Shown here: piece by piece, positions 1-64,000 of the stretch
Layout: each line of letters starts with the position of its first letter
Numbering within the stretch: position 1 is the first letter of the stretch
Assembly: GCA_014874185.1 (NCBI GenBank)
Contig: JACWAF010000041.1
Span: 1-64,000, forward strand
Length of the DNA stretch: 64,000 bases
Reading direction: 5' to 3'
From: Nitrospirota bacterium
GTDB lineage: Bacteria > Nitrospirota > Thermodesulfovibrionia > Thermodesulfovibrionales > JdFR-88
Program-made: the position numbers and the translations under genes
The notes under the pieces: model-generated
Told to the model about the DNA's origin: nothing
Seen by the model: the letters and a program-made list of their open reading frames with translations, nothing else
Database searches by the model: none

Positions 1-35
1 AGGCCCCAGATGCTGTCCAAAAGACGCCAGACCTT

Positions 36-147
36 GTCATTCCCGCCCCGTATCAGGTACGGGGTAGACTCCAGCGGGAATCCAGGTCCAAAAATACCTT
101 TAAAAAGCCAATAAACTGGATTCCCGCTTAAGACCTGCGTGAATGAC
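36..147. repeat. Nested inverted-repeat element
   Basis: This non-coding element has perfect 7-bp ends (GTCATTC at 36-42 and GAATGAC at 141-147). Inside lies a perfect 12-bp inverted repeat, GCGGGAATCCAG at 74-85 and CTGGATTCCCGC at 116-127. A related fragment (TGTCATTCCCG) recurs near 12305. The form suggests a dispersed palindromic or MITE-like intergenic repeat. No gene is seen in positions 1-329. Confidence 0.55.
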
Positions 148-181
148 GAACCATTTTCGCTTTTTTCTCTTATTTGAAATG

Positions 182-207
182 CTGTCCAAGATATTTATTT
201 TGGACAG
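182..207. repeat. 8-bp hairpin
   Basis: CTGTCCAA at 182-189 is complementary to TTGGACAG at 200-207, with a 10-nt AT-rich loop. The same half-site GCTGTCCAA also occurs at 12-20, so it belongs to the repeated intergenic DNA of this end of the window. There is no U-run, so it is not a clear terminator. Confidence 0.4.
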
Positions 208-229
208 GTGTGGTTTGCGCCCTGAACCC

Positions 230-253
230 AAGGGGGCGTAAGCCCCGTATTTA
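230..253. repeat. Short palindromic repeat, copy 1
   Basis: The stretch GGGG-CGTAAG-CCCC followed by GTATTTA is nearly identical to 61345-61366 (GGGG-CTTTAG-CCCC then GTATTTA), over 61 kb away. Two copies in non-coding DNA suggest a dispersed REP-like family. Confidence 0.4.
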
Positions 254-329
254 TGTCACCGGGAAAAGGCGGCAGCAGAAACTTTCAAATTGCTGAAGGA
301 GTTCGGGCACTGTGGGCCAAAGAGCTTCT

Positions 330-1493
330 TTATTCCTCGTGGAATTCTCTTATATTTTCTATTACATAATCCACATCATCCTCTTTCATCAACGGCTCTA
401 TGGGAAGGCTGAGCACCTCTTCCACAATCCCTTCGCTTTCGGCCAGCGTTCCGGCCATCCTGCACCTGCCCTCGAAGACCCGCATCTTATGAAGCGGCAC
501 CGGATAGTAGACCATAGTGCTCACGCCCGCACCGGCAAGAAATCTTTTAAGCTCGTCTCTTTTTCCGTCCTTTACCCGCACCGTATATTGGTGATAGACG
601 TGGAACTCGCCATTCGAGGGGAATGCGGGCAGGCTGAGCCCGTGCAGGTCTCTGAGACCTTCTTCATATTTCAGGGCTATTCCTCTCCTCATCCCGTTCA
701 GCTCGTCTATGTACTTGAGCTTGGCCAGGATTACGGCGGCCTGAATGGTGTCCAGCCTGGCGTTATAGCCGATGTGGTCGACATTGTATTTGTCGCGCCC
801 GCCGTGCTTCAGGAGCATCCGCACAAGCCCGTCCGTCTCGTCGTCATTGACTGCTATCATGCCCCCGTCGCCGAAGCCGCCCAGGTTCTTCGATGGGAAG
901 AAGCTGAACGCGCCGGCGTCCCCGATTGCGCCCAGCTTCGTTCCGTTCCAGCCAGCCCCGAAGGCCTGCGCCACGTCTTCAATCACGAACAGCCCCCGCT
1001 CGCGCGCAAGCCCCATGATGAGCGACATATCGCACGGCCTGCCGTAGAGGTGCACGGGTATGATCCCCTTCACGCGGGAGCCGTCTTTATCGAGATACTC
1101 CATTATCTTTTCCGCAGAGATATTTCCGGTGCCGGGCTCCACGTCCGCAAAGACCGGCGTTGCGCCGGAACGCAGGATGGCATCTCCGGTAGCCGTGAAT
1201 GTGAACGGGGTAGTTATGATCTCGTCTTCCTGATCGAAGTACTCGCTGCCTTTCAGCCTTATCGCAATCGTCCGCAGGGCAAGCACCAACGCCTCCGTGC
1301 CGGATGAGACCCCTATCGCGTGTTTCGCGCCAAGATAGGCGGCCGCTTCGGTCTCAAGTTCTTTCACTTCCGGGCCGAGAATCCAGCTCTGATGAGAGAG
1401 GCAGCTGGCAAGGGCAAGGTCTATGTCTTTTTTCATGTATTCGTATTCGAGCCTCAGGTCAAGCATCGGTATCTGCCGAAGGGCTGTTATCAT
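330..1493 (-). CDS. DegT/DnrJ/EryC1-family sugar aminotransferase
   Basis: This is a PLP-dependent aminotransferase (387 aa, normal family length) that would transfer an amino group to a keto sugar nucleotide. The motif SFFPSKNLG carries the probable Schiff-base lysine K202. The cofactor-binding GVSSGTEAL (61-69) and [10 protein letters not shown] (171-180) are also present. The start overlaps the stop of the upstream gene by 4 nt (ATGA), so the two are translationally coupled. That neighbour fuses the oxidoreductase and acetyltransferase of the same kind of pathway. This suggests the WbpE/WlbC step (3-keto to 3-amino of a UDP-GlcNAc-uronic acid) in surface polysaccharide synthesis. Family assignment is firm; the exact sugar is inferred. 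Confidence 0.88.
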
Positions 1494-3073
1494 ACATTTT
1501 CCTCCAGTGGAGTGAGATCATCCCCTCTAATCGCATATCTGCTTTGGCACCTGGGACATCGCGCCTCTACATTTGGGCCGGCTTCCTTGAGCGGCACTCC
1601 GCACTTGCAGACCCATCCGATCCGTCTTGCGGGAACTCCGACCACAAGACCGTACGGGGGCACGTCGCGCTTTACGACCGCGCCCGCGCCGACAAGGGCA
1701 TATTCGCCGATGGTCACGCCGCACACTATAGTGGCGTTCGCCCCTATTGTGGCCCCTTTCTTTACCAACGTGGGCAGAAATTCACTCTTGCGCTCTATGA
1801 ATGCGCGTGGGTTATAAACGTTCGTGAAGACGCAGGAGGGGCCGCAGAAAACCCCGTCCTCAAGCTTTACGCCTTTATACAGTGAGACATTGTTTTGCAC
1901 CTTGCAGTTATTGCCTATCTCCACGTCCGGGCCGATCATCACGTTCTGGCCTATTACGCAGTTTTCGCCTATTTTCGTTCCGGAGAGGACGTGTGTGAAA
2001 TGCCATATTTTAGTGCCTTCGCCTATCCGCACCCCCTCGTCAATAAAAGAGGCCGGGTGGACAGTGAATTTCTTTTCTCCTTCAGGTTTCGCAGACCATT
2101 TTTCCCCATTGGCTTTATATCGGGCGGCTTCAAGTATCCTCAGGACCCTGAGTCCTTCGCTGCCGTCAGTCTCCGGTCTTTTCCTTTCGGCCACGCACTC
2201 CAGAAAGTGCGCCAGTTCCGTCTTCAGCGGCTCGCCCGCCGCGAACGGGACTACTTCGCATTCCGATTTTTTTGCAACAGGCGCCCTGCCCTCCTGCCAT
2301 TCCACTTTATGCGGATAGAGGAAGAGCTTCTCCCGGCTTACGTCGTCGAAGACGGCCATGGCCCTTGAGCCCACAACCGTGAGCTTCTGTTCCTTGAACG
2401 GGTTCAGCCAGCTCACGAAGATATGCCCCTTCAGGCCGCCGCTGAACTCCAGATGGGTGATTTTTATATCCGGTATGCCGTGCGTGAGGTAGTCGCCGCC
2501 GAATGAGGAGACCTTTATGGGCTCCTCCCCCACGAGGGCGAGGACCATTGAAATATCGTGCGGGGCGAAGCTCCACCAGATGTCCTCCTCAGTCCTTATC
2601 CTGCCGATGTTGAGGCGGTTGGAGTATATATACCGGATATCGCCCAGTTGGCCGGATGAGACCATCTCCCTGAGCTTCCTGGCCGCGGGGTGGTACTGCA
2701 GTATATGGCCCACCATGAGGATGCGCCCGTTCGATTCAGCAAGGCCCACCAGCTCCGCCCCTTCCTTTCCGGTGAGGGCAAGGGGTTTTTCCACAAACAC
2801 GTCCTTGCCGGCAAGGATGGCCTTTTTCGCGAGGGCGAAATGCGTAACGGCCGGGGTGGCTATGGCAACGGCCTTTATCTCCGGGTTGCTGAAAACGGAA
2901 TCCGGATCATCCGAAAAATTAATGCCGGGGTACTCCGCCGTCCTTTGCTCCAGCAAATCAGGGCTCTGGTCGCAGGCGGTGTGTAATGCACCCAGTTCAT
3001 TAAAGACCCTGAGCAGGTTTTTCCCCCAATAACCGAGTCCGAGCAGGCTTATAACCCGTTTTGATCCTGGCAT
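1490..3073 (-). CDS. Gfo/Idh/MocA oxidoreductase fused to left-handed beta-helix N-acetyltransferase
   Basis: This 527-aa fusion appears to carry two steps of diacetamido-uronic acid synthesis. Residues about 1-320 form a Gfo/Idh/MocA dehydrogenase: Rossmann GLGYWG near the N-terminus, the FVEKPLA motif and GHILQYHPA. Residues about 335-490 are hexapeptide repeats ([43 protein letters not shown]) like the WlbB/WbpD acetyltransferase. The last 35 residues hold a likely zinc ribbon (CKCG then CPRCQ). In Pseudomonas and Bordetella, WbpB/WlbA and WbpD/WlbB are separate proteins. The next gene is the matching aminotransferase, so oxidation, amination and acetylation lie in two adjacent genes. The substrate is inferred from family and context. 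Confidence 0.85.
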
Positions 3074-3309
3074 TTTTTCTCCGGCTGGCTCTTCTGGGCT
3101 AGGTACTTTGATGAACTAAGCAAACCTTATCTCAGAATGGTCTTGTTGTCAACAGAAAGAGACGATTCGCGGCCTGCAGAGAGTCTCCCAATTGGGCCAA
3201 AACCCAATTTCAGTCCTGTCTAGCGGAGCTTGGCCGCAATTTTAGAGCAAAACCGGGCAATCTCTATAAGATTTTTTTATAGATAAATGCTTTATCGGAG
3301 ATATCGGAA

Positions 3310-3383
3310 TGCCCCCTGCAGGAATCGAACCTGCGACACCAGGTTTAGGAAACCTGTGCTCTATCCTACTGAGCTAAGGGGGC
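3310..3383 (-). tRNA. tRNA-Arg(CCT)
   Basis: A full cloverleaf reads on the minus strand: acceptor GCCCCCT/AGGGGGC, D-stem GCTC/GAGC, anticodon stem CAGGT/ACCTG with loop TTCCTAA (anticodon CCT), and T-arm GCAGG-TTCGATT-CCTGC. CCA is not encoded. It reads AGG, a codon used heavily in the neighbouring genes. Confidence 0.96.
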
Positions 3384-3468
3384 TAAAAAATATATTAGCA
3401 AATTCCGTTAATTTCCGTCCAGTTATTAATTAGGGCATCTTCTAAAATTCAAATTTTAGAAAAAAGCC

Positions 3469-3497
3469 TTGACAGGGGCTTTCTAATTAGGTTATAA
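3469..3497 (+). promoter_or_regulatory. Sigma70-type promoter of the nuo operon
   Basis: A perfect -35 TTGACA (3469-3474) is followed after 17 nt by TTATAA (3492-3497). Transcription should start near 3504, at most a few nt before the nuoA ATG at 3507. No Shine-Dalgarno sequence precedes that ATG, so the operon mRNA is probably leaderless or nearly so. Confidence 0.8.
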
Positions 3498-3506
3498 AAA
3501 AACATT

Positions 3507-3878
3507 ATGGAACAATTGGGCTACCTCCAGCAGTACGTCCCCGTGCTTGTCCTGATGTTAGTAGCTTTGGGTTTCGGCCTTGGTGCCCTTCTTGTGGGCT
3601 CGCTGGTCAGGCCGAAGAGACCCTATGCCGAAAAGCTCATGCCCTATGAATCCGGCAACCCCCCCGTGGGCGAGCCCCGTTACCGCTTCTCGGTCAAATT
3701 CTACATAATTGCGATGCTCTTCGTGATATTCGACGTGGAAGCGGTATTTCTCTATCCGTGGGCTGTAACCTTTGACAAACTGGGCCTCTACGCTTTCGTG
3801 GAAATGATTATTTTCATAGTCATACTCCTCGTGGGGTATGTTTACGCATGGAGAAAGGATGCCTTCACCTGGGACTAA
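3507..3878 (+). CDS. nuoA: NADH-quinone oxidoreductase subunit A
   Basis: This is a small membrane subunit of respiratory complex I (123 aa). It has three hydrophobic helices (about 8-31, 66-88, 94-116) and the family stretch [10 protein letters not shown] followed by [17 protein letters not shown]. The conserved acidic residues of the second helix ([11 protein letters not shown]) are present. It is the first gene of nuoABCDHIJKLM and begins about 10 nt after the -10 box. The nuoB start lies inside its last 20 nt. Confidence 0.97.
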
Positions 3879-4422
3879 GATCATAAAACCGGAAGAGAAA
3901 AAGATAATCCTGAACGACTCGGGAGTGGTAGAGATCGAAAAAGACCTCAAGGTGATTCCCGGGGCCAACACCATAATCGCGTCAATAGACAAGATAGTGA
4001 ACTGGGGCCGGGGCTCATCCCTCTGGCCGATGACGTTCGGGCTTGCCTGCTGCGCGATAGAGATGATGACCACCGGCTCCTCCCATTACGACCTGGACAG
4101 GCTGGGCGTCATATTCAGGGGTTCTCCCCGTCAGGCGGATTTCGTGATAATCGCTGGCACGGTCACCAAGAAGATGGCTTCGGTTGTGAGACGGGTTTAC
4201 GACCAGATGCCGGAGCCCAGATACGTAATAGCCATGGGAAGCTGCGCCTGCTCGGGCGGGATATTCAATACCTACAGCACCGTGCAGGGCGTTGACAGCT
4301 TCCTGCCGGTTGATGTCTACATCCCGGGGTGTCCGCCCAGGCCGGAGGCCCTCATGGAAGGCATACTCAAGCTTCAGGAAAAAATAAAACAGGAGCACTT
4401 CAGATGGAGCCCCTTCAGATAG
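3859..4422 (+). CDS. nuoB: NADH-quinone oxidoreductase subunit B
   Basis: This peripheral complex I subunit (187 aa) carries the terminal N2 [4Fe-4S] cluster next to the quinone site. The ligand cysteines are seen in [16 protein letters not shown] and PGCPPRPE. The ATG at 3859 was chosen over the one at 3838: GGAG lies 5 nt upstream, and the protein then begins MPSPGTK with no unlikely extension. It overlaps nuoA by 20 nt and nuoC by 19 nt. Confidence 0.97.
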
Positions 4423-4946
4423 CCGAAAAGATAAAAGAAAAATTCCCGGGCGAGGTGCTCGGCGTGACCGAATTCCGCGGCCAGGTATCGGTCCACCTGA
4501 AAAAGGAAAAACTGCTCGATATCTGCCGCTGGCTGCACGACGACCCGGAAACGGACATGGACTACCTGCGCGACCTCTGCGGCGTGGACTACCTTGGCAG
4601 GAAGGCCCCGCGCTATGAGGTGGTCTATCACCTCTATTCGATAAAAGAGGGGCACATGCTGCGTCTCAGGGCGCAGGTGCCCGAAGGCGACACGAAGATA
4701 GATTCAGTGGTGCCTGTATGGGTGGGCGCGAACTGGCACGAGAGGGAGTGCTTCGACATGTACGGCATCTCTTTCAACGGCCATCCGGACCTCCGCAGGA
4801 TTTTAATGCCTGAGGACTGGGAGGGCCACCCGCTCAGAAAAAATTACCCCGTACAGGGGTTCACCGGCGAGAAAGAATGGAAGGGCTATAAAGAGGTCCT
4901 TGAAAAATCCGAAAGGCTCAAGGAGTTCGAATGGGAGAAGCAGTAG
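4404..4946 (+). CDS. nuoC: NADH-quinone oxidoreductase subunit C
   Basis: This hydrophilic connecting subunit of complex I (180 aa) lies beside NuoD. The 30-kDa subunit signature is present: [20 protein letters not shown] and then [14 protein letters not shown]. The start at 4404 has AGGAG 8 nt upstream and lies inside the end of nuoB. A longer frame opening at 4329 would read through nuoB and was not used. NuoC is separate here, not fused to NuoD as in E. coli. Confidence 0.96.
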
Positions 4947-6133
4947 GGGAAAAGGGATTCCAGACTAAAGAACTCACGGTGAGCATGGGGCCCCAGCACC
5001 CGGCCACCCACGGCGTGTTGAAGCTGGTGCTGGACCTTGACGGCGAGACCGTCGTTAAATGCACTCCTTACGTGGGCTATCTCCACAGAGGCGTAGAGAA
5101 GCTGGGCGAGAACAGGACCTATTTCTCCGCCCTGCCGCTTACCGATAGACTGGACTACATATCCTCGATGTCCAACAATGTGGGTTACGTGAACGCCGTC
5201 GAGACGCTGTTCGGGATAGAGGCACCAGAGAGGGCCAAATACATAAGGACGATATGCGCCGAGATGAGCCGTATCTCAAGCCACATCATCTGGGTTGCCA
5301 CGCACGCCCTGGACATAGGCGCTATGACCGTCTTCCTCTACTCCTTCCGCGAGAGGGAGTGGATACTGGATTTATTCGAGATGCTCACCGGGGCAAGACT
5401 CACCGTGAGCTATCCGCGCATCGGGGGCGTCCGCAATGACGTCTCGCAGGAATTCCTTGACAGCCTCTACAAATTCGTTTTGGAGTTCCCTGGCCGCGTC
5501 GACGAGTACGAGACGCTTATAGACCAGAACCGTATCTGGCTTCAGAGGACGAAGGGCATCGGCATTATCAGCGCGGAGGAGGCCGTGAACTGGGGCCTCA
5601 CCGGGGCCACGCTGAGGGGCTCCGGCGTGAACTATGACGTGCGAAAGGCCAATCCCTATGACGTCTATGACAAGGTCCAGTTCGACGTGCCGCTTGGCAA
5701 GGCGGGCGACGTGTACGACAGATACCGCTGCAGGATGGAAGAGCTGAGGCAGTCGGCGCGGATAATAAAACAGTGCATAGAGCAGATCCCCGCGGGGCCC
5801 ATCCTTGCGCCGGAGGCGCACAAGTTCGTCCTCCCCCCGAAGGAGAACGTGCTTAAAAGCATGGAAGCGCTGATACATCATTTCATCCTGATAACAAAAG
5901 GGCCCCTTACGGCGCCGGTGGGCGAGGTCTACTCGGCAACCGAAGTGCCAAAAGGGGAACTTGGGTTCTATATAGTAAGCGACGGTTCGGGCAAACCTTA
6001 CAGGATGCGGGTGCGCGCGCCTTCTTTCGTACACGCATCCGTGCTCCCCAGACTCTCGGAGGGACACCTCCTGGCGGACGTAATCGCCAACATAGGCACC
6101 ATAGACATAGTGCTCGGAGAGTGCGACAGGTAG
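4931..6133 (+). CDS. nuoD: NADH-quinone oxidoreductase subunit D
   Basis: This 49-kDa complex I subunit (400 aa) helps form the quinone pocket and descends from the large subunit of NiFe hydrogenases. Conserved stretches include [12 protein letters not shown] near the N-terminus, [10 protein letters not shown], and the C-terminal [13 protein letters not shown] and [14 protein letters not shown] lies 6 nt before the ATG, which overlaps nuoC by 16 nt. The next gene is nuoH after 141 nt; nuoE, nuoF and nuoG are not present between them. Confidence 0.97.
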
Positions 6134-6274
6134 AGGGGTCCGGACGGTTTCAGGTTTTTTGGATTTCAAGTTTAAATTGAAGCAAGGATTTAGAAGCCCG
6201 TGTTCCGCCTTGAAGATGCCGGATGCGGGCTTCGGCGCGAAGCAAAAAAGTAACCGGAGACGCAAGAGGGGATA

Positions 6275-7294
6275 ATGAACTTTCTGGAAATCATATTTCG
6301 GCCGGCCAGCTTTGACGTTATCGTTCAACTCGCCATAATGGTCCTGAAGGTGGTGGTGGTCGTGGGTGTGATAATGCTCCATGTCACGTACGCCACCTAT
6401 TTCGAAAGGAAGAGCATCGGGCACATGCAGGTAAGGCTTGGCCCGATGAGGACCGGCCCCCACGGGCTTTTGCAGCCCATCGCGGACTTCGTGAAGCTCT
6501 TCTTCAAGGAAGACATAATCCCGGCGGCAGCGGACAAGCCGATATTTTACATGGCCCCGGTAATATCGATATTCGCCGGCATGAGCTCGCTTGCCGTGAT
6601 CCCCTTCTTTAACGGGTTCGTGATTGCAAACATAAATATCGGCCTTTTGTTCGTGCTGGCGATGAGTTCGCTCGGGGCCTATGGCATAGTGATGGCCGGC
6701 TGGTCTTCGAACTCCAAGTACTCGTTCCTGGGCGGGCTCAGGTCTTCGGCCCAGGTGATAAGCTATGAGATAGCCCTCGGCCTCTCGCTGGTGGGCGTGA
6801 TGATGATGGCGGGCTCTCTGAACATGACGGAGATCGTGAAGGCGCAGTTGGCCTACCCTACCGGGATGTTTCTTTTCCCGCAGATACTGGGGTTCTTCGT
6901 CTTCATGGTGGCGGCATTCGCCGAGACAAACAGGACGCCTTTCGACCTGCCCGAGGCGGAGAGCGAGCTGGTGGCGGGCTACTTCGTGGAATACAGCGGG
7001 ATGAGGTTCGCCCTCTTCTATGTCGCGGAGTACATCGGCATGATCGTGATGTCGCTGATAGCCATAACCTGCTTCCTTGGCGGCTGGGACGGCCCGTTCC
7101 AGATACCCTACGTGCCCTTCGCGTGGGTATTCATAAAGCTCTATATACTTATCTTCCTCTTCTACTGGATCAGGGCGACCGTGCCGCGCTTCAGGTACGA
7201 CCACCTGATGAGCTTCGGCTGGAAGATACTGATCCCGCTTGCGCTTTTTAACGTAGTGCTTACGGGCCTCCTGAAGACGCTGAATGTCATTTAA
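6275..7294 (+). CDS. nuoH: NADH-quinone oxidoreductase subunit H
   Basis: This membrane subunit (339 aa) bridges the peripheral arm and proton-pumping arm of complex I. It has about eight hydrophobic helices. Family signatures are YFERKSIGHMQVRLGPMRTG (first loop), AETNRTPFDLPEAESELVAG and the C-terminal RATVPRFRYDHLM. The preceding 141-nt gap is the only sizeable break in the operon and carries no gene. Confidence 0.97.
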   Translation: MNFLEIIFRPASFDVIVQLAIMVLKVVVVVGVIMLHVTYATYFERKSIGHMQVRLGPMRTGPHGLLQPIADFVKLFFKEDIIPAAADKPIFYMAPVISIFAGMSSLAVIPFFNGFVIANINIGLLFVLAMSSLGAYGIVMAGWSSNSKYSFLGGLRSSAQVISYEIALGLSLVGVMMMAGSLNMTEIVKAQLAYPTGMFLFPQILGFFVFMVAAFAETNRTPFDLPEAESELVAGYFVEYSGMRFALFYVAEYIGMIVMSLIAITCFLGGWDGPFQIPYVPFAWVFIKLYILIFLFYWIRATVPRFRYDHLMSFGWKILIPLALFNVVLTGLLKTLNVI

Positions 7295-7330
7295 AGCAAT
7301 ATCAGATTCAATAAAGGGGTGGTCAGATAG

Positions 7331-7891
7331 ATGAGATTGAAAAAAGCGGTTAAAACGGTCTTCTTCACGGAGATACTGCAGGGCATGGCCCTGACATTGA
7401 GGTCAATGTTCAGCCATGCCGTGACCCGGCAGTACCCCAAGGAGAAGAGGCCCGCGATGCCCGGCTTCAGGGGGATGCACGCGTTCGTCAGGGACGCGAA
7501 GACCGGCAGGGAAAAATGCATAGCCTGCGGGCTCTGCGGGGCGGTCTGCCCCTCCCAGTGCATCCACATCTACACCAGGGAGGACGATCTGGAGCAAAAG
7601 AAGGTCATAGACCGCTACGAGATCGAGGCGCTCCGGTGCGTCTACTGCGGGTTCTGCGTGGAGGCCTGCCCGGTGGGCGCCATAGCCCTTACCGAGCATT
7701 ACGAGTACTCCGATTATTCCCGCCAGGCCCTCTACTTCGACAAGGAAAAACTCCTCGATAACTGGGACAGGATGATGGCCGGGAAAAAAGGCGAGGAATA
7801 CTTTGAAAAGTTCTGGTTCCCCAAGCGGGACAGCTTCCGTTCCTACGATGGCCAGGCGGTATTCAGAAAACCAAAGGAAGAGGCGAAATGA
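7331..7891 (+). CDS. nuoI: NADH-quinone oxidoreductase subunit I (2x[4Fe-4S])
   Basis: This ferredoxin-like complex I subunit (186 aa) relays electrons through clusters N6a and N6b to NuoB. Two complete CxxCxxCxxxCP motifs are seen: CIACGLCGAVCP and CVYCGFCVEACP. The N-terminal about 60 residues include the amphipathic region that docks on NuoH. It ends in an ATGA overlap with nuoJ. Confidence 0.96.
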   Translation: MRLKKAVKTVFFTEILQGMALTLRSMFSHAVTRQYPKEKRPAMPGFRGMHAFVRDAKTGREKCIACGLCGAVCPSQCIHIYTREDDLEQKKVIDRYEIEALRCVYCGFCVEACPVGAIALTEHYEYSDYSRQALYFDKEKLLDNWDRMMAGKKGEEYFEKFWFPKRDSFRSYDGQAVFRKPKEEAK

Positions 7892-8394
7892 ACGAGATAC
7901 TGTTTGGTTATCTTTCTTTTGCGATACTGGCGCTCTCCATAGCCGCGATAACCAGGAAGAACCCGGTGCATGCCGTCCTTCTCATGATAGTGATGTTCTT
8001 CCACCTGGCCACGATGTACCTTGCCCTCGGGGCGGAGTTCCTGGCCGCCGTGCAGATAATGGTCTACGCCGGGGCGATCATGGTGCTGTTTCTCTTCGTG
8101 GTGCTGGTGCTGAACATAAGGGAAGAGGAAAAAGGCGAGCGGTTCGCGAGCGGCTGGCCCCTTGGGATATCCCTCGCGGCAGGGCTTCTTATCCTGATCC
8201 TGATAATCACTGACAAGGTGTTGACCGGGCGCCAGGGGCAGTTCACTCAGGCGGTCATCCTCCAGGAGACGCATACGAAGGCGATAGGCAAACTCCTTTA
8301 TACGCAGTACGTGTTCCCCTTCGAGGTTGCCTCTCTGATTCTGCTTGTGGCCATAGTGGGCGCCATAGTGCTTGCCAAAAAGAGACTTGGGTGA
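7888..8394 (+). CDS. nuoJ: NADH-quinone oxidoreductase subunit J
   Basis: This five-helix membrane subunit of complex I (168 aa) has the family motif VQIMVYAGAIMVLFLFVV in the third helix. Its start overlaps the nuoI stop by 4 nt (ATGA). NuoK follows after 9 nt with a GAGGTGA ribosome site. Confidence 0.95.
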   Translation: MNEILFGYLSFAILALSIAAITRKNPVHAVLLMIVMFFHLATMYLALGAEFLAAVQIMVYAGAIMVLFLFVVLVLNIREEEKGERFASGWPLGISLAAGLLILILIITDKVLTGRQGQFTQAVILQETHTKAIGKLLYTQYVFPFEVASLILLVAIVGAIVLAKKRLG

Positions 8395-8403
8395 GGTGAT
8401 AGA

Positions 8404-8706
8404 ATGGTAAGCTTGCAATGGTATGTCTGGCTCAGCCTGACACTCTTCATGGTCGGGGTCTTCGGATTTCTCACTAGGAGGAACATAATAATGATGTTCC
8501 TCTCAATAGAGATAATGCTGAACGCCGTGAACCTCTCGCTGGTCTCGTTCTCGCATTTCCTGAACGACCTCAGAGGGAACATAATAGTCTTCTTCGTGAT
8601 AACGGTGGCCGCCGCGGAGGCCGCGATCGGGCTTGCAATACTTATCGCCCTCTTCCGTAACCGCGCCAGCGCGAACGTGGACGAACTGAAGGAGATGAAA
8701 GGATGA
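8404..8706 (+). CDS. nuoK: NADH-quinone oxidoreductase subunit K
   Basis: This is a 100-aa antiporter-like MrpC/NuoK subunit with three helices. Conserved stretches are MMFLSIEIMLNAVNL, with the key glutamate in helix 2, and FFVITVAAAEAAIGLAI, with the second in helix 3. GAGGTGA precedes the ATG. The stop overlaps nuoL by 4 nt. Confidence 0.96.
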   Translation: MVSLQWYVWLSLTLFMVGVFGFLTRRNIIMMFLSIEIMLNAVNLSLVSFSHFLNDLRGNIIVFFVITVAAAEAAIGLAILIALFRNRASANVDELKEMKG

Positions 8707-10658
8707 AATTATATCTCCTCATACCGGCCCTGCCTTTAGCCGGCTTCCTCATCAACATACTCTTCGGCAAGTGGTTCATAAAGGACAAGGCCAACTGGAT
8801 AGCCACTCCGGCCGTAATAGGCTCCTGGATAATAGCCATGATCACAGTGGCGGGCGTGATGGCCGGACACCGCGTCTCGGAGGACCTCTACACCTGGGTA
8901 ATCTCGGACGGCTTCAGGGTGCCGATCGGTTTCCTGATAGACCAGCTTACCGCCGTCATGCTTGTGGTTGTCACCACGGTAAGCGCCCTGGTGCACATAT
9001 ACTCCGCGGGTTACATGAAGGGCGACAAGGGGTATTACAGGTTCTTTGCCTACCTGAACCTCTTCACCTTCAGCATGCTGATGCTCATCATGAGCAACAA
9101 CTTCCTCCAGCTATATTTCGGCTGGGAGGCCGTGGGGCTCTGTTCGTACTTCCTGATAGGCTTCTGGTACGAGAAGAAGTCAGCTTCGGACGCGGGCAAG
9201 AAGGCCTTCATCGTGAACCGGTTCGGCGACTTCGGCTTCGGGCTTGGGGTGATGCTCATTTTCATCACCTTCGGCTCTCTCCATTATGAGACGATATTCG
9301 GCAAGCTTGGGATGATAGCGGGCCAGAGCGTGAGCGTGCTGGGCTGGACGGTATCGCTGCCCACGCTGATAGCGCTCCTGCTGTTCTGCGGGGCGGTCGG
9401 CAAATCGGCCCAGCTGCCCTTGCATGTCTGGCTTCCGGACGCCATGGAAGGCCCCACGCCGGTGAGCGCCCTCATCCACGCGGCCACCATGGTCACGGCG
9501 GGCGTCTTCCTGGTGGCAAGGACAAACCCGATATTCAACCTCTCGCCAACGGCAATGGCCGTGGTCGGGATAACGGGCGGCGTAACGGCGCTGTTCGCGG
9601 CCACGATCGCCCTTGTACAAAACGACATAAAGCGCATTATCGCGTATTCCACCATAAGCCAGCTGGGCTACATGTTCCTGGCCTGCGGGGTGGGCGCGTA
9701 CGGGGCGGGGATATTCCACCTCTACACGCACGCATTCTTCAAGGCCCTGCTCTTTTTGGGCGCGGGCTCCGTGATGCACGCGATGGGCGGAGAGCTTGAC
9801 ATCCAGAAGATGGGCGGGCTTAGAAAGCACATGCCCGTAACCTACTGGACATTCCTTCTGGCCTCGCTGAGCATCGCCGGGATCCCCGGCTTCGCCGGGT
9901 TTTTCAGCAAGGACGAGATACTCTGGCAGGCCTTCGCCTCGGGCGGGGTGGGAAGGGTGCTCTGGGGCATCGGGACGTTGACGGCCCTGCTCACGGCGTT
10001 CTACTCTTTCCGGATAATATTCGTGGCCTTCCACGGCGAGTTCCGGGGCACGCCCGAACAGGCGCATCACCTGCACGAGTCCCCGGCCTCGATGGCCATA
10101 CCGCTTGTGCTCCTGGCGGTCGGGGCGGTGGCATCGGGCTGGGTTGGAGTGCCGCCCTTTATCGGCGAGATGTTCGGGGTTGAGAACTCCAACCTCTTCG
10201 GCGCGTTCATCGGGCACGTGGTGAGTCAGCCCGCCGCGCACGGCGCGCCCGGACAGGAGATGATGGTCACGGCCATGTCCGTGGTTGTGGGCCTCCTTGG
10301 CATCAGCCTCGCCGGGGTGTTCTACATCTCAAAACCAGGCATCCCGAAGGCGCTTGCCAAAAATTTCAGCGGAGTGCATAAGCTCCTGTGGAATAAATAC
10401 TACATCGACGAGCTTTATAATTTCATCATCATAAAACCCACGCTCTGGGTGGCAAAGTCCGTCCTGGTGGACACCACTGACGGCAAGATCATAGAGGGCG
10501 TGGTGAACGGGGTGCCCAGGGGGATCGGCTCATTCGGCCAGCGGCTCAGGAAACTGCAAACGGGCGTCCTGCAAAACTACGCGGCCATGATGGCCCTGGG
10601 CGTGTTCGTCTTCGTGGCGATAGCCCTGATGATACTGGTAGGAGGCGTGAAGGGATGA
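8703..10658 (+). CDS. nuoL: NADH-quinone oxidoreductase subunit L
   Basis: This is the distal proton-pumping subunit (651 aa) with the long lateral helix at its C-terminus. Antiporter motifs include LPDAMEGPTPVSALIHAATM and NDIKRIIAYSTISQLGYM. The glutamate of FGWEAVGLCSYFLIGFW is in the expected helix. The C-terminal part (about 550-651) carries the YYIDELYNFIII stretch usual in NuoL. It overlaps nuoK and nuoM by 4 nt each. Confidence 0.97.
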   Translation: MKLYLLIPALPLAGFLINILFGKWFIKDKANWIATPAVIGSWIIAMITVAGVMAGHRVSEDLYTWVISDGFRVPIGFLIDQLTAVMLVVVTTVSALVHIYSAGYMKGDKGYYRFFAYLNLFTFSMLMLIMSNNFLQLYFGWEAVGLCSYFLIGFWYEKKSASDAGKKAFIVNRFGDFGFGLGVMLIFITFGSLHYETIFGKLGMIAGQSVSVLGWTVSLPTLIALLLFCGAVGKSAQLPLHVWLPDAMEGPTPVSALIHAATMVTAGVFLVARTNPIFNLSPTAMAVVGITGGVTALFAATIALVQNDIKRIIAYSTISQLGYMFLACGVGAYGAGIFHLYTHAFFKALLFLGAGSVMHAMGGELDIQKMGGLRKHMPVTYWTFLLASLSIAGIPGFAGFFSKDEILWQAFASGGVGRVLWGIGTLTALLTAFYSFRIIFVAFHGEFRGTPEQAHHLHESPASMAIPLVLLAVGAVASGWVGVPPFIGEMFGVENSNLFGAFIGHVVSQPAAHGAPGQEMMVTAMSVVVGLLGISLAGVFYISKPGIPKALAKNFSGVHKLLWNKYYIDELYNFIIIKPTLWVAKSVLVDTTDGKIIEGVVNGVPRGIGSFGQRLRKLQTGVLQNYAAMMALGVFVFVAIALMILVGGVKG

Positions 10659-12190
10659 ATCTGATGGCAAACACCTTAGGCTACCCCATACTGAGCACGC
10701 TTATATTCCTGCCCGTCTTCGGGGCCCTGCTCATAGCGCTGCTGCCGAGGAGCGCGGAGCCCCTGATAAAGAGCGTGGCCCTTATCACAAGCCTTCTGGC
10801 TTTTGCGTTTTCGATACCGCTCTTCACCAACTTCGACAAGACCACGGCGGCCTTGCAGTTCGTGGAGAGGGCCAACTGGATACCGGCATTCAATATCCAG
10901 TATTTCCTCGGCCTGGACGGGATAAGCATACTCTTCGTGCTGCTGTCCACTCTGGTGACAATTCTATGCGTCCTCATATCGTGGAACTCGATAAAGAACA
11001 AGGTGAAGGAGTTCTATATCGCCCTCCTCATCATAGAGGGCGCGATGATAGGCGTCTTCTGCGCCATGGACTTCTTCCTCTTCTATATCTTCTGGGAGGC
11101 GATGCTGATACCCATGTACCTCCTGATAGGGGTATGGGGGGGCCCGAACAGGATATATGCCGCGATAAAGTTCTTCCTCTATACGCTGGTAGGGAGCGTC
11201 CTGATGCTGGTTGGCATAATAGCCCTGTACCTGTACGCGGACAGGACGTTCAGCATCCCGGCCCTGATGAACATCCGCTACCCGCTTTCGATGCAGTTCT
11301 GGCTCTTCTGGGCCTTCTTCGCGGCCTTTGCCGTAAAGGTGCCCATGTTCCCGGTGCACACCTGGCTCCCCGACGCGCACACGGAGGCCCCTACGGCGGG
11401 CTCGGTGATTCTTGCCGCCGTGCTCATCAAGATGGGCGCTTACGGGTTCCTGAGGTTCTCCATACCGCTCTTCCCTGATGCCGCGAAGGCGATGACAATC
11501 CCGATGCTGGCGCTTTCGGTTATCGCCATCATATACGGCGCCGTGGTTTGCCTTGCCCAGACGGACCTCAAGCGGCTTATCGCATACAGCTCAGTAAGCC
11601 ACATGGGTTTTGTCACCCTGGGCATATTCGCCATGAACATCCAGGGCATGGAGGGCGGCATCCTCCAGATGCTGAACCACGGCATCGTGACCGGCGCCCT
11701 GTTCCTTTGCATAGGGATGATCTACGACCGCACGCATACAAGGCAGATCTCCGACTACGGCGGAGTGGCCACTGTGCTTCCGGTATACGCCGGCCTCTTC
11801 ATGGTATTCACGCTGGCCTCGATAGGGCTTCCGGCCACCAACGGTTTCATAGGCGAGTTCCTGGTCCTGTTGGGCGGGTTCACGGCCCAGAGGTGGGCGG
11901 GCGTGCTTGCCGCCACGGGAATAATCATCGGCGCGGGCTACATGCTGTGGCTGTATCAGAGGGTCTTTTTCCTGCAGGTGAATGCCAAAGTGCAGGGCCT
12001 CAAGGACATAAACCTGCGCGAGCTTGTTGCCGTGGTGCCGATGGCAGTACTGGTCTTCTGGATAGGCGTCTACCCGAACGCGTTCTTAAGCTTCCTGCAC
12101 CCCTCCGTGCAGAACCTCCTGAACAGAGTGCACCCGGGCGCCATAGAGATGAGCACACTGGCGGAATTCCTGAAAAAAATACTGGCCTAG
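10655..12190 (+). CDS. nuoM: NADH-quinone oxidoreductase subunit M
   Basis: This proton-pumping antiporter-like subunit (511 aa) has the NuoM signatures FYIFWEAMLIPMYLLIGVWG, VHTWLPDAHTEAPTAGSV and DLKRLIAYSSVSHMGFV. It is the last gene of the operon. A strong terminator lies 48 nt after its stop, and nuoN, which usually follows, is absent here. The complex must therefore get NuoN (and an electron-input module) from elsewhere. Confidence 0.97.
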   Translation: MNLMANTLGYPILSTLIFLPVFGALLIALLPRSAEPLIKSVALITSLLAFAFSIPLFTNFDKTTAALQFVERANWIPAFNIQYFLGLDGISILFVLLSTLVTILCVLISWNSIKNKVKEFYIALLIIEGAMIGVFCAMDFFLFYIFWEAMLIPMYLLIGVWGGPNRIYAAIKFFLYTLVGSVLMLVGIIALYLYADRTFSIPALMNIRYPLSMQFWLFWAFFAAFAVKVPMFPVHTWLPDAHTEAPTAGSVILAAVLIKMGAYGFLRFSIPLFPDAAKAMTIPMLALSVIAIIYGAVVCLAQTDLKRLIAYSSVSHMGFVTLGIFAMNIQGMEGGILQMLNHGIVTGALFLCIGMIYDRTHTRQISDYGGVATVLPVYAGLFMVFTLASIGLPATNGFIGEFLVLLGGFTAQRWAGVLAATGIIIGAGYMLWLYQRVFFLQVNAKVQGLKDINLRELVAVVPMAVLVFWIGVYPNAFLSFLHPSVQNLLNRVHPGAIEMSTLAEFLKKILA

Positions 12191-12238
12191 GCCCATTTGG
12201 AAGTAGGGGTGCCGCTTGCTGCGCCCAAAGAAAACTGA

Positions 12239-12266
12239 AGCCCCCGCCTGAACGGGGGCTTTTTTG
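12239..12266 (+). terminator. Rho-independent terminator of the nuo operon
   Basis: AGCCCCCG (12239-12246), loop CCTGAA and CGGGGGCT (12253-12260) form an 8-bp GC-rich stem followed by a TTTTTT run. It lies 48 nt downstream of nuoM. Confidence 0.92.
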
Positions 12267-12440
12267 TTTGATGAGTCGCTAACAAAGCCATAAGCAATAT
12301 TCCCTGTCATTCCCGCTTGTCGGGAACCCTTTACTGAAGAAGGATTGCGGACAAGCCGGACAACCGATGAGGATGATTAAAAGCCCCCTGGGTATGTTCA
12401 GGGCGGCAAGGCAAATCAGGCACTTGAGCAGGCGCAAGGA

Positions 12441-13538
12441 TCATTTGAACCGTATCACCACGATCTCCGGTGTGGTTCCCACTCTTAAGGGAGGGCCCCA
12501 GGTGCCCGCACCGCTTGAGGTATAGATTATCATCCGCCCTGCCCTGTGCAGGCCTGAATCCAGCCCGCTGTATACCTGATGGGTGACGAAATTGACGGGG
12601 ACGATCTGTCCCCCGTGAGTGTGCCCGCACAGCTCCAGGCCTATGCCCATCTCATTTGAGATCGGGGCGTAAAAGGGAGAGTGCTTAAGGAGCATTTGCG
12701 GCCCGTCTGCGGATATGAGGCCCGACAGGATGGCCCTGTACCGTCCGGCCTTTAAGGTGTCATGGTAATCAACCCCGATTATGCGCAGGCCGTCTATATC
12801 CACGGCCTGGTTGTCCAGGACCTTTATGCCAAGGTTTCGCACGGCATTGATATAGACCGTCTTGTCCCTGAATTCCTCGTGGTTTCCGGTTATGAAGTAT
12901 GCCCCCATCGGGGCCCTCAGGCGCGAAAAGGAACCTATAAGCTCTTTTTCGTGGTCGGCCACGCCGTCGAAGACATCGCCGCCCAGGAAAATGATATCTG
13001 GTTTAAGCCCGTTTATCATTTCCGTTATCTTTTCAGCAAAGCCGCTCCCGAGGACCACCCCGAGATGCAGGTCGCTGGCCCATACGGCCGTCCTGCCCTT
13101 CCATGCCTGCGGCAGATTGGGAAGGCCCACATCCAGGCGGGTGACCCTTATTATCCTGGCGTTCACGATCCCGTAAATGCCAACCAGGAGGCCCAGCGAG
13201 AGGATTAGCGCGCCGGGCAGCGCCGAACTTATCGGGCTGGAGAAAACCCTTCCCCCCAGATAAACCAGCCTCGTCAGCACGGCCGCCCAGAAGAGATACA
13301 TGAATGTCCCTGTCCACGCGGCCGAGACCAGATAGAAGAACCGGATTAGCGGCGTGTTCCACCTGAACGCCGCGACCGACGCGGTTATGAAGCTTATGGA
13401 AAGAAGAACTATTAGTATTTTCAGGGCCAGGAGCGCGGAGGGGTTCTGGATGGCGAACAGGCGCACCAGCGTCCTGTAAAAAAACCAGTGCGTAAGGAAG
13501 ATTATCAGCTGGATTATGGAGACGATTGCAAGGAACAT
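12441..13538 (-). CDS. Membrane-anchored metallophosphoesterase
   Basis: This is a calcineurin-like phosphoesterase (365 aa). Four hydrophobic segments in residues about 1-130 anchor it in the membrane. The two-metal catalytic motifs follow in order: SDLHLG, GGDVFDG, GNHE, and GHTHGGQ near the C-terminus. This layout resembles YkuE/YaeI-type enzymes, some of which act on lipids such as UDP-diacylglucosamine. The substrate cannot be read from sequence. It lies convergent to nuoM beyond the terminator. Confidence 0.85.
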   Translation of the reverse strand: MFLAIVSIIQLIIFLTHWFFYRTLVRLFAIQNPSALLALKILIVLLSISFITASVAAFRWNTPLIRFFYLVSAAWTGTFMYLFWAAVLTRLVYLGGRVFSSPISSALPGALILSLGLLVGIYGIVNARIIRVTRLDVGLPNLPQAWKGRTAVWASDLHLGVVLGSGFAEKITEMINGLKPDIIFLGGDVFDGVADHEKELIGSFSRLRAPMGAYFITGNHEEFRDKTVYINAVRNLGIKVLDNQAVDIDGLRIIGVDYHDTLKAGRYRAILSGLISADGPQMLLKHSPFYAPISNEMGIGLELCGHTHGGQIVPVNFVTHQVYSGLDSGLHRAGRMIIYTSSGAGTWGPPLRVGTTPEIVVIRFK

Positions 13539-13569
13539 AATAATTTGAATTGTACACGATTACATGGTC

Positions 13570-14943
13570 TTAGCCCACCACGTCCAGTTTTCTCACCCTC
13601 AAATCCTTAAGCCCCAGTTCCTTCGCCAGCTCTCTTGAGCGCTCCACGTCCACTCCGGCTGCGTCCACAATCGTCGCCTGCACGTCGGGGATATGCTTGC
13701 CGGCCTCTTTTATGAACTCCAGGACGGCATTGAAGGCATGCTTATAGACGGGCTTGCAGAGCTTGTCGTATGTGGCCTCGTCCTGGGCGTCAAGGCTCAC
13801 CGAGACCGCGTCCACCAGGCCCTGAAGCTCCGGCAAGACATTCCTGCCGTTTATCAGGTTCCCATGTCCGTTCGTGTTCACGCGCACCCTGCCCCCGCGC
13901 GCCTTTATCCACGAGGCCACATCCTTGATAACGTCCAGCCTCATGAACGGCTCTCCGTAGCCGCAGAAGACCACCTCCTTATACCGGGCGGGGTCTCCTA
14001 TGGCATTCTCAAGCTCCTCCGCCGTTGGCTCGTTTTTAAGGCGCAGGTTATGGCCCTTCACGAAATCGCTGCTGAACCTCACGCAGAATGAGCAGGCGTT
14101 CGTGCACCTGTTTGTGATGTTAAGATAAAGGCTCTCCCTTATCTGGTAGGCTATCTCTCCCGCTTGGGGAAGCTGGCCGATGCCAAAGAGCCTTTTGGCG
14201 TTCAGGGCGGTAATGCGTGCGATGTCCTCGGGGGTGACCCCGCGCAGGAGGGCCAGTTCATTCGCGGTATATGAAACGTATGCAGGCTCGTTCCGTCTCC
14301 CCCTGAAGGGCTCCGGCGTAAGATAGGGCGCATCCGTTTCGATAAGCAGATAATCATCCGGTATCCTGGCCGCTATCTCGCGGAGCGATCTGGATTTCTT
14401 GAACGTGACCGGCCCGGCAATTGAAAGATAAAACCCCATCCCCATCACCTGCTCCGCCATGTCCATGTCGCCCGAAAAACAGTGGAGGACGCCCTTCTGC
14501 CATCCGGATTCCTTCAATATCCTAAGCGTGTCCTCTTTGGCCTCGCGGGAGTGCACTATTACAGGCAGGTCAAGCTCGCGCGCGAGGACGAGATGCCTTT
14601 CAAAGACTTTTTGCTGGACTTCTCTTTGTGAATGGTCGTAATGGTAATCAAGGCCGGTCTCGCCGATGGCCACAACCTTCTTCCGGCAGGAAAGGCTTTT
14701 CAGGGCATTATAGACTTCATCAGAAAAGTCCTTGGCGTCATGCGGATGCACGCCTATGGCGGCATAAATAAAATCGTTTCCCTCCGCAAGCCTTACGGCC
14801 TTTTCGGAACCCTCCGGAGTGGTGCCCACGGTTATAACGGCTTCCAGCCCTGCCTCCTTCGCCCTTTCTATTATATCGGGCAGGTCGGCCTCGAACTGGG
14901 GCATCTCAAGGTGGCAATGGGTGTCAATAAGACGGGGTTTCAT
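13570..14943 (-). CDS. TatD-family hydrolase fused to a radical SAM domain
   Basis: Residues about 1-260 are a complete TatD metal-dependent deoxyribonuclease-like domain: DTHCH, the glutamate of GETGLDYHYD, VHS, LHCFSG and ETDAPYL. Residues about 280-457 are a radical SAM domain with CTNACSFC (CxxxCxxC), FCGYGEPFMR and a truncated barrel resembling the TatD-linked radical SAM family. The ATG at 14943 was chosen because MKPRLIDTHCH is the normal TatD N-terminus; the frame opens 29 codons earlier without a good start. Both active sites look intact. The role of the radical SAM half is unknown to me. Confidence 0.88.
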   Translation of the reverse strand: MKPRLIDTHCHLEMPQFEADLPDIIERAKEAGLEAVITVGTTPEGSEKAVRLAEGNDFIYAAIGVHPHDAKDFSDEVYNALKSLSCRKKVVAIGETGLDYHYDHSQREVQQKVFERHLVLARELDLPVIVHSREAKEDTLRILKESGWQKGVLHCFSGDMDMAEQVMGMGFYLSIAGPVTFKKSRSLREIAARIPDDYLLIETDAPYLTPEPFRGRRNEPAYVSYTANELALLRGVTPEDIARITALNAKRLFGIGQLPQAGEIAYQIRESLYLNITNRCTNACSFCVRFSSDFVKGHNLRLKNEPTAEELENAIGDPARYKEVVFCGYGEPFMRLDVIKDVASWIKARGGRVRVNTNGHGNLINGRNVLPELQGLVDAVSVSLDAQDEATYDKLCKPVYKHAFNAVLEFIKEAGKHIPDVQATIVDAAGVDVERSRELAKELGLKDLRVRKLDVVG

Positions 14944-14991
14944 AAGGTATAAGAATTTATTAGAAAATCTCCCCTCGCCCCTCAACCCGCA

Positions 14992-15018
14992 CCCCAAAAA
15001 GTCTGCGACTTTTAGGGG
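14992..15018. repeat. Inverted repeat in the intergenic region
   Basis: CCCC-A-AAAAGTC (14992-15003) and GACTTTT-A-GGGG (15007-15018) form an 11-bp stem with one A-A mismatch and a TGC loop. It lies upstream of the TatD fusion start and has no U-run. It may be a dispersed repeat or leader structure. The rest of 15019-15121 holds no gene. Confidence 0.4.
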
Positions 15019-15121
15019 ACCCCGTTCCAAAGAGGGGTAATCCCTCCCTTTGGAAAAGGCCCTTTGACAAAGGGTAGGTTAGGAGGGATTTTTCAATAAT
15101 TAAGCGCATCCTATTAAGTTA

Positions 15122-16330
15122 TCAGGCGCCGTATTTTTTGAGCCTCCCCGCATTGGCAAGGGCCATGGGCATGATGTCTTTCGCGGGCAGTATGCCAAGC
15201 TCCCCCTTTAGACACTCCCTCTCGGTGAACCTCTGCGAGATGCCGCCTAAAACGTATGGGCTTTTTATCATCACGGGCACGGGGTGCCAGCTGTGCCCCT
15301 TCATAAGAGCGGGCGTCGAGTGGTCGCCCGTCACGATGAGCACGTCGGGCTTCAAGGCCAGTATTTGCGGGATGAAGCCGTCAGCCTCCTCGATCTTGTG
15401 CACCTTCCCCCAGAAGTTGCCGTCCTCGCCCATGGAGTCTGTCTTCTTGAAATGGATGAAGAAGAAATCGTACTTGTCGCAATTCGATTTCAACAGCGAG
15501 ACCTCATCCGCGAACTCTCCCTCGATATCCGGGGCCTCCATGTCTATCAGCCTCGCCAGCCCCCGGTACATCGGATAGGTTGCCAGTGCCAGCGCCTTCA
15601 TCCCGAAGGCCTCATCGAAGCGGGGCATCTGCGGGTGCGTGGAGAACCCGCGCATGAGGACGTAATTTGCCCTCTTCTGGTTTTTCAGCAGTTCGGCCGC
15701 TTTCTCCAGGAATTTGGCCGCAAGCTCCGCCGGTTTTTGCGCGGCATGAGTGGCCCCTCTGGGGGGAATGGGCGCATTGCCTTCCTTCTGCGGGTCAGTG
15801 TCGTTGATGGCAGCCGCGCCCGCGGGCAGGTCCTCCGGGAAACGCATCACCAGGGCAAACCTGTGTTCCTTGCCCGCGCCGAAGATGAACTTCACCCCGT
15901 CCATCCCGGGAATCTTCTCCTGCAGCATCCTGGTGAGCTTCTCGGATTCCTCCGTGGGCGGCCTTCCAGCGCGCCTGTCCTTTATTATCCCGTTTTCGAT
16001 TGTAGAGTAATTGCACCTCACTGCGATGTCCGTCTTTTTCACCTGGAGGCCGAGGCCCATGGCCTCAAGTATGCCCCTGCCGATATCGTACTTAATGGGG
16101 TCGTAGCCGAATATGCCAAGGTGGCCGGGGCCGCTGCCGGGCGTTATTCCGTAGCTTACGGGGATGTGCAGTCCGGTTGCCGCCTGACGGGCAAGCGCGT
16201 CCAGGTTGGGCGTTACTGCCGCCTCCAGTTCCGTCTTTCCGTCCTCCGGCAGGCCGCCAATCCCGTCCATCACGAAAAGGACTATCTTCGTATTGTTCTT
16301 TTGTATAAGCCCTTTCAGAATTTTCTCCAT
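15122..16330 (-). CDS. apgM: 2,3-bisphosphoglycerate-independent phosphoglycerate mutase, archaeal type
   Basis: This enzyme interconverts 3- and 2-phosphoglycerate in glycolysis and gluconeogenesis. It belongs to the alkaline-phosphatase-superfamily ApgM type found in archaea and many anaerobic bacteria, not the GpmI type. The metal and phosphoenzyme motifs include VLFVMDGIGG near the N-terminus, GPGHLGIFGYDP, HFKKTDSMGEDGNFWGKVH and VTGDHSTPALMKGHSW. The ATG at 16330 (402 aa) gives the usual family length. A GTG at 16414 that overlaps the upstream stop would add 28 unlikely residues but cannot be excluded. Confidence 0.93.
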   Translation of the reverse strand: MEKILKGLIQKNNTKIVLFVMDGIGGLPEDGKTELEAAVTPNLDALARQAATGLHIPVSYGITPGSGPGHLGIFGYDPIKYDIGRGILEAMGLGLQVKKTDIAVRCNYSTIENGIIKDRRAGRPPTEESEKLTRMLQEKIPGMDGVKFIFGAGKEHRFALVMRFPEDLPAGAAAINDTDPQKEGNAPIPPRGATHAAQKPAELAAKFLEKAAELLKNQKRANYVLMRGFSTHPQMPRFDEAFGMKALALATYPMYRGLARLIDMEAPDIEGEFADEVSLLKSNCDKYDFFFIHFKKTDSMGEDGNFWGKVHKIEEADGFIPQILALKPDVLIVTGDHSTPALMKGHSWHPVPVMIKSPYVLGGISQRFTERECLKGELGILPAKDIMPMALANAGRLKKYGA

Positions 16331-16413
16331 AGATAGAAATTTTAACCCAAAGGCGCTCTCAGTGCAAACCTTTTCGCTCCAGGAGGCAGGCGGGAGGGGG
16401 AATGCAGGACCCA

Positions 16414-17145
16414 CTAAAGGGGCAGCATAATGACTATCGCTGCAAAGATTGCGGTCTTTGCCGCCTCTTTGAGGCCAATTTCTCTGAACTTCTCTCTACC
16501 CCCTTTGAGGGCCGAGTAAAAATCTTCCAGAAGCGGCGAGAAGGCGATAAAGAGCAGATGGCCCATAAGGGCAAGCGCCGCCGAGGCCGTCAATATGGCC
16601 CCCGCGTACAGCGCGCCAATAATCCTGTATTTTTTGACTGCAAGCCTCACCCTGAACGAACTTGAGAAGAAGAACGCGAAGAAAATGGGCCAGAGGTAAA
16701 GCCCGGCCGGCCTTCCATCCCCGGCCGATTCCGCCATTACGGCCGCAAGCCCCATCACGGCCATGCCGAAGGCCTCGGCCCGAAGGAGATGCCCCCTCCT
16801 GGCCGAGAGAAGATTCAGCGCCAATAGGGCCCCGCCCGCCGCATACAATGGGAGCAGGAAAGGCCCTCTCATTGCCGAGAATACCAGCCCCGAAATGGCC
16901 GGAACACCCAAAACAAGGGCCGACCAGACCGCCTGCGGCTCGCGATTTTTAATGAGTTTCAAGGCCGGCGATTTGGCTAGAAGAAAAAGAAAGAGGGTTA
17001 AGAGTACTGTTGCGCTTTCAATTCCGAAACTGGCGGCCTTTGCGGCGCCAGCCGCAAAGGCCGCCAGAAACATTACCCAGCTGCCAGGCTCCGCCGTGTA
17101 GAGGAGCTTAAACCCTTTCTCCTTTTTCTTCGCGCTCAAGGGCAT
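16414..17145 (-). CDS. YwiC-like integral membrane protein
   Basis: This 243-aa protein has eight or so hydrophobic segments and begins with MPLSAKKKEKGFKLLYTAEPGSWV. The EPGSWVMFLAAFAAG stretch resembles the EHGAWAMLL motif of YwiC-like proteins, a family of unknown function. The ATG at 17145 lies inside the end of the upstream UGA-containing gene (38-nt overlap), so the two are probably coupled. The stop lies against the apgM leader. It is the third gene of an operon with a small redox protein and an Fe-S protein. Family membership is moderately sure; the function is unknown. Confidence 0.7.
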   Translation of the reverse strand: MPLSAKKKEKGFKLLYTAEPGSWVMFLAAFAAGAAKAASFGIESATVLLTLFLFLLAKSPALKLIKNREPQAVWSALVLGVPAISGLVFSAMRGPFLLPLYAAGGALLALNLLSARRGHLLRAEAFGMAVMGLAAVMAESAGDGRPAGLYLWPIFFAFFFSSSFRVRLAVKKYRIIGALYAGAILTASAALALMGHLLFIAFSPLLEDFYSALKGGREKFREIGLKEAAKTAIFAAIVIMLPL

Positions 17146-17329
17146 CGTTGATCTCTTTAACGACCGCATCGGCATCCACGTTGTGCATGAGCGCGCCAAA
17201 CGACAGGGATTCCACCTGGATCCCCGCGCAGGTGAATCAGCCGTTGCCAAAGTGCCTCTCCACCACCTTGCCTGCCGCCGGGCTCATCTTCACGGCCTCG
17301 CCTATCATGGTCTCTTTTGTGACCCTCAT
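17108..17329 (-). CDS. Candidate selenoprotein: DUF1858-like redox-disulfide domain with UxxC
   Basis: This 73-residue frame contains one in-frame TGA (codon 31, at 17239-17237). With TGA read as Sec it is an intact single-domain protein. It starts MRVTKETMIGEAVKM (RBS GAGGTGG), then HFGNG-U-FTCAG with U31 and C34, then a helical tail VDADAVVKEINDAL. This matches the small DUF1858 / hybrid-cluster-protein-associated redox-disulfide family, where the same place holds CxxC. Sec at the first Cys of a CxxC is the classic selenoprotein substitution. The frame stays open 42 codons past the TGA to a TAA, and a SECIS-like hairpin follows the TGA. It lies 8 nt after a Cys-rich Fe-S-type gene. The gene is broken if UGA is only a stop. 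Confidence 0.78.
17206..17224 (-). promoter_or_regulatory. Bacterial SECIS-like hairpin
   Basis: Reading 5' to 3' on the minus strand, GGGAUCC pairs with GGAAUCCC, leaving one bulged A (17211). This gives a 7-bp stem closed by the tetraloop AGGU (17217-17214). The second loop base is G, as bacterial SECIS elements require. The loop begins 19 nt after the TGA, within the known spacing window and close to the 17 nt of E. coli fdhF, whose loop also begins AGGU. Base pairs were checked by hand; no folding energy was calculated. Confidence 0.72.
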
Positions 17330-17337
17330 CGCCACCT

Positions 17338-17799
17338 CTAGTAATTTACCTTCCTTGTTGAAAGCATGTCGCCCTTGATGCCCAATATGACCTCATCCAG
17401 CGGTATTTTCTTCCCGGAAGATTTTATGGCCTGGTCCAGGATGACCGTCATCCCGCCGCAGCAGGGCACTTCCATCCTGAGGCAGGTGACTTTCTTCACG
17501 TCGTTGCCAGCGAATATCTCCGCGAATTTCTCCATGTACATTGGCGCGCCATCCAGCTTGGGGCAGCCGATGAGGAGCTTTTTCTCTCCGATTTCACCTT
17601 TGAGGTAACCGGGGGCCGAGAACGCGGTGCAGTCCGCGGCAACAAGCAGGTCCGCGCCTTCAAGGAAAGGCGCCACCGTGCCGATCAGCTTTATCTGCAG
17701 GGGCCAGTTCGGGACCCTGTATTCAGCATCCGGTTTTAATTCTATTTTCACCGTCGAGCAGGCGGGGCATTCGTCCTTAAGTTCGCTCTTCTTATCCAT
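17338..17799 (-). CDS. Cys-rich Fe-S-type protein of unknown function
   Basis: This 153-aa soluble protein has Cys at 11 and 14 (CPAC), 57 (AADC), 79 (GCPKLD), 106, 113 and 114 (MEVPCCGG). I recognise the pattern NWPLQIKLIG / GADLLVAADC / LIGCPKLD / MEVPCCGG from uncharacterised anaerobe proteins, often fused to or annotated as ferredoxins. The paired CxxC and CC suggest Fe-S or thiol chemistry; no reaction is known. AAAGGAG lies 6 nt before the ATG. The UxxC protein starts 8 nt after its stop, so the two likely work together as a redox pair. Confidence 0.7.
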   Translation of the reverse strand: MDKKSELKDECPACSTVKIELKPDAEYRVPNWPLQIKLIGTVAPFLEGADLLVAADCTAFSAPGYLKGEIGEKKLLIGCPKLDGAPMYMEKFAEIFAGNDVKKVTCLRMEVPCCGGMTVILDQAIKSSGKKIPLDEVILGIKGDMLSTRKVNY

Positions 17800-17888
17800 G
17801 GGCTCTCCTTTCAGAGTATCTTTATGATTTTAATATAAAGCCCATGGGTCCGGCATGGCTATGATTAAAATCATAGGGCCTTGCGGAC

Positions 17889-17924
17889 AAAAAAAACAAA
17901 AAGGGGATATGGCTTCATATCCCC
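17889..17924 (-). terminator. Rho-independent terminator
   Basis: GGGGATATG and CATATCCCC (17903-17911 and 17916-17924) form a perfect 9-bp stem with loop AAGC on the minus strand. A long T-run (17902 down to 17889) follows on that strand. It terminates the small secreted protein gene ending at 17954. Confidence 0.9.
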
Positions 17925-17953
17925 TCGCTTTTAAGTAAGAAAATGATGTAATG

Positions 17954-18388
17954 CTATTTTGTTTCCGGGGCTGCTCCGGTTGTGCCGGTCTCGCTCTTTT
18001 TCGGGGCTGCCTTCTTCTTCATCGCCTTCTTGGCCGGGAAGATGTACACAAGGGTGGCGGTCTTGGACTCGCCCGCGCCTGTGTAATGGACGCTCACCTT
18101 CTCGCCGGCTTTCAGGTCCGCAAGGGTCTTCTTCTTGCCGGGCCTGACCAGGGTCTTCTCGGTGGTAGTGAATTTCTCCTCGCCTTTTTTGGTCTTTATG
18201 GTGAGGGTATTCGTGGCTGCATCATGGGAGACGACCTCGCCTATCATCCTGTGCACCCTGGCCGCCTTCACCCTAGCCTTCTTCTTCGCCGCCGGCGCGT
18301 TGGCCACTCCCGGATCCGCCGCGAATGAAAAACCCGCCATGGACAAAGCGAAAATCAGCGCTACTGCCAATGTAAGAATCCTTTTCAT
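17954..18388 (-). CDS. Small secreted basic protein of unknown function
   Basis: This 144-aa protein has a clear Sec signal peptide (MKRILTLAVALIFALSMAG with AxA cleavage near SFA-AD). A lysine- and alanine-rich linker follows, then a compact beta-type domain (about 50-115: GEVVSHDAATNTLTIKTKKG). The tail is again Lys/Ala-rich. The repeated short strands resemble DUF5666-type periplasmic domains, but I cannot name the family. The start was chosen on the signal peptide and the GGAGGTG site 8 nt upstream. It is a single-gene unit with its own terminator. Confidence 0.72.
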   Translation of the reverse strand: MKRILTLAVALIFALSMAGFSFAADPGVANAPAAKKKARVKAARVHRMIGEVVSHDAATNTLTIKTKKGEEKFTTTEKTLVRPGKKKTLADLKAGEKVSVHYTGAGESKTATLVYIFPAKKAMKKKAAPKKSETGTTGAAPETK

Positions 18389-18546
18389 GTTCTTTTCACC
18401 TCCTTTCCGTTTTAGAGTATTCCACATCACTCTAATTGTACATAAACGCATAAAAAAGGAAAGCGCTTTTTTCAACGGGTATAATGCTTTTTTCTTTTAT
18501 AAATAAAGGGGTTTAGAAAAGCTCCGGCGCTGATTCAGTGCGTGCC

Positions 18547-19491
18547 TCAGAACATGTGGCATTTCGTGCAGAAGGGCTTGTTCGGGTCAGAGGACATGAA
18601 CAGGAGGTGCTTGAAATTTGAGCCGTGCGGGTTATGGCAAGACGCGCACGTAAGCTCCTTGGATGGGTCGCGCGGGTCGGGCTTGCCGCGGACGGGATGC
18701 CACTTGCCGGAAAATCCTCTCACTATGTGCTCTCCATTGGCCTTGTCCTGGTGGCAGGAGACGCAGAGGTCGGTCGTCTGCAGGCGGAGGAAATACTGCC
18801 TTTCGGAGGAATGAGGGTCGTGGCACATGGTGCAGTCTCCTGCCTGGGTTGGCCCATGACGGTAATAGTTCTTTTCCCATGCGGCTATCTTGTCCCCGTG
18901 ACAGAACTTGCAATACCTTACAGCCGGTCTCAGGGCCTGGTACTTGAGCCCGTTCGATTCCGTGTTGTGGCAGATGAGACAGCCCTTTATGGTAATGGGC
19001 CAGTGCACGTATTCGTTATCGGCCAGGCCCTTGTGGCAGACGAAGCAGGACTCGCCGTAATCGCCGCCGAACTTGTGGCAGGCAGTGCAAGGCGCCTCGT
19101 TCTGCCGGGTATGGAAGTTTGGAGGGGTAAAGTCATCCGGTATCAGGTCCGGTTCTGTATTTACATCTACAAAGACGGATATCTCCTTGCTTGCGACCTC
19201 TTTGCCGCCACGCATCGCCGTCACTGATATCCTGTTCAGTCCACGGTTGAGCCGCAGGCTCCCGCAGAGATAATCGCCCTTGCCCTTTTTTAGGATAATC
19301 CCCTTTTTGGGGCCGTTCAGTTTATAGGAGACCTCGTCTGCTCCTCCAAGCCGGACCACCAGCGAGACGGCCTCTTCCTCATAGAGGCCCTTGTCGGCGG
19401 GATAGAGAACGGCGAACTTGTCGACCGCTCCGGCAAGTTGTGCCGCCGCAAGTATCAGCAATAAGGCCAGGGCCGGGACAAAGGCTCTCAT
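18547..19491 (-). CDS. Octahaem periplasmic c-type cytochrome
   Basis: This exported protein (314 aa) has a signal peptide (MRAFVPALALLLILAAAQLAGA). An Ig-like beta domain (about 25-110) follows, then eight CxxCH haem sites: CTACH, CFVCH, CLICH, CKFCH, CTMCH, CVSCH, CASCH and CTKCH. Most sites sit in the C-terminal two thirds, in the order typical of NrfA/doubled-CxxCH relatives. It likely carries electrons in the periplasm or at the outer membrane. It is the last gene of a four-gene operon, starting 4 nt after the TPR/thioredoxin-fold gene. The partner reductase is not evident. Confidence 0.88.
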   Translation of the reverse strand: MRAFVPALALLLILAAAQLAGAVDKFAVLYPADKGLYEEEAVSLVVRLGGADEVSYKLNGPKKGIILKKGKGDYLCGSLRLNRGLNRISVTAMRGGKEVASKEISVFVDVNTEPDLIPDDFTPPNFHTRQNEAPCTACHKFGGDYGESCFVCHKGLADNEYVHWPITIKGCLICHNTESNGLKYQALRPAVRYCKFCHGDKIAAWEKNYYRHGPTQAGDCTMCHDPHSSERQYFLRLQTTDLCVSCHQDKANGEHIVRGFSGKWHPVRGKPDPRDPSKELTCASCHNPHGSNFKHLLFMSSDPNKPFCTKCHMF

Positions 19492-19495
19492 TTTC

Positions 19496-20653
19496 TTATA
19501 GCTTGAGCATGACTTGCAGGGCCTTCTTGTAAGCCTCAGCCGCCTGGGGGAAGTTCTTCGTCTCTTCGGCAAGCTTGCCCTTGTATATGTATATCTGCGG
19601 GTCCATGGGGTTCAGCTTTGCGGCGCTGTCGAACATCTTTGACGCCAGCGCCTGGTTGCCCTCCTTGCCGCTTACATAGCCAAGATAATAATAACACGGC
19701 GTATAGGCTTCCTCTATTTTGATGGCCTTCTGCATGAGGTCCTTTCCCTCGGCCGCCTTGCCTTCCCCGTAAAGGATCATCCCAAGTTCGCACATGGCCG
19801 CCACGTTGGCGGGCTCCTTCGAGAGGGCAGTCTGGAACTGCTCCTTGGCCGCGGGCACATTGCCCCTGGCAAGATAGAACTTGCCCAGGCTGATATGCGG
19901 CTGTATGAATTCAGGGTCTTTCTCGATCGCTTTTTTGAACCATAGCTCGGCCGTATCCGACATCCGCCTGGACTTGAGCATCTTCCTGCCCATGTTGAAG
20001 TACCGGACTGCGAGGTGATCGGGCTGGTATCCGGTCTTCTGCGCGGCCTGGGCCGCCTCCTTCCTGCCCCCGGCGGCATTGGAAATGTAGCTTATCAGGT
20101 CCTCGCTTCCCAACAGGGGAAAGCCTGAAAGCTCGTACTTGATCATGCGGTCGGGATCCAGCACAACAGTGGATGGGACGGCGATCACGCCATAGTCATG
20201 GAAGGTGACAAGGCCGTGGTCTATCGCCACCGGGTATGTAAGGCCGAGTTTCTTCACATGGCCTCTGATATCCGACTGTGTCTGGTCGCTTATGGTCTGG
20301 CCGTCCACATCAATAGCGAGCACGTTCACGCCCTTGTCCTTGTATTTTTCATAAAGAGTTTCCATGCGGGCGAGGGCCTTATCGCTCTTCACGCTCCAGG
20401 TGGACCAGAATACAATCACCGTGAGCTTCGTCCCTTTAACGGAAGCGAAGTTCCTCTGCTGCCCCGAGAGGTCCTTTACGGAAAAATCCGGGGCCTCCAT
20501 TCCGGAACCCAGGCTCTGCAGGGTAGCCGCCGTGGGCACGGCAAGGAAGATGCCCCCGGCCGAAAGGACCAGGGCCAGTATCGCGGCAAAAGTGGAATAG
20601 TAAACGAAACCAACCTTTTGCGCCCTTTTTGTAAACAGGCCGAAGCCTCTCAT
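19496..20653 (-). CDS. TlpA-like thioredoxin-fold protein without catalytic Cys, fused to TPR repeats
   Basis: This 385-aa protein has one N-terminal transmembrane segment (about 17-41) and then a periplasmic TlpA/redoxin domain (about 52-190). About four TPR repeats follow (about 215-380). At the usual WCxxC site it reads FWSTWSVKSDKA, so both cysteines are replaced by Ser. The cis-proline of the fold (VPSTVV) is kept. It cannot do thiol-disulfide exchange by the usual mechanism and is more likely a scaffold or binding protein for assembling the neighbouring cytochromes. It starts 1 nt after the preceding TPR gene stop. Confidence 0.85.
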   Translation of the reverse strand: MRGFGLFTKRAQKVGFVYYSTFAAILALVLSAGGIFLAVPTAATLQSLGSGMEAPDFSVKDLSGQQRNFASVKGTKLTVIVFWSTWSVKSDKALARMETLYEKYKDKGVNVLAIDVDGQTISDQTQSDIRGHVKKLGLTYPVAIDHGLVTFHDYGVIAVPSTVVLDPDRMIKYELSGFPLLGSEDLISYISNAAGGRKEAAQAAQKTGYQPDHLAVRYFNMGRKMLKSRRMSDTAELWFKKAIEKDPEFIQPHISLGKFYLARGNVPAAKEQFQTALSKEPANVAAMCELGMILYGEGKAAEGKDLMQKAIKIEEAYTPCYYYLGYVSGKEGNQALASKMFDSAAKLNPMDPQIYIYKGKLAEETKNFPQAAEAYKKALQVMLKL

Positions 20654-20654
20654 C

Positions 20655-21179
20655 CTATCCCCTGCCCTGCTCGAACTTCCTTATCCCTTCCCTGAACTCC
20701 TGGACGGCCTTTTCCGGCTGGTTCAGCTTCATGTAGAGCACGCCAAGCTCGTAATAGGTGCGCACCGGGTCGGGGTTCAGGCGCAGGGCGTCTTTCAACA
20801 TCTCCTCTGCCCCCTTAAGGTCTCCTTTATGGGAGAGCACTATCCCCTTGCCGGTCTTGGCGGCATGCGAACCGGGCGCCAGTTTCAGGGCGCGATCGAA
20901 GCACTTCAGGGCCTCATCGTCACGATCCTTCTTAAGGAGCATATAGCCCAGTTCCGTAAGGGCGGCATCATAGGCCGGATCCGCCTGTATGGCCTCTTTC
21001 ATTCTGGCTATCGCCTCGTCCGGCTTGCTTTCCCGGTCCAGGGCGATTGCCCGCGCCTCAAGCCCTTCCGCCTTGCCCCTGTCCGCCGCCTCCTCCGCGC
21101 ATAGGGCCGCGGGAATAGCAAGCACAAGGAGGGCCAGTAAGGCCATCAGAAGCCCTGCCGCCCTCTTCGAGCCAGCCAC
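20655..21179 (-). CDS. Secreted TPR-repeat protein
   Basis: This 174-aa protein has a signal peptide (MAGSKRAAGLLMALLALLVLAIPAALCAEE) and about four tetratricopeptide repeats, for example DAALTELGYMLLKKDRDDEA and VRTYYELGVLYMKLNQPEKA. TPR proteins commonly mediate protein-protein contact. It lies between two cytochrome genes with 1-nt gaps on both sides, so a role in assembly or docking of the multihaem complex is inferred. Confidence 0.83.
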   Translation of the reverse strand: MAGSKRAAGLLMALLALLVLAIPAALCAEEAADRGKAEGLEARAIALDRESKPDEAIARMKEAIQADPAYDAALTELGYMLLKKDRDDEALKCFDRALKLAPGSHAAKTGKGIVLSHKGDLKGAEEMLKDALRLNPDPVRTYYELGVLYMKLNQPEKAVQEFREGIRKFEQGRG

Positions 21180-21180
21180 C

Positions 21181-22530
21181 CTATTTCCTGTTTACCACGG
21201 GGTTGACCCTGTCGTACCGGAACGTCTGGTGGCATCCCGGCGAACACTGGCCGCCCGTTGGGGTTTTCTTGTAATTTATCGGCAGCTTCCACGCGCCAAA
21301 CGGCACATAGTCCCTTATGTGCTTGGGGTTGTTGGACGCATGCGGGTCGTGACAGGCCCGGCAGGTGCGCCCCTTGTCCAGCTTGTGCACATGGAGATAG
21401 TGCAGGTTCAAGTCACCGTTCCGGAAGTTGGTCAGAGTGGTCGTCCTCTTGTCGGCCGCAAGGGTGTTCTCGTGGCACATGAAGCAGAGGGCATAATTCT
21501 TCGGGTCGTAGGGCGCATAGAAGACCGGCGGAAAATACGCCCTGAGCATCCTGAAATTGCTGGAGCCGTGCGGGTTATGGCAGCTTGTGCAGTCTTTCTC
21601 CCTGATCGGGCCATGCACGTCCTTGTTGGCCTCCAGGTATGCCTTCATGTTCAGTATTTTCTTCCCGTTATTATCAGTTAGTTCCTTATCATGACAGCTC
21701 AGGCAGAGGTCCATCTCCGGCTTCCTGAGCATCTTCGGATAATCGGAGACGTGGGGGTCATGGCAGGTAAGGCATTTCGTCTTCGAATTGAGGGCGCCGT
21801 GCTTTACCGTGGCCTCCTCTATTTCCTTCTTTTTGCCTTTGTGGCAGCCCAGACAGAGGTCCATTCGGGGGTCGGCCTTCAGGTTGTATTTATATCCCGC
21901 GCTGTGCGGGCTGTGGCAGTTCCAGCAGGCCTCCTTGACTGGGGGGTGCATGTACTTTTTCGTCTTGAATTCCTCCAGCTTGTCGGAGTGGCAGGCGAAG
22001 CAGACGTCATCTCCCTTCGCCACGAGCATCCTGGGGTTGTCGGACTGGTGCGGGTCGTGGCAGACCGTGCAGCTGCCAACGGCCGCGGGGCCGTGGACAT
22101 ACTTGCCTCCGACCAGCGACCTGTTATGGCACATGAAGCAGAGGTCGGAGCCCGCGGCCCTCAGCTGATACTTGTTTGGCGACTGGTGGGGGCTGTGACA
22201 GGCTGTGCAATTGCCATCCTTCACGGGTTTATGGATGGTCTTCATGGTGTCCTTCTTGTCATGACACTGGTAGCAGAGTTCGCTTACGTTCTTGGGCGTC
22301 GGCTTGAATTTGTGCTGCCCGATGGGCTTGTGGCAGAAATCGCAATCTCCAGTGGAGACCGGGCCATGGACAAACTTGTCCTTCCCCATCTTGCTGTGGC
22401 AGTCCGCGGTCACACAGCTCTGTTTTGGCGCCGCAATCAGGTTCCGCCCTCCGGAGAGGATTACGACCAGGGCCGCGACGGCCATCAGCCCGAAAAAGAC
22501 AAACCCCCTACTTTGACCCTTCCTCACCAA
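21181..22530 (-). CDS. Multihaem c-type cytochrome with 15 potential haem sites
   Basis: This 449-aa protein has an N-terminal membrane anchor or uncleaved signal (about 9-33). It contains 13 canonical CxxCH sites. Two atypical sites bracket them: a CX4CH (CVTADCH) at the N-terminus and a CX3CH (CSPGCH) at the C-terminus. Many are followed by SPH/DPH, typical of doubled-CxxCH proteins. It is probably a periplasmic electron conduit and is the first gene of the cytochrome operon. Start choice: TTG at 22530 or the next codon GTG, with GGAGGG 8-11 nt upstream. A histidine kinase gene lies 146 nt upstream on the same strand. Confidence 0.88.
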   Translation of the reverse strand: MVRKGQSRGFVFFGLMAVAALVVILSGGRNLIAAPKQSCVTADCHSKMGKDKFVHGPVSTGDCDFCHKPIGQHKFKPTPKNVSELCYQCHDKKDTMKTIHKPVKDGNCTACHSPHQSPNKYQLRAAGSDLCFMCHNRSLVGGKYVHGPAAVGSCTVCHDPHQSDNPRMLVAKGDDVCFACHSDKLEEFKTKKYMHPPVKEACWNCHSPHSAGYKYNLKADPRMDLCLGCHKGKKKEIEEATVKHGALNSKTKCLTCHDPHVSDYPKMLRKPEMDLCLSCHDKELTDNNGKKILNMKAYLEANKDVHGPIREKDCTSCHNPHGSSNFRMLRAYFPPVFYAPYDPKNYALCFMCHENTLAADKRTTTLTNFRNGDLNLHYLHVHKLDKGRTCRACHDPHASNNPKHIRDYVPFGAWKLPINYKKTPTGGQCSPGCHQTFRYDRVNPVVNRK

Positions 22531-22649
22531 TTTACTCCCTCCGAAATAAATTTAGAAAAAAATCAAATTATTTTATTTCATAGGGACAGGACATGTCTAT
22601 TTAATTTTACTTATAAGAATATCTCATAAGTTTATGGCCCGGGCGCATG

Positions 22650-22673
22650 GCGGATTTCATGGCCGAAATCCGC
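22650..22673. repeat. 9-bp palindrome after the histidine kinase gene
   Basis: GCGGATTTC (22650-22658) and GAAATCCGC (22665-22673) form a perfect 9-bp stem with loop ATGGCC. It lies 3 nt past the stop of the kinase gene. There is no T-run, so it may slow transcription or protect the mRNA end rather than be an intrinsic terminator. Confidence 0.5.
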
Positions 22674-22676
22674 GGC

Positions 22677-24020
22677 CTACTTTGGCAGAATGAAATAGAA
22701 ATTATTGCCATACCGGGTGGGCTCGTAGCCGAAGATGCCCCCGTGCAGCTCCACCACGTTCTTAATGAAGGAAAGCCCATGTCCGGTCCCGGGTTTTCCG
22801 GCGGCCTCGCGGCCCCGGAAGCCGTCCTCGAAGAGCCTCGGCCTCTCGTCTGGGGGGATATGCGGGCCGGTGCTGAAGACATTGTACTTTATGCCGTCTT
22901 CCCCGGGGCCGAAAAAGTTCCTCACCAGTTCACGGCCGTAGGAGACATATTTTTTCTTCTCGCCGGACTCGGTAATCACCTCGCGGGCATACTTGAGGGC
23001 ATTGGAGAAGAGGTTGGCATAGACCTGGGACATGAGCCCCACGTCCACCACGGTTATGGTCTCTTCGGGAATGCCGCTCGAACGTTCGTCTATATTGATG
23101 CCCATGCTCCTGAACTGCGAGGCATAGCGATCCAGCTGGGGGCGCACCACGTCCTGCATCATGTTGCATTCCTTGGTCCGCAAAGTGAGCCGTCCCTTGT
23201 CGAAATGGCTCCTCCTTAAAAGGGTCTCCAGGAAGAGGCTCATGTTCCGGTAATGCTTCTCGAGGTTCTCGAATTCCGTGGAAAGGCCGTGATTTACCTC
23301 CATTATCTCAGTGAGCATCGCCCGGCCCATCTCCGGGTCCTTGCATTGGCCTGACTCCACATATTCACTGATCAGCCTCTCTATGTCCCGGTTCTTGGAA
23401 ATCTTCCCGTTCAGGTTTCTTAAAAAAAGTTTATAGACCATATTGGGAACTATTATGTTGTGCTCTATGTCGCTTACCAGCGAGCGGATGAACCGGAGGT
23501 GCTCTATGTTCTTTTCGGCTATGAAGCGGTTGTGGAGGTTGAACCCTATGCGGTTTGCGTACTTTTCGAAAAAAAGCTCGCGGTGCGGGTCCAGCTCGCG
23601 CACGGGATAGACCTCCAGATAGCCAAGCACGTCGTCCTTCGTCCTGAACGGGAGTTCTTCCATCAGCACCCGTTTGCCCCTGACCTTCAGAACCAGGCTC
23701 TCCCTGCCGGTATAGAACGCCACCTGTTCCGGTGAAGTGTGGTTTTCCGGCGGGGGGAGGTCCCAGGCCGAATCCGAGCTTTCGGCCGCAAGCACAAGCT
23801 CATCGGTCTTGGGGTCTATCATGTAGATCCTCGCGTCCACGCCGAAGAACACCTTCGGCACCGCTACCGAGAGCTGATAGAACTCACCAAGGGCGTTGAA
23901 CTCCTGCGCCAGATCGAAGAACGTCTTGAAGGCGTTGTTCTCGTCCGCGGTGAAGTTATAGCTCAGGTAATCGGCCTTTTTTTCTTCTATCCGCCTCTGT
24001 ATGTAATCCAGAATGGGCAT
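22677..24020 (-). CDS. Cytoplasmic sensor histidine kinase
   Basis: This 447-aa protein has no transmembrane segment. The N-terminal half (about 1-190) looks like a GAF-type sensor domain. The probable phospho-acceptor is the His in SDIEHNIIVPNM (about 195). A four-helix region follows, then a C-terminal HATPase domain with the N-box LFSNALKYA and the G-box GTGHGLSFIKNV. The DHp sequence departs from the usual HExxNPL, so the histidine call is tentative. No response regulator is adjacent. The cytochrome operon downstream on the same strand is a possible target. Confidence 0.8.
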   Translation of the reverse strand: MPILDYIQRRIEEKKADYLSYNFTADENNAFKTFFDLAQEFNALGEFYQLSVAVPKVFFGVDARIYMIDPKTDELVLAAESSDSAWDLPPPENHTSPEQVAFYTGRESLVLKVRGKRVLMEELPFRTKDDVLGYLEVYPVRELDPHRELFFEKYANRIGFNLHNRFIAEKNIEHLRFIRSLVSDIEHNIIVPNMVYKLFLRNLNGKISKNRDIERLISEYVESGQCKDPEMGRAMLTEIMEVNHGLSTEFENLEKHYRNMSLFLETLLRRSHFDKGRLTLRTKECNMMQDVVRPQLDRYASQFRSMGINIDERSSGIPEETITVVDVGLMSQVYANLFSNALKYAREVITESGEKKKYVSYGRELVRNFFGPGEDGIKYNVFSTGPHIPPDERPRLFEDGFRGREAAGKPGTGHGLSFIKNVVELHGGIFGYEPTRYGNNFYFILPK

Positions 24021-24130
24021 GAAAAGATGTCTTTTCCTCTTTTTAATAGAAGATTATATCAGTTTTAGCGGGGCTTATTAAGACAAAACAGACAAGGCAG
24101 GGCGGATTGCACGGCATCCGGTTTAAAAAG

Positions 24131-24204
<74 letters not shown>

Positions 24205-24212
24205 ATTTTAAA

Positions 24213-24288
24213 TGGTAGGCGGAACAGGTCTCGAACCTGTGACCTCAGCCTTGTAAGGGCTGCGCTCTCCCAGCTGAGCTATCCGCCC
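24213..24288 (-). tRNA. tRNA-Val(TAC)
   Basis: The cloverleaf has acceptor GGGCGGA/TCCGCCT, anticodon stem CAGCC/GGCTG and loop CTTACAA (anticodon TAC). The T-arm is ACAGG-TTCGAGA-CCTGT. The discriminator A and CCA are encoded. It forms a pair with tRNA-Asp. Confidence 0.95.
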
Positions 24289-24485
24289 GCTCCGAACCTA
24301 TATTTAACACGAGAAAAACCCCGTTTGTCAATTTTTCTTTAAAAAAACAGACTTAAAAAACTACTTTTCTTTTTCATAAAAAAGAGAGAATTTATCAAAT
24401 ACGGCGGATTCCATCCGCCTGGGGGCAAAGGAAAGAACACTTTTTAATACCCGGGTATGGAAACTACTGGGGTGCCCTCGCCCAT

Positions 24486-25169
24486 TCAGGAGAGGTTAAG
24501 GTTTTTTATAAACTGCTCCGTGTCGGAGAGGTCAGGCATCACGCAATCCGCGCCGGCGGCCTTCAGTTCCTGAACCGTGTACGAGCCGGTGGCCACGCAG
24601 AAGGCGAAAGCCCCATAGGGCTTGGCGCAGGAGATGTCCCTGGGCGTGTCGCCTATCACCACGCAATCGGCATATTCCGCGCTAGAGTTGAAGAGCGCAT
24701 TGAACCGCCGCACCGCCACGGGCAGAAGCAGGTTCCTGTCCTCGGAGTCGCTTCCGAACGCGCCGAACGGAAAATATTTATTCAGACCGAAGGCGGAGAG
24801 CTTCAACCTCGCACCCTGCTCTATGTTGCCGGTGAGAAGCCCGAGCGCAATATTCTTTCTGCCGCTCAGCGCCTGAAGCGCCTCCTTAACGCCAGGCTTC
24901 AGATGCCGCGCGGGATTCGGGATACTTATCTCTTTCTTAAGGCTCTCGACATAAATATCCATAAGAAGGGGGATATTGCCGTCGGTGGCTATCCGGTGCT
25001 TCACAAGCGCCTCGCGCATGATTTCGGTATCTGTCTTGCCGGACATCCGGATGCCGTCGAAGGCGTTCTCAACCGAGAAATATTTCAGGAACGCGGCGTT
25101 CAGGGCCCTGGTGCCCGCCCTGCCGGAGTCCATTATGGTGCCGTCTATGTCAAAAAGAAGGAGTCTCAT
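24486..25169 (-). CDS. HAD-superfamily hydrolase (phosphoglycolate-phosphatase-like)
   Basis: This 227-aa protein has the HAD motifs: DIDGTIMDSGRAG at the N-terminus (nucleophile and acid/base Asp), the LLTGN threonine motif and VVIGDTPRDISCA near 165. A helical cap (about 15-85) places it with Gph/PGP-like phosphatases. Small phosphate esters are likely substrates; the exact one is not shown. The ATG at 25169 was chosen because MRLLLFDIDGT is the usual start. Confidence 0.85.
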   Translation of the reverse strand: MRLLLFDIDGTIMDSGRAGTRALNAAFLKYFSVENAFDGIRMSGKTDTEIMREALVKHRIATDGNIPLLMDIYVESLKKEISIPNPARHLKPGVKEALQALSGRKNIALGLLTGNIEQGARLKLSAFGLNKYFPFGAFGSDSEDRNLLLPVAVRRFNALFNSSAEYADCVVIGDTPRDISCAKPYGAFAFCVATGSYTVQELKAAGADCVMPDLSDTEQFIKNLNLS

Positions 25170-25258
25170 CGGCCTGTTTAAGTTATAATAATACAGTCCT
25201 CGCGCGATTGACAATCGGGCCTGGATTTTGGCAATTCAGCTTTTCTTTCGAATGGTTT

Positions 25259-25332
25259 CGGGGCGTGGCGCAGCCCGGTAGCGCACCTGCTTTGGGAGCA
25301 GGGAGTCGGAGGTTCGAATCCTCTCGCCCCGA
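25259..25332 (+). tRNA. tRNA-Pro(TGG)
   Basis: Acceptor CGGGGCG/CGCCCCG, anticodon stem CCTGC/GCAGG with loop TTTGGGA (TGG), and T-arm GGAGG-TTCGAAT-CCTCT. CCA is not encoded. It lies 7 nt before tRNA-Arg(TCT). Confidence 0.96.
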
Positions 25333-25339
25333 TATGCGT

Positions 25340-25413
<74 letters not shown>

Positions 25414-25500
25414 CTTCACATTTACATAATGAGAGTGCCTGCCCGGCCCATGAGTTTTTATCGCCTTGCTTAAAAATTGATATTTTTTCTAAATTAGAAT

Positions 25501-26490
25501 ATGCCTTCAAGACTGGAAAATACCCCTGACAAGCCAACTATCCTGGTAGTGGAGGACAATCATATTCAGGCGGAAATCACAAGAGATTTTCTGGAGAAAA
25601 GCAATTATGGAGTCCTGACGGCTTCAAACGGGCGTTCCGCAATCAAAACCATAAAAAATGAGCCCGTGGACCTTATCCTTCTTGATCTCTTGCTTCCCGA
25701 CCTTAGCGGCAACGAGATCTGCCGCTGGCTTAAGCAGGATGACAAGAGCAAGGGAATTCCCGTTATTATGCTCACCGCAATGGATTCAGTAACGGATAAA
25801 GTGGCCGGGCTTGAGGCCGGAGCGGACGATTACCTGCCAAAACCTTACAGCGAGATAGAACTGAATGCCAGGATCTATGCGGCCCTGCGGACAAAGGCCC
25901 TTCGGAAAGAGATCGAGAGGAAGAACAATGAACTGATACGGAAGAACAAGCTTATGGAGGACCTTTTGCACAAGGTCCAGATGCTGTCTGTAACGGATCC
26001 CCTTACAGAGCTTTATAACAGGCGCTTCCTCGAGGAGTCCATCACAAAAGAATTAAGGAGAAGAACGCGTTTTGGAAGCCCCTTTGCCATCCTCATGATC
26101 GATCTGGACCGCTTCAAATCCGTTAATGACGAATACGGCCATAAGATCGGCGATTCCGTTTTGGTCGAGCTTGCGCGAAGATTGAAAAGGGCATTGAGGG
26201 AATTGGACGTCCTGGCCCGCTGGGGGGGCGAGGAATTCATGGCTCTCCTGCCGGGTACCGATAAAGAAGGCGCCTTGTTGTGTGCCAGGAGACTTCTTGA
26301 AACCGTCTCGGAGAGGAAATTCGAGCATCTGGACAGGCCAATTACCATCAGTGTCGGAATCTGCCAGGCCGGATCCAAAACGGATACTATTGAAAAATTA
26401 ATAAACTCAGCCGATTCAGCCCTTTACAGGGCCAAAGAGAATGGCAGAAACAGGATGGAAATCTGCTCAGACGATGACATGGAATGCTGA
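25501..26490 (+). CDS. Response-regulator diguanylate cyclase
   Basis: This 329-aa protein has a receiver domain (about 12-130, phospho-Asp D62 in LLDLLLPDLSG, Lys in PKPYSE). A short coiled linker follows, then a GGDEF domain (about 165-325) with the active motif RWGGEEF. An RxxD inhibitory site (RELD) lies five residues upstream. It should make c-di-GMP when phosphorylated and be product-inhibited. The layout resembles PleD with one receiver. It converges on an HD-GYP phosphodiesterase gene 19 nt away, so opposite activities lie side by side. Confidence 0.92.
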   Translation: MPSRLENTPDKPTILVVEDNHIQAEITRDFLEKSNYGVLTASNGRSAIKTIKNEPVDLILLDLLLPDLSGNEICRWLKQDDKSKGIPVIMLTAMDSVTDKVAGLEAGADDYLPKPYSEIELNARIYAALRTKALRKEIERKNNELIRKNKLMEDLLHKVQMLSVTDPLTELYNRRFLEESITKELRRRTRFGSPFAILMIDLDRFKSVNDEYGHKIGDSVLVELARRLKRALRELDVLARWGGEEFMALLPGTDKEGALLCARRLLETVSERKFEHLDRPITISVGICQAGSKTDTIEKLINSADSALYRAKENGRNRMEICSDDDMEC

Positions 26491-26509
26491 AGGACCGGCC
26501 CCGGAATTA

Positions 26510-28963
26510 TCACCATTTCATTTTAAGGAATTTATCCGCTATCTCGGGGTCAAAATGAGATCCAGCCTGTCCGCGGATGTATTCCAGGGCTTTTTCTTTT
26601 GGCCATGCAAGGCGATAGGGGCGATCGGAGCACAATGCATCGTACACGTCAACAATCGCAAAAATGCGGGCTGCAAGCGGGATCTGTTCCCCCCTAAGTT
26701 TCCGGGGGTAACCCGTGCCATCCCATTTTTCATGATGGCAATATGGGATATCAATCGACTTCCTCAGAAAAGCGATCGGGGAGAGCAGTTCATAGGCTAT
26801 TACAGGATGTTTTCTCATGACGGCCATCTCCTCATCCGTCAGCCTGCCGGGCTTTAGAAGTATGCTGTCAGGCACGCCCAGTTTGCCGATATCGTGCAGA
26901 AGGGCCCCCCTTCGGGCATGCAGGATGTCCTCGCTGTTCATCCCGATCGACTGGGCCAGTTTCAGCGTCATGTCCGTGACGCGCCGGGAGTGGCCTTCCG
27001 TCTCCTTGTCCCGGTAGTCCAGGGCACGGGACCAGCCTTCAAGGGTAGTGTCGTACGCAAGGGTAAGTTCAGTGTTGGAGCGCTCAAGGTCTGTGAACAT
27101 CTCGGCGTTGTCTATGGCGATGGCCGCCTGCGTACCCAGGGCCTGCAGAAAATCCATCCATTCCTGGTCCTGGTTGATCGGACTGCGATGGAATATCTCC
27201 AGCACTCCCATTACATGCCCCTTGGAGATGAGCGGGACGGCGAAGTATTCCACGAACCCCTCTCCGGCCAGCAGCGGAGCGCGCCTGAAGCCGTTCTTTT
27301 CCGCCGAAAGGTCCGCGATATGAAGGATGTTTTTTTCCATGGCGGCCCTGCCGGCCAAACCTTCCCCAAGGCGCAGCCTGGAATGCTTAAGGGCATCGGT
27401 CCTGAAGCCCTGGCCTCCTATGTATTCCAGAAGAAGAGTGTGGTGATCGAGGATAAGCATATCAGCGGCGTCAACGAACAGCTGGCTTATCACCTCCTGA
27501 AGGATTATCTTTATGCTGACGCGCAGGTCGAGACTTGATGTGATAGCCATGTCTATGTCGCGCAGGGCGGCAAGCTTCCGGAACTGGCTCCGGATTTTCT
27601 TCTCCGCGAACCTGCGTTCCGTAATATCGCTGACGACATAGCCGAAGCGTGATCCGGTGCAAGTCCCAAGACAGCTTACAGTGGCCTGAAACCACCTTGC
27701 GCCCGCTCCGGCGTTCCGGGAATATTCAAAGCTCACCGGGCATCCGTTTCTCCGGCTTTTCCGGCAGTTTTCAATCCAGAGACTTGTCTCTTCCTTAGGG
27801 ATGCCCAACGCGCTTGAAAACTGGTTACGCATGGATTCCTTCGTGCGCCCGAAGAACGCGGCCGATACCGCGTTATCGGAAACATGCCGTATGTCATCCC
27901 CCACGATTTCCACTATCCCCCTCATTACTCCGGGGCTGTCGAAGAAACTGGCGAGCAGGGCCTCGCTCTCCCGGAGGGAGGCTTCAGCCTCCTCATGCTC
28001 TATCCTCTCTCGAAGGGTCCTGATGCCGTAGGCGAGGTCGTTTGCCAGTTCAGAGAGCAAATTGACTTCCTCTTCATTAAAGGCGTCTTCCGACGAATAA
28101 ACAGCCAGAACACCGAACACGCCCGAATCGTCTTTCAGAGGCAATCCTATAATGGAGGAATATCCGCGCTTCAGGGCCTCATCCCGCCAGATGAGGAAAT
28201 CCGGGTCTGCCGCCGCGCTCCTGACAACCGAGGGCCTTCCCGTCCGTATGGCTGTGCCCACGGGGCCCCGGCCGGTTTCCTTATCGCCCCAGGTGATTTT
28301 TACAGTACTAAGATATCCTTCCTCGAAGCCTGCCTGGGCAACGGGCCTGATGCCCTTTGCCTCATCTCGTTCGGCATAGCCAACCCAGGCCAGGCGATAG
28401 CCGCCCAGTTCCACGAAGGCCTTGCAGACATTATTCAGAAGGTCCAGTTCACTGGCGGCATGCACCACCATCTGATTGCATCCGCTAAGCATCCGGAGGG
28501 CGCGGTTGGCCCTTAATAAATCCTTATTCGCCTTTTCCAGACCGATGGTCTGTTCCTGGACCTTGACTCCCAATTCGCTGTATATGCTTAAACTCTCTTC
28601 CTCCGCCTTTTTGTCGCTGTTAATGTCGCGGGCCACCGCGAAGATAACGTCTTCCCCAGGCAGAGAGCAGGAGTTCCACGAAAGCCATTTATAGGAGCCG
28701 TCCGCGCACAGATAGCGGTTTTCAAAACCACTGATCTCTTTCCCCTCGGCAAGTTTTTTTGAAGCCCTGATCGTTAATTCGCGGTCTTCGGGATGGATAA
28801 ATTCGAAATAGGGTTTGGACATCAATTGCCGGGGCGTCCAGCCAAGCGTCTTTTCCCACGCGGGATTCAACTTTTTAAAATAGCCGTCAAACCCGGCGAT
28901 AGCGAGCATGTCAAGTGAGAAGTTGAATAACCGCTCGTAATCTCTTCCCGTCTTATCCCGCAT
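26510..28963 (-). CDS. PAS/GAF sensor with HD-GYP c-di-GMP phosphodiesterase domain
   Basis: This 817-aa soluble protein has, in order, a PAS domain (about 5-125), a GAF domain (about 160-310), a second PAS (about 330-450), a second GAF (about 470-615) and an HD-GYP domain (about 635-817). The HD-GYP catalytic motifs are complete: LLHDIGKLGVP and HHEKWDGTGYP. It should hydrolyse c-di-GMP in response to signals sensed by the PAS and GAF domains. The convergent neighbour is a diguanylate cyclase. Confidence 0.9.
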   Translation of the reverse strand: MRDKTGRDYERLFNFSLDMLAIAGFDGYFKKLNPAWEKTLGWTPRQLMSKPYFEFIHPEDRELTIRASKKLAEGKEISGFENRYLCADGSYKWLSWNSCSLPGEDVIFAVARDINSDKKAEEESLSIYSELGVKVQEQTIGLEKANKDLLRANRALRMLSGCNQMVVHAASELDLLNNVCKAFVELGGYRLAWVGYAERDEAKGIRPVAQAGFEEGYLSTVKITWGDKETGRGPVGTAIRTGRPSVVRSAAADPDFLIWRDEALKRGYSSIIGLPLKDDSGVFGVLAVYSSEDAFNEEEVNLLSELANDLAYGIRTLRERIEHEEAEASLRESEALLASFFDSPGVMRGIVEIVGDDIRHVSDNAVSAAFFGRTKESMRNQFSSALGIPKEETSLWIENCRKSRRNGCPVSFEYSRNAGAGARWFQATVSCLGTCTGSRFGYVVSDITERRFAEKKIRSQFRKLAALRDIDMAITSSLDLRVSIKIILQEVISQLFVDAADMLILDHHTLLLEYIGGQGFRTDALKHSRLRLGEGLAGRAAMEKNILHIADLSAEKNGFRRAPLLAGEGFVEYFAVPLISKGHVMGVLEIFHRSPINQDQEWMDFLQALGTQAAIAIDNAEMFTDLERSNTELTLAYDTTLEGWSRALDYRDKETEGHSRRVTDMTLKLAQSIGMNSEDILHARRGALLHDIGKLGVPDSILLKPGRLTDEEMAVMRKHPVIAYELLSPIAFLRKSIDIPYCHHEKWDGTGYPRKLRGEQIPLAARIFAIVDVYDALCSDRPYRLAWPKEKALEYIRGQAGSHFDPEIADKFLKMKW

Positions 28964-29145
28964 ATATTATTCCTGTGAGCTTCCGGATAATATTAGCAAT
29001 CATTATAGAGCAATTTTTTTCATAAATAAAGCAAAATATTATTAAACTACCCTTGATTGCATTATCTTGCAGGCAGAGGCGAAGGACTATTGGCCTGAGG
29101 GGGATTTTACCAATAAAAATAAAGGCTTGGCTCCATATTTGAGCT

Positions 29146-30213
29146 TCAGCTTGGGTTGGCTGGCATGAAACGCTCGAATATCTTCTTGTCGTTTGCCTTC
29201 ATGTAAGCCTCTTCGGGAGATATGATTTTCTGCATCAGGAATTCCATGATGGCCTGGTCAAGCATCTGCATGCCCTCTCCCTTGGCGGTTTGGATGACCG
29301 AGGATATTTGAAATGTCTTTCCCTCTCTGATCAGGTTTGCGACGGCGGTATTGACGAAGAGTATCTCTATTGCGGCAACCCTGCCAGGCCTGTCGCATCT
29401 TTTCAGGAGCTGCTGGGCCACAACCCCTTTAAGCGACTCGGAGAGCATTGTTCGTATCTGGGCCTGCTGATTGGCCGGGAAGGCATCGATGATCCTGTCG
29501 ACCGTCTTTGGCGCGGAACTCGTATGCAGGGTCCCAAATACCAGGTGCCCGGTCTCCGCGGCCGTAATCGCAAGCTCTATGGTCTCCAGGTCCCGCATCT
29601 CACCGACCAGTATGACATCGGGGTCTTCCCTGAGGGCGGCCCTCAATGCCGAAGCGAAGGAGTCCGTGTGAGTGCCGCTTTCCCTCTGGTTCACAAGACA
29701 GCTCTTATTTGGGTGAACGAATTCAATGGGGTCTTCAATTGTCAGGATATGGTCTTTCCTGGTCTGGTTGATATAATCGATGATAGCGGCGAGGGTGGTC
29801 GACTTGCCGCTTCCGGTTGGCCCGGTTACAAGCACAAGCCCCCGCGTTAAATTTGCCAGTTTCAGGATCTGTCTGGGAAGGGAAAGCTCCTCGACCGAGA
29901 GGATTTTGCCTGGTATGACCCTGAAGACCGCGCCCAACCCCCTCTTCTGGACAAAATAATTTGCCCTGAAACGGGCCAATCCGCGGATTTCGTAAGCAAA
30001 ATCCAGGTCTCTTTTCTTGTTGAAATAATCTCTCTGCCCTTCCGTAAGGATCTCAAAGAGAAGGGACTCTATTATCTCTTTGGTCAATACCTTGAAGTTC
30101 AGCTCTTCAAGTTCGCCGTGCTTCCGTATTTTGGGTCTGGAGCCGACGCTTAGATGCAAATCACTGGCGCCCTGCTCAATGATGTGTTTAAAAAAGGAGT
30201 CTATTTTGGGCAT
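29146..30213 (-). CDS. pilT: PilT-type twitching-motility ATPase
   Basis: This hexameric retraction ATPase of type IV pili (355 aa) has the PilT N-terminal domain (about 1-110) and Walker A GPTGSGKST near 130. The Asp box ILTIEDPIEFVH, Walker B ILVGEMRDLETI and the His box of TGHLVFGTLHTSSA follow. It drives pilus depolymerisation at the cytoplasmic face. Its ATG overlaps the upstream stop as TAATG, so it is coupled to a degenerate ATPase-like gene. No pilin or assembly gene lies in the window. Confidence 0.93.
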   Translation of the reverse strand: MPKIDSFFKHIIEQGASDLHLSVGSRPKIRKHGELEELNFKVLTKEIIESLLFEILTEGQRDYFNKKRDLDFAYEIRGLARFRANYFVQKRGLGAVFRVIPGKILSVEELSLPRQILKLANLTRGLVLVTGPTGSGKSTTLAAIIDYINQTRKDHILTIEDPIEFVHPNKSCLVNQRESGTHTDSFASALRAALREDPDVILVGEMRDLETIELAITAAETGHLVFGTLHTSSAPKTVDRIIDAFPANQQAQIRTMLSESLKGVVAQQLLKRCDRPGRVAAIEILFVNTAVANLIREGKTFQISSVIQTAKGEGMQMLDQAIMEFLMQKIISPEEAYMKANDKKIFERFMPANPS

Positions 30214-31268
30214 TAATCAATTCGGTTTTTTATCTTGAATACGGGATAAAGGCCCTCGATCTCCTTGAACAAGTACCCCAGGCCGCTGCATTTTTCACAG
30301 CCCCCGCCGGCGCACGAACCGCACGCCTCCGGCACATATCCTTTTATGAAGGCCTCCTCATTATCACGGGGAGCGGAGTCCACGGTAAAAATCGTCTTCT
30401 GATACTTCAAATCGCGTTTTGTCAGCGCAAGGAAAGGATGCCCCGGAAGGGGCTTTTCCGAATGGAAGAAGTTAGGCAGCCCATGCACAAGGGCGTCAGT
30501 AAGGATGATCTCCTCGGGCCTGTATAAGCCATAGGCGCCCAGAACGGCAGGGAAATGGCCGATATTGAACTGGTTTACAACGGGGTAAACAGACAGGAAA
30601 ATTCCCTTGCCGTTTGCGTACTCGCTGTAAAGAAAGGGGATATGCAGCGCGTCAAAGACCATGAAAAGACGCTCTTTTGTATATTTTTTATCTATTGAGG
30701 CGACCGTCTTCGAGATTCCGTTTCCAAATACATGGATATTCATATCCTCACCCGATACAAAATCTATCCGGTAAAAGGATGTATCCCTGATCTTTGTTAT
30801 CAGGTTCTGCAGACAGGAAACAAGGACCGGCTCACCATCGTCTTCCGTATATCTTTTTAAAACCTTTTCTATCTTCTCCGCGCTACCCGAGGAGACCTTT
30901 ACTTCTTTTCCCAGGGTGCTGCCCAGATATTCGAAAGCCGGCTCGTTGAAAGGGTCAGCCGTGACGATGCAAATCTCCGCGTCGGTCTCGAAGACCGGCA
31001 ATATCTTGTTTTTCAGCAGGAAATCAATAGGGAACCTTTTTATCAGGCCTTCATCCAGGCTTTTCTCGTCTATGAAAACGAAAGGGATATCCAGCTGCTT
31101 GCTCAATATCCATTCCAGGTCTTCCATCCTGATCTTCTGCATCCTTACAAGCAGCTCGCCTAATCTTACGCCTATTTCCTTCTGCAGTTTCAGGGCCTGC
31201 TCGACGTCTTCGCCGCTGATCAACCCGTACTCGATGAGCAATTTACCTATGGCTTTTTTCTTTACCAT
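30213..31268 (-). CDS. GspE/PilB-like protein with N-terminal MshEN domain but no P-loop
   Basis: This 351-aa protein starts with a GspE N-terminal (MshEN-type) domain (about 1-145: IGKLLIEYGLISGEDVEQAL, GVRLGELLVRM), a module that binds c-di-GMP in some relatives. The middle recalls a secretion ATPase (LITKIRDTSFYRIDF), but I find no Walker A or Walker B. Near the C-terminus the tetracysteine motif is kept as CGSCAGGGCEKCSGLGY. It looks like a pseudo-ATPase that may regulate PilT, its coupled neighbour. The family call is an inference from motifs. Confidence 0.68.
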   Translation of the reverse strand: MVKKKAIGKLLIEYGLISGEDVEQALKLQKEIGVRLGELLVRMQKIRMEDLEWILSKQLDIPFVFIDEKSLDEGLIKRFPIDFLLKNKILPVFETDAEICIVTADPFNEPAFEYLGSTLGKEVKVSSGSAEKIEKVLKRYTEDDGEPVLVSCLQNLITKIRDTSFYRIDFVSGEDMNIHVFGNGISKTVASIDKKYTKERLFMVFDALHIPFLYSEYANGKGIFLSVYPVVNQFNIGHFPAVLGAYGLYRPEEIILTDALVHGLPNFFHSEKPLPGHPFLALTKRDLKYQKTIFTVDSAPRDNEEAFIKGYVPEACGSCAGGGCEKCSGLGYLFKEIEGLYPVFKIKNRID

Positions 31269-31458
31269 GAATTGATTGATTATAGAATATTGTTCATTCC
31301 AGTTTCAAAATGATAATTTATAATTTAGCCGTCTTGACAGAAGGGGAAAAACCGGGATAACATAATAGGCTTCTTCTCCGGAAGACGGGATTTTTCCGGG
31401 TTTCAGAAGGGCCGGGCGCCCATAAACGGCCCGGTTTGGTTTATAATCTTTCTTAGAC

Positions 31459-31534
31459 GGTGGGCGTAGCTCAACGGCAGAGCACTGGACTGTGGCTCCA
31501 GGTGTTGTGGGTTCGAAACCCATCGCCCACCCCA
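31459..31534 (+). tRNA. tRNA-His(GTG)
   Basis: The extra G-1 (31459) opposite C73 (31531) is present. Acceptor GTGGGCG/CGCCCAC, anticodon stem CTGGA/TCCAG with loop CTGTGGC (GTG), and T-arm GTGGG-TTCGAAA-CCCAT. CCA is encoded. Confidence 0.96.
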
Positions 31535-31587
31535 ACCTGCTTTGCTGGCGGTTTATTCCGGGACGTCAATCCTGTATTATAAATACA

Positions 31588-31661
31588 GCGCCTGTAGCTC
31601 AGCGGATCAGAGCATCGGCCTCCGGAGCCGAGGGTCGGAGGTTCGAATCCTCTCAGGCGCG
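31588..31661 (+). tRNA. tRNA-Arg(CCG)
   Basis: Acceptor GCGCCTG/CAGGCGC, anticodon stem TCGGC/GCCGA with loop CTCCGGA (CCG), and T-arm GGAGG-TTCGAAT-CCTCT. CCA is not encoded. The AT-richer DNA and lone methyltransferase gene that follow suggest a past integration site. Confidence 0.95.
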
Positions 31662-31989
31662 TTTTAAAATCAATGACTTACATAGAGAGGTCAATCGGCC
31701 TCTTTTCTTTTTGGCGCAAAAATGGCGCAAAACGCTCTCAAATTTGGGGAATTACATACATAACTCCGTTGATCTCCTGAAAAATATCTGGCACCTCCGG
31801 CCATAGCCGCAAATTTGGCGCTGTCCGGCGGCACTGACCCCATATGCCCTGGGACATTGCTCAGTGGGCGGTATTTCTTAATCTTGAGTCCTGCCTTTAA
31901 ACACTCCTCAATAATTCCTATTTCTCAGCCGACACACCCGCCCTCGCCATCTGCAAGGCCGCCCTTGCCACCGAGAAGGAGTAGCTTTC
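31662..31989 (+). other. Gene-free stretch after tRNA-Arg
   Basis: No convincing gene is seen. A short direct repeat GGCGCAAAA occurs twice (about 31712 and 31723). A 60-codon open frame at 31815-31997 has no ribosome site and a low-complexity proline-rich tail, so I do not call it. The stretch may be a decayed integration scar. Confidence 0.4.
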
Positions 31990-31998
31990 TGGTATAAT
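31990..31998 (+). promoter_or_regulatory. Extended -10 promoter of the methyltransferase gene
   Basis: TG-G-TATAAT (31990-31998) is a perfect extended -10 box. AAAAGGA lies between it and the ATG at 32014. No good -35 is seen, as is common with extended -10 promoters. Confidence 0.6.
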
Positions 31999-32013
31999 GG
32001 GGAGCGAAAAGGA

Positions 32014-32886
32014 ATGACAAATCATTTTTTTCATATAGTGGAAGGCGGGAGACCCTTTAAATATAAACTTGCGCCCGATTCAATGATTTGTGACCCGCTA
32101 CCTACCGAGGCCGAATTAAATACCTGGTATCAGGACTCCTTTAATTACGATTGGTACAAGAAAAGAGAGCGTCTGAAGAAAATACAAGCTTGGCACAGAT
32201 GGTTCCTATTCAGCCCTATAATTAAAAAATATAAAAAATCCGGCGAACTCCTGGATTTAGGTTGTGGGCACGGCTTCTTTTTGGATCGCGTCAAGAAAGA
32301 TGGCTATGATACGGCGGGGACAGATATTGGTTCGAGTACAACAACAGAGGCCAGAAGAAAGGGCCATAATATTTATGAGGGGAACTTTCCAGAAGTCCCC
32401 ATTAAAAGCAGATATGACATCATAACCAGTTGGCATTGTCTTGAGCACTTCATACAGCCCGAATCTGTGTTGAGAAAAGCCCACGGCCTTCTTAAAGAGG
32501 ATGGTATTCTGCTTATTGCTGTCCCTAATTTCAATTGTGCTGGCGTTAAGAAAAGGGGGCTTGCTTGGGTTTGGATACAACAGCCATTCGTCCACATCTG
32601 GCACTGGTCGCCAAAGGCCCTTACAGCCCTTTTAAACGATTGTGGGTTTCAGCCTATTAAGATAATCACACGCGACACTTGGGATGCCAATATCGTTTAT
32701 GACGGCTATATCGGGCATTACTTTGAAAAACATATTCACAGGGCATTGGGAAAGCGACTTGGCTTTTATATTACAGAGGGGTTGAGAATACTTTCTTATG
32801 TTCTATCGGGGCTTATTCCGAAAGGCTGCGAAGGTAGCGAATTGCTGATTTTGGCACAAAAGAAAAAAATACGGGGGGCGACGTAA
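32014..32886 (+). CDS. Class I SAM-dependent methyltransferase
   Basis: This 290-aa protein has motif I LLDLGCGHGFFLDRV (about 78-92), an acidic motif II region (AGTDIGSS) and IITSWHCLEHF as motif IV. The layout is the Methyltransf_23 type often found in polysaccharide or lipid modification clusters. The target is unknown. The gene is AT-richer than its neighbours and stands alone downstream of a tRNA-Arg gene, which suggests transfer. Confidence 0.82.
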   Translation: MTNHFFHIVEGGRPFKYKLAPDSMICDPLPTEAELNTWYQDSFNYDWYKKRERLKKIQAWHRWFLFSPIIKKYKKSGELLDLGCGHGFFLDRVKKDGYDTAGTDIGSSTTTEARRKGHNIYEGNFPEVPIKSRYDIITSWHCLEHFIQPESVLRKAHGLLKEDGILLIAVPNFNCAGVKKRGLAWVWIQQPFVHIWHWSPKALTALLNDCGFQPIKIITRDTWDANIVYDGYIGHYFEKHIHRALGKRLGFYITEGLRILSYVLSGLIPKGCEGSELLILAQKKKIRGAT

Positions 32887-33007
32887 AAGCCGCCCCCCGC
32901 CCCCATGCCCCCCCGGGGAAAAGAACCATTATTACCCACTCTATTTGACTTCGTTACCGATAAATGCGAAAATTCCTTTTCAAATTATTTATCCGGGAAG
33001 GGATTAA

Positions 33008-33757
33008 ATGAAAAAAGCATTGATCTTGTCCGTCCTGGCCGCCGTTATCTTTTCGGCGGCAGGCGCCGGGGCGGCGAATATGGAGTTTTCCCTGGGGGAA
33101 TGGGTACAAAAGCCATCGGGCAGCATCGCCTATTACGGCGACCAGCTCGACATGCGCAGCGAACTCAAATACGGCAGCACGGCCAACCTGGTGGCAAGGG
33201 TAAGGCTTTGGCTTCCCAATCCGTTCCCGAAGGTGTACCTGATGGCCACCCCGCTGGAATACGATGAAACGGGCATCACAAGCCGGCCGTTCACATTCGC
33301 CGGACTCCCCTTCGCGGCAAACGTTCCTTTCAGGTCCAAGACATATTTGAAGCAGTACGACCTCGGGTTCTTCTACTCCCTTCCCTATCTGAAAAAGGCC
33401 ACGCTGGACAGGTTCAACCTGGACCTCGGCATAAACGCAAGGATAATAAACGCGAGGGTCGATATGAGGCAGGATTCCGCGGCACAGTCCAAGAACACGA
33501 CATACGTGGTCCCCATGGCCCTTGTGGCCGCCCAGTTCACGCCCGTTAAACGGGTGTCCATCGAGGCCGAGGCCAGGGCGATGCCTTACGGGCAGGAGCA
33601 TTTTTACGATTTTCTGGGCAGAGTGAAATTCAGGTTCCTGAACTACGCCTTTCTCTCAGGCGGCTACAGGTACGAGGACCTGAAGATAGACCATAACGGG
33701 GTCAGGGCGAAGATCAGGACCGCGGGGCCGTTCGCGGAAGCGGGCGTGGAGTTCTAA
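33008..33757 (+). CDS. Outer-membrane beta-barrel protein (TIGR04219-like)
   Basis: This 249-aa protein has a Sec signal peptide (MKKALILSVLAAVIFSAAGAGA) followed by alternating amphipathic strands. It ends in phenylalanine (AGVEF), as outer-membrane barrels do. The layout MEFSLGEWVQKPSG at the start and FLSGGYRYEDLKID near the end resembles the TIGR04219 family, whose function is not established. It converges on phoU. Confidence 0.75.
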   Translation: MKKALILSVLAAVIFSAAGAGAANMEFSLGEWVQKPSGSIAYYGDQLDMRSELKYGSTANLVARVRLWLPNPFPKVYLMATPLEYDETGITSRPFTFAGLPFAANVPFRSKTYLKQYDLGFFYSLPYLKKATLDRFNLDLGINARIINARVDMRQDSAAQSKNTTYVVPMALVAAQFTPVKRVSIEAEARAMPYGQEHFYDFLGRVKFRFLNYAFLSGGYRYEDLKIDHNGVRAKIRTAGPFAEAGVEF

Positions 33758-33768
33758 AGCGGGTTAGT

Positions 33769-33784
33769 CCCCTCTTGGGAGGGG
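33769..33784. repeat. Hairpin between convergent genes
   Basis: CCCCTC (33769-33774) and GAGGGG (33779-33784) pair around loop TTGG, followed by GTGTAGGGGTGGGTTA. It may act as a bidirectional terminator between the barrel gene and phoU, but it lacks a T-run. It may also be one copy of a dispersed repeat. Confidence 0.4.
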
Positions 33785-33796
33785 TGTAGGGGTGGG

Positions 33797-34471
33797 TTAT
33801 CTCAGCTTCTCGATCTCGGCGGGCGTCATGTGCCGGATGATCCGGCCCTTTATCATATAGACCACCATCTCCGCTATATTGGTTGCGTGGTCGCCGATGC
33901 GCTCCAGGTATTTTGAGACGTAGCTAATCTTCATGGCGCGGGAGACCGTGGCGGGGTCCTGTGTCATTATGAATGTAAGCTCGAAGAGGACGGCCTCGTT
34001 CAGGTCGTCTATCTGGTCGTCCTGCTTTATCACGTCCACGGCCAGCACCATGTCCTCCCGCAGGTAGGCGTCTATGGCGTTCTTCACCATGTTCTGGGAT
34101 ATCTCGCTCATGCGCGGGATGTCTATGTAGGGTTTAAGGAGCGGCTCCTGGTTCAGCTCCAGGGCCCTCTCGGCTATATTTACCGCGTTGTCGGCTATGC
34201 GCTCCAGGTCGGTGGTTATTTTCATGGCCGTCGTGATCACGCGCAGGTCCTTCCCCATGGGCTGCGAGAGGGCCAGCAGGTTGATGCATTCCTCGTCTAT
34301 CTTCACGTCGTAGGCGTTTATCAGCCTGTCTCCGTCGATGACCGCCCTTGCCGCGTCCGAGTCCCTTTCGACGAGGCTCCTCACGGACTCCCGGATGGAG
34401 GTCTGCACCAGGGAGGCCATCGTAAGCAGGTTCTCTCTCAGCGTCCTGTAATCTTCGGCCCTTACCGGCAT
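33797..34471 (-). CDS. phoU: Phosphate-specific transport regulator PhoU
   Basis: This all-helical protein (224 aa, usual length) has two PhoU repeats with the metal-site motifs DLERIADNAVNIAE and LERIGDHATNIAE. PhoU transmits the state of the Pst transporter to PhoR and represses the regulon when phosphate is ample. It begins 1 nt after pstB and ends the pst operon. Confidence 0.95.
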   Translation of the reverse strand: MPVRAEDYRTLRENLLTMASLVQTSIRESVRSLVERDSDAARAVIDGDRLINAYDVKIDEECINLLALSQPMGKDLRVITTAMKITTDLERIADNAVNIAERALELNQEPLLKPYIDIPRMSEISQNMVKNAIDAYLREDMVLAVDVIKQDDQIDDLNEAVLFELTFIMTQDPATVSRAMKISYVSKYLERIGDHATNIAEMVVYMIKGRIIRHMTPAEIEKLR

Positions 34472-34472
34472 A

Positions 34473-35240
34473 CTATCCGAACCTCCCGGTTATGTAGTCC
34501 TCGGTCATCCTCTCCCCAGGGGCGGTGAAAATCTTCTCCGTGCGGTCGAACTCTATAAGCTCTCCAAGCATCAGGAAGCCCGTCCATTCCGACACCCTTG
34601 CCGCCTGCTGCAGGTTATGGGTCACGATGATTATAGTAACATTCTTTTTCAATTCTTCAAGCAGTTCCTCTATTTTGGCCGTGGATATGGGGTCCAGGGC
34701 CGAGGTGGGCTCGTCGAAGAGAAGGGCCTCGGGTTCCACGGCAAGGGCGCGGGCTATGACAAGCCTCTGCTGCTGGCCGCCCGAGAGGGCGTAAGCGCTC
34801 TGGTGCAGCTTGTCCTTCACCTCTTCCCAGATCGCGGCCTGCTTCAGGGCGTGCTCCACCATCTCCGACAGGACCGACTTCTTCCTTACCCCCCGCAGCT
34901 TGAGGCCGTAGGCGATGTTGTCGAAGATGGACATGGGAAAGGGCGTTGGCTTCTGGAAGACCATGCCTATGCGGCTGCGGAGGTCTATGAGGTCCACGTC
35001 CTTCGAAAGGATGTTCTTCTCCTGGAATATTATCTCGCCCTCGTAGCGGTTTCCGGGATAGAGGTCGTGCATGCGGTTGAAGCAGCGCAGAAGCGTGGTC
35101 TTGCCGCATCCCGATGGCCCTATCAGGGCGGTAACGGAGTCCTTGTATATGTCAAGGTTGATGTTCTCCAGCGCCATATGGTTTCCGGAATAATAAAAGT
35201 TCAGGTTTTTTACGCTGATGTCAATGTTCATTTTTTCCAT
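34473..35240 (-). CDS. pstB: Phosphate ABC transporter ATP-binding protein
   Basis: This 255-aa ABC ATPase has Walker [10 protein letters not shown], signature LSGGQQQR, Walker [14 protein letters not shown] and a switch His (VTHNLQQ). The PstB-specific stretch [16 protein letters not shown] is present. It powers phosphate uptake at the inner membrane. It overlaps pstA by 20 nt. A second ATG 9 nt inside (35231) is an equally good start. Confidence 0.95.
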
Positions 35241-36072
35241 ATCTGAGCTTGATAAAGATCCTTCCTGTTATGGTAACCGCCAGTATGAAAAGGGTAATCA
35301 CCAGGGCCGCCGCCCAGGCCTGCGCGTGCCAGTCATCGTAGGGCCCCATGGCGTACTGGAAGATTGTGACCGTGAGAGAGGAGATAGGCTGCTTCATGTC
35401 CAGGGAGAAAAACGAGTTGTTGAACGAAGTGAACAGCAGGGGCGCGGTCTCGCCCGCCACCCTGGCTATTGAAAGCAGTATGCCCGTAAAGATGCCCGTT
35501 ATGGCCCCCCGGTACACAACCTGTATTATCACCTTGTAATAAGGCGCGCCCAGGGCGAAGGCGGCCTCCCGGAGCGTCCACGGCACCAGCGTGAGCATGT
35601 CCTCCGTCGTCCGGAGGACGACCGGTATCATTATCACGGCCAGGGCAACCGAACCCGCCCAGCCGTTGAAGTGCCCCAGCGGCTTCACCATCATGGCGTA
35701 GATGAAAGTGCCTATCACTATGGAGGGCACGCTGACCATTATGTCCGAGAGGACGCTTATAATGCGCGAGACCCTTTTACCCCTGGCGTATTCGGCCAGA
35801 AAAGTGCCCCCCAGCACGCCCGCCGGTACGCCCATAAAGACGGCGAAGACCGTTATCAGCAGCTGGCCCACGAATGCGTTCCGGAGGCCGCCCCCCGTCT
35901 CGCCCGCCGGGGCCGGGTCGTTCAGGAACAGGGAGGGCCTGATAGCGTGGAAGCCGTGTATCAACACGTCTGCCAGGATGAAGACAAGCCAGAAAAGCCC
36001 CACCATCGCGGCCAGCCCGCTCAGGGAGAGGGCGATATAACCCTCGATCTTCCGGACCGTCTGCCTTCTCAT
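35221..36072 (-). CDS. pstA: Phosphate ABC transporter permease PstA
   Basis: This 283-aa membrane protein has six helices. The permease signature is [19 protein letters not shown] with the EAA-loop stretch [11 protein letters not shown]. The start at 36072 overlaps the pstC stop by 4 nt (ATGA). The frame stays open upstream only as an out-of-frame shadow of pstC and was not included. Confidence 0.94.
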
Positions 36073-37112
36073 CTGGCCACCACGCTCTTTCCCCTCCTTA
36101 TCAGGAAGTACTTGGCAACCCCAAGCACGATGAAGCTCAGGGCGAACAGGATGAGGGCAAGATAGAAGAGCGAGGAGAGATAGAGGTCTGTGTCGGCCTC
36201 GGTGAACTCGTTCGCCAGTGTCACCGTGATGGTGGCCGCGGCATCCAGAAGCGAATGCGTTATCTGGTGGTTGTTGCCCAGGACGAAGGCAACCGCCATG
36301 GTCTCGCCAAGGGCCCGGCCCAGAGAGAGCACCGCCCCGCCGAATACGCCCAGCTTCGAATAGGGCAGGACCACATTCTTCACCACTTCCCACCTGGTTG
36401 CGCCAACCGCATAGGCGGACTCTTTCACTATGGAAGGGGTGAGGTTGAAGGAATCGCGCGCGATGCTGGCCGTGAAGGGGATTATCATGATGCTCAGTAT
36501 CAGGCTTGCCGTGAGGAGGTCTATCCCCATCGGAGTGCCTTCCAGGAGATAAGAGAAACCGGGCAGCCTGCCGATGGTGTTCTGCAGGAAGGGCTCTATA
36601 TGTTCGCCCATAAGCGGGGCCAGGGTGAAGAGCCCCCACATGCCGTAGATTATGCTGGGGATAGCGGCAAGGAGCTCTATGGCCGTGCCGATGGGGCCTT
36701 TTAGAAAGCTTGGGGCGATCTCGGTTATGAAAATGGCAATACCTACGGCGACCGGCAGGGCGAATATGAGCGAGAGGATTGTGGTTACGGCCGTGCCGTA
36801 GAGGTTTGTGGCCGCGCCGAAGGCCCCTGTCACCGGGTTCCAGGCGGTTGAAAAGATGAACTTAACGAAGCCGAAGGTCCTTATGGCCAGCGAGGACTCC
36901 CTCACGAGCACGTAAAAGATGCCCGCAACCAGAAAGACTATCAGCAGGGCCGCCAGCCCGGTTAGGACCTGGAAGAGCATGTCTGCCGGATTTTTTTTAA
37001 ACAAAAGCAAGCGCAGCCTTGATACCCCCTTGATCACCTGCAATGAAAAAACCAGGGGACGGGCATATGATAACCTGCCCGTCCCTTCCTTTTCAATGAT
37101 GGTCGTTTTCAA
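36069..37112 (-). CDS. pstC: Phosphate ABC transporter permease PstC
   Basis: This 347-aa protein has about six helices and a long N-terminal cytoplasmic stretch before the first helix (about 48-70). Typical segments are AAIPSIIYGMWGLF, ESAYAVGATRWEVVKNVVLP and GRALGETMAVAFVLGN, the last two forming the EAA region. It pairs with PstA as the channel. It begins 2 nt after pstS. Confidence 0.94.
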   Translation of the reverse strand: MKTTIIEKEGTGRLSYARPLVFSLQVIKGVSRLRLLLFKKNPADMLFQVLTGLAALLIVFLVAGIFYVLVRESSLAIRTFGFVKFIFSTAWNPVTGAFGAATNLYGTAVTTILSLIFALPVAVGIAIFITEIAPSFLKGPIGTAIELLAAIPSIIYGMWGLFTLAPLMGEHIEPFLQNTIGRLPGFSYLLEGTPMGIDLLTASLILSIMIIPFTASIARDSFNLTPSIVKESAYAVGATRWEVVKNVVLPYSKLGVFGGAVLSLGRALGETMAVAFVLGNNHQITHSLLDAAATITVTLANEFTEADTDLYLSSLFYLALILFALSFIVLGVAKYFLIRRGKSVVAR

Positions 37113-37114
37113 CT

Positions 37115-38131
37115 CTAATAGATGCCGTTGGCCTTCCAGTAAGCGCGTATCTTATTTTTCAGCCCAGCCGGAAGAGGCACGTACGCAAGCCTCTCGGCTG
37201 CGGCGTCTCCGTTTTTATAGGCCCAGTCGAAGAAGCGAGCGACTTTTTGATTGGACTGAGGCAGGTCTTTTGAAAAAAGGATGAAAGTGGCCCCTGCAAT
37301 CGGCCATGAGGTCTTGCCGGGGGAGTTCACGAGCCACAGGTCAAAGTCATTACGCGGGCTGAAATCCGCCTTGGCCGCCGCGTCCTTGAAACTCTGGAAA
37401 GTGGGCGCCACGTAGCGGCCATCCCGGTTTTTCATAAGCGTATAGGCCATTTTTTCCTGCAGGATGTAGGCGAACTCCACATAGCCGATCGAATAGGGGA
37501 GCCTTTTTACGTAATTGGCGACGCCCTCGCTCCCCTTGCCGCCGATGCCTACCGGCCACTTTACGGCAGTCCCGGCGCCCACTTTGCTCTTCCATTCGGG
37601 GGATATTTCGCTAAGGTAAGTGGTGAAAATCGCGGTCGTTCCGGAGCCTTCGGACCTGTGGACGACGGTGATTTCATGATGGGGCAGACCGAGTCCGGCG
37701 TTAAGGGCCTTTATCTTCGGGTCATCCCAGTATTTGATCTCTCCCAGATAGATTTTGGCAAGGGCGTCCGAATCAAGCTTCATCCGGCCCGCCCCGATGC
37801 CGGGTATGTTTACTACGGGCACGACGCCCCCGATAACGGTGGGGAACTGGAGCAGATGGAATTTTCTTAGCTCCGCGGGGGTCAAGGGCGCATCCGATGC
37901 GCCAAAATCAACGGTTTTGTTTTTAATCTGCTGGATGCCCCCTCCCGAACCAATCGACTGGTAATTGAGCTGCGTATTTGCTACCCGGCTGTAAGTATAT
38001 GCCCATGCCGAGTAGATCGGAAAGGCAAAGGTGGAACCGGCCCCGTTCAGGGTCTCCGCGGCCTGCGCCGCGCCCAACCCGAAGAACGCTATCAGGGCGA
38101 TCATCGCGGTTATCTTCAGAAGCTTGTTCAT
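37115..38131 (-). CDS. pstS: Periplasmic phosphate-binding protein
   Basis: This 338-aa protein has a signal peptide (MNKLLKITAMIALIAFFGLGAAQA) followed by the PstS start ETLNGAGSTFAFPIYSAW. Phosphate-site segments QSIGSGGGIQQI, DFGASDAPLT and HRSEGSGTTAIF are in place. It captures phosphate for PstCAB. AAGGAGG precedes the ATG. A Pho box and -10 lie just upstream, so it is the PhoB-controlled first gene of pstSCAB-phoU. Confidence 0.96.
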   Translation of the reverse strand: MNKLLKITAMIALIAFFGLGAAQAAETLNGAGSTFAFPIYSAWAYTYSRVANTQLNYQSIGSGGGIQQIKNKTVDFGASDAPLTPAELRKFHLLQFPTVIGGVVPVVNIPGIGAGRMKLDSDALAKIYLGEIKYWDDPKIKALNAGLGLPHHEITVVHRSEGSGTTAIFTTYLSEISPEWKSKVGAGTAVKWPVGIGGKGSEGVANYVKRLPYSIGYVEFAYILQEKMAYTLMKNRDGRYVAPTFQSFKDAAAKADFSPRNDFDLWLVNSPGKTSWPIAGATFILFSKDLPQSNQKVARFFDWAYKNGDAAAERLAYVPLPAGLKNKIRAYWKANGIY

Positions 38132-38162
38132 TCATCCTCCTTGTTCAGGTATTGATGCAATG

Positions 38163-38196
38163 ATTATATGGGGGAAATGTTACAGGAGTATTACGG
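38163..38196 (-). promoter_or_regulatory. Pho box and -10 of the pstSCAB-phoU operon
   Basis: On the minus strand CCGTAAT-ACTC-CTGTAAC (38196-38179) matches the two 7-bp direct half-sites with a 4-bp spacer of the PhoB consensus (CTGTCAT-N4-CTGTCAY). Ten nt downstream is a perfect TATAAT (38168-38163), the spacing at which a Pho box replaces a -35. phoR ends at 38210 and pstS starts at 38131. Confidence 0.8.
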
Positions 38197-38209
38197 GAGG
38201 GTTAAGATT

Positions 38210-39472
38210 TCAGGTCTCCGGGATCAGCAGCTTTACAGTCGTGCCCTTGCCCACGTCGCTGTCGATGCTCATCTTCCAGCCCTGGGCCAGGATGAGGTGC
38301 TTTACTATGGCCAGCCCCAGCCCGGTGCCCCCCAGCTGGCGCGAGCGCGAGGCGTCAACCCTGAAGAACCTCTCTCCAAGCCTGGAGAGGTACTTCCGGG
38401 GCACCCCGATGCCGGTGTCTTCGACGCTGAGCATGCACTCAAGCCCCTCTATCCTCCTGGCCCTGACCACCACCCCGCCTTTTTCGGTGTACTTGATTGC
38501 GTTGTCCAGGAGGTTGGAGAGTATCTGGAAGAGGCGCTCGGGGTCGGCATCTATCTCCACGCACTCGTCCCGTATGTCTTTTTTGATGTAAAGCCCCTTC
38601 CGGGATGCCTGTTCCCTGAAGACATCGACGGCCTCGTTGACGGACTTTTCCAGGGATATCTTCCGCTTTTCAAGGGGCACCGCGCCGAACTCTATCTTGG
38701 ACAGGACGATAAGGTCTTTTATCAGCCTTTCCATCCTCTCGGCCTGAAATTTTATCGTGTTCAGGAATTTAACCGCATCTTCCCTGTTCTCCAGGGCGCC
38801 GTCCAGGAGTGTCTCGGTAAAACCCTTTATGGCGGTCACCGGGGTCTGAAGCTCGTGCGAGACGTTCGCAACGAAGTCCCGCCTTATGATATCTATCTTT
38901 TTCTGGGCCGTTATGTCCCTGAAGACGATTACAGCGCCCGTGTATCTTTCCCCGGCGTCCAGAAGGGGCGTGGCCAGCCCTTCAATGTACCTGTCCTCCG
39001 GATGCATGTAGATGACATCCGTCTTGGGCGTCTTCTCAAGCCTGGCCGACAATACCAGAGGGCCCATCTGGGGTACGCTCATGGACTCCGGGAGGGTCCT
39101 GCCCGAAAGGTCAGCGCCTCTTACATGGAACATCTTCTGGAAGGTCCCGTTCAGTGTGCGCACCCGGTCTTTTGAATCGAGCACGGCGATTCCGTCGGGG
39201 ATGCTTTCCAGCATGGTATCCAGCCTTTTTGCAAGCTCCTGGGCCGCCCCGGCCGTCTCTTCGAGGCTTGAGGCAAGCACGCTCAGATTGCTCACGATTT
39301 TCGAATACCCGGAATCGCCTTTCAGGTATAATCGCCGGCCAAGGTCTCCACTTACAAGCTCGCCGGTGAATGACTCTATCTCCTTCATCCGCCTATAGGC
39401 AACAAAACCCCGCACTGCCAGATAGAGGGCAGCCAGGGCAATTATCAGCAATACGCCCTGCTCAAATATCAA
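38210..39472 (-). CDS. phoR: Phosphate-regulon sensor histidine kinase PhoR
   Basis: This 420-aa protein has one N-terminal transmembrane segment, a short HAMP-like linker and a PAS domain (about 83-185). HisKA follows (H-box ANVSHELQTPVTAIKG), then HATPase (NLLDNAIKY, GGTGLGLAIVKH). PhoR without a large periplasmic domain senses phosphate through Pst and PhoU. It follows phoB with no gap and lies next to pst, so the name is well supported. Confidence 0.9.
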   Translation of the reverse strand: MIFEQGVLLIIALAALYLAVRGFVAYRRMKEIESFTGELVSGDLGRRLYLKGDSGYSKIVSNLSVLASSLEETAGAAQELAKRLDTMLESIPDGIAVLDSKDRVRTLNGTFQKMFHVRGADLSGRTLPESMSVPQMGPLVLSARLEKTPKTDVIYMHPEDRYIEGLATPLLDAGERYTGAVIVFRDITAQKKIDIIRRDFVANVSHELQTPVTAIKGFTETLLDGALENREDAVKFLNTIKFQAERMERLIKDLIVLSKIEFGAVPLEKRKISLEKSVNEAVDVFREQASRKGLYIKKDIRDECVEIDADPERLFQILSNLLDNAIKYTEKGGVVVRARRIEGLECMLSVEDTGIGVPRKYLSRLGERFFRVDASRSRQLGGTGLGLAIVKHLILAQGWKMSIDSDVGKGTTVKLLIPET

Positions 39473-40186
39473 TCAGCCGTGGACCTCCGTACTGAAATAA
39501 TATCCCACTCCCCTCCTGGTGAGGATGTACTTGGGGCGGGAGGGGTCGTCCTCTATCTTCTCCCTCAGCCTGCGCACGTGCACGTCCACGGTACGGGGCT
39601 CTACAAACGCATCGCCTCCCCAGACGGCATCCAGGAGGAAGTCCCTGCCGAAGACCTTACCGGGCCTCTCCGCAAGATATCTTAGCAGCTTGAACTCCAC
39701 CGCGCTAAGCTCGATGTTTTTTTGGTTCTTGGCAACCACGAACCTTTCAGTGTCGATTTCCAGGGGGCCGGCCTTAATCACGGCGGATGGAGCGGGTTCG
39801 GCCCGTTTGGGTCCGGTGCGCCTCAGCACCGCCTTCACCCTGGCCACAAGTTCCCGCGGGCTGAATGGCTTCACCACGTAATCGTCCGCGCCCAGTTCAA
39901 GCCCCAGCACCCTGTCCATTTCTTCTGAGCGCGCGGTGAGCATTATTATGGGAATGGCCGAGAGATTGCTGTCCGATTTAATGGCCCTGCATACCTCGAA
40001 ACCGTCCAGCCCTGGCAGCATCAGGTCCAGTATTATAATGTCGAATTTCCCCTTGCGCGCCTTTTCAAGCCCTTCCCATCCGCCATAGGCGCTTTCACTG
40101 AGGAACCCGCCTTTTTTGAGGTTGTAGGCTATCAGCTCGTTTATGTCCTTTTCGTCCTCTACAACCAGTACTTTTCTGCCTTCCAT
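39473..40186 (-). CDS. phoB: Phosphate-regulon response regulator PhoB
   Basis: This is an OmpR/PhoB-family regulator (237 aa). The receiver has phospho-Asp D54 (IILDLMLPG) and Lys in VVKPFSPREL. The winged-helix domain includes EFKLLRYLAERPG and VDVHVRRLREKIE. It is predicted to bind the Pho box upstream of pstS. It is the first gene of phoBR, adjacent to pstSCAB-phoU. Confidence 0.93.
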   Translation of the reverse strand: MEGRKVLVVEDEKDINELIAYNLKKGGFLSESAYGGWEGLEKARKGKFDIIILDLMLPGLDGFEVCRAIKSDSNLSAIPIIMLTARSEEMDRVLGLELGADDYVVKPFSPRELVARVKAVLRRTGPKRAEPAPSAVIKAGPLEIDTERFVVAKNQKNIELSAVEFKLLRYLAERPGKVFGRDFLLDAVWGGDAFVEPRTVDVHVRRLREKIEDDPSRPKYILTRRGVGYYFSTEVHG

Positions 40187-40408
40187 TAAAATAGCTTACT
40201 AGAAACCGAATCCGAATGGAAATCGGGCTGGAATATTGCAATACCACACAATAACCGGAAAATGTTTTAAAATAGATGAAAGAGAAGCAAATGAGACTCT
40301 CCGGGCTGGTCCCCTGTCCGGTTCACGGTTCCAGGCGGAACCGAAATCTCCGAAGTTTTCCAATGTCTGCAAAGGCGCGTGGTTGCGCGATTTTTCGACA
40401 GAAGCTTG

Positions 40409-40438
40409 TTGACATTTCTCTGAACGAGAGAGTATGAT
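40409..40438 (+). promoter_or_regulatory. Sigma70-type promoter of clpC
   Basis: TTGACA (40409-40414) and TATGAT (40433-40438) are spaced by 18 nt. Transcription would start near 40445, leaving a 30-nt leader with GGAAGG before the clpC ATG. No CIRCE or CtsR operator was recognised. Confidence 0.65.
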
Positions 40439-40476
40439 TTTTTTAGGAAGTAAGATAAAAGGAAGGTCCGTAAAAG

Positions 40477-42915
40477 ATGTTTGAGAAATTCACCGAAAGA
40501 GGAAGAAAGATAATCATCTACGCCAAGGAAGAGGCGGAAAAAAGGCAGAATGATTATCTCGGAACCGAACACCTGCTCCTGGCGCTGTTGCGCGAAGAGG
40601 ACTCCCTCCCTGTCGTAATACTGAAGAAGATGGGGCTTTCCACTGAAGAGTTGAAGCTCGAGGTGGAGAGGAACATTCCGGCGGGCACAAGCGTCCTTAC
40701 ATTCAGCGATGTGCCTTTTACGCCGCGTGCAAAGAAAGTATTGGAACTTGCGGTCGAGGAAGCAAGGCTCCTCGGCCATAATTATATAGGAAGCGAACAC
40801 CTGCTGCTTGGACTCATAAGGGAAGAGGAAGGGATTGCCGGCAAGATACTGAGGAGCTTCGGCGCGAACCTCCTTGGTGCGCGGCAGCTTACGATAAATC
40901 TCTCAATGAAGGCTTACACCCAGCCCAAGGAGAAAAAGAGCACCACTCCCGCCCTGGACGAGTTCGGGCGCGACCTCACCCAGATGGCCCGCGAAAGCAA
41001 GCTGGACCCGGTCGTGGGCAGGGAAGACGAGATAGAGCGCATAATGCAGATACTGGGGCGCAGGATAAAGAACAACCCCGCCATTATCGGCGAGCCCGGC
41101 GTCGGGAAGACCGCGATAGTGGAGGGCCTGGCCCAGAGCATAGTGGCCGGGGACGTGCCGGAGAACCTGCTTGGCAAAAGGATTGTAGGTCTTGACCTTG
41201 GCGCGCTTATCGCGGGCACCAAGTACAGGGGCCAGTTCGAGGAACGCCTTAAGGTCGTAATGAAGGAGATCGTCCAGACCGACAACGTGATACTCTTCAT
41301 AGACGAGTTTCACACGATAATCGGCGCGGGCGCGGCCGAGGGCTCGGTTGACGCCTCCAGCATGCTGAAACCCGCCCTGTCCAGGGGCGAGATCCAGTGC
41401 ATCGGCGCCACTACCCCGAACGAGTACAGAAAATATATCGAGAAAGACGGCGCGCTTGAGAGAAGGTTCCAGCCCGTCCTGATAAATCCGCCGCAGATGG
41501 AAGAGGCGATAAACATCCTCAAAGGGCTCTCCAACAGGTACGAGTCCCACCACAGGGTGAAGTACACGGATGACGCCCTCTCCAGCGCGGTGAAGCTCTC
41601 CGAGAGGTACATAACGGACAGGTTCCTCCCGGACAAGGCCATCGACGTCATAGACGAGACCGGCTCCAGGCTGAGGCTGAAGAGGTACATCCCACCGGCC
41701 GAGCTGAAAGAGCTGGAAGAGGACCTGGCGAGGATAACAAAGGAAAAGAACCTTTACGTTAGGCTCCACGACCTCGAAAAGGCCGCCTCGCTGCGCACCG
41801 AAGAGGAGCGGCTGAAGAGGCTTTACGACCAGTTGAAGACCCAGTGGAGGGCCAACCTCCAGAAAGAGATACCCGTGGTAGGCGAGGACGACGTGGCCTA
41901 CACGGTGGCCAAGATGACGGGCATCCCCCTTGTGAAGCTTGAGGAGAAGGAGTCCGAAAAGCTCCTCAGGATGGAGGACGACCTCCATAAAAGGATAATC
42001 GCCCAGGACGAGGCCATAAAGGTCATCTCCAGGGCGATAAGGAGGTCCAGGGCGGGCCTCAAAAGCAGGCGCAAGCCGATAGGCTCCTTCTTCTTCCTTG
42101 GGCCGACGGGCGTAGGGAAAACGGAGCTTGCAAAAGCCCTGGCGGAGTTCATGTTCAACGACGAGAACGCGCTTGTCAAGATAGACATGTCCGAGTACAT
42201 GGAGAGGTTCAACGTCTCCAGGCTTACGGGAGCGCCGCCCGGCTACGTGGGATACGAGGAAGGCGGGCAGCTTACCGAGAAGATCAGGAAGCGCCCGTAT
42301 TCCGTGGTCCTCTTCGACGAGATCGAGAAGGCGCACCCGGACGTGTTCAACATCCTCCTGCAGGTGCTGGACGAGGGCGTGCTCACGGACAGCTTCGGCA
42401 GAAAGGTGGACTTCAAAAACACGGTCATAATAATGACCTCCAACCTGGGGGCGAGGTTCATAGAAAAAGGGACGCCGCTCGGTTTCCAGGCGGAATCAAC
42501 GATGGCCGCTTACCAGAAGATAAAGGACAACGTCCTTAACGAGCTGAAGAGGACCTTCAACCCAGAGTTCCTGAACAGGGTTGACGAGACGGTGGTCTTC
42601 CATCCCCTGGAGAAGGAACACCTCTTCCAGATAATAGACCTGCTGGTCTCCGAGACCAACAGGCAGCTCATAGAACAGGAGCTGATAATCGAGGTTTCCC
42701 CCGAGGTAAAGGATTACCTGGTGGAGAAGTATTTCCAGCCCACTTACGGCGCGAGGCCCATGAGACGGGCCGTCCAGAAGGAGATCGAAGACCCGCTCTC
42801 CGAGGAGATCCTGAAAGGCCGCTTCAAGGAAGGCACGAAGATAAAGGTCGTGCTGGAAGGCGGAGTCCCCGCCTTCGTACCGGCCCAGGAAGAACTGTTA
42901 AGCGGGGTCAACTAG
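40477..42915 (+). CDS. clpC: ATP-dependent Clp protease ATPase subunit ClpC
   Basis: This AAA+ unfoldase (812 aa) feeds ClpP. Two Clp N repeats (about 5-145) are followed by D1 with Walker A GEPGVGKT (about 206) and a UVR/M-domain (about 425-460). D2 has Walker [10 protein letters not shown] (about 543). The two Walker B motifs LFIDEFHT and [10 protein letters not shown] are intact. The M-domain marks it as ClpC rather than ClpA or ClpB. It is the first gene of a short operon with a thioredoxin lipoprotein. Confidence 0.96.
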
Positions 42916-42919
42916 CAAA

Positions 42920-43435
42920 TTGAACCGGAAAGCGGCGGCGCTGGCGATTATACTGGCGCTGCCGCTTTTTTTATTATTCGCCTCCTGCCAGAAAAAGGAG
43001 GTCCTCGAACAGGGCAAACCCGCCCCCAATTTCAAGGTGCTGGACGTGAACGGGCAGACCGTAAGCCTCTCCAGCCTGAAGGGCTCCGTTGTGATCCTGA
43101 ATTTCTGGGCCACATGGTGCCCCCCGTGCAGGGAGGAGGTCCCGTCCCTGTCGTCCCTTTACAGCAGATTCAAGGGCAATCCGGATTTCAAACTTGTAAG
43201 CGTTGTTTATAATGACGACCCGGCGGGGGCGAGACAGTTCCTGGCGGCCAACCATTTCGATTTCCCGGTATATTCCGACCCCGGGGGAATGGCAGCCGTC
43301 CAGTATGGGCTGACTGGCGTGCCGGAGACATCCATAATCGATAAAAAGGGGATACTTCAGGGCCGGGTAATAGGCCCTATGGACTGGAATTCTCCCGAAG
43401 TCGTCTCCGATATCAATAACCTGCTAAGGGAATAA
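42920..43435 (+). CDS. TlpA/ResA-like thioredoxin lipoprotein
   Basis: This 171-aa protein starts (TTG) with a lipoprotein signal ending in the lipobox LFASC (Cys about 23). A periplasmic thioredoxin fold follows with WATWCPPCREE. The cis-Pro loop reads GVPETS. It reduces disulfides outside the cytoplasmic membrane, for example for cytochrome c maturation, which suits a genome with multihaem cytochromes. It lies 4 nt after clpC and has intact Cys, unlike the relative at 19496-20653. Confidence 0.88.
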   Translation: MNRKAAALAIILALPLFLLFASCQKKEVLEQGKPAPNFKVLDVNGQTVSLSSLKGSVVILNFWATWCPPCREEVPSLSSLYSRFKGNPDFKLVSVVYNDDPAGARQFLAANHFDFPVYSDPGGMAAVQYGLTGVPETSIIDKKGILQGRVIGPMDWNSPEVVSDINNLLRE

Positions 43436-43436
43436 A

Positions 43437-43994
43437 ATGGGCAGGCCGAGGCAATCCCCGGACCCGGCCCTCCTCTTCTGCGGCGCCCTTTTTTCAGACC
43501 CCGGCGCATATCTTAAAGCCAGAGGCGGTCTTGTAAAAAATTTCGGCCCCGTCTTCATGGAAACCGAAAGCTACAAATGGCATTCTTCCTATTACGAGGA
43601 GGAGCTGGGCTCCCCCGTCTTAAGGAGCTTTATTTTCTTTGAGGACCTGATAAGCCCGGAAGACATCGCGGATATAAAATTATTGACGAACGGGATGGAG
43701 GAGGAGCTTGCGGAAAACGGAAGGCGCACCGTGAACCTGGATCCCGGTTACATCGCGCTCTCCAAGATAGTGCTTGCCAGCACGAAGGAGTACGGGCACC
43801 GCATTTACCTGAAAAAAGGCGTCTATGCCGAGGTCACGATGCTTTACAGCCGCAGCGCAAACGATTTCAGGCCGCACGAATACACTTACAGGGACTTTTC
43901 GGACGGGAAGAACAGGGAGGCCTTCCTTGCGGCAAGGGATTTTTTAAAAACCAAAACTCTCTCTCTTAAAGATTTCGAAAAAAGCCCTGAATAG
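43437..43994 (+). CDS. DUF4416 family protein
   Basis: This 185-aa soluble protein has the family features KLLF-type start (PDPALLFCGALFSD), ETESYKWHSSYYEEELG, RRTVNLDPGYIALSK, and SRSANDFRPHEYTYRDF near the end. The function is unknown; it is common in Nitrospirota and related anaerobes. It starts 1 nt after the thioredoxin gene. Its last 51 nt overlap the convergent HD-GYP gene. Confidence 0.8.
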   Translation: MGRPRQSPDPALLFCGALFSDPGAYLKARGGLVKNFGPVFMETESYKWHSSYYEEELGSPVLRSFIFFEDLISPEDIADIKLLTNGMEEELAENGRRTVNLDPGYIALSKIVLASTKEYGHRIYLKKGVYAEVTMLYSRSANDFRPHEYTYRDFSDGKNREAFLAARDFLKTKTLSLKDFEKSPE

Positions 43995-45137
43995 CCTCGG
44001 GTCGTATGCCTTTTTGTGCCCGGAATACATCTGCCGCAGGGCCGCGGCGGGTGTCATGGGCTCCCTTTTATAGACCAGCCCTGATACCAGGCTGTCGAAA
44101 TCGTCCGCAAGCCGCACGATGCCGCTGAACAGGATGGGGCGCCTCTCTTTTTTCAGTTTCGGGTAGCCAGAGCCGTCCGCGTTAAGGTGGTGCTCCAGCG
44201 AGATTATCATCGAGAGAATGGAGATGTCGTTGATGCCCCTTGTGCGCAGGATGTGCTTCACTCCTTCCACCGGGTGCATTTTTACAAGCTCCATCTCCAG
44301 GGAAGAGAATTCCTTCTCCTTGCTCAGGATGCTCTGGGGGATCTCAAGTTTCCCGATGTCGTGGAAGAGGGCCGCCATCCCGATAAGACTGATGGAATAC
44401 TTGGTAAGGGCGAGTTTTCTGCCAAGGGCCATCGCGAATATGGCAACATTCACAGGATGCTGAAATATGTACTTCTCGTTATTTCTAAGGATTGTTAGCC
44501 CCAGGACGTATCCCTCGTCCTTCAGAAGACAGTCCACGAGAGACTGTATCGCCCGCTTTGACTTTTTCACATTAGGCTTCCTGCCGCTCCGTATCGCGTT
44601 GATCACGTCCATATAGGATGCGATTGCCTTCGTATAGGCCCTTCTGGCAGACACCCTCACGTCTTTCGTGTCAAGGGAATCCTCTTTCTGCGCCAGGACG
44701 GGGCCGCCCACGCTTATCCCCTTGGTGAGCCTGCTCTCAAGCGAGTTCTGTATCTCCGATAACTCCTGCCCTCCCCTTATCGAGTAGGCGAGGAGGATGA
44801 GGTCGTCCAACTGGAGGGGGGCCTTGAAATTGACCGCCCCTATCCCTTTGGATGAAAGGTCCTTGTTCAGGGAAGAGAAATTGTCCAGGTCCGCAATGCT
44901 GCCCTTTATGCGCACGTCCTCTATGAAGAAGGAGTCCTCGGCCAGCTTCAGCGATAGCTCTCCGTCAGACCCCAGAAGGGGCTCCAAATCCCTGTATAGC
45001 CTGCTTGCGGAGTTCACGATTGCCTCGTTTATGGATTCATATATGCCGGTCAGTTTTATAAGGATGGCCAGGTTGGTTATGAGCATCCGCCCGTGCTTGA
45101 GTATTTTCTCTATGAATATATCGTCTATGTATCTCAT
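43944..45137 (-). CDS. HD-GYP-type domain protein
   Basis: This 397-aa protein has a variable N-terminal half (about 1-180). The C-terminal HD domain (about 205-390) has HDIGKLEIP and EHHLNADGSGYP, close to the HD-GYP consensus HHExxDGxGYP but with Leu for the Glu. c-di-GMP phosphodiesterase activity is likely but less certain. The ATG at 45137 was chosen because it overlaps the upstream stop as ATGA; an ATG at 45158 is possible. It overlaps the convergent DUF4416 gene by 51 nt. Confidence 0.75.
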   Translation of the reverse strand: MRYIDDIFIEKILKHGRMLITNLAILIKLTGIYESINEAIVNSASRLYRDLEPLLGSDGELSLKLAEDSFFIEDVRIKGSIADLDNFSSLNKDLSSKGIGAVNFKAPLQLDDLILLAYSIRGGQELSEIQNSLESRLTKGISVGGPVLAQKEDSLDTKDVRVSARRAYTKAIASYMDVINAIRSGRKPNVKKSKRAIQSLVDCLLKDEGYVLGLTILRNNEKYIFQHPVNVAIFAMALGRKLALTKYSISLIGMAALFHDIGKLEIPQSILSKEKEFSSLEMELVKMHPVEGVKHILRTRGINDISILSMIISLEHHLNADGSGYPKLKKERRPILFSGIVRLADDFDSLVSGLVYKREPMTPAAALRQMYSGHKKAYDPRLFRAFFEIFKRESFGF

Positions 45138-46789
45138 GGTTTCTTCTGGACTGAGCACCTCAATGAGGCGATGCAGGCCTCGCGAAGGAGACTCTTTTTG
45201 GACTCCGCCCCTTTTTTCAGCAGCTCGCGGGCCTTCTCGTCCGGGACATGCGCCAGCCCATAGGCGGCCGCGGCCCGAAGCTCCAGGCTTTCATCCCGTC
45301 TGAAAAGAAACCTTTTCTTTTTATAGAACTCCAGCAGAAGAGGCAAGGCTTCTTCCTTCCCAAGGGCGCCGAATGCCTCAAGGAATTCCCGTTTCTCTGA
45401 AAACGGCTTGCCTTTGAAGTCCTCTTTTTTTACGGCCTCGCTTATCCTTATCAGGAGCTCGCTGGCGGCCACCCTTTTCAGGGCCTTCAGAGCGGCAGTA
45501 CGGGTCAGACTGTCCTGGTCGTCAAGGAGCAGAAAGAGCGGCTTTTTTACCTCTTCCGTGCCTATGCTGTCCAGGGACTTCACGCATTCCCTTCTTACCC
45601 TCGACTCCGGGTTTTTTAAAGCCTTCTCAATAAGCGGTACGGCTTCGCGGTTCCTGCTCAGGCCCAGTATATGCACTATGTTCCGGATCAGATACCAGCG
45701 CTCGTCAGCGATGTGGCGGCCAAAGGCCAGGGGGTTCTCACGGGCCAGGCCGGCCAGGGCGATGCAAAGGGTCTTCCTCATCCTCCTGTCTTCGCTGTCG
45801 CCAAGCACCCATACCAGGGAATCCAGGGCGTACGTGGAAATTATCTTGATAAACTCGCCCAGGGACTGGTCTTTAAGGCCCTCCAGGAGCCATTTTATCG
45901 TGTTATATTCGGAGACCTTCTCATAAATCCTCTTAAGCGATTCCTTCTGCTCATCATCCGAACCGGGTTTGAATTCAACCGCCTCAAGCCTTCTGAGCAG
46001 ATCGAGAACGGCCTCCGGGTTCTTCCGCTCTACCCAGATTTCAAGGATGATCGAAAGCCCTTTTACGTAAAGGCCGAAGCCGGAGAGGTCCGTCTCCTCT
46101 CCCATCAGGTCTATGAGCATGCCGGAGGTAAACAGCAGCAGCGAATTGGACTCCATTACCGAGAGCTCGTTTTTTATCTCCTTCAATTCGTTGTCGCTAA
46201 AAGGAGAAAGCTCCACATCGAGCCCTGCTGGGATTATGGTGAGATCAGAGTAAGTGGCGCCCTGTACCTGTTGGCTCTCAGTGCCGGGGTCAAAGAGAAA
46301 TTCCTCCTCAAGAGAATCGTCGTCCTCGGTCACGTCCTCGGGGACGAAATAGTCTATATGTTCAAGCTCCTTTTCCCATAAGAGCGTGACTATGTCGTCT
46401 TCGGGGTTCTCCTGCTTGGGGACGGTCATGAGTATGTCTACGAGGGCCTCCAGTTCGCCGGCCTCGAGCCCCCGGCTGAAGCTGAACTCCCTTATGCCGT
46501 CTATGAAAAGATAAAGTGCAAAATTATCAGACCGCTCCTCGCTGTAAAAGACCTCTTTGCCTTTATAGAGCAGCCCGAACTGCTCTACTTTGAGCCTTAT
46601 ATCCCCATAGGTCTCAAGGAAGCCGCTGAACTTGGCGCTGAGCTCGGATATGAATTTCTGCGCTATCGGGTTCTGCTTGGGATAAACATTAAGCGTCTTT
46701 ACGGTCTTAATAAAGTTCTTGAAAATATCTTTAAGGAGGTCTATTTCCTCTTCGGATACCTGCGGCGTGTCCTGGTCCAGGTTTTCCAT
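45134..46789 (-). CDS. HEAT-repeat protein
   Basis: This 551-aa cytoplasmic protein has an acidic N-terminal half (about 1-290). About six HEAT-like repeats follow (about 345-545), for example EAVPLIEKALKNPESRVRRECVKSL and TRTAALKALKRVAASELL. Such repeats form binding scaffolds. The stop overlaps the HD-GYP start by 4 nt, so the pair is coupled and the HEAT protein may control or target the phosphodiesterase. The function is inferred. Confidence 0.72.
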   Translation of the reverse strand: MENLDQDTPQVSEEEIDLLKDIFKNFIKTVKTLNVYPKQNPIAQKFISELSAKFSGFLETYGDIRLKVEQFGLLYKGKEVFYSEERSDNFALYLFIDGIREFSFSRGLEAGELEALVDILMTVPKQENPEDDIVTLLWEKELEHIDYFVPEDVTEDDDSLEEEFLFDPGTESQQVQGATYSDLTIIPAGLDVELSPFSDNELKEIKNELSVMESNSLLLFTSGMLIDLMGEETDLSGFGLYVKGLSIILEIWVERKNPEAVLDLLRRLEAVEFKPGSDDEQKESLKRIYEKVSEYNTIKWLLEGLKDQSLGEFIKIISTYALDSLVWVLGDSEDRRMRKTLCIALAGLARENPLAFGRHIADERWYLIRNIVHILGLSRNREAVPLIEKALKNPESRVRRECVKSLDSIGTEEVKKPLFLLLDDQDSLTRTAALKALKRVAASELLIRISEAVKKEDFKGKPFSEKREFLEAFGALGKEEALPLLLEFYKKKRFLFRRDESLELRAAAAYGLAHVPDEKARELLKKGAESKKSLLREACIASLRCSVQKKP

Positions 46790-46886
46790 GCACCTTTTGT
46801 AACATTTAGGCGGAAATTAAGTCAATCAAAAAGAGCGATTTCCTCAATAAAGTTGAAGCTTTAGGCTGGAAACCAAAGAGAGGGCT

Positions 46887-49013
<2,127 letters not shown>

Positions 49014-49037
49014 GGATACTTTCTTTAGAAGTTTTTA

Positions 49038-49301
49038 TTAGCTTGCCTGGACCGGATATACGCTGACCTGTATCCTCTCGCGGTCTTTTCTCTCGAACGT
49101 GACTTTGCCGTCTATCTTGGCGAATATGGTGTAGTCCCTGCCGGTGCCGACGTTATTGCCGGGGTGATACTTCGTGCCCCTCTGCCGGATTATAATGTTT
49201 CCTGCTTTTACGGACTGGCCGCCAAACATCTTTACGCCAAGCCTTTTGGATTCGCTGTCTCTTCCGTTCCTGGAGCTTCCAACACCTTTTTTATGAGCCA
49301 T
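49038..49301 (-). CDS. rpmA: 50S ribosomal protein L27
   Basis: This 87-aa protein starts [20 protein letters not shown] and contains [20 protein letters not shown]. It lies at the peptidyl-transferase side of the 50S subunit. It follows rplU after 3 nt. Confidence 0.97.
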
Positions 49302-49304
49302 GAG

Positions 49305-49622
49305 CTAGCCTCCGAAATTGATTTCTTTTATGCGAACGTCCATGAAGGGCTGCCTGTGGCCGCGGAGCTTCCTGGAGTTCTTTCTGGGGAGCTGCTTGAA
49401 CACCCACACCTTGCGGCCCTTGCCTTCAGAGAGCACCTCTGCCTTCACAGTCGCCTTTTCCAGATAAGGCTTCCCAAACACGGAGCCGTCGTCCCTGCAC
49501 ACGCAAAGGACGGAGCCAAACACCACTTCGCTGCCCGGGGCGGCCTCAAGCTTCTCTATGCTCACGGTCTGCCCCTCGGCAATCCTGTACTGCTTCCCGC
49601 CTGTTTCTATTATCGCATACAT
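49305..49622 (-). CDS. rplU: 50S ribosomal protein L21
   Basis: This 105-aa protein starts MYAIIETGGKQYRIAEGQ and has the C-terminal RRNSRKLRGHRQP type stretch (PRKNSRKLRGHRQPFMDV). It binds 23S rRNA near L20. It is the first gene of rplU-rpmA, with a GGAGAAAAAC site before the ATG. Confidence 0.97.
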   Translation of the reverse strand: MYAIIETGGKQYRIAEGQTVSIEKLEAAPGSEVVFGSVLCVCRDDGSVFGKPYLEKATVKAEVLSEGKGRKVWVFKQLPRKNSRKLRGHRQPFMDVRIKEINFGG

Positions 49623-49679
49623 GTTTTTCTCCTCCGAAACAAATATTAAACCGGATTCAGGGGCATATTGTCAAGTTTT

Positions 49680-50108
49680 TCAGGGCCTTTTATAGCCTGG
49701 AACTTCGTTTTCAAACAATTCCAGTATCCGCTCTTTTATCTCGTCCCGCGCCCTGCGGAACTCGCATCTTATCTCCTCTTCGCTGCCATGCGTGCCAACA
49801 GGATCCTTTATCGGCCAGTGCAGCCTTCTAACTCCGGAGGGGACTTCAGGGCAGTACCGCTCCGCGTTCCCGCAGAGGGTGACAACCAAATCCATCTGCC
49901 TGAGAAATGCCGGCTCTATCTCTTTCGAATATTGCCCGCCGATATCGATGCCAAGCTCGGCCATCACCGCCACGGCCCTCTCATGAAGACCGGCAGGGAA
50001 GAGCCCCGCGCTGTACGCCTGGACCATTTGGTTTCCCAGTTTTCTTGCCAGTCCCTCGGCCATCTGGCTTCTGCAGGAATTGCCCGTGCAGATGAATATT
50101 ATTTTCAT
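49680..50108 (-). CDS. arsC: Arsenate reductase, low-molecular-weight phosphatase type
   Basis: This 142-aa protein has the phosphatase loop CTGNSCR (Cys7 to Arg13, CX5R). The second and third redox cysteines are TLCGNAERYC (C79 and C86), and the acid loop is KDPVG. This C7/C82/C89-like set is that of the thioredoxin-coupled pI258-type ArsC. It reduces arsenate to arsenite, which must then be exported by a pump not seen here. It stands alone with its own leader. Confidence 0.85.
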   Translation of the reverse strand: MKIIFICTGNSCRSQMAEGLARKLGNQMVQAYSAGLFPAGLHERAVAVMAELGIDIGGQYSKEIEPAFLRQMDLVVTLCGNAERYCPEVPSGVRRLHWPIKDPVGTHGSEEEIRCEFRRARDEIKERILELFENEVPGYKRP

Positions 50109-50187
50109 AAATGATTATAACACATTGAATCTAAAAGGATTGACAAAAGAAGGGGTTGAGAGTTATGTTATACTTTCTGGAGAATAA

Positions 50188-50260
50188 GGGCCGCTAGCTC
50201 AGTTGGTAGAGCAACGCCCTTTTAAGGCGTGGGTCGTTGGTTCGAATCCAACGCGGCTCA
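50188..50260 (+). tRNA. tRNA-Lys(TTT)
   Basis: Acceptor GGGCCGC/GCGGCTC with one G-U, anticodon stem ACGCC/GGCGT with loop CTTTTAA (TTT), and T-arm GTTGG-TTCGAAT-CCAAC. CCA is not encoded. tRNA-Glu follows 12 nt on. Confidence 0.95.
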
Positions 50261-50272
50261 TTTTTTCAAGAT

Positions 50273-50350
50273 GTCCCCATCGTCTAGCTAGGCCTAGGAC
50301 ATCGCCCTTTCAAGGCGGTAACATGGGTTCGAATCCCATTGGGGACGCCA
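50273..50350 (+). tRNA. tRNA-Glu(TTC)
   Basis: Acceptor GTCCCCA/TGGGGAC, anticodon stem TCGCC/GGCGG with loop CTTTCAA (TTC), and T-arm ATGGG-TTCGAAT-CCCAT. CCA is encoded (50348-50350). The DNA turns AT-rich immediately after it. Confidence 0.95.
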
Positions 50351-50356
50351 ATGAAA

Positions 50357-50623
50357 TCAAGGGGTTACGGCAAGTGACCCCTTTTCTTTCTCGCCAACTA
50401 TGGCAGAATGTAACCGCTCAAAGCTCATCACGGCTGACGCCAACCGGTAGTCAGAGGGCATATCTCTGTCTGCGGGCGTGATGTATTGATGCCGATAGAA
50501 AAGCCCTTTACCTCTCTCTACCCGCTCCAAAAAGTCCCAAAGTAGGTGTTCCGCAGTGTTCAATGTGTTCAGCAAGGCAAAATGATGAAAAAACGGACTA
50601 AGCCATTGGATTTTTCGTGGCAT
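50357..50623 (-). CDS. Hypothetical 88-aa protein
   Basis: This open frame (MPRKIQWLSPFFHHFALLNT to the end EKEKGSLAVTP) lies between tRNA-Glu and the P-type ATPase stop. I recognise no family and see no ribosome site. Its position next to a tRNA suggests a leftover of an integrated element. It may not be a gene. Confidence 0.22.
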   Translation of the reverse strand: MPRKIQWLSPFFHHFALLNTLNTAEHLLWDFLERVERGKGLFYRHQYITPADRDMPSDYRLASAVMSFERLHSAIVGEKEKGSLAVTP

Positions 50624-50642
50624 AATCAGTTCATTCTGAGTC

Positions 50643-53309
50643 TCAGGCGGATGTGATTAAAAGTCCTCTTCCCGCCCTGGACTTTCTCAGTTCATCGGCA
50701 AACAATATCAGGAACATGAAAGGGACAAGAATAAGCCAGGCGGTTAGATGAATCGGAGAGGTGGAGAATATTCCATTCCCCAATGGGGTATAGACAATGA
50801 ACAATTGCAGCAAAAGCTCAAATAATATGCCGATAAATATCAACCGATTGGAAAAAAAGCCCATGCTGAATACAGACTCCCTGAAAGACCTGCATGTAAA
50901 GACATTAGCTATCTGAGTGACTACAATTCCCGTAAGACATGCGGTAGTTGCCTGCAGATAAAGCGTGTTATTGGCTGAAAGCATCTCGCCCCAATGCCAG
51001 CCGCCATGTTTTAAAACATAAAAGAATCCAAAAAGCCCTGCTGCTGCTTCCACTGGACCAAGAAGAAGGAATACCAGACCCAGGATCTTGAAACTCAGAA
51101 GTCTTTCCTTTGGGCCCCTGGGCGGATATTTCATGATATCTCTGGTTGGCTTTTCCGCCCCAAGAGCAAGGCCGGGTAACATGTCTGTTCCCAGGTCAAC
51201 AGCCAGCACTTGCATGATCGTCAAGGGCAAGGGGACTCTGAAGAGTACAAAAATAATATAAGGCGCAAGTTCGGCTATATTCGAAGTGAAAAAGTAAGCG
51301 ATAAATTTCCTTATATTCTCGAAAATCGCTCTGCCTTCTTCGACGGCATTCACTATGGTGGCGAAATTATCATCCAGGAGTATCATTTCCGCCGATTCCT
51401 TCGCCACATCGGTTCCAGAAATGCCCATGGCTATGCCTATATCGGCCTTTTTTAACGCAGGCGCGTCGTTAACGCCGTCACCAGTCACTGCGACCCTCTC
51501 CCCCATCTCTTTCAAAAGCGACACAATCCTCAACTTGTGTTTTGGCGTCATTCTGGCAAATATGACCTCTTCTCTTGAAAGCCCTTCTCTAAGCTCCTTG
51601 TTGCCCATTCTTCCAAACTCCTGGGCTTCCATGACCAGGACATCACCTTTAACAAGACCTATCTCCTTTGCAACAGCAAGGGCCGTTTTGCCTCCATCGC
51701 CGGTGATCATTATTATCTTTATCCCGGCCGCATGGCATTTCCGAATAGCGCCGGGCACTTCAGGTCTTGGCGGGTCTTCAATGCCTATCAGGCCTGCTAA
51801 AACCATATCCGTTTCAATTACGCATGGATTAATTTCCAGAACCTCGGGCCTTTCGATCTCTTTATAGGCAAAAGAAAGGACCCTTAGCCCCATATCCATC
51901 AGGCAATGGCATGCTTCAAATGTCTCTTTCTTGAGGGCTTCATTTATCGGCATTGGCTGCCCATTCACAAGGATCCGGCTGCATAGGGGAAATACGCTTT
52001 CCAATGCGCCCTTTGTAAAGGCAAAAACTTTTTCATCGGAAACGTTCAATGTTGTCATCCTTTTTCTTTCCGAATCAAAAGGTATTTCTGATATTCGTTC
52101 CGCTTCAAAGTAATTCGCGGTTTCCTTTGCAGCCTTAAGGAGTGCAATCTCTGTAGGGTCTCCTTTGTAACGCCCTTCTACGAACTTCGCATTATTGCAG
52201 AGATATGCTATCTTCAAGAGATCTAAAACTTCGATATGATTACACTCTTTAAACTCAAGGATTCTTCCATTACAGAACAGCTTCCTGACCTCCATCCTGT
52301 TCTGGGTAAGAGTTCCTGTCTTATCCGTGCATATGACTGTAACCGCACCTAACGTCTCTACAGATGAGAGAGTTTTTATCAGCGCCTTCCGTCTGGCCAT
52401 TCTCTGACTTCCAATTGCAAGAGAAAGGGTGACCGTGGGAAGCATACCTTCCGGCACAAGCGCCACGATCACTCCTATGGCAAAGATGAAATTTTCCCAG
52501 AAAGTCCTTCCGATGAAGTGTCCTATTATAAAGAAAGTAATGCCGATCACTGTTGCCAAAAGGGCAACAATCCTGGTCGCCTTGGCAATCTCCTTCTGGA
52601 GGGGAGTCAGACCTGGCCGAACTGCACTGGTCAGGTGGGCTATGCGCCCAAACTCTGTCTTCATGCCAGTGGCAAAAACTATTGCTTTCCCCGAGCCGCT
52701 CAATACCGCTGTCCCGGCAAAAGCAATATTTTTACTCTCGATCAATTCCCCTCCACAGGGTTCATGGGTCAAGGGGACGGGTTCGGATTCTCCGGTAAGG
52801 GGTGCGTTGTTAACCGTAAGATATCTTGCATCTATCACCCTTGAGTCGGCTGGCACCTTATCGCCTTCTGAAAGGATAATTAAATCACCCGGGACCACCT
52901 CGTTTGCCGGGATTTCCTTATCTTTTCCATCTCTGGTCACTTTCACGTAAAATGGCAGCAGGAGTTTTAATTTCTCAATGGATTTTTCAGCCCTGTATTC
53001 CTGGATAAACGCAAAGGTCGCATTTATGATTATTACACCTATTATTGCAAAACCAAGCCGCAGCATCCCGCCTCCAGGATGCAGATACTCTGATAAAAAG
53101 GCCATGCCGGCACCTATCCAGAGGAGTATAGCGAGGAAATGTGTGAATTGTTCAAGAAACCGGATGTATAAAGGCGTTTTCTCGATTTCCCGGATTTCAT
53201 TTGGCCCAAATTCCAGGTATCTTTTCTTTGCTTCCTCTTCTGAAAGGCCCTTTTCGGATGTGATGAGGTGACGGAGGACTTCGTCTTTGGAGAAAGCGTT
53301 AATCTTCAT
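50643..53309 (-). CDS. P-type cation-transporting ATPase (type II)
   Basis: This 888-aa pump has an N-terminal cytoplasmic domain and about ten transmembrane helices. TGES lies in the actuator domain, and the phosphorylated Asp is in DKTGT. GDGVNDAPALKKADIGIAMG is the hinge. The helix-4 stretch VPEGMLPTVTL resembles Na+/K+- and H+-type pumps (PEGLLPTV), so the ion may be monovalent or Ca2+. The start at 53309 gives MKINAFSKDE and overlaps the upstream USP stop by 11 nt. It lies in AT-rich DNA unlike the flanks. Confidence 0.88.
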   Translation of the reverse strand: MKINAFSKDEVLRHLITSEKGLSEEEAKKRYLEFGPNEIREIEKTPLYIRFLEQFTHFLAILLWIGAGMAFLSEYLHPGGGMLRLGFAIIGVIIINATFAFIQEYRAEKSIEKLKLLLPFYVKVTRDGKDKEIPANEVVPGDLIILSEGDKVPADSRVIDARYLTVNNAPLTGESEPVPLTHEPCGGELIESKNIAFAGTAVLSGSGKAIVFATGMKTEFGRIAHLTSAVRPGLTPLQKEIAKATRIVALLATVIGITFFIIGHFIGRTFWENFIFAIGVIVALVPEGMLPTVTLSLAIGSQRMARRKALIKTLSSVETLGAVTVICTDKTGTLTQNRMEVRKLFCNGRILEFKECNHIEVLDLLKIAYLCNNAKFVEGRYKGDPTEIALLKAAKETANYFEAERISEIPFDSERKRMTTLNVSDEKVFAFTKGALESVFPLCSRILVNGQPMPINEALKKETFEACHCLMDMGLRVLSFAYKEIERPEVLEINPCVIETDMVLAGLIGIEDPPRPEVPGAIRKCHAAGIKIIMITGDGGKTALAVAKEIGLVKGDVLVMEAQEFGRMGNKELREGLSREEVIFARMTPKHKLRIVSLLKEMGERVAVTGDGVNDAPALKKADIGIAMGISGTDVAKESAEMILLDDNFATIVNAVEEGRAIFENIRKFIAYFFTSNIAELAPYIIFVLFRVPLPLTIMQVLAVDLGTDMLPGLALGAEKPTRDIMKYPPRGPKERLLSFKILGLVFLLLGPVEAAAGLFGFFYVLKHGGWHWGEMLSANNTLYLQATTACLTGIVVTQIANVFTCRSFRESVFSMGFFSNRLIFIGILFELLLQLFIVYTPLGNGIFSTSPIHLTAWLILVPFMFLILFADELRKSRAGRGLLITSA

Positions 53310-54138
53310 GGCGGGGTTTGAGAATAATGAGGTCGCAGGTCGTTTCCCTGAGCACATCTTCGACGGGGTTACCCTTCAACACAGATGCAAGCAGGCCTCT
53401 TTCGCTGGCCCCCATTATTATAAGATCATGTCTTTTTGCGGCAGCTTCTATGGTTATGCTCCTCGCCGGAGGACCGGGCAGCAGCATGCCTTCAAATTCA
53501 ATCTCGTATTTTTTTATGTGTTCCATGAAATCAGAGATGTCCGCAGGCAATCTTTCCTCCCATTGGGCGGGAGTAAGGTGTATCTCGCCGCTCAAGAATT
53601 TTATCATGGGTCTTGTGACATGGAATATGAACACCTTGGAATTGAAACTTTCAGCCATTTTTGCCGCGAAATATGCCTTTTCCCTGATGCGGTTAATCTT
53701 TGCTTTCAGGGGGATCAATATGTTGCGCGGCGGCAATTTGCCAAAGTGCACGATCCTGACCAGGGCAACAGAGCACGGAAGATTCAAGGAGAGGCTCCGT
53801 GCGGTTGTTCCGGCGTAATATCTCTTCTCGATATCCTCTCTCCTTGTGGCCGCAAAGACTAAATTGATCCCCTCCCGCCTTACAATCCGGTCGATTTCCT
53901 TTACAGGCTCGCCTGTTTCTGCTATGCTTTCCACTTGAACGTTGTTCTTCTCCGCCTCCATGAACAGCCTCTTCATCGCATCTTCCGCTTTTTCGAAGCC
54001 GGACCTGGATATGCCTTTTTCAGCGATAAAGCAAATATAGAATTTTGATTTGCAGACCCTCGCCAGGTTGAGGGCATACCTTGCAGCAGCTTCTGAATTC
54101 AGGTGTTCATTAATGGCGGCAAGGATATTTTTATACAT
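53299..54138 (-). CDS. Tandem universal stress protein
   Basis: This 279-aa protein has two UspA domains (about 1-140 and 141-279). The first begins YKNILAAINEHLNSEAAARY and the second begins ILIPLKAKINRIREK. The second ends with the nucleotide-binding GASERGLLASVLKGNPVEDVL loop. It probably modulates the coupled P-type ATPase; similar pairs of USP and ATPase genes occur in other anaerobes. It overlaps the pump gene by 11 nt. Confidence 0.86.
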   Translation of the reverse strand: MYKNILAAINEHLNSEAAARYALNLARVCKSKFYICFIAEKGISRSGFEKAEDAMKRLFMEAEKNNVQVESIAETGEPVKEIDRIVRREGINLVFAATRREDIEKRYYAGTTARSLSLNLPCSVALVRIVHFGKLPPRNILIPLKAKINRIREKAYFAAKMAESFNSKVFIFHVTRPMIKFLSGEIHLTPAQWEERLPADISDFMEHIKKYEIEFEGMLLPGPPARSITIEAAAKRHDLIIMGASERGLLASVLKGNPVEDVLRETTCDLIILKPRHED

Positions 54139-54346
54139 TATCCGGCTCCGTTGCCACTGGATTTCAGCAAGTGTCCATTTGTCTTATAAGCCCTCATCCA
54201 TATACCTCGGTTCTTTTCTGCCGATGCTCCTTAATAAAAATGCTATCACAAATATTTCTGTTGAGGCCAAGGCGAGCCAATCCAGGGTCCGAACGATTAT
54301 AGCGAGGGAGGGCGCTGAAGGCAGATGCGAATATGGCCGGGCCGGC

Positions 54347-55435
54347 CTACCGGATGAAATTGAGCCCGGACTCTGTTGCGAAGCGGACCGCCTCCTCAAA
54401 CTCAGCCGGTGCAAGCCTTCGGTTGATATCCGGATAAAGATGGGCCCTCCAGCACGGATAATACTGGTCCATGAGATTGACAAGGCATCTGTCCCTGATG
54501 TTTTCCGCAACCCATTTCAGCACGGGTTTTGTGCAGCACTCTACATGGCCGGGCAAGACCAGATGCCTTACCGTCAACTCGGCCTGGCCTGCGGCGATTA
54601 AATGATTTCTTGAACACACTCCAAAATATCCCTTTACCTTTGAAAGCCTCAGGGCACAGTCGTCGTTTCCATATTTGAAATCCGAAAGGTACATATCGGC
54701 AACCCCATTCAGGATATTCATCGTCTTTTCAGCCATGTACATGTTTGAATTCCAGACAACCGCAACATTCTCATTGCAATGCTTCAAGGACTCAATAATC
54801 CAGAAAAGCTGGGGAGTGGGCTCACCTCCCACGAAGTTGACATTTCTTGCACCCTCTTTCTTCCTGCCTTCGATGATCCTCGCCAGGGATTTCCCATCTA
54901 TCTCTGTTCCCTCCTCATACCATTGTGAGATCTCCCAGTTTTGACAGAACTGACATTTGAACGAGCAGCCCATGAAAAAGATGGTATGGCTTGGCGTGAT
55001 ATAGGGTTCTTCTCCCATATGCATGAATTCCGATGAAATCAAGCAGCGGTCCCCCACGCGGCAGACCCCAAGTTCACCGGCCCATCTATTTACCCCGCAT
55101 CTCCTCTCGCATAACTGGCAGGATTCCATAATTCTTCTGACCAGCAGCAACTTCAAATCCAGAAGCGATCTTTCCTGTATTTTCAGGTCCTCCGGTTTTA
55201 TCTGTCCGGAATCGATATTTCTTCTGGTTTCGTAAAAAGCTCTCATCAATTGCTCGTGCATGTCCCAGAGAACTTCAATGTCTGCTCCTTCATCGAATTC
55301 CGCTTTTATCCCCTTTGAGATCCGGAAGACCGCGGGCAATTGTCCTCTGGCCACTTTTCTGTACCTGGGAAAGATTTTCTTGATTATGGGCGCATCCAAT
55401 GCGTCGACCGCGTCCGGTCTTGCAAAATACCTCAT
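54347..55435 (-). CDS. Radical SAM protein, PflX/COG1313-like
   Basis: This 362-aa protein has the radical SAM site CSFKCQFC (about 160) and an N-terminal Cys-rich stretch CQLCERRCGVNR. GGEPTPQ and the downstream HLVLPGHVE match the pyruvate formate-lyase-activase-like family of unknown target. Extra cysteines suggest a second cluster. It lies 150 nt downstream of yedF, reading the same way, with no obvious operon coupling. Confidence 0.82.
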   Translation of the reverse strand: MRYFARPDAVDALDAPIIKKIFPRYRKVARGQLPAVFRISKGIKAEFDEGADIEVLWDMHEQLMRAFYETRRNIDSGQIKPEDLKIQERSLLDLKLLLVRRIMESCQLCERRCGVNRWAGELGVCRVGDRCLISSEFMHMGEEPYITPSHTIFFMGCSFKCQFCQNWEISQWYEEGTEIDGKSLARIIEGRKKEGARNVNFVGGEPTPQLFWIIESLKHCNENVAVVWNSNMYMAEKTMNILNGVADMYLSDFKYGNDDCALRLSKVKGYFGVCSRNHLIAAGQAELTVRHLVLPGHVECCTKPVLKWVAENIRDRCLVNLMDQYYPCWRAHLYPDINRRLAPAEFEEAVRFATESGLNFIR

Positions 55436-55585
55436 ATATTTATTTTACACGGGAGCTGAAAATCATTCAGTCTAGCCGAATAAAAGTATCGATACAGTTC
55501 ACATTAAAGCTATTCGCATCCATATAAATAGTAATTCATGGGGGATCCCGCCAATATCGTGCGCTTTCAAATTCGCAGCTTCAAC

Positions 55586-56191
55586 TTAGCCTATCCACAC
55601 GGTTTTTTCCCTCTCGGCCATTCCATCGATAACATTATTTGTGGTTCCCCTATAGCCCACCTTCAGACTCGATTCAAGCCCATAGTATTTAAGGCAGGTG
55701 CCGCACGAGAAGATCTCCACCCCCATCTGCTCGATTTCCTTCAGCACCGGGACCAACTCATCGTTTAGAGTCGTAAGCTTCACCCCTGAGTTAAGGAAAA
55801 AGATCGTGTGCGGAACTTCTTTTGTTACCTTCATGGTCTCAAAAAACCCCTTCATGAGCATCCGGCCAAGCTCTTCCTCTTTGCCAAGCTGGTCCGTGGC
55901 CACTACCATGAGGATGTCTTTTCTTGCATCCGTGACATCCTCCTTTTTCCCCTCAAGCTTCACCCCAGCGGTCTGGCAGGCGTATCCTTTTATTATTTTC
56001 ACCAGCCAGTCCTGGCCCTCTCTGGAAACTTCCGCGTAACAGCCGCTGTTTTTAGCGAACGTCACAAGGTTATCCGATGAGCCATAATTGTCCACCAGGA
56101 TCTCCACAACCCCTTCATGTATCTTAGCCAAAGCCTCCTGCGCCATGAGAACCGGCGTGGGGCAGCTCTGCCTCCTAGCATCGATAATCAT
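55586..56191 (-). CDS. yedF: Selenium-metabolism protein YedF (TusA + DsrE-like domain)
   Basis: This 201-aa protein has a TusA/SirA domain (about 1-70, CPxP motif SCPTPVLM with Cys10) followed by a DsrE-like domain (about 90-200, VATDQLGKEEELG, MGVEIFSCGTCL). This is the TIGR03527 YedF type, found almost only in genomes with selD and thought to act in selenium handling. The molecular role is unproven. A tRNA-Sec-like cysteine tRNA lies 28 nt upstream on the same strand. Confidence 0.88.
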   Translation of the reverse strand: MIIDARRQSCPTPVLMAQEALAKIHEGVVEILVDNYGSSDNLVTFAKNSGCYAEVSREGQDWLVKIIKGYACQTAGVKLEGKKEDVTDARKDILMVVATDQLGKEEELGRMLMKGFFETMKVTKEVPHTIFFLNSGVKLTTLNDELVPVLKEIEQMGVEIFSCGTCLKYYGLESSLKVGYRGTTNNVIDGMAEREKTVWIG

Positions 56192-56219
56192 AATCCTGCC
56201 TCCTCATTTTTGATTTTCT

Positions 56220-56316
56220 TGGAGGGGGATAGTGGGAATCGAACCCACCGCGTCCCTTTTAGAGGCGCGTTTATGGTTTTGCAGACCATATGGGGCACAC
56301 CAGCCCCTTACCCCCC
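56220..56316 (-). tRNA. tRNA-Sec-like cysteine tRNA: GCA anticodon, long variable arm
   Basis: The 97-nt tRNA has an 8-bp acceptor stem GGGGGGTA/TATCCCCC (one G-U) and D-arm GGGGC-TGGTGT-GCCCC. The anticodon arm is ATGGT-CTGCAAA-ACCAT, with anticodon GCA. A long variable arm follows (CGCG/CGCG, one mismatch, four more pairs, loop AAA), and the T-arm is GTGGG-TTCGATT-CCCAC. Discriminator T and CCA are encoded. The 8+5-bp stack and long arm are those of bacterial tRNA-Sec. The GCA anticodon and U73 are cysteinyl-tRNA synthetase identity elements. From memory, tRNA-Sec mimics of this kind are reported in some deltaproteobacteria. It lies 28 nt before yedF and 7 nt after a gene stub. Confidence 0.88.
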
Positions 56317-56323
56317 TTTCCAT

Positions 56324-56413
56324 TCACCCTCCAAGGACGCCCAAAAGTCCGGCATGGTTTTCAAGGTTGAGCCCCAGGCCTTCCCACATCTTCGTGTAAT
56401 CCTTTCCGCTCAT
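56324..56413 (-). pseudogene. N-terminal stub of a double-cubane-cluster (YjiM/HgdB-like) protein
   Basis: A perfect ribosome site GGAGGGAAA and ATG lead into 29 codons starting MSGKDYTKMWEGLGLNLEN and ending at TGA. The sequence resembles, from memory, the conserved N-terminus of 2-hydroxyacyl-CoA-dehydratase-like proteins, which often lie near yedF. Nothing like the rest of that protein follows: the Sec-like tRNA starts 7 nt later. It may be a relic or a translated leader of the tRNA-yedF transcript. Confidence 0.5.
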
Positions 56414-56713
56414 TTTCCCTCCAATTGGATATTTCCTTTTTAACGCAGCCCTCTTGCCCCTTTTGTCCGGTGTTCAATTACCAGAGAATCAAAACAGATT
56501 GTTTTAAAATGTCAGGCAGGTCGGAGGTTAAAGTCTTCGGCTGTACCGGGCAGATTCCTATCCGGCGCGTGCTTTGAGGTATATCTTTTTCCTTACGGAG
56601 TTTGCGGGGTCTTCTTAGATTAAATCAGCGGATAAATATTGTTGGAGCATGGACCGGAACGACCGCCGCACTCTATAGCCGGAAAACCTCGACCAGGCTT
56701 TTGACGAGCATCG
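56414..56713 (-). other. Gene-free stretch upstream of the stub
   Basis: Both strands carry only short frames with many stops. In one minus frame, fragments such as EDPANSVRKKIYLKARAG between stops look faintly protein-like, which could mean a decayed gene. No RNA structure or repeat was recognised. Confidence 0.35.
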
Positions 56714-56761
56714 TCAGCCAAACCCGGCTTTGAAAAGCCCCGGCATGAAATGGGCGATCAC
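56714..56761 (-). CDS. Short ORF (15 codons) with strong expression signals
   Basis: A GTG start with GGAGG 7 nt upstream begins a 15-residue frame (VIAHFMPGLFKAGFG) that ends in TGA. A consensus promoter lies just upstream. It could be a leader peptide of the stub-tRNA-yedF transcript or the broken start of a lost gene. I do not recognise a family. Confidence 0.35.
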   Translation of the reverse strand: MIAHFMPGLFKAGFG

Positions 56762-56792
56762 CTGTCCACCTCCTTCCAAAAGGAATGTTTTA

Positions 56793-56821
56793 AGTATATG
56801 AATAGATTTTAAATCTGTCAA
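56793..56821 (-). promoter_or_regulatory. Consensus sigma70 promoter, possibly for the yedF unit
   Basis: TTGACA (56821-56816) and TATACT (56798-56793) lie on the minus strand with an ideal 17-nt spacer. Transcription would start near 56786 and run toward the short ORF, the stub, the Sec-like tRNA and yedF. No terminator was seen in between. Confidence 0.7.
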
Positions 56822-56992
56822 CAACACGCAACACGCTGCGGCGCGGTTCCCATTTCGATTACTGGTGCAAGAAGTACCGGATAAAAATGGCAATGGGTTG
56901 ATTTCAAGTGCTTTGCAACTTATTCCAAATCAGGGCCAAGCGGCTGACTTTTTAAAGGCAGATACGGGGCTGGGCATGATCGATGACTTTTT

Positions 56993-59143
56993 TCAGACCT
57001 GGAGCGCTTTATTGACGCTTAGAAGGAGCTTGCTTACGCTGAAGGGTTTTTTCAACAGCGCGTCCGCGCCTGTCTCTTTGCAGAGATCGTTGAATGCGCT
57101 CATGGATATGATCCTTGCATCGGGGTTCAGCCCCTTTATCTCCTTTGCGAGCTCCACGCCGTCCATCTCCGGCATCACGAGATCGGTTATGACCAGGTCT
57201 ATTTCATCCCTTTTCCCCCCGTACAGGCTGAGCCCTTCCATGGCAGAGTCGGACGAGAAGGTATTGAAGCCCCGGCTGGCAAGGGCCTCGCAGGTGAATT
57301 CAAGCACAGACCGGTCGTCGTCTATTACCAGCACCGTTTCGCCCGAGCCCATTGGAATTTCCTCTTGCCCGCAGGCCGGCCTGGATACGTATTCCGGGGC
57401 TGCGGGTATATATATCTCGAACCTCGTCCCGGCGCCGGGTACCGAGTCCACCGTGATATAGCCCTGGTGCCCCTTAACGATACCGTAGACCATGGCCAGT
57501 CCCAACCCCATCCCCTTCATCTTCTCCTTCGTCGTATAGAAGGGCTCGAAGATATGCGGCAGATCGGATTCCCGTATCCCTGTCCCACTGTCCGAGACCG
57601 TGAGCTTGACGTAAGCTCCGGGCACAACCTGGGTGCTTACATTCAGGTTCTTTGACGTGAGCTGCACCAATTCGGTGCTTATGACAAGCGAACCACCCTC
57701 CGGCATGGCGTCCCTCGCGTTCAGGACGAGGTTCATGAGCATCTGATCCATCTGGACCACGTCACCCCTTATGAAATGCAGCCCAGCTTCCAGGGCCTTT
57801 TCTACTCTTATCTTATCCGGTATGAGTCTTTTCACAAGATCGAGGGCCTCTTCCACGACTTCGTTTAAGTCGAGAGCTGCCGGCTCGAAATTCGAGCGCC
57901 TGGCAAAGCTCAGGAGCTTCGAGATCATCTGCACGGCCTTTCTTGCCGCGGCCTCGATCCGGCGCACTTTCTCAAGAACACCCGGCGGGACCGCCTCCCT
58001 CTTCACTATGAGTTCGACGTTGCCCAGTATGGCCGCAAGGACATTATTGAAGTCATGTGCAATTCCACCCGCAAGCTGCCCGATGGACTCCATCTTCTGA
58101 GACTGAAGGAGCTGTTCCTGCAATCTCTTTTTTTCCGTGATGTCGCGGTAAAAGCATTGTATCAGCACTCCGCCGTTGACCTGGACGGCGCGCGAGCTTG
58201 CTTCCAGGACGATTGTCCCGCCGTCTTTTTTGAAATGCCTGGTCTCGTATATCAGGGACTCTCCGGCCAGGGTGCTCCGAAGCCGGTCTTTCAGCATGGC
58301 CCGGTTCTCCTCCGCATCGAGGCCGGCCAGGTCAGTGCCCACCAGGGAGCAAGCTTCCATGTTGTGCATCTCGCATGCGCGGCTGTTCACGTTCAGGATG
58401 ACGCCCTCGGTGTCCAGCAGCATTATCGCGTCGGTTGCGTTCTCGAAGAGAGACCTGAACATCACCTCCGATTTATTGAGGTCACGGGTGCGCTCCTCGA
58501 CAAGCCTTTCGAGTCCCGACGAGTATGCCGCGAGCTGTTCCCTGTCCATGTCAAGCTCGTACTGGAGGCCAAGCGAATTGATCAGGCTCCTCTGGTTCAA
58601 CGCCCTCCAGACCAGAGAGATCAGAAAAGTGGAGATGAGGAAGGCGTTGCTTGCGGCGAACTGGCCCGTGCTGGTGACCCGGTCAAAGACCAGGATGGGG
58701 ACCAGGTACGTAAGGTAGATTATCGAAACGCAGAGCGCAGACTCCGTCATCCTGAGGGGCACGAACCCCAGCACAAGGATGACTATCAGGTTCAGGCCCG
58801 CATAGTAGGTGGAACCGGATCCGCCGAGCTTCAGTATCATCATCTCGACCACGGCACTGGAGAGAAATGTGCCGGTCAGAATGAGAATGTATTGCAGGCG
58901 GCGGTCCTTCTTTTCCCGGTCGAACCTTTTCAGGGCAAGAAACCAGAGAAAAAGAACGGCCGCTATTGCTATTCTGAACAGGAGGAATTCACGGAAATGC
59001 GACCTGGCGGCGAGATAATCCAGGCCCGACAGACAGATGAACAGGATTGATCCCAGCAGCAGAATCGTCCCTACCCAGTAGTGGGATATTCTTGCTATCT
59101 GTCCCTCTATGTAACGGCTCCGCCCGCTCCCCGTAATAGTCAC
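56993..59143 (-). CDS. Hybrid sensor histidine kinase (membrane sensor, PAS, kinase, receiver)
   Basis: This 716-aa protein has about six N-terminal transmembrane helices (about 20-185), a coiled linker and a PAS domain (about 222-340). HisKA follows with IAHDFNNVLAAILGNVE (His about 360), then HATPase (MNLVLNARDAMP, GMGLGLAMVYGIV). A C-terminal receiver (about 600-716) has DLVITDLVMPEMDG. This is a phosphorelay-type kinase of the NtrB-like HDFNN subclass. The signal and output are unknown. It is transcribed alone. Confidence 0.9.
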   Translation of the reverse strand: MTITGSGRSRYIEGQIARISHYWVGTILLLGSILFICLSGLDYLAARSHFREFLLFRIAIAAVLFLWFLALKRFDREKKDRRLQYILILTGTFLSSAVVEMMILKLGGSGSTYYAGLNLIVILVLGFVPLRMTESALCVSIIYLTYLVPILVFDRVTSTGQFAASNAFLISTFLISLVWRALNQRSLINSLGLQYELDMDREQLAAYSSGLERLVEERTRDLNKSEVMFRSLFENATDAIMLLDTEGVILNVNSRACEMHNMEACSLVGTDLAGLDAEENRAMLKDRLRSTLAGESLIYETRHFKKDGGTIVLEASSRAVQVNGGVLIQCFYRDITEKKRLQEQLLQSQKMESIGQLAGGIAHDFNNVLAAILGNVELIVKREAVPPGVLEKVRRIEAAARKAVQMISKLLSFARRSNFEPAALDLNEVVEEALDLVKRLIPDKIRVEKALEAGLHFIRGDVVQMDQMLMNLVLNARDAMPEGGSLVISTELVQLTSKNLNVSTQVVPGAYVKLTVSDSGTGIRESDLPHIFEPFYTTKEKMKGMGLGLAMVYGIVKGHQGYITVDSVPGAGTRFEIYIPAAPEYVSRPACGQEEIPMGSGETVLVIDDDRSVLEFTCEALASRGFNTFSSDSAMEGLSLYGGKRDEIDLVITDLVMPEMDGVELAKEIKGLNPDARIISMSAFNDLCKETGADALLKKPFSVSKLLLSVNKALQV

Positions 59144-59192
59144 AGCTCATTTTAACAAATATCCTTTGTTCGTTCTTTATCAAGACTTTTCT

Positions 59193-60254
59193 TTATTCCC
59201 TGACTATCTGATAAAAGATGATCACGCCGGAGGCATCGCGCGAGCATTTCTTCACGGGTATGCCGGCCTTCTCGAAGAGGATAGCGCTCTCTTCCGCCGT
59301 CCTCTGGTAAAATCCTGCCCAGTCAACGATCCAGTGGTAATCCTGTGTCCGGTATCTGCGGCTGTCCTTGAATGCCGCTACAAGGGTGCCTCCGGGATTC
59401 AGCAGTTCGTAGAACGATGCGAACAACCTCACAAGGACGTCGTCCCGGAGGTAATCGAAGAACCCTATGCTGTAGATGATGTCCTGGGGCCCGAACTCCC
59501 CCATATTCCTCTCGCGGCTTACCATCCTGAGGGCGTTGTATATCCGCATCTCCACCGTGCCCGCGATCCCGGCATTGGCCAGCCTGTCCGCGGCGAAGCG
59601 GAGAGCGTCCTCGTCATGGTCCACGCAGATGAAGCGCGCCTTGGATGCACTTATTTCCGGCACCAGATCCAGGAGTTCGCGGCAGGGGCCGCAGGCAATA
59701 TTGAGCACCGCCGGCCCGGCCCTTTTCGACAGTTCTTCTTTGAGGATTCCGGTCATCTCCCGAAGACGGCTGCGGATCGCCATGGCGAGCGTCGTGTTCA
59801 GGGAATACAAATCCAGCAGGCGGCCAAGTCCTTCCGAGACCGGCATCTGCCTGTACATGCCTTCTATGATCTTGTAATCGCCGGGATAGCCTTTGGGCCA
59901 GGTGCGGGCGTGATTAATGAAATGGCCCTTCGAGAGAAGGGGGTTTGTCTTCAGCCGGAACTCCCGCCTCAGCCTCTCCAGTTCGGCAGGTTCATCCGCG
60001 AATCCCGCGTCTACGAGCCGGCATGTGCCGTACGTCTTGCATATGGCCTCTACAGTCCCCCTGACGAGCGCTTTCTCAACCCCAGGCGCGTATCCGGCTT
60101 CGATACCGGCGAGGTCGGCATTCAATTCTTCAGCGGCGGCATGGAGCAGTTTGATCAGGCTCTCACGGACTCCCTTGTTTTTTTCAACATCTTTACCAAT
60201 CTCCACGGCACGGCCACCTGGATGAGAAAATTTATCCGATATCCCCTTTTTCAT
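59193..60254 (-). CDS. Class I SAM-dependent methyltransferase
   Basis: This 353-aa protein has a helical N-terminal region (about 1-160) and a Rossmann domain with motif I VLNIACGPCRELLDLVPE, the acidic FICVDHDEDALRF and IIYSIGFFDYLRDD. The stretch NHARTWPKGYPGDYKIIE is shared with a family of large methyltransferases including quorum-signal ester synthases of the 3-OH-PAME type, but the substrate is not known here. The ATG at 60254 has AAAGGAG upstream and was preferred over one 11 codons earlier. Confidence 0.8.
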   Translation of the reverse strand: MKKGISDKFSHPGGRAVEIGKDVEKNKGVRESLIKLLHAAAEELNADLAGIEAGYAPGVEKALVRGTVEAICKTYGTCRLVDAGFADEPAELERLRREFRLKTNPLLSKGHFINHARTWPKGYPGDYKIIEGMYRQMPVSEGLGRLLDLYSLNTTLAMAIRSRLREMTGILKEELSKRAGPAVLNIACGPCRELLDLVPEISASKARFICVDHDEDALRFAADRLANAGIAGTVEMRIYNALRMVSRERNMGEFGPQDIIYSIGFFDYLRDDVLVRLFASFYELLNPGGTLVAAFKDSRRYRTQDYHWIVDWAGFYQRTAEESAILFEKAGIPVKKCSRDASGVIIFYQIVRE

Positions 60255-60370
60255 TTTTACTCCTTTGAAGCGCGCGGAATTTCTCAATTAATGAATATTA
60301 GCAACAGGGGGGAATTTTTTAATGTGCGTGAAATCACCCTTTTCTTCCCGGCCTCTTTGCCATCTCTTTG

Positions 60371-60379
60371 TGATAAAAT
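60371..60379 (+). promoter_or_regulatory. Extended -10 promoter of panB
   Basis: TG-A-TAAAAT (60371-60379) lies 9 nt before the panB ATG at 60389. No Shine-Dalgarno sequence is present, so the mRNA is predicted to be leaderless or nearly so. Confidence 0.5.
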
Positions 60380-60388
60380 CATAACGTT

Positions 60389-61189
60389 ATGGAAAAGGTC
60401 ACCATAAATTCGCTTATCAGGAAGAAAGCCGAGGGGAAAAAATTCGCCATGGTCACGGCTTACGATTTCCCTTTCGCCAGGATTGCCGAAGAGGCGGGCC
60501 TGGATGTAATCCTGGTAGGCGATTCCCTGGCCATGGTAGTCCAGGGGCTTGAGAACACGCTGCCAGTCACGATGGACGAGATGGTCTATCATACCCGGCT
60601 CGTCTCAAGGGCGGCTAAAAAATCGCTGGTTGTGGGCGACATGCCCTTCATGAGCTATCAGGCTGGGCTGGAAGAGGCCGTGAAGAATGCCGGAAGGTTT
60701 TTGAAGGAAGGCGGAGCGGCGGCCGTAAAGCTGGAGGGCGGTCTGGAAATAGCGGAAAAAATAAGGGCCATGTCCCGTTCCGACATCCCCGCCATGGCCC
60801 ACATAGGGCTGACCCCTCAGGCCATTCACCGTATGGGCGGCTACAAGGTGCAGGGACGTGATGAGGCGGGTAGAAAAAGGCTTATGGAGGAGGCGCGCGC
60901 CATGCAGGAGGCGGGAGCTTTCGCCCTGGTGATAGAGGCCGTGCCGATGGACCTTGCGGCTGAGATAACCAAGTCCCTTTCCATTCCCACCATCAGCATA
61001 GGGGCGGGGCCGCACTGTGACGCGCAGGTGCTGGTACTGCATGACATCCTGGGGCTCTTTGAGCGCTTCCAGCCGAAGTTCGCAAAGCGTTATGCCAACC
61101 TGAAGGACGAGGCGCTTAAGGCCCTCAGCCAATACAGGGAAGAGGTCGAAAATGGCATTTTCCCCGGCGAAGAGCACGGGTTCAAATAG
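60389..61189 (+). CDS. panB: 3-methyl-2-oxobutanoate hydroxymethyltransferase
   Basis: This 266-aa enzyme makes ketopantoate from ketoisovalerate and 5,10-methylene-tetrahydrofolate, the first step of pantothenate and CoA synthesis. Metal-site and active-site stretches are VTAYDFPFARI, VGDSLAMVVQG, AAAVKLEGG, and the catalytic Glu in VIEAVP. panC and panD are not in the window. It is the only enzyme of the pathway here and is transcribed alone. Confidence 0.96.
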   Translation: MEKVTINSLIRKKAEGKKFAMVTAYDFPFARIAEEAGLDVILVGDSLAMVVQGLENTLPVTMDEMVYHTRLVSRAAKKSLVVGDMPFMSYQAGLEEAVKNAGRFLKEGGAAAVKLEGGLEIAEKIRAMSRSDIPAMAHIGLTPQAIHRMGGYKVQGRDEAGRKRLMEEARAMQEAGAFALVIEAVPMDLAAEITKSLSIPTISIGAGPHCDAQVLVLHDILGLFERFQPKFAKRYANLKDEALKALSQYREEVENGIFPGEEHGFK

Positions 61190-61344
61190 GCCGCCTCACA
61201 ATTCCCAAAAACCTCTTCGCAAAAATGAAAGATTTTTATTCAACTCGTCCTTGGCAAACTTGAGCTGCAAATGTCTGCTTCCCTGAGATGGAGCGCCCGG
61301 CGGGGGCTGTGTTAAACTAGTGCAAGCCTGTTTCGGGACCCCCA

Positions 61345-61366
61345 AGGGGCTTTAGCCCCGTATTTA
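61345..61366. repeat. Short palindromic repeat, copy 2
   Basis: GGGG-CTTTAG-CCCC followed by GTATTTA is a near copy of 230-253. A third half-copy (GGGCTTTAGGCCCC) lies at 61370-61383. It occupies the 212-nt gap between panB and the thymidylate-synthase-like gene, which otherwise shows no feature. Confidence 0.45.
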
Positions 61367-61401
61367 GAAGGGCTTTAGGCCCCGCATCTGGAGGACTGTG
61401 G

Positions 61402-62130
61402 ATGGAGCCGTTCTTCATAAAAGCCAAGACCATATCGGACGCATGGTTTCAGCTCATCTATAACGTATTCGACAACGCTTACACACAGCGGATACAAAGG
61501 GGCTCTTTCGAGAACGAGCAGTACCGGCTCCAGTATCCGGGGATGGCAGTCTACATAGAGCACCCCTCCGAGGACATGGTCCCGGTGATGCCCCCGAACT
61601 CCGGCATTCCGGCCCCAACCACGATGGAATATATCGAAGACTATTTCGCCAATTACCTGATGGACCCGGAACTCTCCGAGAACGAGACTTACAAATACGC
61701 CTCACGCATACATTACCCCATGCCGAAGGGCGGCACCCAGCTTGACAGGGTTATAGAAATGCTCCGAGAGACCCCGCTTACCAATCAGGCCGTTGTGGAG
61801 ATAGGCACCCCTGAGGACAACGATATCTGCCTTGGCAATGACGGCAAGATGGACCCGCCATGCCTCAGGCTGCTGGACTTCAAGGCGGTCCCCTTAAAAG
61901 ATGAGACTGTCCTCACTGTAAGCTGTTATTTCCGTTCCTGGGACCTGTGGGCCGGGTTTCCTACAAACCTGGGCGGCATAGAGCTGCTCAAAAAGTATGT
62001 GGCGGACGAGGCCGGGCTCTCAAGCGGCCCCATTTACGCCTACAGCGCCGGGGCGCACATCTACGGGTATCAGGAAGACATAGCGAGGCTCCGCACCGGC
62101 ATACAGAAACTCAAAGCCAACCGGGGCTAG
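61402..62130 (+). CDS. Thymidylate-synthase-like protein, archaeal type
   Basis: This 242-aa protein has the ThyA nucleophile region as DPPCLRLLDF (Cys154 in PPC). The folate and dUMP region is present as YFRSWDLWAGFPTNLGGIELL and AYSAGAHIYGYQ, matching the archaeal thymidylate synthase family. It may make dTMP from dUMP using methylene-tetrahydrofolate, or act on dCMP. The sequence is shorter than E. coli ThyA (264 aa). GGAGG precedes the ATG. It converges on the next gene, and the two share one palindromic CTAG stop (62127-62130). Confidence 0.75.
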   Translation: MEPFFIKAKTISDAWFQLIYNVFDNAYTQRIQRGSFENEQYRLQYPGMAVYIEHPSEDMVPVMPPNSGIPAPTTMEYIEDYFANYLMDPELSENETYKYASRIHYPMPKGGTQLDRVIEMLRETPLTNQAVVEIGTPEDNDICLGNDGKMDPPCLRLLDFKAVPLKDETVLTVSCYFRSWDLWAGFPTNLGGIELLKKYVADEAGLSSGPIYAYSAGAHIYGYQEDIARLRTGIQKLKANRG

Positions 62131-63734
62131 GCCTTGGTCAGGTCTTCGAACGCGCTCATGGCGGCGACTGTGCCCTGCGAGACGGCGACGGTTATCTGCT
62201 TCTCGCCGCCGGTGAGGTCTCCCGCCGCGTAGACGAAGGGGATGGACGTCCTCTGCCGGTCATCAGTTTTGACGTACCCTTCCCCACTCAATGAAAGCCC
62301 GATCATTTTGGCCAGTTCGTTCGAAGGCTCATACCCCACCGCGATGAAAGCGCCGTCCACTTTGATCTCCCGCCAGGAGTTGTCCTTCAGGTTCTTTAGT
62401 TTCAGCTTCTCAAGCCGCCTCTCCCCTATAAATTCGGTCACCAGGGTGTTCCAGTAGATGAGCAGGTTTCTCTGGAAGAGGCCCTGTTTAAGCCTGTCTT
62501 CGGCCTTCAGTGTGTCCGTCCGGCTGACAAGGGTCACATGCGCGCCGAGACCGTCCAGATAAAGGGCATCGGTGACGGCCGTGTTGCCGCCGCCTATCAC
62601 AACGACAGATTTGCCGTCCTTGAACAGATAACCGTCGCAGGTTGCGCAGTAGCTTATACCCCTGCCAGACAGCTTCTCCTCCCCCGGCACGTTCAGCCTG
62701 CGGTAGGTCGCCCCGGTGGCGATGACGATGGCCCTGGCCCCGTAAACGCCGCCCGTGGTTATCACCTCGAACCGGCTGTCAATCTTCCTAATGTCCTTTA
62801 CGCCCACGCCCTGCTTTATCTTCGCGTACTGGGACGCCTGGGACATCATCATGTCCACCAGTGACTTCCCGCCCACGCTGAGGAAGCCGGGATAGTTCTC
62901 CACAATCGGAGTGATAGCTACCTGTCCCCCGACATTGGCCTTTTCAAGCACAACCGCCTTCAGGCCGCTTCGGCCCGCGTAGATGGCCGCCGTAAGCCCG
63001 GCTGGCCCGCCCCCGACAATAACGATATCGAATGTGGCCGTCTCTTCGGCGGGTTTTTCTTCCGGTGCGGCCGCCTCTTTCGCAAACAAAGTCTCTTTTC
63101 CGGGGGCCAGCGAGTCCACGAACTCGTCCGCGGGCGGAAGGTAATGGGCAGTAAGCTCCTCGTTCACGAATATCCTGGGCACGCTCATCGCACCATACTT
63201 CTCGGCCAGGTCAGGGTTCTCGTATATCTCGATTATCTCCGCCGAGATAAACTCCGGCCTTTCCACGGCGGCGGAGATGGCGTAGAGGGCGGCCTGGGGG
63301 CAGTACGGGCACGTGGGGCTCACGAAGACCTTTACGTTCTTGGATTCGTTTACGCCCTCCAGCCGCTTGGCAAGCGGCCTGTCAAAGATGCCCCTGCCCG
63401 TCGAGGCCATGATTATCCCCAGTATGAGGGAGCGGCCTTCCTCGCCAAGGGGCGCGCCGGTGTAGCGTATCTTGTATTTAGCCGGACTCACAAGCAGTGT
63501 GGGCGCCCTCTCCACCCCGTATCTTCCGGATGCCTCGTCCCCAACCTGGTGGAATTCGGGTTTTATCCTTTTATCGAATTTGGCGATCTCGGTTACCAGG
63601 CCCACAAGGATCTGGCTGAATTGTTCGTTTACGCCGGGCTTGGTGAAAACGTGAAGTTCCACTTCATCACGGAGCTGTTTGAAGCCTTCCTTCAGGGATT
63701 TGGCCGCATCGGGCGTTATTATCGCTTCGGGCAT
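62127..63734 (-). CDS. Thioredoxin reductase fused to N-terminal glutaredoxin-like domains
   Basis: This 535-aa protein has two thioredoxin-like folds (about 1-210), the second with CPYC (C142, C145). A thioredoxin-reductase module (about 235-535) follows with FAD motif VIVGGGPAGLTAA, redox pair CATC and NADPH motif VVIGGGNTAV. It resembles AhpF, where the N-terminal domain passes electrons on, and could reduce peroxiredoxins or glutaredoxin-like partners. The ATG at 63734 was chosen because a TATAAT lies 6 nt upstream, so an earlier TTG (63761) would sit inside the promoter. Confidence 0.9.
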   Translation of the reverse strand: MPEAIITPDAAKSLKEGFKQLRDEVELHVFTKPGVNEQFSQILVGLVTEIAKFDKRIKPEFHQVGDEASGRYGVERAPTLLVSPAKYKIRYTGAPLGEEGRSLILGIIMASTGRGIFDRPLAKRLEGVNESKNVKVFVSPTCPYCPQAALYAISAAVERPEFISAEIIEIYENPDLAEKYGAMSVPRIFVNEELTAHYLPPADEFVDSLAPGKETLFAKEAAAPEEKPAEETATFDIVIVGGGPAGLTAAIYAGRSGLKAVVLEKANVGGQVAITPIVENYPGFLSVGGKSLVDMMMSQASQYAKIKQGVGVKDIRKIDSRFEVITTGGVYGARAIVIATGATYRRLNVPGEEKLSGRGISYCATCDGYLFKDGKSVVVIGGGNTAVTDALYLDGLGAHVTLVSRTDTLKAEDRLKQGLFQRNLLIYWNTLVTEFIGERRLEKLKLKNLKDNSWREIKVDGAFIAVGYEPSNELAKMIGLSLSGEGYVKTDDRQRTSIPFVYAAGDLTGGEKQITVAVSQGTVAAMSAFEDLTKA

Positions 63735-63740
63735 GTTGTT

Positions 63741-63768
63741 ATTATAGACCGAATCAGGCAAGCCGCAA
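63741..63768 (-). promoter_or_regulatory. Promoter giving a leaderless mRNA
   Basis: On the minus strand TTGCGG (63768-63763) and TATAAT (63746-63741) have a 16-nt spacer. Only AACAAC separates the -10 from the ATG at 63734, so transcription probably starts at the start codon itself. No Shine-Dalgarno sequence is present. Confidence 0.7.
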
Positions 63769-63806
63769 ACTTATCACATTTCCCCCCGAACTGCTAAAAT
63801 AAATGG

Positions 63807-64000
63807 ATGGCAAAGATGCTGGCCCAGTTCATCCTGTCTATTACCCTGCTGTTCGGCTTTCTGACCATCGTCCCGCGCGGGATATTGCTCATAAGGCTGG
63901 GAAGGATGCGTAAAGGTATGATCTATCTGGCGATGGCCCTGGTCTTTGCCTTCTTTACCGCGTTATCGATCTCATTGGCATTGGATTCGTTAAAGGCATG
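63807..64000 (+). CDS. Small membrane protein, cut by the window end
   Basis: The frame starts MAKMLAQFILSITLLFGF and stays open to the window edge (64 full codons). Two hydrophobic segments are visible (about 4-20 and 38-57) with a short basic loop between. No family is recognised. It is divergent from the reductase with a 72-nt gap. Confidence 0.5.
   Translation, partial: MAKMLAQFILSITLLFGFLTIVPRGILLIRLGRMRKGMIYLAMALVFAFFTALSISLALDSLKA

Follow-up and report, generated by a model that had tools for sequence, protein, structure and literature searches.

A tRNA with a selenocysteine-type body and cysteine identity in Thermodesulfovibrionales and its selenium-gene neighborhood

tRNAs that combine a Sec-type body with the identity elements of cysteinyl-tRNA synthetase (CysRS) are known as tRNA-ReC ("recoding with Cys"), and their hosts also have tRNA-Sec. 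They reportedly carry mostly the anticodon GCA, and their delivery by SelB at UGA is said to have been proposed. The clostridial tRNA-ReC, the tested member, is reportedly charged by CysRS and bound by SelB and, from a transplanted gene, is said to have recoded UGA as Cys in E. coli. The class also goes by the name selC* tRNA-Cys, and the 2017 abstract on selC* reportedly also names Cys tRNAs with an 8/5 branch. The 13-bp branch of acceptor and T-stems is the feature by which SelB, and not EF-Tu, takes tRNA-Sec. According to a review (PMC7609411), the selC* tRNA-Cys of Mukai et al. (2017) has a Sec-like structure, U73, and GCA; its hosts include Nitrospirae, and a second selB lies downstream in some lineages (PMC7609411), with selB* described for Syntrophobacterales and Desulfobacterales (PMC7609411). 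In the review, selC* is drawn as an 8/4 body with a 4-bp T-stem and a bulged A51a, and the selC* of Desulfobacterales has UCA and A1:U72 and is accompanied by cysS*, a second CysRS without an anticodon-binding domain (PMC7609411).

The tRNA gene described here lies at 56220 to 56316 on the minus strand of a 64,000-nt stretch of Nitrospirota DNA (the window) and fits the selC* tRNA-Cys/tRNA-ReC class: it has a Sec-type body, GCA, U73, and an encoded CCA. The report to which the earlier note on this sequence alluded is real (selC* tRNA-Cys, PMC7609411); the host here, however, is a member of the Nitrospirota and not a deltaproteobacterium, nor is it a clostridium like the host of the tested tRNA-ReC. 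Compared to selC* as drawn in the review, the window tRNA has a clean 8/5 branch, GCA, and G1:C72 as the first pair, and neither selB* nor cysS* lies beside it. It shares the 8/5 branch, the 6-bp anticodon stem, and the long variable arm with tRNA-Sec (RF01852), but tRNA-Sec has UCA and G73 and is a substrate of SerRS and SelA. Ordinary tRNA-Cys, in contrast, has a 7/5 branch and a short variable loop, and allo-tRNAs have an 8/4 or 9/3 branch and Ser identity. Both the class and its occurrence in the phylum Nitrospirota are already known; what we add, relative to the class as the review describes it, is the selenium-operon context and an operator-like motif in relatives.

Structure, identity, and genomic setting of the window tRNA

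ARAGORN predicted a tRNA-Cys (gca) at exactly 56220 to 56316 (minus strand), whereas the Rfam model that matched the same gene over its full length (56316 to 56224; 52.3 bits; gathering threshold, 47; E, 2.5e-8) was that of tRNA-Sec, RF01852, and the gene is thus named differently by the two tools. The minimum-energy fold, at −46.2 kcal/mol more stable than any of 200 shuffled sequences (z = −4.4), is a Sec-type cloverleaf with an 8-bp acceptor stem, a 5-bp T-stem of perfect pairs, a 6-bp anticodon stem, and a variable arm of 7 bp with one bulge. The D-arm consists of a 5-bp stem and a 6-nt loop, UGGUGU, compared to 6 bp and 4 nt in the usual tRNA-Sec. The anticodon GCA is found at 56282 to 56280, U73 at 56223, and CCA at 56222 to 56220. 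In an alignment of 21 distinct relatives, the cloverleaf pairing was kept in 95.4% of the cells and fell to about 54% when the partners were slid by one base; changes on both sides were seen at 17 of the 25 pairs, versus 8.7 for shuffles, none of 500 reaching 17. The acceptor stem contributed both-sided changes at six of its eight pairs, the eighth pair among them, and helix 4, the T-stem, was 100% paired. The window element is a real, conserved tRNA. The main determinants of CysRS are U73 and GCA (PMC7609411), so charging with cysteine is expected, and the window tRNA, judged by its sequence, should carry cysteine. The Rfam match, the fold, and the covariation bear out the tRNA-Sec body that the earlier note had read from the letters, with its acceptor stem of 8 bp, T-stem of 5 bp, and long variable arm, and ARAGORN and the base positions bear out its Cys-type GCA and U73.

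The T-arm (56232 to 56248, minus strand; GTGGGTTCGATTCCCAC) matches that of the tRNA-Sec encoded in this genome at 17 of 17 positions. This match is weakly discriminating, the tRNA-Leu(caa) of the same genome being only one base different, and was rejected as too weak a proof of descent or SelB binding. The core of the anticodon arm (56274 to 56286, minus strand; GGTCTGCAAAACC) has the same sequence as in the ordinary tRNA-Cys of the genome (G000:C25, L243 3635-3706).

The window genome (G000; 2.43 Mb in 42 contigs) encodes a true tRNA-Sec(UCA) on contig 14, an ordinary tRNA-Cys(GCA) on contig 25, a single SelB (G000:C20:87538-89385; 360 bits), and a full-length CysRS that shares its reading frame with an N-terminal part resembling, by eye, serine acetyltransferase. 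With all four present, the window tRNA is an extra tRNA. Both companions for which the earlier note had proposed to look are present, and the case that it had named as speaking against its reading, that this is the only tRNA-Cys of the organism, is excluded by the gene on contig 25.

Besides CysRS, nine of the 61 Thermodesulfovibrionales genomes encode a short CysRS-like second protein of ~405 amino acids (G000, G023, G032, G034, G041, G050, G051, G052, and G059). It is without an anticodon-binding domain, scores below the cysS and MshC cutoffs, and, by eye, seems to have lost a Zn-ligand cysteine (WHIEC to WNIQD). In the window genome, its gene (C12:15318-16535, within L244 6325-8169, minus strand) is unlinked to the tRNA, and its co-occurrence with the tRNA across genomes (both, 7; tRNA only, 26; protein only, 2; neither, 26) is not significant (p = 0.16). 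A role for this paralog as a dedicated charging enzyme (CysRS*) is not supported, given the lack of linkage, the nonsignificant co-occurrence, and the apparent absence of the Zn-ligand cysteine.

Closer inspection of the locus revealed yedF directly behind the tRNA (55586 to 56191, minus strand), encoding a selenium metabolism protein with TusA and DsrE domains (TIGR03527, 195 bits, cutoff 110; PF01206 and PF02635); Lin et al. (2015; PMC5322559) connect yedF with selenium metabolism. Its start codon lies 28 nt downstream of the tRNA CCA, with a GAGGAGG-type ribosome site in between. Upstream of the tRNA is a relic of 29 codons (56324 to 56413, minus strand), in which the first 27 codons of a double-cubane-cluster reductase gene are fused in frame to the apparent last codons of an activase gene. 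Its N terminus equals that of the reductase of a relative (L175 in G007) that has intact reductase and activase genes directly upstream of the tRNA, and the relic reflects an internal deletion of ~2 kb relative to such relatives. An interpretation of the 29-amino-acid reading frame as a regulatory leader or peptide scaffold was discarded, its sequence being the N terminus of the relatives' reductase. A candidate sigma-70 promoter, TTGACA-N17-TATACT (56793 to 56821, minus strand; 11 of 12 consensus positions; three promoter-like sites in the stretch versus 1.7 expected), lies ~480 nt upstream of the tRNA and perhaps drives a relic-tRNA-yedF transcript. This transcript possibly extends to the gene downstream of yedF (54347 to 55435, minus strand) for a radical SAM protein that is PflA/AmmeMemoRadiSam-like and scores below every curated cutoff; by eye, a radical SAM gene likewise follows the tRNA and a yedF remnant at another locus (L079). 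Elsewhere in the window, 61402 to 62130 encodes a protein resembling thymidylate synthases; it comes closest to the methanogen-type family TIGR03283 but scores below the cutoff of that family.

Distribution of the tRNA and its selenium-gene neighborhood

A BLAST census, supplemented with the tRNA-Sec model and checked at the sequence level, found the tRNA in 33 of the 61 Thermodesulfovibrionales genomes; such mimics, which the earlier note had called rare, are therefore not rare in this group. GCA and U73 were present in all 30 loci of the order that were inspected first, and CCA, at least six of eight acceptor pairs, and a 5-bp T-stem were present in all of them except one decayed copy. That copy (G008) is degenerate, with 6/8 acceptor pairs and no CCA, and the yedF that follows it is a broken remnant; tRNA and yedF have decayed together in this genome. 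The same 8/5 tRNA with U73 and GCA was also found in Actinomycetota (L073, L111, and L128) and Chloroflexota (L101, L116, and L130). Pattern searches for anticodon loops returned mostly noise.

Some relatives (L188, L189, L192, L195, L199, and L202) have variable regions of ~45 to 55 nt, which is unusually long for a bacterial tRNA. One genome (G039) carries two copies of the tRNA, of which L241 (G039:C91:1709-1802) sits between a double-cubane reductase gene and its activase gene. Chryseobacterium and relatives (L077, L087, L123, L137, L138, and L141) have a tRNA with a 7-bp acceptor stem, the anticodon GCA, an 11-nt variable region, and no encoded CCA. Another tRNA, found in Burkholderiales (Rubrivivax, Piscinibacter, and others), resembles the window tRNA in its Sec body and GCA (L072, L083, and others) but differs in having G73, a SerRS identity base, and in lying behind selB, in most cases by 7 to 31 nt (L072, L083, L084, L086, L092, L096, L106, L108, L113, L114, L117, L120, L133, L136, L140, L148, L163, L164, and L173). 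G73 and the position directly behind selB suggest that this is probably a tRNA-Sec that reads Cys codons.

In the family of the window organism, the gene order is double-cubane reductase (NF040772), activase (TIGR00241), the tRNA 9 to 10 nt later, and yedF (after 27 nt in G007), the assignments resting on profile matches of the relatives' proteins. In other families, the tRNA follows the gene of a LysR-type regulator, LysR_Se (NF040786; 296 bits, cutoff 250), and is itself followed by genes for a YeeE/TsuA-like transporter, a split-Soret cytochrome, and a transglutaminase and by yedF. The order tRNA-yedF recurs in Chloroflexota, with spacings of 24 nt (L101) and 52 nt (L116). A selenium-cluster gene lies at most 5 kb away in 46 of 68 distinct loci, although many flanks are incomplete, whereas a random locus is expected within 5 kb of a single-copy gene ~0.4% of the time. 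By gene, the counts among the 68 loci were 32 for yedF, 19 for LysR_Se, and 6 for SelB, as obtained with profiles that were built from these same neighborhoods and whose representatives were validated by NCBIfam. At the remaining 22 loci, no selenium-cluster gene was found in the available flank, and the loci of Thermodesulfovibrio have no selenium neighbors, only the promoter motif described below. Across the 61 genomes, tRNA and yedF co-occur (both, 27; tRNA only, 6; yedF only, 9; neither, 19) with a Fisher p of 1.9e-4, a value that ignores kinship.

A linked SelB paralog and an operator-like motif in relatives

Five loci (G050, G059, L078, L081, and L172) carry a gene for a full SelB immediately after the tRNA. 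In G050 and G059 it is the second SelB of the genome, and it forms a strongly supported group with the tRNA-linked SelBs of the other loci (support, 100/98), to the exclusion of the house SelB that either genome also encodes. This divergent paralog of one lineage matches the described selB* and supports delivery of the tRNA by SelB. No second SelB was found in the window genome, and none lies beside the window tRNA.

Just upstream of the tRNA, sister families have a LysR-type dyad, ATAGA-N5-TCTAT-TTG, of the T-N11-A form of LysR sites. It continues into TTGAC, usually 51 to 52 nt before the first base of the tRNA, and overlaps the −35 element. With at most one mismatch and within 300 nt, the dyad was found at 30 of 66 loci, versus 2.3% in shuffles and 1 of 30 tRNA-Sec genes. 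The exact pattern ATAGANNNNNTCTATTTG occurs nine times in the 61 whole genomes, and eight of the nine copies immediately precede this tRNA in the same orientation. LysR_Se is often encoded next to the tRNA and has at least one copy in nearly every genome. LysR_Se is the candidate protein that would bind the dyad, and a LysR_Se-type operator probably sets the supply of the tRNA in sister families. The operator motif was also sought at the window locus and not found, and the exact motif is not found anywhere in the window genome; the operator link therefore does not hold for the window's own locus, whose sole promoter candidate is the sigma-70 site ~480 nt ahead of the tRNA.

Cysteine in place of selenocysteine and the competing explanations

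Taken together, our data favor, as a somewhat better than even choice, a selC* tRNA-Cys/tRNA-ReC that works with SelB to put Cys at SECIS-UGA codons and is itself controlled by selenium. Ordinary CysRS would charge the tRNA with cysteine via GCA and U73, and the 13-bp acceptor-T branch would direct it to SelB instead of EF-Tu. SelB would then place Cys at UGA codons with a SECIS element, by which selenoproteins would be finished as Cys versions. Cotranscription with selenium-handling genes, here ahead of yedF, would let the supply of the tRNA follow the selenium status. The functional evidence sits in the surroundings, which the earlier note had overlooked, namely, yedF, LysR_Se, the double-cubane reductase, and, in relatives, the linked SelB paralog, and the placement in selenium operons suggests that Cys is put in the place of Sec when selenium is scarce; the selenium-scarcity physiology is our reading of this neighborhood, and charging by CysRS, transfer by SelB, recoding of UGA, and the direction of the regulation are inferred as well. 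In archaea, the LysR_Se protein HrsM acts as a repressor of Cys-containing isoenzymes in the presence of selenium (PMC5322559). Cys insertion by the tRNA would be the translational counterpart of this isoenzyme control, with Cys filling UGA positions when Se is short.

Several points speak against UGA recoding. GCA would read UGA only through an unusual G34-A pair, as is known for plant tRNA-Cys, and decoding of UGC and UGU would be easier. The insertion in the D-loop of the window copy could indicate relaxed constraint, no operator motif lies near the window tRNA, and its genome has no second SelB. Furthermore, 22 of the 68 loci are without a selenium-cluster gene, and in one relative (G041; 80 contigs, 99% complete) the tRNA and tRNA-Sec are present, but SelB was not found at E below 1e-30, which may be an assembly gap or a loss. 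A conversion of the Cys-tRNA to Sec-tRNA by SelA is not favored: the SelA-type D-arm has a sixth D-stem pair with a 4-nt loop (PMC11431864), and in 13 of the 21 members of the class these two bases do not pair.

The easier match of GCA to UGC and UGU leads to the first competing explanation, in which the Cys-tRNA would serve these sense codons and leave UGA untouched, either through SelB at SECIS-marked Cys codons or through EF-Tu as a spare tRNA-Cys. GCA was indeed present in all loci collected, although the collecting patterns, other than BLAST, required it; Sec insertion at Cys codons by anticodon variants of tRNA-Sec is known (PMC8124441), and GCA tRNAs with G73 lie directly behind selB in Burkholderiales. 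However, an ordinary tRNA-Cys is already present, and a spare one needs no Sec body, selenium neighborhood, or dedicated SelB paralog, and we regard sense decoding as unlikely. Judged about as poorly, and slightly lower, is a nontranslational role, in which the Sec body would keep the Cys-tRNA off EF-Tu for use as a substrate by an enzyme encoded in the selenium/sulfur cluster. The tight linkage to yedF, double-cubane reductase, and activase rather than to selenoprotein genes would agree with such a carrier, as would the presence of a linked SelB in only some genomes, but no enzyme that uses aminoacyl-tRNA was recognized in the clusters, and direct evidence of this kind of reaction was not found.

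It is imaginable, with considerably lower probability, that the element acts in cis as a tRNA-like leader of the yedF, yeeE, or selB* mRNA that binds SelB or CysRS and tunes the downstream gene, since it lies 3 to 80 nt before the start codon of yedF or of a transporter gene in many loci. Such a leader is at odds with the conservation of CCA, U73, and GCA, with several loci at which no protein gene of the same strand follows directly, and with the dyad and −35 element, which set the transcription start near base 1 of the tRNA, as for a tRNA gene. Least credible is that the copy is decaying and no longer functions in this organism: the genes for reductase and activase upstream of it are deleted, the D-loop carries an insertion, and the score is below that of many relatives, but all acceptor, anticodon, and T pairs, CCA, and the identity bases are intact, tRNA and yedF have outlasted the adjoining deletion, and the truly decayed G008 copy looks different (6/8 acceptor pairs, no CCA).

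Cys insertion at SECIS-UGA codons may be taken one step further to a selenium code switch, in which LysR_Se, acting on the dyad, would turn the Cys tRNA on when Se runs out and SECIS-UGA codons would all be read as Cys; we put this forward tentatively and as a distinctly less secure proposal. In the family of the window organism, the tRNA would have moved into the double-cubane reductase/yedF operon and would be controlled from there.

In sum, the idea that Cys takes the place of Sec under selenium control becomes directly testable through the conservation across the order, the operons shared with yedF in two phyla, the private SelB paralog of one lineage, and the private operator-like motif of others, and a candidate regulator, its binding site, and culturable hosts (Thermodesulfovibrio) are now named. 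If the code switch is true, a single regulator would make the reading of a codon depend on a trace element.
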